From assembly GCF_009865405.1 (NCBI RefSeq), contig NZ_WWJY01001138.1, positions 1 through 44,278 of the forward strand: a stretch of 44,278 nucleotides of DNA, written 5' to 3'. The translations under genes and the position numbers were made by a program. The DNA comes from Streptomyces sp. SID3212. GTDB taxonomy: Bacteria; Actinomycetota; Actinomycetes; Streptomycetales; Streptomycetaceae. Of this stretch, positions 1 through 44,278 are shown piece after piece. The notes beneath the pieces are model-generated. The model searched no databases. It was given only the letters and a program-made list of their open reading frames with translations, and had not been told where the DNA came from. Numbering within the stretch: position 1 is the stretch's first letter; the number at the start of each line of letters is the position of its first letter.

Positions 1-2
1 CC

Positions 3-584
3 CAGGCCGCCGCCCTGCCCGGCCGGCTGGCCGGCGTCCCGCTCGCCGCCGTCGTCAGCAGCCCCCTCCAGCGCTGCCAGGAGACCCTGCGGCCGCTGCT
101 CGACAGCAGGCCGGACGTGCCCGTGCACAGCGAGGACCGGATCGGTGAGTGCCACTACGGCGACTGGTCGGGCCGCAAACTCGCCGAGCTGAGCGACGAT
201 CCGCTGATGGAGGTCGTGCAGCAGCACCCCTCCGCCGCCGCCTTCCCCGGCGGCGAGTCGATGCGCGCCATGCAGGCGCGTGCCGTGGAGGCGGTACGGG
301 ACTGGAACGCGCGCGTCGAAAAGGAGCACGGCGACGACGCCGTCTACCTGATGTGCTCGCACGGCGACATCATCAAGGCGCTCGTGGCCGACGCCCTCGG
401 CATGCACCTCGACCTCTTCCAGCGGATCCACGTGGACCCGTGCTCGGTCACCGTCGTCCGCTACACCCGGTTGCGCCCGTATGTCGTACGGCTCGGTGAC
501 ACGGGCGATCTGAGCGGGCTGGCGCCGCGTGAGAACACAACCGGCGGTCCGGGTGTTGTAGGAGGCGGCGCGGGAGCACCGTGA
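3..584 (+). CDS. Histidine phosphatase family protein (5'-truncated)
   Basis: Only the last 193 residues are present; the reading frame is open from the window edge, so the true start and the N-terminal RHG catalytic motif lie upstream. What remains is typical of the histidine (phosphoglycerate-mutase-like) phosphatases: the SSPLQRCQET helix, a GECHYGDWSG segment, a GGES loop, and the second catalytic histidine in CSHGDIIKAL. Members hydrolyse small phosphate esters through a phospho-histidine; the substrate cannot be inferred. It resembles the MSMEG_4193-type phosphatases found upstream of DUF3090 genes in many actinobacteria. The next gene follows after 117 bp. A TAGGGT -10-like hexamer at 598-603 could start a separate transcript for the following genes. 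The family call is firm and the substrate unknown. Confidence 0.88.
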   Translation, partial: QAAALPGRLAGVPLAAVVSSPLQRCQETLRPLLDSRPDVPVHSEDRIGECHYGDWSGRKLAELSDDPLMEVVQQHPSAAAFPGGESMRAMQARAVEAVRDWNARVEKEHGDDAVYLMCSHGDIIKALVADALGMHLDLFQRIHVDPCSVTVVRYTRLRPYVVRLGDTGDLSGLAPRENTTGGPGVVGGGAGAP

Positions 585-701
585 TCGCTCCGCGCAGTAG
601 GGTGGACGCGCCTTCCTCACGCAGCGCGCCACCCGGTACGTCACGCACCACGCCTTCCGCACGCAGCACTTCCCCAGCCGATTCCCAAGGGAGATCAGGA
701 C

Positions 702-1292
702 GTGTCCCGTCAGGTGTTCCTCTACGACCCACCGGACCGCTTCGTGGCCGGTACGGTCGGGCTGCCTGGACGCCGTACGTTCTTCCTCCAGGCTTCCGCC
801 GCGGGGCGCGTCACCAGCGTCGCCCTGGAGAAGACCCAGGTGGCCGCCCTCGCCGAGCGGATCGACGAACTGCTCGACGAAGTGGTCCGCCGCACGGGCG
901 GCAACGCCCCGGTGCCCGCCGTCGCCCCCACCGAGATCGCCGACTCCGCCCCGCTGGACGCCCCCGTGGAGGAGGAGTTCCGGGTCGGCACGATGGCGCT
1001 CGCGTGGGACGGTGACGAACAGCGCATGATCGTCGAGGCGCAGGCCCTCGTCGAGGTCGACGCCGACACCGACGAGGACCTCGCCGAGGCCGAGGAGCGG
1101 CTCCTCCAGGACGAGGAGAACGGTCCGCCGATGCTCCGGGTCCGCCTCAGCGGGGCGCAGGCCCGCGCCTTCGCCAAACGCGCCCTCGACGTGGTCAACG
1201 CGGGCCGCCCGCCGTGCCCGCTGTGCAGCCTGCCGCTCGACCCGGAAGGACACGTATGCCCGCGCCAGAACGGATACCGCCGCGGAGCGTGA
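702..1292 (+). CDS. DUF3090 family protein
   Basis: A 196-residue protein starting at GTG (SRQVFLYDPPDRFVAGTVG) behind a GGAGATCAGGA ribosome-binding site. It matches the DUF3090 family of actinobacteria by its N-terminal FDPPDRFVAGTVG-like motif and length. The middle is acidic (many Asp/Glu around residues 110-145). The C-terminus carries CPLC, followed 13 residues later by another Cys and a basic tail, which suggests a small metal-binding element. Its biochemical function is unknown. The stop lies 37 bp inside the following kinase-like gene, so the two are translationally coupled. The same pair next to a histidine phosphatase and mshC recurs in actinobacteria, which suggests one shared pathway. 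Confidence 0.88.
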   Translation: MSRQVFLYDPPDRFVAGTVGLPGRRTFFLQASAAGRVTSVALEKTQVAALAERIDELLDEVVRRTGGNAPVPAVAPTEIADSAPLDAPVEEEFRVGTMALAWDGDEQRMIVEAQALVEVDADTDEDLAEAEERLLQDEENGPPMLRVRLSGAQARAFAKRALDVVNAGRPPCPLCSLPLDPEGHVCPRQNGYRRGA

Positions 1293-2080
1293 GCCCGGGC
1301 GACCTGCTCGCCAAGGGCGAGCTGACCGTGCGCGGCCGGATCCGTGAGGCGTCCAACGCGGTCCTGTACTGCTCCGTCTCGTACGAGGGCACCGAGGCGC
1401 ACTGCGTCTACAAGCCCGTCGCCGGGGAACGCCCCCTGTGGGACTTCCCGGACGGGAACCTCGCCCGCCGTGAGGTGGCGGCGTACGAGATCTCCGAGGC
1501 GACCGGCTGGGGGCTCGTACCGCCCACCGTGCTGCGCGAGGGCCCGTACGGCGAAGGCATGTGCCAGCTCTGGATCGAGACGGACACCGACGAGGCGGCG
1601 GCCCTGCTCGCCCTCGTCGAGGACGAGGAACCGGGCGAGGGGTGGAAGGCCGTCGGCTTCGCCGAGGTCGGCGAGGGGCAGACCGCCCTGCTCGTGCACG
1701 CCGACGACGAGCGGCTGCGGCGGCTCGCGGTCCTGGACGCCGTCATCAACAACGGCGACCGCAAGGGCGGCCATCTCCTGCCGGCCGCCGGGGGACGGCT
1801 GTACGGCATCGACCACGGCGTCACCTTCAACGTGGACGACAAGCTGCGCACGCTGCTCTGGGGGTGGGCCGGCGAACCCCTCACCGAGGAGGCGCTGTCC
1901 GTGCTCGCCCGGCTGGAGGACGCGCTCGCCGACGGCCGGCCCCTCGCGGCCCGGCTGGCGGGGCTGATCACGGAGGCCGAGACCGAGGCGGTCCGCGCCC
2001 GGGTCCGTGAGCTGCGCCACACGGGACTCCACCCGCAGCCGTCGGGCCAGTGGCCCGCCATCCCCTGGCCGCCGGTCTGA
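1256..2080 (+). CDS. SCO1664-family protein, PI3/PI4-kinase-like fold
   Basis: A 274-residue protein. I chose ATG 1256 because GGAAGGA lies 7 bp upstream; an in-frame GTG at 1214 has no such site. The family is remotely related to phosphatidylinositol 3/4-kinases. Visible support is a lysine-bearing strand (CVYKPVAGERPLWDFP), a catalytic-loop-like segment VINNGDRKGGH (residues 163-173, with D168, R169 and H173), and a metal-binding IDHG (D186) in GIDHGVTFN, equivalent to the kinase DFG. These features point to a phosphotransferase; the substrate is unknown. It overlaps the DUF3090 gene and is followed by mshC, which uses an inositol-containing substrate. A role in inositol-phosphate metabolism is therefore attractive but is inference only. 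Confidence 0.85.
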   Translation: MPAPERIPPRSVSPGDLLAKGELTVRGRIREASNAVLYCSVSYEGTEAHCVYKPVAGERPLWDFPDGNLARREVAAYEISEATGWGLVPPTVLREGPYGEGMCQLWIETDTDEAAALLALVEDEEPGEGWKAVGFAEVGEGQTALLVHADDERLRRLAVLDAVINNGDRKGGHLLPAAGGRLYGIDHGVTFNVDDKLRTLLWGWAGEPLTEEALSVLARLEDALADGRPLAARLAGLITEAETEAVRARVRELRHTGLHPQPSGQWPAIPWPPV

Positions 2081-2146
2081 GAACAGGCCCGGTCACCGGC
2101 GGGAACAGGCCCGGCCACCTGTGAGCACGGGCCCGGCCACCGGTCG
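2081..2146 (+). repeat. Three tandem 22-bp degenerate repeats
   Basis: Three consecutive 22-bp units begin at 2081, 2103 and 2125. Each has the form G(A/C)AC(A/G)GGCCCGG(T/C)CACC followed by a variable tail. The array begins immediately after the stop codon of the kinase-like gene and lies upstream of mshC. It could be a slipped-strand expansion or a set of protein-binding sites. No gene is visible between 2081 and 2284. Confidence 0.6.
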
Positions 2147-2272
2147 GGGGCCCGCCGGGACGGGGTGGACACGGCCCGCCCGGGACCGCCCACCACGGCG
2201 CTGATCTTTCCGCAAGGGCGTCCAACCGGCCAGGACCGCGCATCCGGTTCGTTTCCGGAACTACCGGCCGGT

Positions 2273-2278
2273 TACGCT
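2273..2278 (+). promoter_or_regulatory. Candidate -10 element of a leaderless mshC promoter
   Basis: TACGCT fits the actinobacterial TANNNT -10 pattern and ends 6 bp before the mshC ATG at 2285. No Shine-Dalgarno sequence lies in between, so transcription would start at or next to the A of the start codon. No convincing -35 element is seen. Confidence 0.5.
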
Positions 2279-2284
2279 CATGAC

Positions 2285-3514
2285 ATGCATGCCTGGCCCG
2301 CTTCCGAGGTCCCCGCCCTGCCTGGCAAGGGCCGCGACCTCAGGATTCACGACACCTCGACCGACGGCCGCGTCACCCTCGCGCCCGGTCCCGTCGCCCG
2401 CATCTACGTCTGCGGCATCACCCCGTACGACGCGACCCACATGGGACACGCGGCGACCTACAACGCGTTCGACCTCGTGCAGCGCGTGTGGCTCGACACG
2501 AAGCGGCAGGTCCACTACGTCCAGAACGTGACCGACGTCGACGATCCCCTGCTGGAGCGCGCCGAGCGCGACGGCGAGGACTGGGTGGCGCTCGCGGAGC
2601 GTGAAACCGCCTTGTTCCGGGAGGACATGACGGCCCTGCGGATGCTTCCGCCCCAGCACTACATCGGCGCGGTCGAGGCCATACCGGGCATCGTGCCGCT
2701 CGTGGAGCGGCTGCGGGACGCCGGGGCCGCGTACGAACTCCAGGGCGACATCTACTTCTCGGTGGCGGCCGATCCGCACTTCGGCGAGGTGTCGCGCCTC
2801 GACGCCGAGGCGATGCGGCTGCTCTCCGCCGAGCGGGGCGGCGACCCCGACCGCCCCGGCAAGAAGAACCCCCTCGACCCGATCCTCTGGATGGCCGCCA
2901 GGCCGGGCGAGCCCAGCTGGGACGGCGGAAGCCTCGGCCAGGGGCGGCCCGGCTGGCACATCGAGTGCGTGGCCATCGCGCTCGACCACCTCGGCATGGG
3001 CTTCGACGTCCAGGGCGGCGGCAGCGACCTCGCCTTCCCGCACCACGAGATGGGCGCCTCGCACGCCCAGGCGCTGACCGGGGAACACCCCTTCGCCCAG
3101 GCGTACGTACACGCCGGCATGGTCGGCCTCGACGGCGAGAAGATGTCCAAGTCCCGGGGCAACCTGGTCTTCGTCTCGACGCTCCGCCGGGACGGCGTGG
3201 ACCCGGCGGCGATCCGTCTCACCCTGCTGGCGCACCACTACCGCTCCGACTGGGAGTGGACCGACCAGGTGCTCCAGGACGCGCAGGAGCGCCTCGCCCG
3301 CTGGCGGGCCGCCGTCTCGCGCCCCGACGGCCCCCCGGCCGACGCGGTCGTCGAGGAGATCCGCGCGGCGCTGGCGGACGACCTGGACGCCCCGGCGGCG
3401 CTGGCCGCCGTGGACCGCTGGGCGGAGCTCCAGGCGTCCACGGGCGGTACGGACGAGGGAGCGCCCGGCGTGATCTCCCGCGCGGTCGACGCCCTGCTCG
3501 GAGTGGCCCTCTAG
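2285..3514 (+). CDS. mshC: Mycothiol ligase MshC (Cys:GlcN-Ins ligase)
   Basis: A 409-residue enzyme that joins L-cysteine to glucosaminyl-inositol using ATP, the third enzyme-forming step of mycothiol synthesis in the cytoplasm. It is a class-I cysteinyl-tRNA-synthetase paralogue. The zinc-ligand cysteine C43 lies in YVCGITPYD, followed by the HIGH-like THMGHA. WHIEC and HHE zinc-site motifs come later, and the KMSKS loop is at residues 286-290. The length fits MshC and is too short for a CysS, which carries an extra tRNA-binding domain. The start MHAWPAS is chosen from the family's N-terminus; an upstream in-frame GTG at 2165 would add 40 residues unlike the family. There is no ribosome-binding site, which matches the leaderless promoter at 2273-2278. 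A strong hairpin follows. Confidence 0.95.
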
Positions 3515-3541
3515 GGAGTGTCCCGGGGCCACCCACCGACC

Positions 3542-3587
3542 CAGCACGGCCGGTCACGGATACCGACATCCGTAACCGGCCGTGCTG
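3542..3587 (+). terminator. 20-bp hairpin after mshC
   Basis: Arms 3542-3561 and 3568-3587 pair over 20 bp with one mismatch around a 6-nt loop. There is no U-tract. It lies 28 bp after the mshC stop and would isolate it from the next gene. Confidence 0.8.
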
Positions 3588-3631
3588 TTGTGCATGATCC
3601 GGCCAAACTCCCCTTGTAAGCAGGGTGTGTG

Positions 3632-3659
3632 ATGGGGTGTGAGGGACGGCACACCCCAT
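3632..3659 (+). promoter_or_regulatory. Perfect 10-bp inverted repeat just before a ribosome-binding site
   Basis: ATGGGGTGTG (3632-3641) and its exact reverse complement (3650-3659) flank 8 bp. The dyad ends 3 bp before the GGGAGGA ribosome-binding site (3663-3669) of the SMP-30-like gene. It could act as an operator or as an mRNA hairpin that occludes translation. Confidence 0.55.
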
Positions 3660-3678
3660 TCCCGGGAGGACGCTCAGC

Positions 3679-4656
3679 ATGCAACGTTCCTTCGCACGGC
3701 GTGACTTGCTCGCCGCCGCGGCCGCCCTCGGCGGCGCGGCGCTCCTCGCTCCGCTCGGCTCCACCGCCTCGGCCGCCCCGCGCCCCACCGCACGGACCTG
3801 GCCCGCCACCTTCCCCCTGCCGGACGGCTTCCGGCCCGAGGGCATCGCCATCGGCTCGGAGCCGTACGCCTACATAGGTTCGATCGCGCGCGGCGACGTC
3901 TACCGCGCGAGCCTCGCCACCGGCCGCGGCAAGGTCGTCGTCCAGGGGCTCGGCCCCGAACACCCCGTCATCGGGCTCAAGTCGGACGGCCGGGGCCGGC
4001 TGTTCCTGAGCGGCGGGGTCAGCGGCGAGATCCGGATCGCCGACCTGCGGACGGGGAAGGTCACGAAGACCTTCACCGTGGGCACGGACCTCACCATGGT
4101 CAACGACGTGATCCTGACACCGGGCGCCGCGTGGTTCACCGACTCCTTCGAACCACAGCTCTACAGGCTGCCGTTGGGCCGGCACGGCGAGCCGGGCGAC
4201 CGCGTCGCGACCGTCCCGCTGAGCGGCGACTGGGTCCAGGGGCCGGCCCTCACCGCCAACGGCATCACCACCACCCCGGACGGCCGGGCGCTGCTCGTGG
4301 TGAACAGCTTCGCGAACGGCGGCGGCCTGATGCGGGTCGACCCCCGCACCGGTGTGGCACGCGCCGTGGACCTCGGGCCGACCCGGCTCTCCAACGGGGA
4401 CGGCCTGCTGCTCCTCGGCCGTACGCTCTACGTGGTCCAGAACCGGCAGAACGCCATCGACGTCCTGCTGCTCGACCGCGCCGGCACGAAGGGCACGGCC
4501 CTCACCCGGATCACCGCCCCGGGGACCTTCCGGGTCCCCACGACGGCTGCGGCGTACGGCAACCGGATCTACCTGCCCAACGCCCGCTTCGACGTGACCG
4601 CCCCGACCCCGGAGACGGACTACGACGTGGTGTCGGTCGCGCGCGTACGCGGTTAG
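3679..4656 (+). CDS. Tat-exported SMP-30/gluconolactonase-like beta-propeller protein
   Basis: A 325-residue secreted protein. The N-terminus has a twin-arginine signal (ARRDLLAAAAALGGAALL) and an ASAA cleavage region near residue 37, so it is predicted to be exported folded by the Tat pathway. The mature part has the repeating strands of an SMP-30/gluconolactonase/LRE six-bladed propeller (FRPEGIAIGSEPYAYIGSI, MVNDVILTPGAAWFTDS, GITTTPDGRALLVV, LSNGDGLLLLGRTLYVVQN). Homologues are often auto-annotated as superoxide dismutase, but no SOD motif is visible. A lactonase or other propeller-based hydrolase activity is possible; the substrate is unknown. The start is fixed by GGGAGGA 9 bp upstream. 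It is probably a single-gene unit, bounded by hairpins at 3542-3587 and 4697-4729. Confidence 0.85.
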   Translation: MQRSFARRDLLAAAAALGGAALLAPLGSTASAAPRPTARTWPATFPLPDGFRPEGIAIGSEPYAYIGSIARGDVYRASLATGRGKVVVQGLGPEHPVIGLKSDGRGRLFLSGGVSGEIRIADLRTGKVTKTFTVGTDLTMVNDVILTPGAAWFTDSFEPQLYRLPLGRHGEPGDRVATVPLSGDWVQGPALTANGITTTPDGRALLVVNSFANGGGLMRVDPRTGVARAVDLGPTRLSNGDGLLLLGRTLYVVQNRQNAIDVLLLDRAGTKGTALTRITAPGTFRVPTTAAAYGNRIYLPNARFDVTAPTPETDYDVVSVARVRG

Positions 4657-4696
4657 CCGAACGCACCGCCTCGGACGCACCGCCTGGAACGCACCG

Positions 4697-4729
4697 CGCC
4701 GGACGGACCGCACCACGGTCCGTCCGGCG
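4697..4729. terminator. Bidirectional terminator hairpin
   Basis: A perfect 14-bp stem (4697-4710 with 4716-4729) and a 5-nt loop lie between the convergent SMP-30-like gene and the PAC2 gene. Confidence 0.85.
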
Positions 4730-4762
4730 TCGGCGTCGGCGCACTCCGGGGGAGGCGTCTCC

Positions 4763-5839
4763 CTACGGCGTGTCGTCGTTCTTGCCCTTGTCGTCGTCGG
4801 CTCCGTCCCCGGCGTCTCCGTCCCCGGCTCCGGGACCCGGTCCCGCCTCCGGGCCGGTGTCCGGGTCCGTCCCCGCCTCGGGCCCCGGCCGCGGCGGTCT
4901 CTGCGGACGGCCCCGCCCCGGTCCCGCCGAGGGATCACGGCGGTACGAGGGCCCCTCGCCGCTCTCCGTGGCGTGCCCGCCCGCCGCCGGTCCCGGCCCG
5001 CCGTCGCGGCGCCGGAGATACCGCTCGAACTCCCGCGCGATGGCCTCGCCGGACGCCTCGGGCAGCTCCGCCGTGTCCCGCGCCTCCTCCAGCGTCTGGA
5101 CGTACTCCGCCACCTCGCTGTCCTCGGCGGCCAGTTGGTCGACGCCCAGCTGCCACGCCCGCGCGTCCTCCGCCAGTTCACCCAGCGGGATCCGCAGACC
5201 GATCAGGTCCTCCAGGCGGTTGAGGAGCGCCAGCGTCGCCTTGGGGTTGGGCGGCTGCGACACGTAGTGCGGCACCGCGGCCCACAGGCTCACCGCGGGC
5301 ACGCCCGCGTGCGTGCACGCCTCCTGGAGGATCCCGACGATGCCGGTCGGCCCCTCGTAGCGGGTTTCCTCCAGATCCATCGTCCTGGCCAGATCGGCGT
5401 CCGAGGTGATCCCGCTGACCGGCACCGGCCTGGTGTGCGGGGTGTCGCCGAGCAGCGCGCCCAGGATGACCACCATCTCCACACCCAGCTCATGGGCGAA
5501 GCCCAGGATCTCGTTGCAGAAGGAACGCCAGCGCATGGACGGTTCGATGCCACGGACCAGTACCAGGTCACGGGGCGTCTCACCGCCGACCCGGACCACG
5601 GAGAGCCGGGTGGTCGGCCAGGTGATCTTCCGTACTCCGCCGTCCAGCCACACCGTCGGCCGGTTGACCTGGAAGTCGTAGTAGTCCTCGGCGTCGAGCG
5701 CCGCGAACACCTCGCCCTTCCACTCCCGGTCCAGATGCGCGACCGCGGTGGAGGCGGCGTCGCCGGCGTCGTTCCAGCCTTCGAACGCGGCCACCATGAC
5801 CGGGTCGATCAGCTCAGGAACCGCCTCGAGCTCGATCAC
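4763..5839 (-). CDS. PAC2 family protein
   Basis: A 358-residue protein of the PAC2 (proteasome assembly chaperone 2-like) family. It begins at GTG 5839 (IELEAVPELIDPVMVAAFEGWNDAG) behind a strong GGAAGGAGG site. Motifs include FEGWNDAG, the DAEDYYDFQVNRP segment, LVRGIEPSMRWRSFC and VVILGALLGDTPHTRPVPV, all typical of the actinobacterial branch known from Cgl1923- and Rv2125-type proteins. From about residue 275 on there is a low-complexity Pro/Gly/Asp-rich tail that is probably disordered. Its function is unsettled: eukaryotic PAC2 proteins assist proteasome assembly, but actinobacterial PAC2 proteins also occur without a proteasome. A TAAGGT -10-like hexamer lies at 5878-5883 on this strand. 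Confidence 0.88.
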   Translation of the reverse strand: MIELEAVPELIDPVMVAAFEGWNDAGDAASTAVAHLDREWKGEVFAALDAEDYYDFQVNRPTVWLDGGVRKITWPTTRLSVVRVGGETPRDLVLVRGIEPSMRWRSFCNEILGFAHELGVEMVVILGALLGDTPHTRPVPVSGITSDADLARTMDLEETRYEGPTGIVGILQEACTHAGVPAVSLWAAVPHYVSQPPNPKATLALLNRLEDLIGLRIPLGELAEDARAWQLGVDQLAAEDSEVAEYVQTLEEARDTAELPEASGEAIAREFERYLRRRDGGPGPAAGGHATESGEGPSYRRDPSAGPGRGRPQRPPRPGPEAGTDPDTGPEAGPGPGAGDGDAGDGADDDKGKNDDTP

Positions 5840-6038
5840 CCAGTGCCTCCTTCCGAAGTTCCCTTGTCCACGCCCCAACCTTACGGCTTTCCCGGTCTCC
5901 GCCCGCAGCCCCGCGCACGCCCGGGTGAACTTCGGCGCGGTGGGGCATAGGTCGGAGAAAACAGCCGACCGACAGCCAACCAGCAGCCGACCGGCCGACG
6001 ATTCATCCGAGCTGTGACCGTTATTTTTCTCCGAGCCC

Positions 6039-6068
6039 TGGACGTTTAGGCGTCAGCGACGCTATACA
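6039..6068 (+). promoter_or_regulatory. Candidate promoter of the fuconate/ABC operon
   Basis: TGGACG (6039-6044), an 18-bp spacer and TATACA (6063-6068) form a reasonable vegetative promoter. Its -10 box overlaps the operator at 6064-6078, so a bound regulator would block polymerase. Confidence 0.5.
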
Positions 6069-6094
6069 TCGGATGACCACAAGAGGTCCGATGT
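6064..6094 (+). promoter_or_regulatory. Candidate FadR/GntR operator upstream of the fuconate dehydratase
   Basis: ATACATCGGATG at 6064-6075 is identical to the first 12 bases of the 15-bp palindrome before the regulator gene (reverse-strand reading of 12664-12678). An inverted half-site TCCGATGT follows at 6087-6094, making a larger imperfect dyad. This suggests that the GntR regulator encoded at 11981-12652 controls this operon. Confidence 0.7.
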
Positions 6095-6112
6095 TCTTCC
6101 AAGGGGGCGTGC

Positions 6113-7432
6113 ATGAGTCAGACCGTCACAGGGTTCGAGGTTCACGACATCCGTTTTCCCACCTCGGAACAGCTCGACGGCTCCGACGCCATGAACCCGG
6201 ACCCCGACTACTCGGCGGCCTACGTGGTCCTGCGTACCACGGACGGCGCCGAGGGGCACGGCTTCTGCTTCACGATCGGGCGGGGCAACGAGGTCACCGC
6301 CGCAGCGATCGAGGCACTGCGTCCGTACGTCGTGGGGCGACCGGCCCCGCGCACCGCGGCCGATCTCGCCGCGCTGTACTTCGAGCTCACCCATGACTCG
6401 CAGCTGCGCTGGCTCGGCCCGGAGAAGGGCGTGATGCACATGGCGGCGGGCGCCGTCGTCAACGCCGCCTGGGACCTGGCCGCCGGATACGCGGGCAAGC
6501 CGGTCTGGGAGTTCCTCGCCGGGATGACCCCCGAGGAACTCGTCTCGCTCGTCGACTTCCGCTATCTGACGGACGTTCTCACCCCGGACGACGCGCTCGC
6601 CATCCTGCGGGCCGCCGAACCGGGCCGCGCCGAGCGGGCCGCGCGACTGCGCGAGCGGGGCTACCCCGCCTACACCACCTCACCGGGCTGGCTCGGTTAC
6701 GCCGACGCCAAACTGGTCGGTCTCGCCCAGCAGGCCGTCGCCGACGGCTTCGAGCAGATCAAGCTCAAGGTGGGCGGCGATCTGGACGACGACGTACGGC
6801 GCATGAAGCTCGCCCGCGAGGCCGTCGGTCCCGACATCCGGATCGCCGTCGACGCCAACCAGCGCTGGGACGTCGCCGAGGCGGTGCGCTGGATGGCCGC
6901 GCTCGCCCCGTACGAACCGCACTGGATCGAGGAGCCCACCAGCCCCGACGACATCCTCGGCCACGCCGCCATCCGCGCCGGGCAGCCGGTGAAGGTGGCC
7001 ACCGGCGAACACGTCGCCAACCGCGTCGTGTTCAAGCAGCTGCTCCAGGCCGGGGCCGTCGACTTCGTCCAGATCGACGCGGCCCGCGTGGCGGGCGTCA
7101 ACGAGAACGTGGCGATCCTGCTCCTCGCGGCCAAGTTCGGCGTGCCTGTCTGCCCGCACGCGGGCGGGGTCGGGCTGTGCGAACTGGTCCAGCATCTCTC
7201 GATGTTCGACTTCGTCGCCGTCTCCGGCAGCTGGGACGACCGGGTCATCGAGTACGTGGACCACCTCCACGAGCACTTCGCCGACCCCGTGGTCATCGTC
7301 TCCGGGAGATACTCCGCCCCGACGGCGCCCGGCTTCTCCGCCCGGATGCTCCCCGCGTCGATCGCCGAGCACAGCTACCCCGACGGGCCCGTCTGGCAGG
7401 CCCGCCGCACCACCGAGGAGATCAGCTCATGA
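6113..7432 (+). CDS. fucD: L-fuconate dehydratase (enolase superfamily)
   Basis: A 439-residue enolase-superfamily enzyme of the mandelate-racemase subgroup. It should dehydrate L-fuconate to 2-keto-3-deoxy-L-fuconate in the non-phosphorylating L-fucose pathway. The diagnostic N-terminus [20 protein letters not shown] and the [14 protein letters not shown] block match L-fuconate dehydratases. Catalytic and metal residues are visible: the KxK pair K217/K219, metal ligands D247, E273 or E274, and E299 in ATGEH, and the general-acid/base H349 in [15 protein letters not shown] lies 6 bp before the ATG. It is the first gene of an operon: the next gene overlaps its stop by 4 bp (ATGA). The enzyme class is sure; a close relative acting on another 6-deoxy or pentonic acid is possible. 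Confidence 0.9.
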
Positions 7433-8205
7433 CATCCGTACGGGACTTCGAGGGGCTGAACGCCCTGGTGACGGGCGGCGCCTCCGGCATCGGCGCGGCC
7501 ATCGCCGCGCTGCTGCTCGAACGGGGCGCCCAGGTCGCCGTACTGGACCGGGACACCGCGGGAGCCCCCGGGGGGACGCTGGCGCTCAAGGCGGACGTCA
7601 CCGACGACGGGGCGGTCAAGGCCGCCGTCGACGCGGCGGCGGCGGAGTTCGGCGCGCTGCACACGGTCGTCTCCAACGCCGGGGTCGGCGCCATCGGGGC
7701 CGTCACCGACAACTCCGACGACGAGTGGCACCGCGTCCTCGACATCAACGTCCTCGGCATGGTCCGTACCGCGCGCCACGCCGTACCCCATCTGCGGCGC
7801 GCGGCGGCCGACCGGCCCGGCGCCGTCTCGATCACCCAGACGTGCTCCATCGCCGCGACGGCGGGCCTGCCCCAGCGGGCTCTCTACAGCGCCAGCAAGG
7901 GCGCTATCCTCTCGCTCACCCTGGCGATGGCCGCGGATCACGTCCGGGAGGGGATCCGCGTCAACTGCGTCAACCCCGGAACCGCCGACACACCCTGGAT
8001 CGGACGCCTGCTCGACCAGGCCCCGGACCCCGCGGCCGAGCGCGCCGCCCTCGCCGCCCGCCAGCCGTCAGGACGACTGGTCGGCGCGGACGAGGTCGCC
8101 GCGGCGGTCGCCTACCTCGCCAGCCCCGCCGCGGCGGCCGTCACGGGGACGGCACTCGCGGTGGACGGCGGGATGCAAGGCCTGCGCCTGCGTCCCGCCA
8201 ACTGA
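7429..8205 (+). CDS. SDR-family dehydrogenase of the fuconate operon
   Basis: A 258-residue classical short-chain dehydrogenase. It has the TGGASGIG nucleotide-binding motif near residues 15-22, an acidic residue after the second strand (LDRD, favouring NAD), the SNAG motif, and the catalytic S140, Y153 and K157 (YSASK). The C-terminal [10 protein letters not shown] is the usual SDR ending. Its ATG overlaps the stop of the dehydratase gene, so the two are coupled. By position the likely role is oxidation of 2-keto-3-deoxy-L-fuconate to the 2,4-diketo acid; L-fucose dehydrogenase is the alternative. The sequence alone does not settle the substrate. A downstream sugar importer in the same orientation supports a catabolic role. 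Confidence 0.88.
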
Positions 8206-8238
8206 GCCGACACTCACCTTCATAAGGACGGGACCTCC

Positions 8239-9315
8239 ATGAAGCGTCACACCGCGGACCGCTCCCCACTCCGCAGACTTCGTACGACGGGCGCCTCCGC
8301 CTGTGCCGTGGTGCTTGCCGTGGCAGCCCTCGCCGGCTGCAACCGTGAGTCGGACTCCGACAGCGCCGCCGGCGGCGGGAAGGTCGGCATCGACCTGCCG
8401 CGCGCCGACAGCGACTTCTGGAACTCCTACCAGCAGTACATCGACAAGGGGGTCAAGGAGGACGGCATCGACGCCCTCCCGCCGACCAACTCGCAGAACG
8501 ACATCGGCAAGCTCGTCGCCAACGTCCAGGCCTTCACCGACCAGGGCGCCAAGGCCGTCGTCATGGCCCCGCAGGACACCGGCGCGATAGCCGAGACGCT
8601 CCAGACGCTGAGCGACAAGAAGATCCCCGTCGTCAGCGTGGACACCCGCCCCGACAAGGGCGACGTCTACATGGTCGTCCGGGCCGACAACCGGGCGTAC
8701 GGCCAGAAGGCCTGCGAGTACCTGGGCGAGCAGCTCAAGGGCAAGGGCAAGGTCGCGGAGTTCCAGGGCGACCTCTCCTCCATCAACGGCCGTGACCGCT
8801 CCGAGGCGTTCAAGAGCTGCATGACGGAGAAGTTCCCGAACATCCAGGTCTTCGAGCTGGCCACCGAGTGGAAGGGTGACGTGGCCTCGGCCAAGCTCCA
8901 GTCCACCCTCGCCGCCCACCCCGACCTCAACGGCATCTACATGCAGGCCGGCGGTGTCTTCCTCCAGCCGACGCTGGCGCTGCTGGAGCAGAAGAAGCTC
9001 CTCAAGGCCCCCGGCACCCCCGGGCACATCACGATCATCTCCAACGACGGCATCCCCGAGGAACTGGACGCCATCCGCGCGGGCAAGATCGACGCCACCA
9101 TCTCGCAGCCCGCCGACCTCTACGCCAAGTACGCGCTGTACTGGGCGAAGGAGGCCCTGGCCGGTACGACCCCGAAGGCGGGAGCGACCGACCACGACTC
9201 CACGATCATCAAGATCCCCAACGGTTTCGAGGACCAGCTCCCCGCGCCCCTGGTGACCAAGGCGAACGTGGACGACCCGAAGCTCTGGGCCAACCAGCTG
9301 GAGAAGAAGAACTAG
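8239..9315 (+). CDS. Sugar ABC transporter solute-binding lipoprotein (RbsB-like)
   Basis: A 358-residue lipoprotein of the type-1 periplasmic binding fold (ribose/galactose family). The signal peptide ends in a lipobox LAGC with C34 as the lipidated residue. The mature protein shows the expected segments VGIDLPRADSDFWNSYQQ, AVVMAPQDTGAIAETLQ, KIPVVSVDTRPDKG and ISNDGIPEELDAIRAGKIDATISQP. It would capture the sugar or sugar acid outside the membrane and deliver it to the permease encoded two genes later. It follows the SDR gene by 33 bp with an AAGGACGGGACC ribosome-binding region. The cognate substrate is probably L-fucose, L-fuconate or a related 6-deoxy sugar, inferred from the enzymes of the operon. 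Confidence 0.9.
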   Translation: MKRHTADRSPLRRLRTTGASACAVVLAVAALAGCNRESDSDSAAGGGKVGIDLPRADSDFWNSYQQYIDKGVKEDGIDALPPTNSQNDIGKLVANVQAFTDQGAKAVVMAPQDTGAIAETLQTLSDKKIPVVSVDTRPDKGDVYMVVRADNRAYGQKACEYLGEQLKGKGKVAEFQGDLSSINGRDRSEAFKSCMTEKFPNIQVFELATEWKGDVASAKLQSTLAAHPDLNGIYMQAGGVFLQPTLALLEQKKLLKAPGTPGHITIISNDGIPEELDAIRAGKIDATISQPADLYAKYALYWAKEALAGTTPKAGATDHDSTIIKIPNGFEDQLPAPLVTKANVDDPKLWANQLEKKN

Positions 9316-9317
9316 CC

Positions 9318-10858
<1,541 letters not shown>

Positions 10859-10862
<4 letters not shown>

Positions 10863-11887
10863 CCGACACGATCAGTCCGCCGACGGTGGACACCGCGAAG
10901 GGCGCCGGGCCGGCGAGCCGGCTCAAGCTCATCCGGTGGAGCGACTTCTCGCTCGTACCGGTGATCCTGGTGCTGATGGTGATCGGCTTCATCGTCTCGC
11001 CGGTCTTCCTCACCTCCAACAACCTGATCAGCGTCGTCCAGCAGTCCTCCGAGCTGAGCCTGCTCGTGCTCGGCCAGGCGCTGATCCTGATCTGCGGCCG
11101 GATGGACCTGTCCCTGGAGTCGACGATCGGCATCGCGCCGGTCGTGGCCATGTGGCTGATCCTGCCCACGGAGGGCGGCCGGTTCAACGGGCTCGGTGTG
11201 CTGCCGTCCTGGAGCGCCATCCCCCTCTGCCTGCTGGTCGGCCTGATCATCGGGGGCATCAACGGCTTCCTGATGCTCAAGCTGCGGGTCAACGGCTTCA
11301 TCGCCACCCTCGGCATGCTCACCATGCTCCGCGGTCTCCACATCGGCATCACCGAGGGCAAGTCGATCACCGACGTCCCGGAGTCCTTCCGGTACCTCGG
11401 CAAGACCGACTGGCTGGGCGCCCCGGCCGCCGTCTGGATCTGCCTGGCGCTCTTCGCGATCGGCGGGGCGGCGCTCGCCTGGCTCAAGCACGGGCGTTCG
11501 CTGTACGCCATCGGCGGCAACCCGGAGGCGGCCCGCGCGGCCGGGATCCGGGTCGACCGGATCACCTGGATCGTGCTGGCGATCGGCGGCCTGCTGGCCG
11601 CCTTCGCGGGCATCCTCTACACCGGCCACTACGGCTCGGTCGCGGCCACCCAGGGCAACGGCTGGATCTTCCAGGTCTTCGCGGCGGCGGTCATCGGAGG
11701 CATCAGCCTCAAGGGCGGGCGCGGCACGCTGTTCGGCGCGCTCACCGGCGTGCTGACGCTCCAGCTGGTCGTGAACGTGATGACCCTCGGGGGCGTACCG
11801 GCCCTCTGGAACCAGTTCCTCAACGGCGCGATCATCATCGTCGCGCTGGTCATCTCGCGCTTCGCGAGCGGCGAGAAGCAGGACTAG
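10859..11887 (+). CDS. Sugar ABC transporter permease (RbsC-like)
   Basis: A 342-residue integral membrane permease of the branched-chain amino acid/ribose (BPD_transp_2) type with roughly 8-10 hydrophobic segments. Characteristic motifs are LVLGQALILICGRMDLSLES, INGFLMLKLRVNGFIATLGMLTMLRGL, YAIGGNPEAARAAGI and VIGGISLKGGRGTLFGA. It would form the membrane channel as a dimer energised by the upstream ATPase. The ATG overlaps the ATPase stop (ATGA), which marks the last gene of a five-gene operon. A strong hairpin at 11907-11946 follows. Confidence 0.92.
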
Positions 11888-11906
11888 TCACACCCCGCGA
11901 CGCCGG

Positions 11907-11946
11907 ACGGGCGCCGGAGAAGCCACACGGCTTCTCCGGCGCCCGT
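11907..11946. terminator. Perfect 18-bp terminator hairpin
   Basis: Arms 11907-11924 and 11929-11946 pair without mismatch around a 4-nt ACAC loop. It lies between the convergent permease and GntR regulator genes and can serve both strands. Confidence 0.9.
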
Positions 11947-11980
11947 ACCCGTTTCCGCGCGAGGGGCGCCCGCGGTGACG

Positions 11981-12652
11981 TCACAGCGTCGACCGCAGCC
12001 ACATCTCCACACTCGCCACATGCACGGTCGCCCACGAGCGCGCCGCCTCCGCGTCCCGGTCCCGCAGCGCCGCCAGGATCGCCCGGTGCTCGTGCAGGGT
12101 GCGGCTGACGGCGTCCTCCTGGGTCAGCCCGCGCCAGACCCGCGCCCGGGTGGTCGGCCCCGAGAGCCCGTCCAGCAGCGAGCAGAGCACCGAGTTGCCC
12201 GAGAACTGCACGATGCCCCGGTGGAACTCCAGGTCCGACGCGACCAGCTCCTCCACCGAGGGATCGGCCCCCAAGGCGTCCAACCGGGCGTCCATCGCGT
12301 CCAGTTCGGCGTCGGTGATCCGCGCGCACGCCATGGCGGTGGCGGCCGGCTCCAGGATGCGCCGTACCGCGAGGAACTCCAGCACGGTGTCGTCGCGGTG
12401 GAAGTCCACCACAAAGCTCAGCGCCTCCAGCAGCAGCTGGGGATCCAGGCTGGTGACGTACGTGCCGTCGCCCTGCCGTACGTCGAGAATGCGGATGAGC
12501 GACAGCGCGCGGACCGCCTCCCGCAGGGAGTTGCGGGACAGCCCCAGCTCGGCGGCGAGTTCGCTCTCCTTGGGGAGACGGTCGCCGGGGCGCAGCGCGC
12601 CCGAGACGATCATTCCCTTGATCTTCTCGATGGCCTCGTCGGTGACAGCCAT
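11981..12652 (-). CDS. FadR-subfamily GntR transcriptional regulator
   Basis: A 223-residue regulator. The N-terminal winged helix-turn-helix is clear (GALRPGDRLPKESELAAELGLSRNSLREAVRAL, then VRQGDGTYV). The C-terminal all-helical FCD ligand domain follows, with metal/ligand residues in ASDLEFHRGIV and LHEHRAILAAL. GGAGG lies 6-10 bp before the ATG. Immediately upstream is the 15-bp palindrome ATACATCCGATGTAT (12664-12678), so autoregulation is likely. The same sequence precedes the fuconate dehydratase gene 6 kb away. It is therefore the probable repressor of the fuconate/ABC operon, with the sugar acid or a downstream intermediate as effector. Confidence 0.9.
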   Translation of the reverse strand: MAVTDEAIEKIKGMIVSGALRPGDRLPKESELAAELGLSRNSLREAVRALSLIRILDVRQGDGTYVTSLDPQLLLEALSFVVDFHRDDTVLEFLAVRRILEPAATAMACARITDAELDAMDARLDALGADPSVEELVASDLEFHRGIVQFSGNSVLCSLLDGLSGPTTRARVWRGLTQEDAVSRTLHEHRAILAALRDRDAEAARSWATVHVASVEMWLRSTL

Positions 12653-12663
12653 GGGCGACCTCC

Positions 12664-12678
12664 ATACATCCGATGTAT
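12664..12678 (-). promoter_or_regulatory. GntR operator palindrome
   Basis: A perfect palindrome (7-bp arms around one central base) lies directly before the ribosome-binding site of the FadR-type gene. It shares 12 of 15 bases with the site at 6064-6078 before the catabolic operon. Confidence 0.75.
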
Positions 12679-12710
12679 CGACCTCCCATTATGCGCCGGG
12701 AAACACCGGA

Positions 12711-12740
12711 GAGGGGCGCTCCGGGAAAGGAGCGCCCCTC
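12711..12740 (-). terminator. Terminator hairpin after glpD
   Basis: A perfect 12-bp stem (12711-12722 with 12729-12740) and a 6-nt GGGAAA loop. It ends the reverse-strand glpFKD transcript before the GntR gene. Confidence 0.85.
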
Positions 12741-12779
12741 GACACGTGCCCGCGGTCCGCCGCGGAGAGGTGCCCGCCG

Positions 12780-14393
12780 TCAGTTCCGCTCGGCGAGGAT
12801 CGCCTCGACCCGGGCCCGGATCCCGTCCGTCGCCAGTCCTCGGATCGTCAGGGTCGTACGGCGCCGCAGGACGTCGTCGGCCGTCTCGGCCCACTCGTGG
12901 TCACGGGCGTAGACGACCTGCGCCCAGATCTCGGGCGCGTCCGGGTGGATCCGCTCGCCCAGCTCCGCGTGCTCGTTGGCGAGCCGGACGATGTCGAACG
13001 CCAGCGTGCCGTAGTGGGTGGCCAGGTGGTGGGCGGTGTCTGGCGCCATCGACGGTCCGGTACCGCCCCCGTCGATCATCAGCCGGTGCGCCACCGCGTG
13101 CGGGTTGGCGAGCCCCGGCAGCGGAGCCTTCTTCGGCAGGTCCGAGATCGGCTCCATGTTGTCGCTGAGCGGGTGCCCCGGCAGCTCCGCCAGCTTGTTG
13201 ACCACCATGCGGCCGATGTGCCGGAAGGTCGTCCACTTGCCGCCCGCCACCGACAGCATGCCGCCGCTGCCCTCGGTCACGACCGTCTCGCGCTTGGCCG
13301 TGGAGGTGTCGCCGGGGCCGCCGGGCAGCACCCGCAGACCCGCGTACGAGTACGTGATCAGGTCCCGGGAGAGCTGCTGGTCCCGTACGGACAGCGACGC
13401 CTCGTCCAGGATCTGGTGGATGTCCTTGTCGTTGACGGCGAGGTCGGCGGGGTCGCCCACGTACTCCTCGTCCGTCGTCCCGAGCACCAGCATGTCCTCC
13501 CAGGGGAGGGCGAAGGTGATGCGGTACTTGTCGATGGGGGTGGCGAGCGCCGCGTTCCACGGCGCGGTGCGCCGCAGGACCAGGTGCGCGCCCTTGGAGA
13601 GGCGGATGGACGGCTCCGAGGCCGCGTCCTCCATGGTCCGCAGCCGGTCCACCCACGGCCCGGTGGCGTTGAGCACCAGCCGGGCGTCGACCCCGAACTC
13701 ACTGCCGTCCAGGGCGTCCTTGAGGTCCGCGCCGGTCACCCGGCCGCCGGTGAAGCGCAGTCCGGTGACCTCGGCGTGGTTGAGGACGGTGGCGCCCGAG
13801 TCGACGGCCGCGCGGACCGTCATCAGCGCCATCCGCGCGTCGTTCATCTGGTCGTCGCCGTACACGGCCACGGCCTTGAGGTTGTCCGTACGCAACTCGG
13901 GCACGGCGCGCCGCGCCTTGGCCGGGCTGATCACGTGGCCCACGCCGTCGCCGAACGCGGAGAGCGCGGAGTACGCGAAGACACCCGCGCCCAGCTTGGT
14001 GGCGCCGTGCGGTCCGCCCTTGTAGACGGGCAGGTAGAAGGTGAGCGGGTTGGCCAGGTGCGGTGCCACCTGGCGGGAGACCGCACGCCGCTCGAAGTGG
14101 TTCTCCGCGACCAGCTTCACCGCGCCGGTCTGGAGGTAGCGCAGTCCGCCGTGGAGCAGCTTGGAGGAGGCGGACGAGGTGGCGCCGGCGAAGTCGCCGC
14201 CGTCCACCAGAGCCACCCGCAGCCCCGACTGGGAGGCGTGCCAGGCGGTGGAGATGCCCAGGATGCCGCCGCCGATCACCAGGAGGTCGTACGTCGCCGT
14301 GGAAAGCTGTTCCCGGGTCTGGGCGCGGCTCGGCAGGGTTCCGCCGGCCGGGTGCGTCCCCAGTGCGGGGGCGCTCTGGAGGGTGGTGCTCAT
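12780..14393 (-). CDS. glpD: Glycerol-3-phosphate dehydrogenase (FAD-dependent)
   Basis: A 537-residue membrane-associated flavoenzyme that oxidises sn-glycerol-3-phosphate to dihydroxyacetone phosphate and passes electrons to the quinone pool. The FAD-binding GGGILG motif and its neighbours (DLLVIGGGILGISTAWHAS, then ALVDGGDFAGATSS) are near residues 37-73. The SSASSKLLHGGLRYL segment is a hallmark of GlpD. The C-terminal domain begins around residue 400 and includes EHAELGERIHPDAPEIWAQV. The N-terminus is about 30 residues longer than the core domain and looks disordered. It is the third gene of the glpF-glpK-glpD operon, 79 bp after glpK. Confidence 0.95.
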   Translation of the reverse strand: MSTTLQSAPALGTHPAGGTLPSRAQTREQLSTATYDLLVIGGGILGISTAWHASQSGLRVALVDGGDFAGATSSASSKLLHGGLRYLQTGAVKLVAENHFERRAVSRQVAPHLANPLTFYLPVYKGGPHGATKLGAGVFAYSALSAFGDGVGHVISPAKARRAVPELRTDNLKAVAVYGDDQMNDARMALMTVRAAVDSGATVLNHAEVTGLRFTGGRVTGADLKDALDGSEFGVDARLVLNATGPWVDRLRTMEDAASEPSIRLSKGAHLVLRRTAPWNAALATPIDKYRITFALPWEDMLVLGTTDEEYVGDPADLAVNDKDIHQILDEASLSVRDQQLSRDLITYSYAGLRVLPGGPGDTSTAKRETVVTEGSGGMLSVAGGKWTTFRHIGRMVVNKLAELPGHPLSDNMEPISDLPKKAPLPGLANPHAVAHRLMIDGGGTGPSMAPDTAHHLATHYGTLAFDIVRLANEHAELGERIHPDAPEIWAQVVYARDHEWAETADDVLRRRTTLTIRGLATDGIRARVEAILAERN

Positions 14394-14472
14394 CGTTGAC
14401 TCCTCGTCAGCTCGTCCGGGCTCGGCGGCCGGTGTGCGTCGTCGGCTGTCGTCCGCCGTCGTCCGCTGTCTG

Positions 14473-16020
14473 TCAGCTGTCTTCTTCTTCGAGCCAGCCC
14501 ATGGTCCTGTCGACCGCCTTGAGCCAGCTCTTGTACTCGCGATCGCGGGTGTCCGCGTCCATCTGGGGCGTCCACTCGGCGGCCCTGCGCCAGTTGGCCT
14601 TGAGGGCGTCGGTGTCGGGCCAGAAGCCGACGGCGAGCCCGGCCGCGTAGGCGGCGCCGAGCGCGGTCGTCTCGGCGACCATCGGGCGCACCACGGGGGC
14701 GTCGAGGACGTCGGCGAGCGTCTGCATCAGCAGGTTGTTGGCGGTCATGCCGCCGTCGACCTTGAGGGTCGTCAGCTCGACGCCCGAGTCCTTGGTCATG
14801 GCGTCGCTGATCTCGCGGGTCTGCCAGGCGGTCGCCTCCAGCACCGCGCGGGCGATGTGGGCCTTGGTGACGTAGCCGGTCAGGCCTGCGATGACCCCGC
14901 GGGCGTCCGCGCGCCAGTGCGGGGCGAAGAGCCCGGAGAAGGCGGGCACGAAGTACACCCCGCCGTTGTCCTCGACGGAGGAGGCCAGGGTCTCGATCTC
15001 GGGCGCCGACTTGATGAGGCCCATCTGGTCGCGCATCCACTGCACCAGCGAACCGGTGACGGCGATCGCGCCTTCCAGGGCGTACACGGCCGGCTGGTCG
15101 CCGATGCGGTAGCCGACGGTCGTCAGCAGGCCGGAGTAGGAGTTGATCGGCTTGTGGGCGGTGTTCATCAGCATGAACGTGCCGGTGCCGTACGTGGACT
15201 TGGCCTCGCCCTCCTCGAAGCAGGTCTGGCCGAACAGCGCCGCCTGCTGGTCGCCGAGCGCCGAGGCCACCGGGATGCCGTCGAGGGCGCCGCCCTTGGC
15301 CTTCCCGTACACCTCCGCGGAGGAGCGGATCTCGGGCAGCATCTCGATGGGCACGCCGATGGAGGTACAGAGCTTTGGATCCCACTGGAGGGTGGTGAGG
15401 CTCATCAGCATCGTCCTGGAGGCGTTGGTGACGTCCGTGACGTGCACGCCGCCGTTCACCCCGCCGGTGAGGTTCCAGATGACCCAGGAGTCCATGGTGC
15501 CGAAGAGGATGTCGCCGCGCTCGGCGCGCTCGCGCAGGCCCTCGACGTTGTCGAGCAGCCAGCGGGCCTTCGGTCCCGCGAAGTAGGTCGCGAGGGGCAG
15601 GCCGGTCTCGCGGCGGAAGCGGTCCTGGCCGACGTTGCGGCCGAGTTCGCGGACGAGGGCGCCGGTACGGGTGTCCTGCCAGACGATCGCGTTGTGGACG
15701 GGCTCACCGGTGTTCTTGTCCCAGAGCATGGTGGTCTCGCGCTGGTTGGTGATGCCGATCGCCAGGACGTCCTTCTTGGTGATGCCCGCCTTCTGGATGG
15801 CGTTCGCCACGACTTCCTGGACGTTGGCCCAGATCTCGGTGGCGTTGTGCTCCACCCAGCCGGGCTTGGGGAAGATCTGTTCGTGCTCCTTCTGGTCGAC
15901 GGCGACGATGCGTCCGTCGACGTCGAAGACGATGCAGCGGCTGGACGTGGTGCCCTGGTCGATGGCCGCGATGAACGGGCCGGTGCCGTGGGAGGAAGTC
16001 CCGGTGGTTGCGTCACTCAC
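14473..16020 (-). CDS. glpK: Glycerol kinase
   Basis: A 515-residue FGGY-family kinase that phosphorylates glycerol to sn-glycerol-3-phosphate with ATP. The N-terminal phosphate-binding [16 protein letters not shown], the substrate-site [13 protein letters not shown] and QDTRT segments, the [15 protein letters not shown]-like block ([20 protein letters not shown]) and the C-terminal [19 protein letters not shown] are all present. The length is normal. The GTG start at 16020 has AGGAGCG 6 bp upstream. It is placed between glpF (43 bp upstream) and glpD, so imported glycerol is trapped and oxidised by adjacent gene products. The IclR-type regulator encoded at 17080-17844 is the probable repressor. 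Confidence 0.96.
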
Positions 16021-16063
16021 GGTATCGCTCCTGCTCTGTGCGAAGGGATGGAGAGGCTCAGGC

Positions 16064-16855
16064 TCAGGCGAGGACCCAGTTGTAGAAACCGCCGGCCGCG
16101 GCGCCGCCGATGAGCGGTGCCACCACCGGTATCCAGGCGTAGCTCCAGTCGGAGCCGCCCTTGTTGGGCAGCGGCAGGAGCGCGTGGACGATACGGGGGC
16201 CCAGATCGCGGGCCGGGTTGATCGCGTACCCCGTGGGGCCGCCGAGCGACAGCCCGATCCCCACCACGACCAGCGCCGTGACCAGCACGCCGATGGTGCC
16301 GAGGCCGTTGCCCTCGTTGTTGAGCCCCTGGGTGAGGATCGCGATGACCAGGACGAACGTGGCGATGATCTCGGTCAGTACGTTCTGGAGGACGTTCCTG
16401 ACCTCGGGCCCGGTGGAGAAGATCCCGAGGACGGGACCGGCCTGGGGGGCCGTCTCCTGATCGACCAGCCCCTCCGTCGCGGGCTGGGCCGCGAGGATCT
16501 CCGGGTCGGTGAGATGGGCCGTGAACTGACCCATGTAGGTGACCCAGACCAGGAACGCGCCGATGATCGCCCCCAGCAGCTGGGAGCCGAGGTAGAGCGG
16601 TACGTCGCCCCACTTCGTACCGCCCTCGATCGCCAGACCGAGGGTGACCGCCGGATTGAGCTGTGCGCCGGAGACACCCGCGGACAGGTAAGCGCCGGTC
16701 AGTACGGCGAAGCCCCAGCCGAAGCTGATGGCGAGCCAGCCCGCGTCGCGGGCCTTCGAGCGCTTGAGCACCACGGCGGCGACAACGCCGCCGCCGAGCA
16801 GGATCAGGATGGCGGTACCTGTGGTCTCGCCTATGAAGATGTCAAAGTCGGACAC
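16064..16855 (-). CDS. glpF: Glycerol facilitator (MIP/aquaglyceroporin)
   Basis: A 263-residue channel of the major intrinsic protein family with six membrane segments and two NPA half-helices: N67-P-A in [10 protein letters not shown], and N213-P-A-R in AINPARDLG. The Asp after the second NPAR favours glycerol passage over strict water channels. A long loop (about residues 105-150) joins the two halves. The GTG start at 16855 is chosen because AAGGAG precedes it by 8 bp. First gene of glpFKD. A TAGTGT -10-like hexamer (reverse strand, 16951-16956) and the dyad at 16976-16992 lie upstream. Confidence 0.94.
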
Positions 16856-16975
16856 CCGAGACTCCTTCGTCCAGGGGGACGCGGACCTCCGGCACACGCC
16901 AGGGGCCCGCACCCTCACACGAGAGCGTTGCCGGCCACTGGCGCTGTCCCACACTAACTCGCATTACCGGTAAGT

Positions 16976-16992
16976 GTTCGACAATGCCGACC
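16976..16992 (-). promoter_or_regulatory. Candidate GylR operator upstream of glpF
   Basis: GTTCGACAATGC at 16976-16987 is repeated exactly at 17883-17894 before gylR. Extended to 17 bp, each site is an imperfect palindrome (6 of 8 arm positions) with the same centre. This is the expected pattern for an IclR-family regulator that controls itself and the neighbouring operon. Confidence 0.75.
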
Positions 16993-17079
16993 GCTGAACG
17001 GCAGTTTTCTCCTGTGTCCAACATGCAGTCAAGGGTCCGGGAACCGAAACCTCGTACTACTCATGATCCGCCATACCGC

Positions 17080-17844
17080 TCAAAAGCGCCCGGCGCCGAT
17101 GTCCCGGGAGACCGAACGGGCGCACTCGCGGACCGCCGCCACCAGCTCGGGACGTACCTCTCCGTCCTTGCAGACACGTTCGACCGCACCGGTGATGGCT
17201 ATGGCTCCGACCGGCATCTTCCTGCGGTCGTGGATGGGCGCGGCCACCGCCGCGACGCCCTCCCAGGTCTCCTCGACGTCCACCGCCCACCCCCGCGCGC
17301 GGGTCAGATCGAGGATCTCCTCGAACTCCGCCGCACCGGTGACGGTCCGGGGTGTGAGCGCCGTACGCTCCCCCTCCATCACCTCGTGATGGGCCACCGG
17401 GTCGTACGCCGACAGCACCTTGCCCAGCGCCGTCGAGTGCAGCGGCTGCATGGCCCCCACCTCCAGGACCTGCCTGCTGTCGTCCGGCCGGAAGACGTGG
17501 TGGACGATCAGCACGCCCTGCTGGTGGACCACCCCCAGATGCACGCTCTCCCCGCTGGACCGCGCCAGGTCGTCCGTCCAGACCAGAGCCCGGGACCGCA
17601 GCTCGTGCACGTCCAGATAGCTGTTCCCCAGACGGAGCAGCTCCGCCCCCAGCTGGTAGCGGCCCGAGGCCGGCTCCTGCTCGACGAAGCCCTCCGCCTG
17701 GAGGGTGCGCAGGATGCCGTGCGCCGTGCCCTTCGCCAGCCCGACGGAAGCGGCGATGTCCGAGAGGCCGAGCCGCCGCTCGCCGCCCGCCAGCAGGCGC
17801 AGCATGGCCGCCGCCCGTTCCAGCGACTGGATGTTCTTCGCCAT
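17080..17844 (-). CDS. gylR: IclR-family glycerol operon regulator GylR
   Basis: A 254-residue IclR-type regulator, the length known for Streptomyces GylR. The winged HTH is at about residues 5-65 (SLERAAAMLRLLAGG, LGLSDIAASVGLAKGTAHGILRTLQAEGFVEQ). The effector domain follows, with typical IclR signatures MQPLHSTALGKVLSAY and GWAVDVEETWEGVAAVAAPIHD. GGGAGG precedes the ATG. It is transcribed towards glpFKD, which starts 224 bp downstream on the same strand. Both genes have the same dyad upstream, which supports repression released by glycerol or glycerol-3-phosphate, as established for gylR in S. coelicolor. Upstream and divergent is metH. Confidence 0.94.
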   Translation of the reverse strand: MAKNIQSLERAAAMLRLLAGGERRLGLSDIAASVGLAKGTAHGILRTLQAEGFVEQEPASGRYQLGAELLRLGNSYLDVHELRSRALVWTDDLARSSGESVHLGVVHQQGVLIVHHVFRPDDSRQVLEVGAMQPLHSTALGKVLSAYDPVAHHEVMEGERTALTPRTVTGAAEFEEILDLTRARGWAVDVEETWEGVAAVAAPIHDRRKMPVGAIAITGAVERVCKDGEVRPELVAAVRECARSVSRDIGAGRF

Positions 17845-17882
17845 CGGCCGGACCTCCCGTACGTGCGCTTTCCCTACACACA

Positions 17883-17899
17883 GTTCGACAATGCGGAAC
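17883..17899 (-). promoter_or_regulatory. Candidate GylR operator upstream of gylR
   Basis: A 17-bp imperfect dyad (GTTCGACAATGCGGAAC) lies 39 bp before the gylR start codon. It overlaps a TAGTGT -10-like hexamer read on the reverse strand (17898-17903), a position suited to autorepression. It shares 12 consecutive bases with the site before glpF. Confidence 0.75.
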
Positions 17900-18075
17900 A
17901 CTATCGGCCGATGCCGACCTTTTGTCAGCGCGGACACGACACGCCGACACGGGCCCACCGCCCGTCCGGCGGCCGGAATGGCACCCCGTTCCCGCACCCG
18001 CCCGGCTACGCTGGCCGGGTGCGCCGTCTCCAGACGCCGCAAAGCCGACAGCCGTCGCAACCCGGGAGTACCTTC

Positions 18076-21000
18076 ATGGCCTCGTCGCCAGCACCCTCCA
18101 CCGACAGCAAGAGCCGGATCGCCGCCCTCCGTGAGGCACTCGCCACACGCGTGGTGGTCGCCGACGGCGCGATGGGCACGATGCTCCAGGCGCAGGACCC
18201 CACGATGGAGGACTTCGAGCAGCTGGAAGGCTGCAACGAGATCCTCAACGTGACCCGCCCGGACATCGTCCGGCACGTCCACGAAGAGTATTTCGCCGTC
18301 GGGGTCGACTGCGTCGAGACCAACACCTTCGGCACGAACTACGCCGCCCTCGCCGAGTACGACATCGCCGACCGGGTCTTCGAGCTGGCCGAGGCGGGCG
18401 CCAGGATCGCCCGCGAGGTCGCCGACGAGTTCACCACCAATACCGGACAGCAGCGCTGGGTCCTCGGCTCCATGGGCCCCGGCACCAAACTGCCGACCCT
18501 CGGCCACGCCCCGTACCTCACCCTGCGCGACGCCTACCAGCAGAACGCCGAAGGCATGATCGCCGGCGGTGCGGACGCCCTCCTGGTGGAGACCACCCAG
18601 GACCTGCTCCAGACCAAGGCCGCCGTCCTCGGCGCGCGGCGCGCCCTGACGGCCACCGGCGCGAACCTCCCGATCATCTGCTCGGTGACGGTCGAGACGA
18701 CCGGCACGATGCTCCTCGGCTCCGAGATCGGCGCGGCCCTCACCGCCCTGGAACCCCTCGGCATCGACATGATCGGCCTCAACTGCGCCACCGGGCCCGC
18801 CGAGATGAGCGAGCACCTGCGCTACCTCGCCCGGCACTCCCGCATCCCGCTGTCCTGCATGCCCAACGCCGGCCTCCCCGTCCTCGGCAAGGACGGCGCG
18901 CACTACCCGCTCTCCGCCGCCGAACTGGCCGACGCGCAGGAGACCTTCGTCCGCGAGTACGGCCTCTCCCTCGTCGGCGGCTGCTGCGGTACGACCCCCG
19001 AGCACCTGCGCCAGGTCGTGGAGCGCGTCCGCGACGCGGTGCCCACGGTCCGCGACCCCCGCCCCGAGCCGGGCGCCGCGTCCCTCTACCAGACCGTGCC
19101 GTTCCGCCAGGACGCGGCCTTCCTCGCCATCGGCGAGCGGACGAACGCCAACGGGTCGAAGAAGTTCCGCGAGGCCATGCTCGAAGGCCGCTGGGACGAC
19201 TGCGTCGAGATGGCCCGCGACCAGATCCGCGAAGGCGCCCACCTGCTGGACCTCTGCGTCGACTACGTCGGCCGCGACGGCGCCGCCGACATGGCCGAAC
19301 TCGCCGGCCGCTTCGCCACCGCCTCCACCCTCCCGATCGTCCTCGACTCCACCGAACTCCCCGTCCTGCGCGCGGGCCTGGAGAAGCTCGGCGGACGCGC
19401 CGTCATCAACTCCGTCAACTACGAGGACGGCGACGGGCCCGAGTCCCGCTTCCACAAGGTCACCGAACTCGCCGTCGAGCACGGCGCCGCCCTCATCGCG
19501 CTCACCATCGACGAGGAGGGCCAGGCCCGTACCCCCGAGCACAAGGTCGCCATCGCCGAACGGCTCATCGAGGACCTCACCGGGAACTGGGGCGTCCACG
19601 AGTCCGACATCCTCATCGACACCCTGACCTTCACCATCTGCACCGGCCAGGAGGAGTCCCGCAAGGACGGCATCGCCACCATCGACGCCATCCGCGAACT
19701 CAAGCGCCGCCACCCCGACGTCCAGACCACCCTCGGCCTGTCCAACATCTCCTTCGGCCTCAACCCGGCCGCCCGCGTCGTCCTCAACTCCGTCTTCCTC
19801 GACGAGTGCGTCAAGGCGGGACTGGACTCGGCGATCGTGCACGCCTCGAAGATCCTGCCCATCGCCCGCCTGGAGGAGGAGCAGGTCAAGGTCGCCCTCG
19901 ACCTCATCTACGACCGGCGCGAAGAGGGCTACGACCCGCTCCAGAAGCTCATGGCGCTCTTCGAGGGCGTCAACATGAAGTCGATGAAGGACGGCCGCGC
20001 CGAGGAGTTGCTGGCCCTCCCGCTGAACGAGCGGCTGGAGCGCCGCATCATCGACGGCGAGAAGAACGGCCTGGAGGCCGACCTCGCCGCGGCGCTGGAG
20101 GAACGGCCCGCCCTGGACATCGTCAACGACACCCTGCTGAACGGCATGAAGGTCGTCGGCGAACTCTTCGGCTCCGGCCAGATGCAGCTCCCGTTCGTGC
20201 TCCAGTCCGCCGAGGTCATGAAGACCGCGGTCGCCTATCTGGAACCGCACATGGAGAAGAGCGATGCCGACGGCAAGGGCACCATCGTGCTCGCCACCGT
20301 CCGCGGCGACGTCCACGACATCGGCAAGAACCTCGTCGACATCATCCTCTCCAACAACGGCTACAACGTGGTCAACCTCGGCATCAAGCAGCCGGTCTCC
20401 GCGATCCTGGAGGCCGCCGAGGAACACCGCGCGGACGTCATCGGCATGTCGGGTCTGCTGGTGAAGTCGACCGTGATCATGAAGGAGAACCTCCAGGAGC
20501 TCAACCAGCGCCGGATGGCCGCCGACTACCCGGTCATCCTCGGCGGAGCCGCCCTCACCCGCGCCTACGTCGAACAGGACCTCCACGAGATCTACGAGGG
20601 CGAGGTCCGCTATGCCCGCGACGCGTTCGAGGGCCTGCGCCTGATGGACGCCCTCATCGCCGTCAAGCGCGGCGTCCCCGGCGCCACCCTCCCCGAGCTG
20701 AAGCAGCGCCGCGTCAAGGCCACCACCAACACCGTCGTGGAGGAGCGCCCGGAGGAGGGCGCCGCCCGCTCCGACGTCGCCACCGACAACCCGCTGCCCA
20801 CCCCGCCGTTCTGGGGCACCCGCGTCGTCAAGGGCATCCAGCTCAAGGAGTACGCCTCCTGGCTGGACGAGGGCGCCCTCTTCAAGGGCCAGTGGGGCCT
20901 CAAGGAAGCCCGCAAGGGCGGCCCGACGTACGAGGAGCTCGTCGAGACCGAGGGCCGGCCCCACCTGCGCGGCTGGCTCGACCAGCTGCACACCGGCGGC

Positions 21001-21585
21001 ATGCTCGAAGCGGCCGTCGTCTACGGCTACTTCCCCTGCGTCTCCAAGGGCGACGACCTCATCCTCCTCGGCGAGGACGGCTCGGAGCGCACCCGCTTCA
21101 CCTTCCCCCGCCAGCGCCGGGGCCGCCGCCTCTGCCTGGCCGACTTCTTCCGCCCCGAGGAGTCCGGCGAGACGGACGTCGTCGGCCTCCAGGTCGTCAC
21201 CGTCGGCAGCAGGATCGGCGAGACCACCGCCGAACTCTTCGAGAAGAACGCCTACCGCGACTACCTCGAACTGCACGGCCTCTCCGTCCAGCTCGCCGAG
21301 GCCCTCGCCGAGTACTGGCACGCCCGCGTCCGCTCCGAACTGGGCTTCGCCGGGGAGGACCCGGCCGAGGTGGAGGACATGTTCGCGCTCAAGTACCGGG
21401 GCGCCCGCTTCTCCCTCGGGTACGGGGCCTGCCCCGACCTGGAGGACCGGGCGAAGATCGCCGAGCTGCTCCGGCCCGAGCGCATCGGCGTCCAGCTCTC
21501 CGAGGAGTTCCAGCTCCACCCAGAGCAGTCCACGGACGCGATCATCATCCACCACCCCGAGGCGAAGTACTTCAACGCCCGCTGA
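18076..21585 (+). CDS. metH: Cobalamin-dependent methionine synthase
   Basis: A 1169-residue modular enzyme that transfers a methyl group from methyltetrahydrofolate through cob(I)alamin to homocysteine. Domains run in the usual order. The homocysteine-binding barrel (about 12-330) ends with the zinc cysteines GGCCGTTPEH. The pterin barrel (about 350-620) has ERTNANGSKKFREAML. A helical cap follows, then the Rossmann B12 domain with DVHDIGKN (cobalt-ligand His) near residue 755. The C-terminal reactivation domain binds S-adenosylmethionine. The ATG is chosen for GGGAG 7 bp upstream and the short variable N-terminus. No cobalamin riboswitch is recognisable in the 231 bp before it. Confidence 0.96.
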   Translation: MASSPAPSTDSKSRIAALREALATRVVVADGAMGTMLQAQDPTMEDFEQLEGCNEILNVTRPDIVRHVHEEYFAVGVDCVETNTFGTNYAALAEYDIADRVFELAEAGARIAREVADEFTTNTGQQRWVLGSMGPGTKLPTLGHAPYLTLRDAYQQNAEGMIAGGADALLVETTQDLLQTKAAVLGARRALTATGANLPIICSVTVETTGTMLLGSEIGAALTALEPLGIDMIGLNCATGPAEMSEHLRYLARHSRIPLSCMPNAGLPVLGKDGAHYPLSAAELADAQETFVREYGLSLVGGCCGTTPEHLRQVVERVRDAVPTVRDPRPEPGAASLYQTVPFRQDAAFLAIGERTNANGSKKFREAMLEGRWDDCVEMARDQIREGAHLLDLCVDYVGRDGAADMAELAGRFATASTLPIVLDSTELPVLRAGLEKLGGRAVINSVNYEDGDGPESRFHKVTELAVEHGAALIALTIDEEGQARTPEHKVAIAERLIEDLTGNWGVHESDILIDTLTFTICTGQEESRKDGIATIDAIRELKRRHPDVQTTLGLSNISFGLNPAARVVLNSVFLDECVKAGLDSAIVHASKILPIARLEEEQVKVALDLIYDRREEGYDPLQKLMALFEGVNMKSMKDGRAEELLALPLNERLERRIIDGEKNGLEADLAAALEERPALDIVNDTLLNGMKVVGELFGSGQMQLPFVLQSAEVMKTAVAYLEPHMEKSDADGKGTIVLATVRGDVHDIGKNLVDIILSNNGYNVVNLGIKQPVSAILEAAEEHRADVIGMSGLLVKSTVIMKENLQELNQRRMAADYPVILGGAALTRAYVEQDLHEIYEGEVRYARDAFEGLRLMDALIAVKRGVPGATLPELKQRRVKATTNTVVEERPEEGAARSDVATDNPLPTPPFWGTRVVKGIQLKEYASWLDEGALFKGQWGLKEARKGGPTYEELVETEGRPHLRGWLDQLHTGGMLEAAVVYGYFPCVSKGDDLILLGEDGSERTRFTFPRQRRGRRLCLADFFRPEESGETDVVGLQVVTVGSRIGETTAELFEKNAYRDYLELHGLSVQLAEALAEYWHARVRSELGFAGEDPAEVEDMFALKYRGARFSLGYGACPDLEDRAKIAELLRPERIGVQLSEEFQLHPEQSTDAIIIHHPEAKYFNAR

Positions 21586-21682
21586 CCCGGACGCGAGCAC
21601 GCTCCGGCCCGCCCTGACCCGTGACCTGCCGCATCCGGCGCGCGCGGAGATCGGCGGGGCCGTACACTTATCGGTCCAGCGC

Positions 21683-21733
21683 AGGCCGGTCGCCTGTCCC
21701 GGGGGGTTTCCCCGTGGAACAGGCGACCGGCCT
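21683..21733 (+). promoter_or_regulatory. Long hairpin in the 5' region of the HAD gene
   Basis: A perfect 15-bp outer stem (21683-21697 with 21719-21733) encloses 21 nt, including a short inner CGGGG/CCCCG stem. It begins about 15 bp after a TACACT -10-like element (21663-21668) and ends 13 bp before the GGAGG ribosome-binding site of the HAD gene. It may be the metH terminator, a transcription attenuator or an mRNA element. Confidence 0.6.
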
Positions 21734-21759
21734 TCCCGTCCCTCACGGAGGTGTGCCGG

Positions 21760-22461
21760 ATGACCAGTACGGTCCCCGCATCGTTGACCCGTACGGCCGA
21801 AGGCTCCGCCCTTCAGGCCGTCCTTCTCGACATGGACGGCACCCTGGTCGACACCGAAGGGTTCTGGTGGGACGCCGAGGTGGAGGTCTTCAAGGATCTC
21901 GGCCACGCCCTCGACGAGTCCTGGCGCCACGTGGTCGTCGGCGGCCCCATGACCCGCAGCGCGGCCTTCCTCATCGAGGCCACCGGCGCCGCGGTCACCC
22001 TGGCCGAGCTGACCGTACTGCTCAACGACAAGTTCCAGGAACGGATCGGCCTCGGCGTCCCGATGATGCCCGGCGCGGCGAGACTCCTGGCCGAACTGGC
22101 CGCCCACGACGTCCCCACCGCCCTGGTCTCCGCCTCCCACCGGCGCATCATCGACCGGGTCCTGCTCTCGCTCGGACCGCGGTACTTCGCCCTCACCGTC
22201 GCCGGCGACGAGGTGCCCCGTACCAAACCGCACCCCGACCCCTACCTGATCGCCGCCCGCGGCCTGGGAGCCGACCCGGCGCGCTGCGCGGTCATCGAGG
22301 ACACCGCCACCGGCGTGGCCTCGGCGGAGGCGGCCGGCTGCAAGGTCGTCGCGGTGCCCTCCGTCGCCCCGATCGCGCCCTCCGAGGGCCGCTCGGTCGT
22401 CACCTCCCTCGAAGAGATCGACCTCGACTTCCTGCGCGGTCTGATGACACCGCGCGACTGA
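21760..22461 (+). CDS. HAD-superfamily hydrolase (phosphatase/phosphomutase-like)
   Basis: A 233-residue haloacid-dehalogenase hydrolase. The nucleophile D24 and acid D26 sit in LLDMDGTLVDTEGFWW. The helical cap follows. Motif II serine/threonine is in TALVSASHR, the motif III lysine in RTKPHPDPYL, and the motif IV acidic residues in VIEDTATGVASAEAAG. The cap type and KPHPDPY motif are those of the beta-phosphoglucomutase/phosphoglycolate phosphatase group. The substrate is unknown. ATG 21760 is preferred over GTG 21751 because GGAGG overlaps the latter and is spaced 8 bp from the former. It follows metH by 174 bp but is separated by the hairpin at 21683-21733, so co-transcription is uncertain. 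Confidence 0.88.
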   Translation: MTSTVPASLTRTAEGSALQAVLLDMDGTLVDTEGFWWDAEVEVFKDLGHALDESWRHVVVGGPMTRSAAFLIEATGAAVTLAELTVLLNDKFQERIGLGVPMMPGAARLLAELAAHDVPTALVSASHRRIIDRVLLSLGPRYFALTVAGDEVPRTKPHPDPYLIAARGLGADPARCAVIEDTATGVASAEAAGCKVVAVPSVAPIAPSEGRSVVTSLEEIDLDFLRGLMTPRD

Positions 22462-22960
22462 GTCCCACTGCGCGTGGTTATTGGATACAATCGGAAACTC
22501 ATCGCATCGGGTCGTGTATTTTCCGTGACCCGGACGGCGCCGCCGTGACGTCGGCTCACGGTTCAAGCAGTGAGCTTTATCACGCTCCAGCGGGCCGCTG
22601 GGGGCTGGCGCACCGGCCACATGCCTGATGGGCGGCGGCTTCGATGGGCCCTTGTGTCCCGATTGGTCAAGGCGTGTACGAAACCTGCCGGAGCCGGTAC
22701 ATCAACTCGCCGCTATGGGCGGTCACTTTGTGATGACGGGCCACTTCGGCCCCGGTCCGGCCCTCCCGGCGCCTCGGACTAATCTCGTCGCGAGTACTTC
22801 GCCGCACCAGCAGCATGTCCCGGCGCCCGCCAAATCGCCGCGACGACAGGACCGATCGCCCTGTATCCCGGCCCGATCGCACTGCCCCGAACGGGTGGCG
22901 GCGGCGGAGTCTCCCATTTGCACCGCTGTATCCCAGTGCCGGATGAGGAGTACGTCCAGG
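22462..22960 (+). other. 499-bp intergenic region without a convincing gene
   Basis: No ORF here has actinobacterial coding character. Visible items are a near-consensus -10 TACAAT (22486-22491), a second TAATCT (22780-22785), and a short 6-bp stem (22554-22559 with 22570-22575) followed by TTTAT. There is also a 9-bp direct repeat CTGTATCCC at 22861-22869 and 22926-22934, close to the following binding-protein gene. The length would allow a long leader or a small RNA, but nothing identifies one. Confidence 0.5.
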
Positions 22961-24568
22961 ATGAACCGCAAGACTTTGGTGCTGTCGGCCGTGGTCGGCC
23001 TGCTCGCGCCCGTGCTCGCCGGTTGTGGCGGCTCGGACGGCGGCTCAGGCGGCGGTGATGCCATTGTCGTGGGCACCACGGACCCGTTCGTGGCGACCAA
23101 GGAAGCCCCGGCCCCCGTCGACCCGGCGTACACCTACGACACCAACACCTGGAACCTTCTCAAGCAGACGATCCAGACGCTGCTCTACATCCCGCGCGGC
23201 GGCGGTGAGCCCATGCCGGACGCCGCCAGCCAGTGCGGCTTCACCGACACCGGCAGCGAGAGCTACCGCTGCACCCTGCGCTCGGGCCTCACGTTCTCCA
23301 ACGGCGACCCGATCACCGCCGAGGACGTCAAGTACTCCATCGAGCGCGTCAGCAACATCAACGACCCCAACGGGGCCGTCGGTCTGCTGGCCAACATCGA
23401 CAAGATCGAGACCAGCGGCGACAACGGGGTGATCTTCCACCTCAAGACGGCGGACGCCACGTTCCCGTACAAGCTCTCGACCCCCATCGCCGGCATCATC
23501 GACCCCAAGGTCTACGCGCCGAAGAAGCTCCTCGAAGGCTTCAAGATCGAGGGCTCGGGACCGTACACCTTCAAGGCGGAGGTGAAGGACGGCAAGATGC
23601 TCAAGGCCGTCTACACCAAGAACCCGCATTACAAGGGCGCGCTGAAGCTCCAGAACAGCAAGGTCGAGATCCGCTACTTCCCGACCGCCGAAGAGATGGC
23701 CGCCGCCCTGAAGAAGGGCGACATCGACGTGATGAACCGTTCGATGACGCCCAAGCAGATCCAGGACATGCAGGCCAAGCCGGACGACACGATCAACCTG
23801 ACCGAGATACCCGGCCAGGAGATCCGCTACCTCGCCTTCAACACCAACGCGCCGGTCGTCAAGGAGAAGGCCGTACGCCAGGCGATCGCGTCCGTCGTCA
23901 ACCGCGGCGACCTCATCAAGAAGGTCTACGGCCCGATGGCCGACCCGCTCTACTCCGTCATCCCGTCCGGCATCACCGGGCACACCAACTCGTTCTTCAA
24001 CGAGTACGGCGACGGGAACAAGGCGGAAGCGGCGAAGTTCCTCTCCGAGGCGGGCATCGCGACCCCGGTGAAGTTCACGCTCAACTACACCACCGACCAC
24101 TACGGTGCCGCGACGAAGAGCGAATTCGAGACACTTCGGGATCAGCTGAACTCCAGCGGCCTGTTCTCCGTGGATCTCAAGGGCGAACCGTGGGCGACCT
24201 TCCTTCCCAAGAAGAACGAAGGCAAGTTCCCGGTCTTCGGCCTCGGGTGGTTCCCCGACTTCCCGGACCCGGACAACTACATCGCACCGTTCCTGGACAA
24301 GGACAACATCCTCAGCAGCCCCTACGCCAACAAGAAGGCCATCGACCAGCTGATCCCCGAGTCGCGCCGTGAGGCCGACCGCAGCGCCGCGTCGAGCACC
24401 TTCGCCGAGCTCCAGAACATCGTCTCCACCGACGTACCGATGCTGCCGCTGTGGCAGGGCAAGCAGTACATCGCCGCGCGGGACGACATCTTCGGGGTGG
24501 AGTGGACGCTCGACTCGGGCGCCAACCTGCACCTCTGGGAACTGGGGCGTGGCACCGCCGGATCCTGA
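22961..24568 (+). CDS. Family-5 ABC solute-binding lipoprotein (paralogue 1)
   Basis: A 535-residue extracellular lipoprotein of the SBP_bac_5 (DppA/OppA/NikA) family. The lipobox LAGC gives C22 as the lipidated residue, followed by a Gly/Ser-rich linker. Family landmarks are the LRSGLTFSNGDPITAEDVKYSIERV block, FHLKTADATFPYKL, IEGSGPYTFK, the KAVRQAIASVVNRGDLIKKVYG segment, and the C-terminal LPLWQGKQYIAARDD. Start 22961 has GAGGAG 10 bp upstream; an in-frame ATG at 22943 would place that site inside the gene. It should bind oligopeptides or a nickel/opine-like ligand, but no permease or ATPase gene is nearby. A hairpin at 24574-24606 separates it from the paralogue downstream. Confidence 0.9.
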   Translation: MNRKTLVLSAVVGLLAPVLAGCGGSDGGSGGGDAIVVGTTDPFVATKEAPAPVDPAYTYDTNTWNLLKQTIQTLLYIPRGGGEPMPDAASQCGFTDTGSESYRCTLRSGLTFSNGDPITAEDVKYSIERVSNINDPNGAVGLLANIDKIETSGDNGVIFHLKTADATFPYKLSTPIAGIIDPKVYAPKKLLEGFKIEGSGPYTFKAEVKDGKMLKAVYTKNPHYKGALKLQNSKVEIRYFPTAEEMAAALKKGDIDVMNRSMTPKQIQDMQAKPDDTINLTEIPGQEIRYLAFNTNAPVVKEKAVRQAIASVVNRGDLIKKVYGPMADPLYSVIPSGITGHTNSFFNEYGDGNKAEAAKFLSEAGIATPVKFTLNYTTDHYGAATKSEFETLRDQLNSSGLFSVDLKGEPWATFLPKKNEGKFPVFGLGWFPDFPDPDNYIAPFLDKDNILSSPYANKKAIDQLIPESRREADRSAASSTFAELQNIVSTDVPMLPLWQGKQYIAARDDIFGVEWTLDSGANLHLWELGRGTAGS

Positions 24569-24573
24569 TCCCA

Positions 24574-24606
24574 CCGGCCGCGCGGACGGACCACCCGCGC
24601 GGCCGG
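24574..24606 (+). terminator. Hairpin between the two binding-protein genes
   Basis: A perfect 12-bp stem (24574-24585 with 24595-24606) and a 9-nt loop fill most of the 60-bp spacer. It may terminate or attenuate read-through, or protect the upstream mRNA end so the two proteins are made in unequal amounts. Confidence 0.7.
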
Positions 24607-24628
24607 CAGAAAGCACGAGGCACCACCT

Positions 24629-26218
24629 GTGAAGGCACTCAGCAACAAATGGACCAGCGCTCCGCTCGGAGCGGGGCTCGCGATCGCCCTGCTCGGCGGC
24701 TGCGGCACCCAGAGCCACGGGGGAGCGGCCGACACCGGCAGCGCCATCGTCGTCGGCATGTCGGACGACGTCCTGGCCACCGATCCGGCCTCGGGGTACG
24801 ACCCTGGATCCTGGCTCCTGTTCAACAACGTCTTCCAGTCCCTGCTGAGCTTCCCCAAGGGCGGCGCCGTCCCCCAGCCGGAAGCCGCGCGGGCCTGCGC
24901 GTTCGCGAACGGCAGCAGGACCTACCGCTGCACCCTGCGGGACGGACTCACCTTCAGCAACGGCGACTCCCTCACCTCCGAGGACGTCAAGTTCTCCTTC
25001 GAGCGGGCCCTCAGGATCGACGATCCCGCCGGGCCCGCGCCGCTGCTCTCCACGATCGGCTCCATCGCGACTCCGGACGCGCGGACCGTGATCTTCCACC
25101 TCAAGGTCCCCGACGCCACGTTCCCCAGCAAGATCGCGTCCGGCGCCGGCTCGATCGTCGACCACCGCGCCTACCCCGCGGACAGCCTCCGCAAGGACGG
25201 CAAGGCCGTCGGCTCGGGCCCGTACACCCTCACGTCGCTCGACACCTCCAAGGCCGTCTTCGGGGTCAACTCCCGCTACGACGGCACCGCCCAGGTGAAG
25301 AACTCGGGCATCACCCTGAGCCTGTTCCACGGGAACCAGAAGAAGCTGGCGACCGCGCTGGAGAAGGGTGACATCGATGTCGCGTACCGCGGCCTGACCG
25401 CCCCCGACATCGCGAAACTCCAGGACTCCACCGCCGCCTCCGACCAGGGCATCGACGTCGTCGAAGGCACCAGCGCCGAGGTCCAGCACCTCGTCTTCAA
25501 CATGGACGACCCCGTCACGGGACAACTCGGCGTACGTCAGGCCATCGCCTACCTGGTGGACCGCGACGCCCTCGTCAGCAAGGTCTACCGGTCCACGGCG
25601 ACCCCGCTCTACTCGATCGTCCCGGCCGGCATCACCGCCCACAACACGGCCTTCTTCGACCTGTACGGAGACAGCCCGCAGCCCGCCAAGGCCGCGCAGG
25701 CCCTGCGGTCCGCAGGCATCACCGGCAAGGTGAAACTCACCCTGTGGTCCACCCCGAGCCGCTACGGGCCCGCCACCGACCAGGAGTTCCGGGCCATCGC
25801 CGGACAGCTCGACGCGAGCGGCCTGTTCGACGCGCGCGTGCGCTCCGTCCCCTTCGACCAGTACGAGAAGGGCATCGCGGCCGGCAAGTACGGCGTCTAC
25901 GTCAAGGGATGGGTCCCGGACTACCCCGATCCGGACAACTTCACCCAGCCGTTCTTCGGCAAGGACAACGTCCTCCAGAACCACTACGAGAACCCCGACA
26001 TCACCGGCCGGATCATCCCCGACACCGCCGCCCAGGCCAACCGGGGCGCCACCGAGCGGGACTTCGGCGAACTCCAGGACGACGTCGCCCGCGACCTGCC
26101 GATCCTGCCCCTGTGGCAGGGCAAGCAGTACGCCGTCGCCTACGACAACGTCTCCGGACTGGAATGGACGCTCGACGCCTCGACCGTCTTCCGCTTCTGG
26201 GAGATCAGCAAGGACTGA
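24629..26218 (+). CDS. Family-5 ABC solute-binding lipoprotein (paralogue 2)
   Basis: A 529-residue lipoprotein closely related to the preceding gene. The lipobox LGGC gives C25. Blocks such as LRDGLTFSNGDSLTSEDVKFSFERAL, VPDATFPSKI, GSGPYTL and LPLWQGKQYAVAYD align directly with its neighbour. The starting GTG gives a normal signal peptide (KALSNKWTSAPLGAGLAIALL). The two genes are therefore a tandem duplication that has diverged, mainly in the ligand-facing middle third. As with paralogue 1, no cognate permease or ATPase is encoded nearby, so it must borrow a transporter from elsewhere or act as a sensor. Convergent terminators at 26223-26300 follow. Confidence 0.9.
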   Translation: MKALSNKWTSAPLGAGLAIALLGGCGTQSHGGAADTGSAIVVGMSDDVLATDPASGYDPGSWLLFNNVFQSLLSFPKGGAVPQPEAARACAFANGSRTYRCTLRDGLTFSNGDSLTSEDVKFSFERALRIDDPAGPAPLLSTIGSIATPDARTVIFHLKVPDATFPSKIASGAGSIVDHRAYPADSLRKDGKAVGSGPYTLTSLDTSKAVFGVNSRYDGTAQVKNSGITLSLFHGNQKKLATALEKGDIDVAYRGLTAPDIAKLQDSTAASDQGIDVVEGTSAEVQHLVFNMDDPVTGQLGVRQAIAYLVDRDALVSKVYRSTATPLYSIVPAGITAHNTAFFDLYGDSPQPAKAAQALRSAGITGKVKLTLWSTPSRYGPATDQEFRAIAGQLDASGLFDARVRSVPFDQYEKGIAAGKYGVYVKGWVPDYPDPDNFTQPFFGKDNVLQNHYENPDITGRIIPDTAAQANRGATERDFGELQDDVARDLPILPLWQGKQYAVAYDNVSGLEWTLDASTVFRFWEISKD

Positions 26219-26222
26219 CGGC

Positions 26223-26260
26223 GGGCCCTCCGGCGGCCGTCACCGGGCGCCGGAGGGCCC
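26223..26260. terminator. Terminator hairpin after the binding-protein pair
   Basis: A perfect 13-bp stem (26223-26235 with 26248-26260) and a 12-nt loop start 5 bp after the stop codon. Confidence 0.85.
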
Positions 26261-26268
26261 TCACCGGC

Positions 26269-26300
26269 CTCCCCGGGGGCCGTCGCCGCCCCCCGGGGAG
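26269..26300. terminator. Second terminator hairpin, serving the response regulator gene
   Basis: A perfect 11-bp GC-only-core stem (26269-26279 with 26290-26300) and a 10-nt loop lie just beyond the stop codon of the reverse-strand response regulator. Confidence 0.8.
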
Positions 26301-26310
26301 CCCGGAGGAC

Positions 26311-26982
26311 TCACTGCGCGCCGGGGCGTACCAGCCCGCTCTCGTACGCGTACACCGCCGCCTGCACCCGGTCGCGCAGCCCCAGCTTCGTCAGCACATG
26401 ACCCACGTGCGTCTTGACCGTCGTCTCGCTGACGAACAGGTCCGCGGCGATCTCCGCGTTCGACAACCCCCGCGCGACCAGCTTCAACACCTCGACCTCA
26501 CGGTCCGTCAGCGTATGCAGGGTGTCCGGCACCGCGTCCTCGCCCGACGGCAGATGGTCCGCGTACTTGTCCAGGAGCCGCCGCGTGATGCTCGGCGCGA
26601 GCATCGCCTCGCCCGCCGCCACCACCCGGATCGCCTGCACCAGCTCGTTCGCCGGCGCGTCCTTCAGCAGGAAACCGCTCGCCCCCGCCCGCAACGCCTC
26701 CACCACGTACTCGTCGAGGTCGAACGTCGTCAGGACCAGCACCTTCGCCGGACCGTCCCGGCCAGGACCGGTGATCTGCCGGGTCGCCTCCACCCCGTCC
26801 ATCCGGGGCATCCGGATGTCCATCAGCACCACGTCGGGCTGGAGCGCGCGCACCTGGTCGATGGCCTGAAGACCGTCCCCGGCCTCGCCGACGACCGCGA
26901 TGTCGCCCTCCGCCTCCAGGATCATCCGGAAGCCGGTGCGCAACAGCGGCTGGTCATCGACCAGTAGGACGCGGACAGTCAC
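26311..26982 (-). CDS. NarL/FixJ-type two-component response regulator
   Basis: A 223-residue regulator with an intact receiver domain (residues 1-120) and a C-terminal LuxR-type helix-turn-helix. Phosphorylation-site residues are visible: D9 and D10, D55 (VVLMDIRMP), the TT pair in VLTTFD, and the lysine in GFLLKDAP. The HTH reads LTDREVEVLKLVARGLSNAEIA and then SETTVKTHVGHVLTKLGLRDRVQ. GAAGGAGATCCC precedes the GTG start. Its sensor kinase is not adjacent: upstream on the same strand is the RecB-family nuclease (84 bp away) and downstream is a convergent gene. It is thus an orphan within this window, and its target is unknown. Confidence 0.92.
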   Translation of the reverse strand: MTVRVLLVDDQPLLRTGFRMILEAEGDIAVVGEAGDGLQAIDQVRALQPDVVLMDIRMPRMDGVEATRQITGPGRDGPAKVLVLTTFDLDEYVVEALRAGASGFLLKDAPANELVQAIRVVAAGEAMLAPSITRRLLDKYADHLPSGEDAVPDTLHTLTDREVEVLKLVARGLSNAEIAADLFVSETTVKTHVGHVLTKLGLRDRVQAAVYAYESGLVRPGAQ

Positions 26983-27066
26983 GGGATCTCCTTCGATAGA
27001 CCCGTCCCATTCTGCCCTGACCGCCCCACCCGGCAGCCGCCGGTCGTCCCTTCCCGCCTCTCCCCG

Positions 27067-27945
27067 TCAGACGACCGACGGGGTCCCGCCGCCCGCCTGC
27101 GGAGCCGGCACCGCCGCCGGCACGCCCGCCGGCACCACGGGCAGCGGATACACCGGAGGCGTACCGCCGAATTCCGGACACACCGCCTGGTGGTCGCACC
27201 ACCCGCACAGCTTCGTGGGCCGCGGCCGCCAGTCACCCGTCCGCGTCGCCAGCTCGATCGCCTCCCACAGCGCCAGCAGCTTGCGCTCCACCCGCTCCAG
27301 ATCCGCCTCCACCGGGTCGTACGTCACCACCTCGCCGCTCCCCAGATAGACCAGCTGGAGACGGCGCGGCACCACCTGCTTCCACCGCCACACCACCAGC
27401 GCGTAGAACGTCATCTGGAACAGCGCCCCCTCCGCGTACTCGGGCCGGGGCGCCTTGCCCGTCTTGTAGTCGACGATCCGCACCTCACCCGTCGGCGCCA
27501 CGTCCACGCGGTCGATCACCCCGCGCAGCCGCAGCCCCGACGCCAGCTCCGTCTCCACGAACAGCTCGCGCTCCGCCGGCTCCAGCCGCGTCGGGTCCTC
27601 CAGCGAGAACCACCGCTCCACCAGCTGTTCGGCCTCCGCCAGCCAGCGCGTCAGCCGCTCGCCCTCCGGGTCCCCCGCGAACAACTCGGCCAGCTCCGGC
27701 CGCGACTCCAGCAGCCGGTCCCACTGGCCCGGCACCAGCGACCTCGCCCGCGGAGCCGTACGCTCCGCCGCCGGCGCGTCGAAGAGCCGCTCCAGCACGG
27801 CATGCACCAGCGTCCCGCGGGTCGCCGCCTCACTGGGCTTCTCGGGCAGTTTGTCGATGACCCGGAAGCGGTACAGCAAAGGACACTGCATGAAGTCGCT
27901 CGCACGGGAAGGCGACAGCGAAGTGGGCGGTCGGCTGGTACTCAT
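27067..27945 (-). CDS. RecB/Cas4-type PD-(D/E)XK nuclease with predicted iron-sulfur cluster
   Basis: A 292-residue stand-alone nuclease of the RecB/AddB C-terminal family. The catalytic core is visible as GVIDRVDVA and IVDYKTGKAP (the D-X(n)-DYK signature). Four cysteines are placed as in AddB and Cas4 nucleases, C21 near the N-terminus and C247-x2-C250-x5-C256 near the C-terminus, which predicts a 4Fe-4S cluster that staples the fold. A Pro/Val-rich 35-residue tail follows. No helicase domain is present. The ATG start has no ribosome-binding site but sits 7 bp after a TAGGGT -10 box within a RecA-NDp-type promoter, implying a leaderless, DNA-damage-induced mRNA. It is divergent from the M50 protease gene. 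Confidence 0.9.
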   Translation of the reverse strand: MSTSRPPTSLSPSRASDFMQCPLLYRFRVIDKLPEKPSEAATRGTLVHAVLERLFDAPAAERTAPRARSLVPGQWDRLLESRPELAELFAGDPEGERLTRWLAEAEQLVERWFSLEDPTRLEPAERELFVETELASGLRLRGVIDRVDVAPTGEVRIVDYKTGKAPRPEYAEGALFQMTFYALVVWRWKQVVPRRLQLVYLGSGEVVTYDPVEADLERVERKLLALWEAIELATRTGDWRPRPTKLCGWCDHQAVCPEFGGTPPVYPLPVVPAGVPAAVPAPQAGGGTPSVV

Positions 27946-27952
27946 GACGCAG

Positions 27953-27975
27953 ACCCTACGGCCCGACACTGACAG
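27953..27975 (-). promoter_or_regulatory. RecA-NDp (PafBC-type) promoter of the nuclease gene
   Basis: Read on the reverse strand: CTGTCAGTG (27967-27975), exactly 8 bp, then TAGGGT (27953-27958), then 7 bp to the start codon. The SOS-independent RecA-NDp motif of actinobacteria, bound by PafBC, is TTGTCRGTG-N8-TAGGGT as I recall it. Only the first base differs. Confidence 0.8.
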
Positions 27976-28064
27976 CGAGCGGAATACCATCGACCACAGA
28001 GGGCACGCACTGCATGATCGAGCATGATCGTGTGCGTGACCCGCGCCGCCGACGAAGGGAACCC

Positions 28065-29312
28065 GTGAAAGAGGACGACGAGAGCGGCGAGAGCAGGCGG
28101 CCGCAGCCCCGGAAGGGGGACCAGGCCGCCGGCGGCAGACCGGCACGGCCCGCAGACCCCGGCGGCGGCATTCTCATGGGCCGCCCCTTCGGCGTACCCG
28201 TCTACGTCGCCCCCAGCTGGTTCCTGGTCGCCGCCCTGATCACCTGGATCTTCGGCGGCCAGCTCGGCCGCGTCCTGCCCGAGCTGGGCGCCGTACGCTA
28301 CGCGATCGCCCTCTTCTTCGCGGTCGCCTTCTACGGCTCCGTCCTCGTCCACGAACTGGCCCACACCGTCGCCGCCCTGCGCTTCAAACTCCCCGTACGC
28401 CGCATCCAGCTCCAGTTCTTCGGCGGCGTCTCCGAGATCGAGAAGGAATCCGAGACCCCCGGACGCGAATTCGTCCTCGCCTTCGTGGGCCCCCTCCTCT
28501 CCCTCGTCCTCTCCGGCCTCTTCTACCTCGGCCTCCTCGCCGTCGACCCCGGCACCGTCCCCGGCGTCCTCCTCGCCGGACTGATGATCTCCAACCTGAT
28601 CGTCGCCGCCTTCAACCTGCTCCCCGGCCTCCCGCTCGACGGCGGCCGGATGCTGCGCGCCGTCGTCTGGAAGATCACCGGCAAACCCATGAGCGGCACC
28701 GTCGCCGCCGCCTGGGTCGGCCGCGCCCTCGCCGTCGCCGTCCTCATCGGCCTCCCGCTCCTCACCCAGACCGGCGCCCTCGGCAACACCAACCGCGACA
28801 TCGGAGGCCTGGAGACCGTCACCGACGCCCTCCTCGCCGCCGTCCTCGCCGCGATCATCTGGACCGGCGCAGGCAATAGCCTGCGCATGGCCCGCCTCCG
28901 CGAACACCTCCCCGAACTCCAGGCGCGCGTCCTCACCCGCCGCGCCGTCCCCGTCGAGGCCGCCACCCCCCTCTCCGAAGCCCTCCGCCGGGCCAACGAA
29001 GCGGGAGCCCGCGCCCTCGTCGTCGTGGACGGCCACGGCGACCCCACCGGAGTCGTCCGCGAGACCGCCATCGTCGGCGTCCCCCAGCACCGCCGCCCCT
29101 GGGTCGCCGTCAGCGGCCTCGCCCAGGACCTCAACGACGGCATGAAGGTCCCCGCCGACCTGGCCGGCGAAGCACTCCTGGACCGCCTCAGAGCCAGCCC
29201 CGCCACCGAGTACCTCGTCGTCGAGGAGACGGGCGAGATCTACGGCGTCCTCTCCACCGCCGACGTGGAACGCGCGTTCGTCGCGGCCATGGCCCGCCCC
29301 GAACCGCGCTAG
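28065..29312 (+). CDS. Site-2 protease family protein (M50) with CBS domains
   Basis: A 415-residue integral membrane zinc metalloprotease. The active-site helix HELAH is at residues 96-100 and the third zinc ligand D192 is in NLLPGLPLDGG, as in S2P/FtsM50-type intramembrane proteases. About five or six hydrophobic segments span residues 45-275. A C-terminal pair of CBS motifs (RRAVPVEAATPLSEAL, and EYLVVEETGEIYGVLSTADVERAF) probably senses a nucleotide. The N-terminal 35 residues are charged and disordered. GTG 28065 is chosen for AAGGGA 6 bp upstream; an ATG at 28014 would extend it by 17 basic residues. The substrate is unknown, perhaps an anti-sigma factor or membrane protein. It is divergent from the nuclease gene. 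Confidence 0.9.
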   Translation: MKEDDESGESRRPQPRKGDQAAGGRPARPADPGGGILMGRPFGVPVYVAPSWFLVAALITWIFGGQLGRVLPELGAVRYAIALFFAVAFYGSVLVHELAHTVAALRFKLPVRRIQLQFFGGVSEIEKESETPGREFVLAFVGPLLSLVLSGLFYLGLLAVDPGTVPGVLLAGLMISNLIVAAFNLLPGLPLDGGRMLRAVVWKITGKPMSGTVAAAWVGRALAVAVLIGLPLLTQTGALGNTNRDIGGLETVTDALLAAVLAAIIWTGAGNSLRMARLREHLPELQARVLTRRAVPVEAATPLSEALRRANEAGARALVVVDGHGDPTGVVRETAIVGVPQHRRPWVAVSGLAQDLNDGMKVPADLAGEALLDRLRASPATEYLVVEETGEIYGVLSTADVERAFVAAMARPEPR

Positions 29313-29347
29313 GCCGTACGGCGGACAGAGGCACCGGATAAACCAGC

Positions 29348-29353
29348 TAGGCT
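29348..29353 (+). promoter_or_regulatory. Candidate -10 element of a leaderless trmI promoter
   Basis: TAGGCT is followed by 7 bp and then the ATG at 29361, with no ribosome-binding site between them. This is the spacing expected when transcription starts at the initiation codon. Confidence 0.6.
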
Positions 29354-29360
29354 GAACAAC

Positions 29361-30266
29361 ATGTCCGAACCGACCGGTGCCGCCCGCCGACGCGGGCCCT
29401 TCAAGGTCGGGGACCAGGTCCAGCTCACCGATCCCAAGGGACGCCACTACACCTTCACGCTCGAAGCCGGGAAGAACTTCCACACCCACAAAGGGTCGTT
29501 CCCGCACGACGAGCTGATCGGTGCTCCCGAGGGCAGCGTGGTCCGAACCACGGGAAACGTCGCCTACCTCGCGCTGCGCCCCCTGCTCCCCGACTATGTC
29601 CTGTCCATGCCCCGCGGCGCCGCCGTGGTCTACCCGAAGGACGCCGGCCAGATCCTGGCCTTCGCCGACATCTTCCCCGGCGCACGCGTCGTCGAGGCCG
29701 GTGTGGGCTCCGGCTCACTCAGCGCGTTCCTGCTGCGGGTCATCGGCGACCAGGGCATGCTCCACTCCTACGAGCGCCGCGAGGACTTCGCCGAGATCGC
29801 CCGGCAGAACGTGGAACGCTACTTCGGCGAACCCCACCCCGCCTGGCAGCTGACCGTCGGAGACCTCCAGGACAACCTGTCGGACACGGACGTCGACCGG
29901 GTCATCCTCGACATGCTCGCCCCCTGGGAGTGCGTCGAGACCGTCTCCAAGGCCCTCGTCCCCGGCGGCATCCTCTGCGCCTACGTCGCCACCACCACCC
30001 AGCTCGCCCGCACGGTCGAGACCATCAGGGAATTCGGCACGTTCAACGAACCGGCCGCCTGGGAATCCATGGTCCGCAACTGGCACGTCGAGGGCCTCGC
30101 CGTCCGCCCCGACCACCGGATGATCGGCCACACCGGCTTCCTCATCACGGCCCGCCGGCTCGCCGACGGCGTCGAACCGCCCCTGCGCCGCCGACGCCCC
30201 GCCAAGGGCGCGTACGGCGACGACTACGACGGTCCCGGCAGCGCCAGCGGCGGCGCCCCGCGCTGA
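29361..30266 (+). CDS. trmI: tRNA (adenine-58-N1)-methyltransferase TrmI
   Basis: A 301-residue S-adenosylmethionine-dependent enzyme that makes m1A58 in the T-loop of tRNAs, acting as a tetramer. The N-terminal beta domain (FKVGDQVQLTDPKGRHYTF, HTHKGSFPHDELIG) precedes a Rossmann core. The SAM motif is VVEAGVGSGSLSAFLL. Further landmarks are SYERREDFAEIARQNVE, DRVILDMLAPWECVE and the proline-rich MLAPW substrate loop. It belongs to the Rv2118c group. The last 25 residues are a basic/Gly-rich tail. There is no Shine-Dalgarno sequence, consistent with the leaderless promoter at 29348-29353. A terminator at 30306-30350 follows. Confidence 0.94.
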   Translation: MSEPTGAARRRGPFKVGDQVQLTDPKGRHYTFTLEAGKNFHTHKGSFPHDELIGAPEGSVVRTTGNVAYLALRPLLPDYVLSMPRGAAVVYPKDAGQILAFADIFPGARVVEAGVGSGSLSAFLLRVIGDQGMLHSYERREDFAEIARQNVERYFGEPHPAWQLTVGDLQDNLSDTDVDRVILDMLAPWECVETVSKALVPGGILCAYVATTTQLARTVETIREFGTFNEPAAWESMVRNWHVEGLAVRPDHRMIGHTGFLITARRLADGVEPPLRRRRPAKGAYGDDYDGPGSASGGAPR

Positions 30267-30305
30267 CCGGCGCCGGGCCCGTACCGGCGTCTCCAACACG
30301 ACCGC

Positions 30306-30350
30306 ACCGCCGTCCAGTTCCCCCGGCACGCACGGGAACCGGACGGCGGT
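30306..30350 (+). terminator. Rho-independent terminator after trmI
   Basis: A 17-bp stem with one mismatch (30306-30322 with 30334-30350) is followed by the T-rich tail TTCTTTATGT, one of the few classical terminators with a U-tract in the window. Confidence 0.9.
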
Positions 30351-30452
30351 TTCTTTATGTTGACGATACGGACCCCGCTGTTCCACGCCCCCTGTGACGT
30401 GTGGCACGATGCTGTCTCCCCACCGGTACCGCCCCCACAGGAGACCCTCCGC

Positions 30453-31034
30453 GTGCAGCTCTCCGACGTCCCGGACCTCGCGCACACCAGGCCCCGGCCG
30501 ATGCACTGGCTCGCCACCGCCACCGCGATGGCCGGTGTCGTGGCGGTCGCCGGACTCCTCCAGCCCGGACCCGCGACGGCCTCCCAGGACAGCTCCGCCG
30601 CCAGGACCACCGGTGCCTCGCTGCCCGCCCCCGACCCGGCCGGCGTGACCTTCCCGCTGGAGTGCGCGGGCGCCGGCACCGTCGTCACGGAGAAGGCCTC
30701 CGGCGACCTCGACGGGGACGGCAGCCCCGAGACCGTCGCCGCCGTCCGCTGCGTGGCGGGATCCGGCACCCCGCCCAGCGGCCTCTACGTCCTCACCAGG
30801 GCCGGGAAGGACACCACCCGGTCACGGATCGTGGCCACCCTCCTGGACCCCAAGGAGAAGCAGAGCCTCAGCCCCGGCCTCGCCGTCCGCGACGGCGCCG
30901 TCACGGCGACCCTGCTGGGCTACTCGGGCCCCGACGTCCCCCGCTGCTGCCCGGACGAGAAACAACAGATCACCTGGCAGTGGAAGAACGGCGCCTTCGT
31001 ACGGGGCACGGGCCCGGGATCGCAGAGCATATGA
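30453..31034 (+). CDS. Hypothetical secreted protein
   Basis: A 193-residue protein not assigned to a characterised family. The GTG start at 30453 has AGGAGA 8 bp upstream. After a 17-residue cytoplasmic stretch comes a hydrophobic segment (WLATATAMAGVVAVAGLL) and a likely signal-peptidase site near ATASQ, so it is predicted to be exported. The mature part contains the calcium-binding-like DLDGDGSPETVAAVRC (an FG-GAP/VCBS-like loop). It has four cysteines, including adjacent CC in VPRCCPDEKQQ, which suggests disulfides. It ends WQWKNGAFVRG, as in small Streptomyces proteins that bind ligands outside the cell. The function is unknown. It is convergent with the ferredoxin gene, 52 bp away. Confidence 0.8.
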   Translation: MQLSDVPDLAHTRPRPMHWLATATAMAGVVAVAGLLQPGPATASQDSSAARTTGASLPAPDPAGVTFPLECAGAGTVVTEKASGDLDGDGSPETVAAVRCVAGSGTPPSGLYVLTRAGKDTTRSRIVATLLDPKEKQSLSPGLAVRDGAVTATLLGYSGPDVPRCCPDEKQQITWQWKNGAFVRGTGPGSQSI

Positions 31035-31086
31035 CCCGCGACCCCCGGTGACCGCTCACTCTGTGTGACCGATCGCTCCGAGCGCG

Positions 31087-31407
31087 TCACTCCGCGTCGG
31101 GGCCGTACACCTCTACCCTGTCCGAAACGCGCCGTACGTGAATGCAGTCGCCCGGGCACTCCTTCGCGGAGTCCACGACGTCACGCAACAGCGTCAGCGG
31201 CACCGGAGTCGTCGCTCCCGGTGACTGGAGCAGCTCGTCCCCGGCACTCTTCACATACGCCAGCCCGTCGATGTCGAGCTCGAAGACCTCCGGCGCGTAC
31301 TGGACACAGATCCCGTCCCCGGTGCAGAGGTCCTGGTCGATCCAGACCTCCAGAGGCTCGCGGACCTCGGTGACGCCTTCGGCGGTGGCCTCCTGCTGCA
31401 CGATCAT
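31087..31407 (-). CDS. Ferredoxin (single iron-sulfur cluster type)
   Basis: A 106-residue acidic ferredoxin. Cluster ligands are C28 and C34 (DLCTGDGIC), C84 and C88 (ECPGDCIHV), the spacing of single-cluster 3Fe-4S/4Fe-4S ferredoxins that serve cytochromes P450 and other oxidoreductases. A conserved APEVFELDIDGLAYVK segment lies between. The start at ATG 31407 sits only a few bases after AGGAGAG; the in-frame GTG at 31401 has better spacing and is a real alternative. No partner reductase or P450 is adjacent. The gene is divergent from mpa, with 262 bp between them. Confidence 0.9.
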   Translation of the reverse strand: MIVQQEATAEGVTEVREPLEVWIDQDLCTGDGICVQYAPEVFELDIDGLAYVKSAGDELLQSPGATTPVPLTLLRDVVDSAKECPGDCIHVRRVSDRVEVYGPDAE

Positions 31408-31625
31408 CTCTCCTGCCGTTTCCTGCGCCGGGTGGTGCAATATGGAGTAAGTCGCGCCAGCCCTGACGGGTGTTGAACACTCCGACGATACAACCGGCTG
31501 CTTTCCGAGCGCGCCGGGTGGGTATTGCACTGGCGTGAGGGAGCGTGAGGGAGAGCGCAAGAGTGAAGATCGGACACACCCGGCAGTCTTTGTGATCTAG
31601 GGGTTTCAATCACCACCCACGCAGG

Positions 31626-31631
31626 TAGGGT
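31626..31631 (+). promoter_or_regulatory. Candidate -10 element of mpa
   Basis: TAGGGT lies 38 bp before the mpa GTG. No upstream TTGTCRGTG-like element accompanies it, so it would be an ordinary promoter. The 31408-31669 spacer also holds the 11-bp palindrome GTGTTGAACAC at 31470-31480. Confidence 0.35.
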
Positions 31632-31669
31632 CAGGAAGCGTCCAGCTCCCCTTGGAGGAGGTGAGGACC

Positions 31670-33436
31670 GTGGCAGCCCACGACGACGACATCAACCGCG
31701 GTAACCGGCCGGGGCGGGGGTCAGAAGACCCAGCCGGCCAGGTTGCCTATCTCGAGCAGGAAATCGCCGTCCTGCGACGAAAGCTCGCCGACTCTCCGCG
31801 GCACACGAGGATTCTCGAAGAGCGGATCGTCGAGTTGCAGACGAACCTGGCGGGTGTGTCCGCGCAGAACGAGCGGCTCGCCAATACGCTCCGTGAGGCC
31901 CGCGACCAGATCGTGGCCCTCAAGGAAGAGGTCGACCGGCTCGCACAGCCGCCGGCCGGCTTCGGCGTCTTCCTGCAGGCGAACGAGGACGGAACGGCCG
32001 ACATCTTCACCGGGGGCCGCAAGCTCCGGGTGAACGTCAGCCCCAGCGTCGAGCTCGAAGAGCTCAGACGCGGCCAGGAACTCATGCTCAACGAGGCCCT
32101 CAACGTGGTCGAGGCCATGGCCTACGAGAGCGCCGGGGACATCGTCACCCTCAAGGAGATCCTGGAGGACGGCGAGCGCGCCCTGGTGGTCGGGCACACC
32201 GACGAGGAACGGGTGGTACGGCTCGCCGAACCGCTCCTCGACATCAACATCCGCCCCGGCGACGCCCTGCTCCTCGAACCCCGCTCCGGGTACGTCTACG
32301 AGGTCATCCCCAAGAGCGAGGTCGAGGAACTCGTCCTCGAAGAGGTCCCCGACGTCGACTACGACAAGATCGGCGGCCTCGGCGGCCAGATCGAAATGAT
32401 CCGCGACGCCGTCGAGCTCCCGTACCTCCACCCGGACCTCTTCAAGGAACACGAACTGCGGCCGCCGAAGGGCATCCTGCTCTACGGCCCGCCCGGCTGC
32501 GGAAAGACCCTCATCGCCAAGGCAGTCGCCAACTCCCTTGCCAAGAAGGTCGCCGAAGTCACCGGCCGGCCCGCCGGGAAGAGCTACTTCCTCAACATCA
32601 AGGGCCCCGAACTCCTCAACAAATACGTCGGCGAGACCGAGCGGCACATCCGCCTGGTCTTCCAGCGCGCCCGCGAGAAGGCCAGCGAGGGCACCCCCGT
32701 CATCGTCTTCTTCGACGAGATGGAATCCCTCTTCCGCACCCGCGGATCCGGCGTCAGCTCGGACGTGGAGAACACCATCGTCCCCCAGCTGCTCGCCGAG
32801 ATCGACGGAGTGGAAGGCCTGGAGAACGTCATCGTCATCGGCGCCTCCAACCGGGAAGACATGATCGACCCCGCGATCCTGCGGCCCGGACGCCTCGATG
32901 TGAAGATCAAGATCGAGCGCCCGGACGCGGAGGCCGCGAAGGACATCTTCGCCAAGTACCTCAAGTCCTCGCTGCCCCTCCACGCGGACGATCTCTCCGA
33001 GCACCACAATTCCCGCGACGACGCGGTGCACGGCATGATCCAGACCGTGGTCGAACGGATGTACACCGAATCCGAGGAGAACCGCTTCCTCGAAGTCACG
33101 TACGCCAACGGAGACAAGGAAGTCCTCTATTTCAAGGACTTCAACTCCGGCGCCATGATCCAGAACATTGTCGACCGGTCGAAGAAGATGGCCATCAAGG
33201 ACTTCCTCGACCACAACCAGAAGGGCCTCCGCGTCTCCCACCTCCTCCAGGCCTGCGTGGACGAGTTCAAGGAGAACGAGGACCTGCCCAACACCACCAA
33301 CCCCGACGACTGGGCCAGGATCTCCGGAAAGAAGGGCGAGCGGATCGTATTCATCCGTACGCTCGTCACCGGAAAACAGGGCGCGGACACCGGGCGCTCC
33401 ATCGACACGGTCGCGAACACCGGTCAATACCTGTAG
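31670..33436 (+). CDS. mpa: Proteasome-activating AAA ATPase Mpa/ARC
   Basis: A 588-residue hexameric unfoldase that binds pupylated proteins and feeds them into the 20S proteasome. An N-terminal coiled coil (about residues 20-85, the Pup docking site) is followed by tandem OB domains. The AAA module has Walker A GPPGCGKT (residues 273-280), Walker B IVFFDE (D349, E350) and sensor/arginine-finger motifs in [14 protein letters not shown]. It ends in GQYL, the C-terminal tyrosine motif that docks into the alpha ring. GTG 31670 is chosen with GGAGGAG 9 bp upstream, giving the length known for Streptomyces ARC. The gene is called arc in actinomycetes. Confidence 0.96.
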
Positions 33437-33444
33437 AAGCGCGG

Positions 33445-33482
33445 ACCGGCTGCGGATGTCCGCGAGGGCATCCGCAGCCGGT
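33445..33482 (+). terminator. Terminator hairpin after mpa
   Basis: A perfect 14-bp stem (33445-33458 with 33469-33482) and a 10-nt loop, followed by TGCTTTCC. It separates mpa from dop. Confidence 0.85.
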
Positions 33483-33580
33483 TGCTTTCCGCCACCGGTT
33501 TCCGCCACCCGCTTCCACCGCACCATCCACCACACCAGGCCAATGACGGAAATGATCTCCCCACCAGCGCTCAGGCGTTC

Positions 33581-33586
33581 TAGGCT
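33581..33586 (+). promoter_or_regulatory. Candidate -10 element of dop
   Basis: TAGGCT lies in the 264-bp mpa-dop spacer after the mpa terminator, 114 bp before the dop ATG. No clear -35 element is visible. Confidence 0.35.
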
Positions 33587-33700
33587 CAGTGATACCGCCG
33601 AGTCGCGCAGTGCGGGGACGGGCACCGCACGCGCACCGGAGCACCAGCGGTACTTGAGCGCCGCTCCCGGACGGGAGCGACGCCGGGCAAGGAGGGCCGC

Positions 33701-35212
33701 ATGACCGTACGGCGAGTAATGGGCATCGAGACGGAATACGGCATTTCCGTCCCGGGCCACCCGAACGCCAATGCCATGCTCACCTCGTCCCAGATCGTCA
33801 ACGCCTACGCGGCGGCGATGCACCGGGCGCGCCGCGCCCGCTGGGACTTCGAGGAGGAGAACCCGCTGCGGGACGCACGGGGCTTCGACCTCGCACGGGA
33901 GACGGCCGACTCCAGCCAGCTCACCGACGAGGACATCGGCCTGGCGAACGTGATCCTCACCAACGGAGCACGGCTCTACGTCGACCACGCCCACCCCGAA
34001 TACAGCTCCCCGGAGATCACCAACCCCCGCGACGCCGTCCTCTGGGACAAGGCCGGCGAACGCATCATGGCCGAGGCCGCCGAACGGGCCGCGCAGCTCC
34101 CCGGCGCCCAGCCCATCCACCTCTACAAGAACAACACCGACAACAAGGGCGCGTCCTACGGCACGCACGAGAACTACCTGATGAAGCGGGAGACCCCCTT
34201 CTCGGACATCGTGCGTCACCTGACGCCCTTCTTCGTCTCCCGGCAGGTCGTCACCGGGGCCGGACGGGTCGGAATCGGCCAGGACGGCCACGAACACGGC
34301 TTCCAGATCAGCCAGCGCGCCGACTACTTCGAGGTCGAGGTCGGGCTGGAGACCACACTCAAGCGGCCCATCATCAACACCCGCGACGAACCGCACTCGG
34401 ACGCCGAGAAATACCGCAGGCTCCATGTGATCATCGGCGACGCGAACCTCTCGGAGATCTCCACCTACCTCAAGCTCGGCACCACCTCGCTCGTCCTCTC
34501 GATGATCGAGGACGGCTTCATCAACGTCGACCTGGCCGTCGACCAGCCGGTCCGTACGCTGCACCAGGTCTCGCACGACCCGACCCTGGGCCGGCTGATC
34601 ACACTGCGCAGCGGGCGGACACTCACCGCCGTACAGCTCCAGATGGAGTACTTCGAGCTGGCCAGGAAATACACCGAGGAACGGTACGGAGCCGACGCCG
34701 ACGAGCAGACCAAGGACATCCTGGTCCGCTGGGAGGACACGCTCAACCGGCTGGAGAACGACCCGATGAGCCTGTCGGGGGAGCTCGACTGGATCACCAA
34801 GCGCGAGATCCTGGAAGGCTACCGCCGCCGGGACAACCTGGACTGGGACGCGGCGCGGCTGCACCTCGTGGACCTCCAGTACGCGGACGTACGCCCCGAG
34901 AAGGGCCTCTACAACCGCCTGGTGGCCCGCGGCAAGATGTCCAGGCTCCTGGACGACCAGGACGTCGAACGCGCCAGGACCAAGCCTCCCGAGGACACCA
35001 GGGCCTACTTCCGCGGGCGCTGCCTGGAGCAGTACGCGGACGACGTGGCGGCCGCCTCGTGGGACTCGGTCATCTTCGACCTCCCGGGCCGTGACTCACT
35101 GCAACGGGTGCCGACGCTGGAACCGCTGCGCGGTACACGCAACCACGTCAAGGAGCTCCTGGACCGCTGCCGTACGGCGGAAGAGCTGGTCCGAGTGCTG
35201 TCCGGCGGCTGA
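33701..35212 (+). CDS. dop: Deamidase of Pup / depupylase Dop
   Basis: A 503-residue enzyme of the carboxylate-amine ligase (glutamine-synthetase-like) fold. It converts the C-terminal Gln of Pup to Glu and also removes Pup from substrates. The metal-binding [11 protein letters not shown] (E10), the catalytic aspartate D95 in [15 protein letters not shown], the [19 protein letters not shown] nucleotide/metal loop, and [13 protein letters not shown] are all present. The Dop-specific loop lies at residues 41-77, which distinguishes it from PafA. The ATG is preceded by AAGGAGGG. The pup gene follows after 136 bp. The paralogue PafA is encoded at 40043-41404. Confidence 0.95.
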
Positions 35213-35273
35213 AAAGGCCCCCGGAAGGGAATCATGCGGGTGGCCCCCGGACGTTGTAGCAACTGCGGGGCCG

Positions 35274-35296
35274 ATGTCGGACCCGGCTTGTAGGGT
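35274..35296 (+). promoter_or_regulatory. Candidate RecA-NDp-like promoter of pup
   Basis: ATGTCGGAC (35274-35282), exactly 8 bp, then TAGGGT (35291-35296). The -10 box and spacing match the PafBC-type motif, but the upstream 9-mer agrees at only 6 of 9 positions. It lies 52 bp before the pup ATG. Confidence 0.45.
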
Positions 35297-35348
35297 CTGA
35301 TCAAGAAGGTCACATCGAGCGGGGCGAACCGAGCGGGGTGTGAGGGAT

Positions 35349-35567
35349 ATGGCGACCAAGGACACAGGCGGCGGACAGCAGAAGGCGACGCGTTCCACGG
35401 AGGAGGTCGAGGAGCAGTCCCAGGACGCGGCCACGACCGAGGACCTCAAGGAACGCCAGGAAAAGCTGTCGGACGACGTGGACTCCGTTCTTGACGAGAT
35501 CGACGACGTGCTCGAGGAGAACGCAGAGGACTTCGTGCGCTCCTTCGTCCAAAAGGGCGGACAGTAG
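35349..35567 (+). CDS. pup: Prokaryotic ubiquitin-like protein Pup
   Basis: A 72-residue intrinsically disordered protein tag. The N-terminal half is polar, and the C-terminal half (about residues 33-65, EDLKERQEKLSDDVDSVLDE and on) forms the helix that binds the Mpa coiled coil. It ends in GGQ (Q72), so it must be deamidated by Dop before PafA can attach it to lysines. GAGGG lies just before the ATG. A possible DNA-damage promoter is upstream. The gene is separated from prcB by an endonuclease VII remnant rather than being directly adjacent. Confidence 0.96.
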   Translation: MATKDTGGGQQKATRSTEEVEEQSQDAATTEDLKERQEKLSDDVDSVLDEIDDVLEENAEDFVRSFVQKGGQ

Positions 35568-35583
35568 TCACGGATGTGAACGG

Positions 35584-35872
35584 GTGAAGGGGTGCTCCCG
35601 ATGTGGGGAGCACCTACCTCGTGGGGCGTTCGGACCGTGTCGGCGCGGCGGTGGTGACGGCCCGTCCGATCCGCGAAGCCGCTCCGGCAGTTCATGTGGA
35701 TCACCGTCACGAGACGGGTAGGGTCCGTGGCGTACTGTGCTTCAACTGCAATTCGGCCATCGGTAAGTTGGGAGACGATCCCGACACCTTGCGTCGCGCC
35801 ATCGCTTATCTGGAGGGAAACGCGTGGAAGCCAACACTCGTAGCACCGGGCGTCTACCAGCTGCCTTCCTGA
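35584..35872 (+). pseudogene. Remnant of an endonuclease VII-type HNH gene (internal deletion and frameshift)
   Basis: Two pieces of one gene lie in different frames. From GTG 35584, frame 1 encodes KGCSRCGEHLPRGAF, the N-terminal zinc ribbon typical of recombination endonuclease VII-like proteins. From about 35660, frame 2 encodes APAVHVDHRHETGRVRGVLC and FNCNSAIG, the second half of the HNH/beta-beta-alpha nuclease core, running to the stop at 35872. The middle (the usual C-x2-C pair before the catalytic VDH and a linker, perhaps 80 residues) is missing. The last 49 bp overlap the start of prcB, so this end may be retained because prcB needs it. A short protein from GTG 35603 remains possible but would lack half the metal ligands. 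Confidence 0.7.
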
Positions 35873-36669
35873 CGCCCGGGTCGTCCTCGTTCATGGATTT
35901 CCTGTCGGCGCAGTCGCCGGACATGCTGCCGGGCAAGCGGTCGCTGCCGCCTCTCCAGGGTGCGATCGAGGCGCCGCACGGCACGACGATCGTCGCGGTG
36001 ACGTTTCCCGGTGGTGTGGTGCTGGCCGGTGACCGGCGGGCGACCATGGGGAACATGATCGCGCAGCGCGACATCGAGAAGGTCTTCCCGGCCGACGAGT
36101 ACTCGGCCGTGGGCATCGCGGGCACGGCGGGTCTGGCCGTGGAGATGGTGAAGCTCTTCCAGCTGGAGCTGGAGCACTTCGAGAAGGTCGAAGGGGCCAC
36201 GCTCTCCCTGGAGGGCAAGGCCAACCGGCTCTCCACGATGATCCGCAGCAACCTGGCGATGGCCATGCAGGGCCTGGCCGTCGTCCCGCTCTTCGCCGGC
36301 TACGACGTGGACCGCGGCAAGGGCCGCATCTTCTCGTACGACGTGACGGGCGGCCGCTCCGAGGAGACGGGGTACGCGTCCACCGGGTCCGGTTCCATCT
36401 TCGCCCGGGGCGCGATGAAGAAGCTCTACCACGACGAGCTGACGGAGCAGCAGGCCACGACGCTGGTGATCCAGGCGCTGTACGACGCGGCGGACGACGA
36501 CTCGGCGACGGGCGGCCCGGACGTGGCCCGCCGGATCTACCCGATCGTCACGGTGATCACGGAGGACGGTTTCCGGCGGCTGAACGACGCGGATTCCGCC
36601 GAGATCGCCCGCTCGATCCTGGAGCGGCGCCTGCAACAGCCCGACGGTCCGCGCGCCGCGCTGCTCTGA
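35824..36669 (+). CDS. prcB: 20S proteasome beta subunit PrcB
   Basis: A 281-residue catalytic subunit of the proteasome core. A 53-residue propeptide is removed autocatalytically at G53-T54 ([14 protein letters not shown]), making T54 the N-terminal nucleophile. Other family residues follow in [14 protein letters not shown], including the active-site Asp and the basic pair, and [14 protein letters not shown] contains the conserved GSG near the active site. The GTG start ([15 protein letters not shown]) lies inside the 3' end of the endonuclease VII remnant. prcA follows after 53 bp. The length and propeptide agree with other Streptomyces PrcB proteins. Confidence 0.96.
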
Positions 36670-36722
36670 CCGCCACCCCTCTTCTGAACACCATGCCACT
36701 GACAGAAAGGGACGGATAGCCG

Positions 36723-37535
36723 GTGTCGACGCCGTTCTATGTCTCACCCCAGCAGGCGATGGCCGACCGGGCGGAATACGCCAGGAAGGGCATCGCCCGC
36801 GGTCGCAGTCTGGTTGTGCTCCAGTACGCCGACGGCATCGTCTTCGTCGGCGAGAACCCGTCCCGGGCGCTGCACAAGTTCAGCGAGATCTACGACCGGA
36901 TCGGCTTCGCGGCCGCCGGCAAGTACAACGAGTACGAGAACCTGCGGATCGGTGGTGTGCGCTACGCGGATCTGCGCGGGTACACCTACGACCGCGACGA
37001 CGTGACGGCCCGTGGGCTCGCCAACGTATACGCGCAGACGCTGGGCACGATCTTCTCCAGTGCCGGTGAGAAGCCGTACGAGGTGGAGCTGGTGGTGGCC
37101 GAGGTGGGGTCCACGCCGGACGGTGACCAGATCTACCGGCTTCCGCACGACGGTTCGATCGTGGACGAGCACGGCTCGGTCGCGGTGGGCGGGAACGCGG
37201 AGCAGATCAGTACGTTCCTGGACCAGCAGCACCGTGAGGGCATGTCCCTCGCGGAGGCGTTGAAGCTGGCGGTGCAGGCGCTGTCGCGGGACACCAACGG
37301 TGGTGAGCGGGAGATTCCGGCCGAGCGGCTGGAGGTGGCGGTCCTGGACCGTGAGCGTCCGCAGGCGCGGAAGTTCAAGCGGGTGGTGGGCCGTCAGCTG
37401 GCGCGTCTGCTGGAGGCGGACGGTGCGGCGTCGACCCCGACGGACGCGCCGTCGGACACGGAGGACGCGGAGCCCGGCTCCGGATCCGACTCCGGTACCG
37501 GTTCGGGCGGGACGTCGGCCGACTCCGACAAGTAG
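36723..37535 (+). CDS. prcA: 20S proteasome alpha subunit PrcA
   Basis: A 270-residue structural subunit forming the outer rings that gate the proteasome and bind Mpa. The N-terminal gate and helix [26 protein letters not shown], the strand [38 protein letters not shown], and TYAQTLG-like [12 protein letters not shown] are typical. No nucleophile threonine is expected or seen. Residues 235-270 form an Asp/Ser/Gly/Thr-rich disordered tail, which is common in actinobacteria and variable in sequence. The GTG start is preceded by AAAGGGACGG. A divergent lacI-MFS pair follows, so prcA closes the pup-prcBA block. Confidence 0.95.
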
Positions 37536-37592
37536 GTCAAGTAGGTGAAGTAGCGCGCGGGGCGCTGTGGGTCCCGTACGTACCGGACGGCT

Positions 37593-38648
37593 TTACGCGC
37601 CGGGCAGGCCGAGCACGGGCCTGCCCGGCGTTGTGCTGTCCGGTGCGGGTGCGGTGGAGCCTCGTACCACGAGGGACACGGGGAGGTCGCCCGGCTCGGG
37701 CCGGCGCCCTTCGAGGACGGCGAGGAGCGCCGTCATACCGCGTTCGCCCACCTGTTCGGCGGGCAGGCGGACGGTGGTGAGTTCCGGTTCGACGGCGGTG
37801 GCCAGCGCCAGGTCGTCGAAGCCGGTGACGGACACGTCGTGGGGGACGCGCAGGCCGAGGTGGCGTACGGCTTTGCAGGCGCCGGCGGCGAAGATGTCGC
37901 CGTCGCAGACGACGGCGGTGGGCCGGGGGCCGGGGCCGGTGAGGGCGCGCAGGGTGGCTTCTTTGGCGGCGCCGATGTCGAAGGGCGCGGTCACGGTGGT
38001 GACGCTCGCGTCGGGGACGTCCCGTACGGCGTCGGCGAGGGCTCCGGCGCGGACCCCGAAGGTCCAGGAGTCGACGGCGGACGCGAGGTGGACGAGGCGG
38101 CGGTGGCCGAGGCCGAGGAGGTGGCCGGTGACCTGGCGGAAGCCGTCGGCGATGTCGAGGTTGACCTGGGCGGCGGCTCCGGGGGCGGCGGGGTCGCTGT
38201 CGAGCATGACGAGGGGGAGTCCGGTGTCGCGGATCGCGGCGAGGGCGTCGGTGGCCATGGAGGAGGCGATGACGCCGTCGAGTGCGGTGCGGGCGGAGCC
38301 GAAGGGGTCCCTGGCGGGTCCGATGCCGGCGGGTGAGGGGTAGATGACGACGCCGAAGCCGTGTTCGGCGGCGACGGCGGCGGCGCCGGTGTAGACGCGG
38401 GCGAAGAATTCGTTGGTGAGGGCGGGGACGACGAGCAGGGCGGTCCTGGTGCGGCCGAGGCGCAGGCTGCGGGCGGCGAGGTTGGGGGTGTAGCCGAGGG
38501 TCCGTGCGGTCTCGCGCACCTGCGCGGCGGTGGGTTCGGAGACCCGGCCGCGCCACTTGTCGCCGAGGACGAGCGACACCGTGGCCTGGGAGACGCCGGC
38601 GGCGCGGGCCACGTCCCGGCTGGTGGGCCGCGGGGGGTGTGCTGTCAT
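37593..38648 (-). CDS. LacI-family transcriptional regulator
   Basis: A 351-residue LacI/PurR-type repressor. The helix-turn-helix and hinge are at residues 5-60 (TSRDVARAAGVSQATVSLVLGDKWRG, then [13 protein letters not shown]). A type-1 periplasmic-binding-like effector domain follows (TALLVVPALTNEFFARVYTGA, VSVTGFDDLALATAVEPELTTVRLP). ATG 38648 is preferred over an in-frame GTG at 38690 because it gives the usual distance to the HTH. The gene is divergent from an MFS transporter gene, with a 28-bp palindrome at 38693-38720 between them, so it probably represses that transporter and itself. The effector is unknown. The extreme 3' end of the gene contains an inverted repeat. Confidence 0.92.
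   Translation of the reverse strand: MTAHPPRPTSRDVARAAGVSQATVSLVLGDKWRGRVSEPTAAQVRETARTLGYTPNLAARSLRLGRTRTALLVVPALTNEFFARVYTGAAAVAAEHGFGVVIYPSPAGIGPARDPFGSARTALDGVIASSMATDALAAIRDTGLPLVMLDSDPAAPGAAAQVNLDIADGFRQVTGHLLGLGHRRLVHLASAVDSWTFGVRAGALADAVRDVPDASVTTVTAPFDIGAAKEATLRALTGPGPRPTAVVCDGDIFAAGACKAVRHLGLRVPHDVSVTGFDDLALATAVEPELTTVRLPAEQVGERGMTALLAVLEGRRPEPGDLPVSLVVRGSTAPAPDSTTPGRPVLGLPGA
37598..37630. terminator. Hairpin within the 3' end of the lacI-type gene
   Basis: Perfect 13-bp arms (37598-37610 with 37618-37630) and a 7-nt loop lie inside the last 13 codons of the reverse-strand regulator gene. It may end prcA transcription coming from the left. Confidence 0.5.
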
Positions 38649-38692
38649 GGCTGCCGATCTCGGTGGTGTGGACCTGCGGACTGCGCTCATGG

Positions 38693-38720
38693 TACGTATG
38701 ACGTCCGCACGTTATACGTA
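38693..38720. promoter_or_regulatory. 28-bp palindromic operator between lacI-type and MFS genes
   Basis: The left half TACGTATGACGTCC and right half GCACGTTATACGTA are reverse complements at 12 of 14 positions. The site is 45 bp before the regulator start and 53 bp before the transporter start. It includes a TTATAC -10-like sequence, so a bound repressor would shut both genes. Confidence 0.75.
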
Positions 38721-38773
38721 AAACTCGGCACGCCGGAAGGGATCCGGCCACGCCGGGCACGAGGGGACGGACC

Positions 38774-40033
38774 ATGGCCGCGGGGTACGCAGACATACTC
38801 AGGGCGCCGCACGCGGCGCGCCTGCTCACGGGCACGCTGGTGGGACGGCTGCCGAACGCCACGGCCCCCATCGCCATCGTCCTGCTGGTGCGCGCGGCGG
38901 GCGGGAGCTACAGCCTGGCCGGCGGGCTCGCGGCGGTGTACGGCATCGCCAACGCGGTCGGCCAGCCGCTGCTGGGGCGAGCGGTGGACCTGTACGGCCA
39001 GCCGCGCGTCCAGCTGCCCGCCGCCGTGGTCTCGGCGCTGGGCGCGGTCCTGCTGGTGACTGCGGGCATCGGGTCGCTGCCGGTCGCGTACGCGGCCGTG
39101 GTGGTGGCGGGTCTGGCCACGCCGCCGCTGGAGGGCGGCCTGCGGGCCCTGTGGCCCCGGGTCCTGGGCGCCGAGGAGCGGGTGCACCGGGCGTACGCGA
39201 TGGACGCGGTGGCGCAGGAGGTGATGTTCACGGTCGGTCCGCTGCTCGTGACGCTGCTGGTCTCGCTGTGGTCGCCGGGCGCCGCCCTGCTGGTCCTGAA
39301 CGCGGTCGGGGTGCTCGGGGCGCTGTCGGTGGTGCTGTCGGAGCCGTCGCGCGCCTGGCGTTCGGCGCCCCGGGAGGCGCACTGGCTGGGCGCGCTGCGC
39401 TCGCCGGGGCTGCTGGCGCTGCTGGGCGCGTTCCTGTTCGTGGGCATCGCGCTGGGGTCGATCACGGTCGCGGGGGTGGCGTACGCGGACGACCACGGCC
39501 GGGAGGCGGTGTACACGTGGCTGATGGCCGCGCTGGGCCTGGGGGCGCTGGTGGGCGGCTCGGTGTACGGGGCGCGGGAGTGGACGGGGGCGCCCGAGCG
39601 GCGGCTGCGGGTGATCGTGGCGCTGCTGGCACTCGGCTATCTGCCGCTGATCCTCACCCCCGGTGTCCTGGCGATGACGGCGTTCGCCGCGGTCGCCGGG
39701 GTGTTCCTGGCGCCGGCCATCGCGTGCGCGTTCCTGGTGGTGGACCGGCACGCTCCGCGGGGCACGGTCACGGAGGCGTTCTCGTGGCTCGTGACGACCT
39801 TCGGGGTGGGCGCGTCCCTGGGAACGGCCGTCGCGGGCCCGGTGGTGGAGCTGGCCGGGACGTCGGCGAGTTTCGCCGTGGCGGGGGCGGGCGGGACGGT
39901 CGCGCTGCTGGTCCTGCTGGCCACTCAGCGGGTGCTCTCGGCTCCTCTCCGTCCTTCGAATGCCGTACCTCTGATCGAAAATGATCGAAGCGGGGCGGCC
40001 GAACCCGGTTTGGGCTCAGGCCATCAGGCGTAA
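38774..40033 (+). CDS. MFS transporter
   Basis: A 419-residue membrane protein with about 12 hydrophobic segments, characteristic of major facilitator exporters. The segment between helices 2 and 3 carries GQPLLGRAVDLYGQPR, the MFS motif A-like loop. A second, degenerate symmetry copy lies after residue 210. GAGGGG lies 8 bp before the ATG. Its substrate is unknown; the neighbouring LacI-type regulator suggests a sugar or nucleoside-like inducer. With that regulator it splits the proteasome locus between prcA and pafA. It ends 9 bp before the pafA start, so the pafA promoter lies within its last codons. Confidence 0.9.
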   Translation: MAAGYADILRAPHAARLLTGTLVGRLPNATAPIAIVLLVRAAGGSYSLAGGLAAVYGIANAVGQPLLGRAVDLYGQPRVQLPAAVVSALGAVLLVTAGIGSLPVAYAAVVVAGLATPPLEGGLRALWPRVLGAEERVHRAYAMDAVAQEVMFTVGPLLVTLLVSLWSPGAALLVLNAVGVLGALSVVLSEPSRAWRSAPREAHWLGALRSPGLLALLGAFLFVGIALGSITVAGVAYADDHGREAVYTWLMAALGLGALVGGSVYGAREWTGAPERRLRVIVALLALGYLPLILTPGVLAMTAFAAVAGVFLAPAIACAFLVVDRHAPRGTVTEAFSWLVTTFGVGASLGTAVAGPVVELAGTSASFAVAGAGGTVALLVLLATQRVLSAPLRPSNAVPLIENDRSGAAEPGLGSGHQA

Positions 40034-40036
40034 TGT
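40031..40036 (+). promoter_or_regulatory. Candidate -10 element of a leaderless pafA promoter
   Basis: TAATGT overlaps the stop codon of the MFS gene and ends 6 bp before the pafA ATG. No ribosome-binding site separates them. Two TGATCGAA direct repeats 10 bp apart lie upstream (39972-39979 and 39982-39989). Confidence 0.5.
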
Positions 40037-40042
40037 TCAGAC

Positions 40043-41404
40043 ATGGACCGCCGCATTTTCGGGCTGGAGAACGAGTACGGCGTCACGTGCACGTTCAGGG
40101 GACAGCGCCGACTGTCACCTGACGAAGTGGCGCGCTACCTCTTCCGCCGTGTTGTCTCATGGGGCCGCAGCAGCAATGTCTTTCTGCGGAACGGCGCCCG
40201 CCTCTACCTCGATGTCGGTTCGCATCCGGAATACGCCACTCCCGAATGCGACAACGTGACCGAGCTGGTCACCCACGACAAGGCCGGCGAGCGCATTCTC
40301 GAAGGCCTGCTCGTCGACGCCGAACGCCGCCTGCACGAGGAGGGAATCGCGGGCGACGTCTATCTCTTCAAGAACAACACCGACTCGGCGGGAAACTCGT
40401 ACGGGTGCCACGAGAACTACCTCGTCGCCCGGCACGGAGAGTTCTCCCGGCTCGCGGACATTCTCATTCCCTTCCTCGTCACCCGCCAGCTCCTCTGCGG
40501 CGCCGGCAAGGTGCTCCAGACGCCGCGCGGGGCGGTCTACTGCGTCAGTCAGCGCGCCGAGCACATCTGGGAGGGGGTCAGCTCCGCGACGACCCGCTCC
40601 CGGCCGATCATCAACACCCGTGACGAGCCGCACGCGGACGCGGAGCGCTACCGCCGTCTGCATGTGATCGTCGGCGACTCGAACATGTCCGAGACGACCA
40701 TGCTGCTCAAGGTCGGGGCCACCGACCTCGTGCTGCGCATGATCGAGGCGGGCACGGTGATGCGCGACCTGACCCTGGAGAACCCGATCCGGGCGATCCG
40801 CGAGGTCAGCCACGACATCACGGGCCAACGCAAGGTGCGCCTGGCGAGCGGCCGGGAGGCCTCCGCCATCGAGGTCCAGCGGGAGTACTACGAGAAGGCC
40901 GTGGACTTCGTGGACCGCCGGGGCATCCGCACCGGTGTGGTCGCGCAGGTCCTGGAGCTGTGGGGCCGGACGCTGGACGCGATCGAGGCGGAGGACCTCG
41001 ACCGTATCGGCACGGAGATCGACTGGGTCATGAAGTACAAGCTCATCGAGCGCTACCGCGCCAAGCACAACATGACCATGTCCAATCCGCGGGTCGCGCA
41101 GATAGACCTCGCCTACCACGACATCCACCGTCGCCGGGGTCTCTACTACCTCCTGGAGAAGCGCGGGCAGGCCGCCAGGATCTGCAACGACATGAAGATC
41201 TTCGAGGGCAAGTCCGTGCCCCCGCAGACCACCAGGGCCCGGTTGCGCGGCGACTTCATCCGCCGGGCGCAGGAGCAGCGGCGGGACTTCACCGTCGACT
41301 GGGTCCATCTCAAGCTCAACGACCAGGCGCAGCGCACGGTGCTGTGCAAGGACCCCTTCCGGTCGGTGGACGACCGGGTGGAGAAGCTCATCGCGGGGAT
41401 GTGA
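40043..41404 (+). CDS. pafA: Pup-protein ligase PafA
   Basis: A 453-residue ligase that uses ATP to form an isopeptide bond between the C-terminal Glu of Pup and substrate lysines. It shares the glutamine-synthetase-like fold with Dop. Conserved elements are the [14 protein letters not shown]-terminus (metal-binding E9), catalytic D57 in [48 protein letters not shown] and the C-terminal domain ending [10 protein letters not shown]. It lacks the Dop loop. No Shine-Dalgarno sequence is visible; transcription probably begins at the start codon. A strong terminator follows at 41450-41486. Confidence 0.96.
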
Positions 41405-41449
41405 TCCCCGCCCGTACGGGTGTCCGCCGGGGCACTCGTCACGGGTACG

Positions 41450-41486
41450 GCGGCACGCCAGGACCCCCGTGGTCCTGGCGTGCCGC
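41450..41486 (+). terminator. Terminator hairpin after pafA
   Basis: A perfect 16-bp stem (41450-41465 with 41471-41486) and a 5-nt loop lie between pafA and the FKBP lipoprotein gene. Confidence 0.9.
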
Positions 41487-41509
41487 TGTGTCGGGCGTGC
41501 CGGATGAGG

Positions 41510-41537
41510 TTGATAGCAAAGGCACAAGCCGTAGAGT
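41510..41537 (+). promoter_or_regulatory. Candidate promoter of the FKBP lipoprotein gene
   Basis: TTGATA (41510-41515), a 16-bp spacer and TAGAGT (41532-41537) form the best -35/-10 pair seen in the window. It sits just after the pafA terminator, 40 bp before the ATG at 41578. Confidence 0.55.
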
Positions 41538-41577
41538 GGCGGGCGTTGCCCTCACCCCCCTAGCCCGAGTTGGACTC

Positions 41578-42597
41578 ATGAACCACACGAAGAACAAGCG
41601 CCGTCTCGCTGTGGCACTGGCCGTGCCCGCCCTGCTGCTGTCCGCCGTGGCGTGCGGTTCGGACGACAAGAGCGGTGGTGGCGGTGACGACGAGGGCGGG
41701 TCGAAGCCCGTGGTCAAGGTGGAGGGGGCGTTCGGCGCCCAGCCGAAGATCACGACTCCGAAGGACGCCAAGCCCTCGGACAAGCTGATCGCCACGACGG
41801 TCATCCAGGGCAAGGGCGCGAAGGTCACGAAGGACAACTTCGTCCGCCTGGACTTCGAGGGCCAGACGATGAAGGACGGCCAGAGCCTCGGCGGCAGCTG
41901 GTCCGCGGCGGCGCAGGCCCAGACGAAGGGGCCGCGCCCCCAGCTGGTGTCGCAGCTGAACGAGCTGGGCATCCAGCAGAGCAGCCAGCGGATCCCCGCC
42001 AAGGTCCTGGAAGCGGTCATCGGCCAGAAGACCGGCAGCCGCGTCGAGGTGGAGGGGACGGCCCAGGCGCTCATCGGCGCCGGCCTCAACCCGGAGTCGG
42101 GCATCAAGGCGACCGACGGCCTGGTGTGGGTCGTGGACGTGGTGAACGCCGCGTCGGTGGACGCGAAGGCCGAGGTCAAGGGCGACCAGGCCGCTCCGGA
42201 CGCGGGTCTTCCCACGGTGAAGGCCCCGTCCCGGAAGGCCGCGGAGATCACCGTCCCCAAGGGTGAGAAGGCCCCCAAGGAGCTGGAGCAGCAGATCCTC
42301 ATCAAGGGGACGGGTCCGGAGGTCAAGGCGGGCGAGGGCCTGATCGGGCAGTACACCGGGGTGAAGTGGGAGGACGGCAAGAAGTTCGACTCGTCCTGGG
42401 ACCACGGCGGCGCCATCGGCTTCCAGATCGGTACGGGCTCGGTGGTGGCGGGCTGGGACAAGGGCCTCACCGGCAAGCACGTCGGTGACCGGGTCGAGCT
42501 GGTGATCCCCCCGAAGGACGGCTACGGCGCCGTGGACGGCAACGAGCTCCAGAAGAACACGCTCGTCTTCGTGGTCGACATCATCGGCAAGGTCTGA
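41578..42597 (+). CDS. FKBP-type peptidyl-prolyl isomerase lipoprotein, two FKBP domains
   Basis: A 339-residue predicted lipoprotein. The N-terminal signal ends at LLLSAVAC with C26 as the likely lipidated residue, then a Gly/Asp/Ser linker. Two FKBP modules follow. The first (about residues 60-195) is degenerate, with few of the aromatic pocket residues. The second (about 225-339) is canonical: GQYTGVKWEDGKKFDSSWD, GTGSVVAGWDKGLTGKHVGDRVELVIPP and DGYG. It would assist folding of exported proteins at the outer face of the membrane. ATG 41578 has no strong ribosome-binding site but gives the correct signal peptide. A cytoplasmic FKBP gene follows after 53 bp. Confidence 0.9.
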   Translation: MNHTKNKRRLAVALAVPALLLSAVACGSDDKSGGGGDDEGGSKPVVKVEGAFGAQPKITTPKDAKPSDKLIATTVIQGKGAKVTKDNFVRLDFEGQTMKDGQSLGGSWSAAAQAQTKGPRPQLVSQLNELGIQQSSQRIPAKVLEAVIGQKTGSRVEVEGTAQALIGAGLNPESGIKATDGLVWVVDVVNAASVDAKAEVKGDQAAPDAGLPTVKAPSRKAAEITVPKGEKAPKELEQQILIKGTGPEVKAGEGLIGQYTGVKWEDGKKFDSSWDHGGAIGFQIGTGSVVAGWDKGLTGKHVGDRVELVIPPKDGYGAVDGNELQKNTLVFVVDIIGKV

Positions 42598-42650
42598 CGG
42601 CCATCTGCGAGACTGGCACGGTTTGAGACTGCGTTCCTAGGAGTAATCAC

Positions 42651-43022
42651 GTGAGCATCGAGAAGCCCGAGGTCGACTTCCCGGAGGGCGAGCCGCCCAC
42701 CGAGCTGGACATCAAGGAGATCTGGGAGGGTGACGGCGAGGTCGCCAAGGCCGGTGACACCGTCTCCGTCCACTACGTGGGCGTGGCCTTCTCCACGGGC
42801 GAGGAGTTCGACTCGTCCTGGAACCGCGGTACGCCGCTGAAGTTCCAGCTCGGTGTCGGACAGGTCATCCAGGGCTGGGACCAGGGTGTGCAGGGCATGA
42901 GGGTCGGCGGACGGCGCCAGCTGATCATCCCGGCGGACCTGGCGTACGGCGACCGTGGCGCGCCCGGGGCGATCGAGCCCGGCGAGACGCTGATCTTCGT
43001 CTGCGATCTGGTCGCTGTCTGA
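42651..43022 (+). CDS. FKBP-type peptidyl-prolyl cis-trans isomerase, cytoplasmic
   Basis: A 123-residue single-domain FKBP without signal peptide. Pocket residues are complete: VHYVGVAFSTGEEFDSSWNRG, FQLGVGQVIQGWDQGVQGMRVGGRRQLIIPADLAYGDRG and the C-terminal ETLIFVCDLVAV. AGGAG lies 8 bp before the GTG start. It catalyses proline isomerisation during protein folding and would bind FK506-like macrolides. The tandem with the exported FKBP suggests one isomerase on each side of the membrane. A terminator at 43033-43077 separates it from pafB. Confidence 0.94.
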   Translation: MSIEKPEVDFPEGEPPTELDIKEIWEGDGEVAKAGDTVSVHYVGVAFSTGEEFDSSWNRGTPLKFQLGVGQVIQGWDQGVQGMRVGGRRQLIIPADLAYGDRGAPGAIEPGETLIFVCDLVAV

Positions 43023-43032
43023 TCATCACCGG

Positions 43033-43077
43033 ACACCCCGAGGGCCCGTGCCGACCGGCGCGGGCCCTCGGGCGTGT
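43033..43077 (+). terminator. Terminator hairpin between fkbp and pafB
   Basis: A perfect 12-bp core (43037-43048 with 43061-43072) extends by four more pairs past a single-base bulge. Confidence 0.8.
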
Positions 43078-43175
43078 CGCGGACACGCCCGAGCTTTGCC
43101 GCACCATCCCATGGCGGTACGGTCAACGGGCGGGCCGTGTGTGATCCCGCACGACCGAAGGGGAGCAGAGCGTCG

Positions 43176-44132
43176 ATGGCCATTGCCAAGGCCGAGCGGT
43201 TGATGAATCTGGCGCTGTGTCTGCTGGGCACCCGCCGCCCCCTCAGCAAGCGCGAACTGCGCGGCTCCATCGAGGCGTATCTGGAAGCCGGCACCGACGA
43301 CTCCTTCAACCGGATGTTCGAGCGCGACAAGGACGACCTGCGCGAGCTGGGCCTGGTCATCGAGACGGTCGAGAACCTCGACGGGGACACCGGCTATCTG
43401 GCCCGGCGGGACAGCAACCGGCTGCCGGCGATCACGCTGGACGCCGAGGAGGCCGCGGCGCTGGGCCTGGCCGCCAAGGTGTGGCAGCAGGCGCGGCTGG
43501 CCGGCGCGGCCAGCGGCGCGCTCCAGAAGCTGCGGGCCGCCGGGATGCCGGAGGCCGAGGACTCGTACGAGGCGCACCACAGCGCCCTGGAACCGCGCAT
43601 CCCCGTCCACGAGGCGGCCTTCGAGCCGCTGATGCTGGCCTGCCGTGACCGGCGGCCCGTCGTCTTCGACTACCGCAAGGGCAACGCGGCGACCGCCGGG
43701 ACGCGCCAGGTCGAGCCGTGGACGCTGGAGTGCTGGCGCGGGCACTGGTACCTGGCGGGCTGGGACCGCGACCGGGGCGCCGAGCGGGTCTTCCGACTCT
43801 CGCGGATCACCGGCCGGGTCCGCTCCCGGTCGGGGACGTTCACCGCGCCGGTGCCGGACGTGGTCACCGTACGGGAGACCGTGGAGAGCTGGGCGGGGGA
43901 GACGGCGACCCGGTCGGCGCTGATCCGGCTGCGGGCGGGCGCGGGCTACCCGCTGCGGTCGCGGGCGCTGTCGTCGCGGGAGCTGGGCGACGGCTGGGAC
44001 GAGCTGGAGATCCCGTACGGGCACGGTCTCGACGCCTGGCTGGTGGAGTTCGGCCCCGACGTGGCCGTGGTGGAGCCCGCGGACCTGCGGGCCGACGTGG
44101 TGGAGCGGCTGCGCGCCGTGGCCAAGGGCTAG
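43176..44132 (+). CDS. pafB: WYL-domain transcriptional regulator PafB
   Basis: A 318-residue regulator with an N-terminal winged HTH (residues 1-65, including NRMFERDKDDLRELGLVIE), a helical linker, and a WYL ligand-sensing domain. The WYL motif itself is at residues 191-193 (RGHWYLAGWDRD), and a C-terminal WCX extension follows. With PafC it forms the PafBC activator of the SOS-independent DNA-damage response in actinobacteria. pafC would be expected next, but the window ends 146 bp after the stop. What follows instead is a long inverted repeat beginning at the stop codon. The ATG at 43176 has GGGGAG 10 bp upstream. Confidence 0.92.
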   Translation: MAIAKAERLMNLALCLLGTRRPLSKRELRGSIEAYLEAGTDDSFNRMFERDKDDLRELGLVIETVENLDGDTGYLARRDSNRLPAITLDAEEAAALGLAAKVWQQARLAGAASGALQKLRAAGMPEAEDSYEAHHSALEPRIPVHEAAFEPLMLACRDRRPVVFDYRKGNAATAGTRQVEPWTLECWRGHWYLAGWDRDRGAERVFRLSRITGRVRSRSGTFTAPVPDVVTVRETVESWAGETATRSALIRLRAGAGYPLRSRALSSRELGDGWDELEIPYGHGLDAWLVEFGPDVAVVEPADLRADVVERLRAVAKG

Positions 44133-44278
44133 GGCGTGTCCGCGAAGTGGGGTCTGGCTCGCGGCGTCTGGCACGCGCGCTCGCGGCGTTGTCGGACCCA
44201 CCCCGTACGTCCGGTACGGGGTGGGTCCTCCGCCTTGCGATCGCACGCACCAGACACCGCGAGCCCCGCCCTCCGGGC
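44133..44278. mobile_element. Possible miniature inverted-repeat element, right end cut by the window
   Basis: Starting directly at the pafB stop, the sequence folds back on itself. A perfect 15-bp core (44194-44208 with 44214-44228) has a 5-nt loop. Further out, GGCTCGCGGCGTCTGG (44156-44171) pairs with 44250-44265 at 15 of 16 positions, with partial matches in between. The arms thus span more than 50 bp. The opening GGCGTGTCCGCGAAG resembles ends of IS5-like elements common in Streptomyces, which is memory and not tested. No transposase is encoded. A strong terminator is the alternative. Confidence 0.5.

Follow-up and report, generated by a model that had tools for sequence, protein, structure and literature searches.

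For the RecA-NDp (PafBC-type) promoter, the consensus tTGTCRgtg-8nt-TannnT has been published (PMC5656591). At its -26 element, PafBC acts through sigma adaptation, and single-stranded DNA (ssDNA) activates PafBC (PMC11804915). In M. tuberculosis, expression measured in a recA deletion with pafBC knocked down yielded the consensus TGTCGG/TGTCAG/TGTCAC-N10-TA-N3-T, and in the recA deletion mitomycin C led to overexpression of rv2119, a gene for a putative recB-like exonuclease (PMC8151990). A published list gives Rv2119 (RecB family exonuclease 3) and Krad_1855 of Kineococcus jointly as a stand-alone RecB-family exonuclease (PMC2587704).

In Streptomyces, the promoter type was proposed before PafBC was known: the SIGffRid study gave related motifs for 67 S. 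coelicolor genes, of which 13-20 function in repair (PMC2375139), and SCO6735 bears such a motif and is UV-inducible (PMC5087735). In 2022, Stratton et al. left open the existence of a PafBC response in Streptomyces; according to their text, a first motif search pointed to a lack of conservation of the M. smegmatis PafBC motif in S. venezuelae (PMC9380542). Here we report a promoter site of this type at the start of a stand-alone nuclease gene in Streptomyces sp. SID3212. The window refers to the whole stretch of 44,278 nt that was analysed (contig NZ_WWJY01001138.1).

Promoter site at the nuclease start

Read directly on the minus strand, window positions 27975..27953 are CTGTCAGTG-TCGGGCCG-TAGGGT, followed by CTGCGTC and an ATG at 27945. 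The upstream element CTGTCAGTG (27967..27975, -), assigned from its sequence and conservation, is a -26, PafBC-type element that contains TGTCR(GTG). The spacer TCGGGCCG places it exactly 8 bp from the -10 element TAGGGT (27953..27958, -), which fits TANNNT and was assigned from its sequence and a comparison of spacings. The 7-bp gap CTGCGTC (27946..27952, -) separates the -10 element from the start codon; in bearers of the promoter this gap is 5-8 nt. The site lies on the same strand as the nuclease gene (27067..27945, -), at its start.

The preliminary description of this DNA had named the motif, the exact 8-bp spacer, TAGGGT, the 7 bp and the ATG, and two readings returned the same coordinates. 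It had also claimed a fit to the damage-promoter consensus at all but one position; relative to tTGTCRgtg-8nt-TannnT, the sole difference is indeed the weak first T. The observation is confirmed, the promoter match being far beyond chance, and its reading as a RecA-NDp (PafBC-type) promoter of the nuclease gene is supported. A gap of 7 bp leaves no room for a leader, and transcription is therefore predicted to begin at the ATG or close to it; the mRNA is probably leaderless. At the usual distance for a TTGACA element, at most three of six positions matched in 76 of 80 Streptomyces promoters.

Conservation of the promoter site

The initial reading depended on the motif standing ahead of orthologous genes as well, and it withstood this comparison, which took in Streptomyces, the class and further classes of the phylum. 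The nearest set consisted of the best 80 of 554 confirmed orthologue matches among species genomes, and its loci are therefore close relatives: all are Streptomyces, with identity up to 93%. The strict motif was present in 79 of the 80 loci, one per locus, and both strands of the total of 517,508 nt held no further strict match and none on the opposite strand. This is the result of the whole-locus scan; a scan of the upstream 250 nt gave 77/80. All 79 loci have an ATG 6-8 nt past the motif, and each of these motifs is in the reading frame of the nuclease. Locus L066, the exception, differs at one position but has an intact core, and thus the core TGTC-N12-TANNNT is found at the start in 80/80. 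The segment from the start codon to the nuclease domain spans 24-303 nt in these loci, but the motif keeps its place at the start codon throughout. Since per-position conservation is circular at positions fixed by the pattern, it was not used there; the spacer, too, is conserved within Streptomyces and hardly so across the class. Among 29 additional Streptomyces loci, which may overlap the 80, 25 had the strict motif and 27 the core. One of the two misses (L145) is cut by the contig start, and the other (L144) has CGTC instead of TGTC.

The nuclease was found at E 1e-25 or better in 237 of 291 good class genomes. We hand-picked 82 class loci to spread over genera and dropped one at a contig end (L181), which left 81. 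TGTC-N12-TANNNT stood 5-8 nt ahead of an in-frame start in 55 of these 81 orthologues, representing 27 of 31 families, versus 1/4050 in a first-order simulation of the same pattern. With one position relaxed (GTC), the numbers were 64/81 and 2/4050, respectively. The spacers N9, N10, N11, N13, N14 and N15 were found at none of the class orthologues (0/81 each). Anywhere in the scanned region, the pattern occurred in 56 class loci, 55 of which have a start 5-8 nt off the -10 element. A looser scoring scan sometimes placed the best site inside the coding region (for example in L202, L203 and L205); since these loci have proper sites, the stricter pattern was preferred for the class counts.

The recA gene served as a positive control, drawn from 30 of the 82 class genomes. 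TGTC-N12-TANNNT lay within 300 nt in 29 of the 30 recA genes; among the wrong spacers, N15 appeared once in 30 and the others never. At the nuclease, the pattern was missing in 6 of 15 loci of family f15 and in all six loci of family f29 (G056, G217, G289, G100, G156, G138), two of which have the GTC form. All three f29 genomes examined keep the motif at recA. Family f29 therefore has the promoter type at recA and has lost or weakened it at the nuclease. With the motif at recA and the TGTC form gone at the nuclease, this family offers a natural contrast for the role of the nuclease gene.

For other classes of the phylum, we took 41 matches at E 3.9e-42 or better, minus one at a contig edge (G434), widened the gap to 4-9 nt and allowed TTG starts. 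Fourteen of these 40 orthologues had the pattern 4-9 nt ahead of a start, as a raw count; the 14 represent 8 of 16 families. The pattern was missing at the other 26 loci, and other spacers were start-linked in 0/40. By family, f62 had 0/8 and f42 1/11.

Over 65 class genomes, TGTCRGTG-N8-TANNNT occurred 546 times, versus 30 in the control. Sites were more numerous in genomes whose nuclease gene bears the motif by a loose measure (median 6 vs 3 per genome, p 0.025, n=65), a weak link from a statistic that ignores relatedness. Judged by sequence comparison, the nuclease is a deeply conserved bearer of the RecA-NDp promoter type. The pattern suggests that this stand-alone enzyme may be a core but little-studied part of the non-SOS damage response.

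Sites of the same type in the host genome

In the 7.98-Mb host genome, the exact form CTGTCAGTG-N8-TAGGGT has two copies and its reversed control none, and TGTCRGTG-N8-TANNNT has 39 copies versus one for the reversed control. The preliminary description had proposed ranking the window site with a motif matrix. In a leave-one-out matrix over the 39 pattern matches alone, it ranked 24th of 39; because of this rank, it is a typical site and not an exceptional one.

DNA around all 39 sites was collected. A downstream ORF of at least 50 codons was found at 38 sites, the exception being L006, and a Pfam scan covered 31 of the 38 ORFs, the nuclease among them. Repair-type domains lay behind ten sites: RecA, UvrB, MgsA/RarA, an AlkZ-like glycosylase, uracil-DNA glycosylase (ung), two UvrD-type helicases, a RadA-like ATPase, a DEAD helicase and the window nuclease. 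The RadA-like ATPase has zinc ribbon, KaiC and Lon_C domains, and the name RadA is our own; the DEAD helicase is DinG-like by our reading. Several of the 39 sites precede genes without an obvious link to repair. The other targets included ThyX, ribosomal S6, PhoH, SerS, MoaA, MFS and ABC transporters, a sigma factor and Shedu; we take the ribosomal S6 gene to be the first gene of the ssb operon. A start codon (ATG or GTG, any frame) was present 5-9 nt past the -10 element at 19 of 39 sites. This raw count, uncorrected for chance matches, hints that this promoter type may often yield leaderless mRNAs. At the recA site, by our reading, a GTG past the -10 element extends the usual recA start in frame.

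Some individual sites are worth recording in their own right. The gene of an anti-phage nuclease, Shedu (SduA), has the same promoter 7 nt ahead of its ATG (L020, G000:C532:4726-5972, -). Shedu matches were found in 9 of 296 genomes, the host included, and two of the nine have the motif at the start. The second bearer (G014, L275) belongs to another family and has TGTCAGTG-N8-TANNNT 6 nt ahead of the likely start. With two of nine bearing the motif, the cases are too few for Shedu to stand as a general target of the promoter type; damage-inducible defence through such a promoter would be new, if general. A DISARM DrmA-like gene (PADLOC E 2e-40) begins about 50 nt downstream of site L024 (G000:C620:27708-27729, -). 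The second exact genomic copy of CTGTCAGTG-N8-TAGGGT (L019, G000:C518:4340-4362) lies 6 nt ahead of the gene for a SUKH (SMI1/KNR4) protein, which also matches a PADLOC candidate family. Finally, a strong site (L118, G000:C1120:8719-8740; rank 8/39) lies 7 nt ahead of the ATG of a 74-aa ORF that has no match in Pfam or PADLOC; a small damage-induced protein is a possible reading of this ORF.

The nuclease

The gene at 27067..27945 (-) encodes a protein of 292 aa, which the preliminary description had called a stand-alone PD-(D/E)XK nuclease with a C21/C247/C250/C256 pattern. Both parts hold. Pfam PDDEXK_1 (PF12705) matched at E 3.3e-41, and the catalytic residues are in place: H48, D145, D159-Y-K161 and Q177-x3-Y181, whose roles as the active site we assume from the superfamily, are invariant in 29/29 class and 110/110 nearer sequences. 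The four cysteines are invariant in the same 29/29 and 110/110. The protein thus described would probably carry an iron-sulfur cluster, and a working Fe-S exonuclease is its natural reading, as a prediction.

The AlphaFold2 model of the nuclease has a mean pLDDT of 93.3. We compared folds by structural Z scores of this model, plus Foldseek; the structure alignment took in 27 of the 29 class proteins plus the window protein. The best structural match was the nuclease domain of AdnB (Z 20.2, 227 residues, 25% identity), followed by ACE1 (18.1), AddB (15.9), RecE and Dna2 (14.3), Cas4 (14.0) and EXO5 (12.1). AdnB was also the best PDB sequence match (E 8e-4). The modelled fold appears most similar to that of the AdnB nuclease domain, with Cas4-family ACE1 and AddB next, in keeping with a RecB/AdnB/Cas4-type enzyme.

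Several other identities were considered for the protein and rejected. The PADLOC models for Cas4 (E 1e-12) and DruK (E 4e-12) matched the window nuclease. A CRISPR Cas4 was set aside at 46.3 bits for TIGR00372 (cut-off 65) and 13.7 for PF01930 (cut-off 22.7). DUF2800 passes its Pfam cut-off (25.4 vs 21 bits) and was taken as overlap within the superfamily. AdnB itself was rejected as well: the Pfam scan gave no helicase profile for the 292-aa ORF, and no UvrD-type helicase is joined to it. By eye, no CRISPR, Argonaute or helicase partner was seen among the long ORFs of the window.

Regulation of the nuclease gene

With a probability of roughly 0.87, we hold that a RecA-NDp (PafBC-type) promoter drives the probably leaderless mRNA of a stand-alone, probably Fe-S PD-(D/E)XK repair nuclease. 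The process would comprise three steps. First, by the established mechanism, PafBC loaded with ssDNA lets the housekeeping RNA polymerase start at TGTCR(GTG)-TANNNT promoters that lack a proper -35 element. Next, the housekeeping polymerase and PafBC would transcribe the nuclease gene from the site described here, giving an mRNA that is probably leaderless. The nuclease would then most likely trim or degrade DNA ends or single strands, beside RecA, UvrD-type helicases, UvrB and RadA.

Half of the presumed activator is encoded in the window itself. The preliminary description had placed pafB about 15 kb away, and its translation is found at 43176..44132 (+), starting at 43176; pafC is not within the window. 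The name pafB presumably applies, on the strength of its family and of its position after pafA. By eye, the genes between the nuclease and pafB read as ARC, Dop and PafA, a Pup-proteasome locus. A response regulator gene (26311..26982, -; ORF and translation, by eye) lies about 84 bp downstream of the nuclease gene. On the other side, a divergent gene for a membrane metalloprotease-like protein of the M50 type (28014..29312, +, candidate start) was identified as an ORF with HExxH seen by eye; the strand opposite the nuclease carried no strict motif in the 80 Streptomyces loci.

A PafB search at E 1e-10 covered 80 class genomes (G005 and G033 were left out) and found a match in 76. In the other classes, 38 of 40 genomes had a match at the looser E 1e-6, at which weak ones may be other WYL proteins. 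Matches were present in all six f29 genomes and in the five searched of the six motif-less f15 genomes. As PafB is nearly universal in the sample, its presence or absence gives no test of PafBC dependence. For 55 of the 80 class genomes, the nuclease gene is on the same contig as the best PafB match, at a median gap of 15 kb; 54 gaps are within 70 kb and one is 172 kb. Three f21 genomes of 1.3-2.2 Mb (G021, G098, G255) have the nuclease merely 0.9-1.8 kb off the best PafB match. The four class genomes without a match at E 1e-10 were G025, G060, G068 and G103, and the first three have the motif at the nuclease. A search for the WYL family found an adjacent pair in G025, consistent with a diverged PafB/PafC, one match each in G068 and G103, and none in G060, which is a fragmented assembly.

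These data bear on an alternative that we regard as unlikely, namely that the site is a damage promoter read in Streptomyces by ClgR, another WYL activator or an alternative sigma factor, so that deletion of pafBC would spare induction. The motif-bearing genomes G025, G060 and G068, which have no confident PafB match, would fit this alternative, yet G025 has its WYL pair. In M. smegmatis, ClgR reportedly recognises this promoter as well, but P1-driven recA transcription is gone in the pafBC deletion of that species (both as told in PMC5656591). In the SIGffRid study, the Streptomyces motif came up as a putative site for a sigma factor (PMC2375139). Against the alternative, the pattern that we derived from conservation is, spacing included, the expression-derived consensus of M. 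tuberculosis genes that respond to pafBC knock-down (PMC8151990). In the wording of PMC9380542, the existence of a PafBC response in Streptomyces "remains to be shown". The frequent placement of the nuclease gene within 70 kb of pafB speaks for PafBC.

It is highly improbable that LexA/SOS controls the nuclease gene and that the motif is incidental. The SOS box has the core GAAC-N4-GTTC, or CGAAC-N4-GTTCG in full. In the stretch between about 250 nt ahead of the motif start and 60 nt past it, none of the 80 loci held GAAC-N4-GTTC or a one-mismatch CGAAC-N4-GTTCG, a result for the forms searched that implies nothing about activity. The LexA regulon is broad in Streptomyces (PMC9380542) and several mycobacterial regulon genes bear both sites (PMC8223512), but rv2119 was induced without RecA (PMC8151990). 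A chance fit of a GC-rich upstream region, which could draw on the just seven fixed positions of the core and on the one control match in the genome, is ruled out by the conservation in Streptomyces together with the class simulation (1/4050 versus 55/81 observed) and the spacer controls (0/81 for each of six other spacers).

Discussion

In our reading, the nuclease belongs to the known PafBC (RecA-NDp) regulon, as a member with deep conservation, and its dependence on PafBC and induction by damage would be expected in Streptomyces. The promoter is of a known kind, and the nuclease is a new, well-supported member. In most families sampled from the class, and in part of the phylum, a little-studied nuclease has the same promoter type as recA. 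This sharing suggests a conserved step in repair that is independent of RecA and LexA.

The nuclease might also act back on its own activator. Added ExoI sharply lowers PafBC output in vitro (PMC11804915). Because PafBC is activated by ssDNA and ExoI lowers its output, a PafBC-driven nuclease could set the length of the response. As a feedback part of the PafBC switch, it would either remove the ssDNA that activates PafBC and so terminate the response, or lengthen the response by resecting ends. This idea is doubtful; it derives from the activation of PafBC by ssDNA, the position of the gene near pafBC, the shared promoter type and a fold that degrades or produces ssDNA.

For the PafBC-type promoter in Streptomyces at large, counts in six other genomes are informative. 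TGTCRGTG-N8-TANNNT (control in parentheses) occurred 39 (2) times in S. zaomyceticus, 40 (3) in S. flavochromogenes, 51 (0) in S. tendae, 56 (0) in S. violaceus, 15 (0) in S. somaliensis and 52 (1) in S. viridochromogenes. As sequence counts from a set to which S. venezuelae does not belong, they appear to conflict with the statement in PMC9380542 on non-conservation in that species. Since SIGffRid and SCO6735 precede our work, the Streptomyces site set is a rediscovery, now with a control. At 39 versus 1 in the host and 39 versus 2 in S. zaomyceticus, the promoter type is present in Streptomyces and candidate genes are named, so the PafBC question in this genus is directly testable.

The place of the nuclease in this set and the depth of its conservation were not found in print, in a search outside which the supplementary tables of PMC2375139 and PMC8151990 lay. 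The preliminary description had presented the nuclease as a PafBC target still awaiting a test. This was right in part, as the induction of rv2119 by mitomycin without RecA is on record (PMC8151990).

Compared with known systems, the window protein resembles Rv2119 and Krad_1855 in being a stand-alone RecB-family exonuclease, and Rv2119 is damage-induced without RecA according to the M. tuberculosis study cited above (PMC8151990). Cas4-family nucleases (ACE1, Cas4), AddB, Dna2 and EXO5 have the same fold, but the window nuclease, unlike Cas4, falls below the curated Cas4 cut-offs. We take Rv2119 to be a putative orthologue of the window nuclease, an assumption made from the family and a shared neighbourhood. 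The C-terminal nuclease domain of AdnB (AdnAB) shares the fold too; AdnB is joined to a UvrD-type motor, whereas the window protein is a nuclease alone. The promoter, for its part, is like the RecA-NDp promoters of mycobacterial recA (P1), S. rimosus recA and SCO6735 in having TGTCR, an 8-bp gap after TGTCRGTG, TANNNT and a position near the start. Unlike those promoters, it has a stand-alone nuclease as its target. The nuclease start lies 5-8 nt off the -10 element in 55 of the 56 pattern-bearing class loci, whereas the distance at recA varies, and the nuclease promoter can be traced through 27 families of the class and 8 families of other classes.
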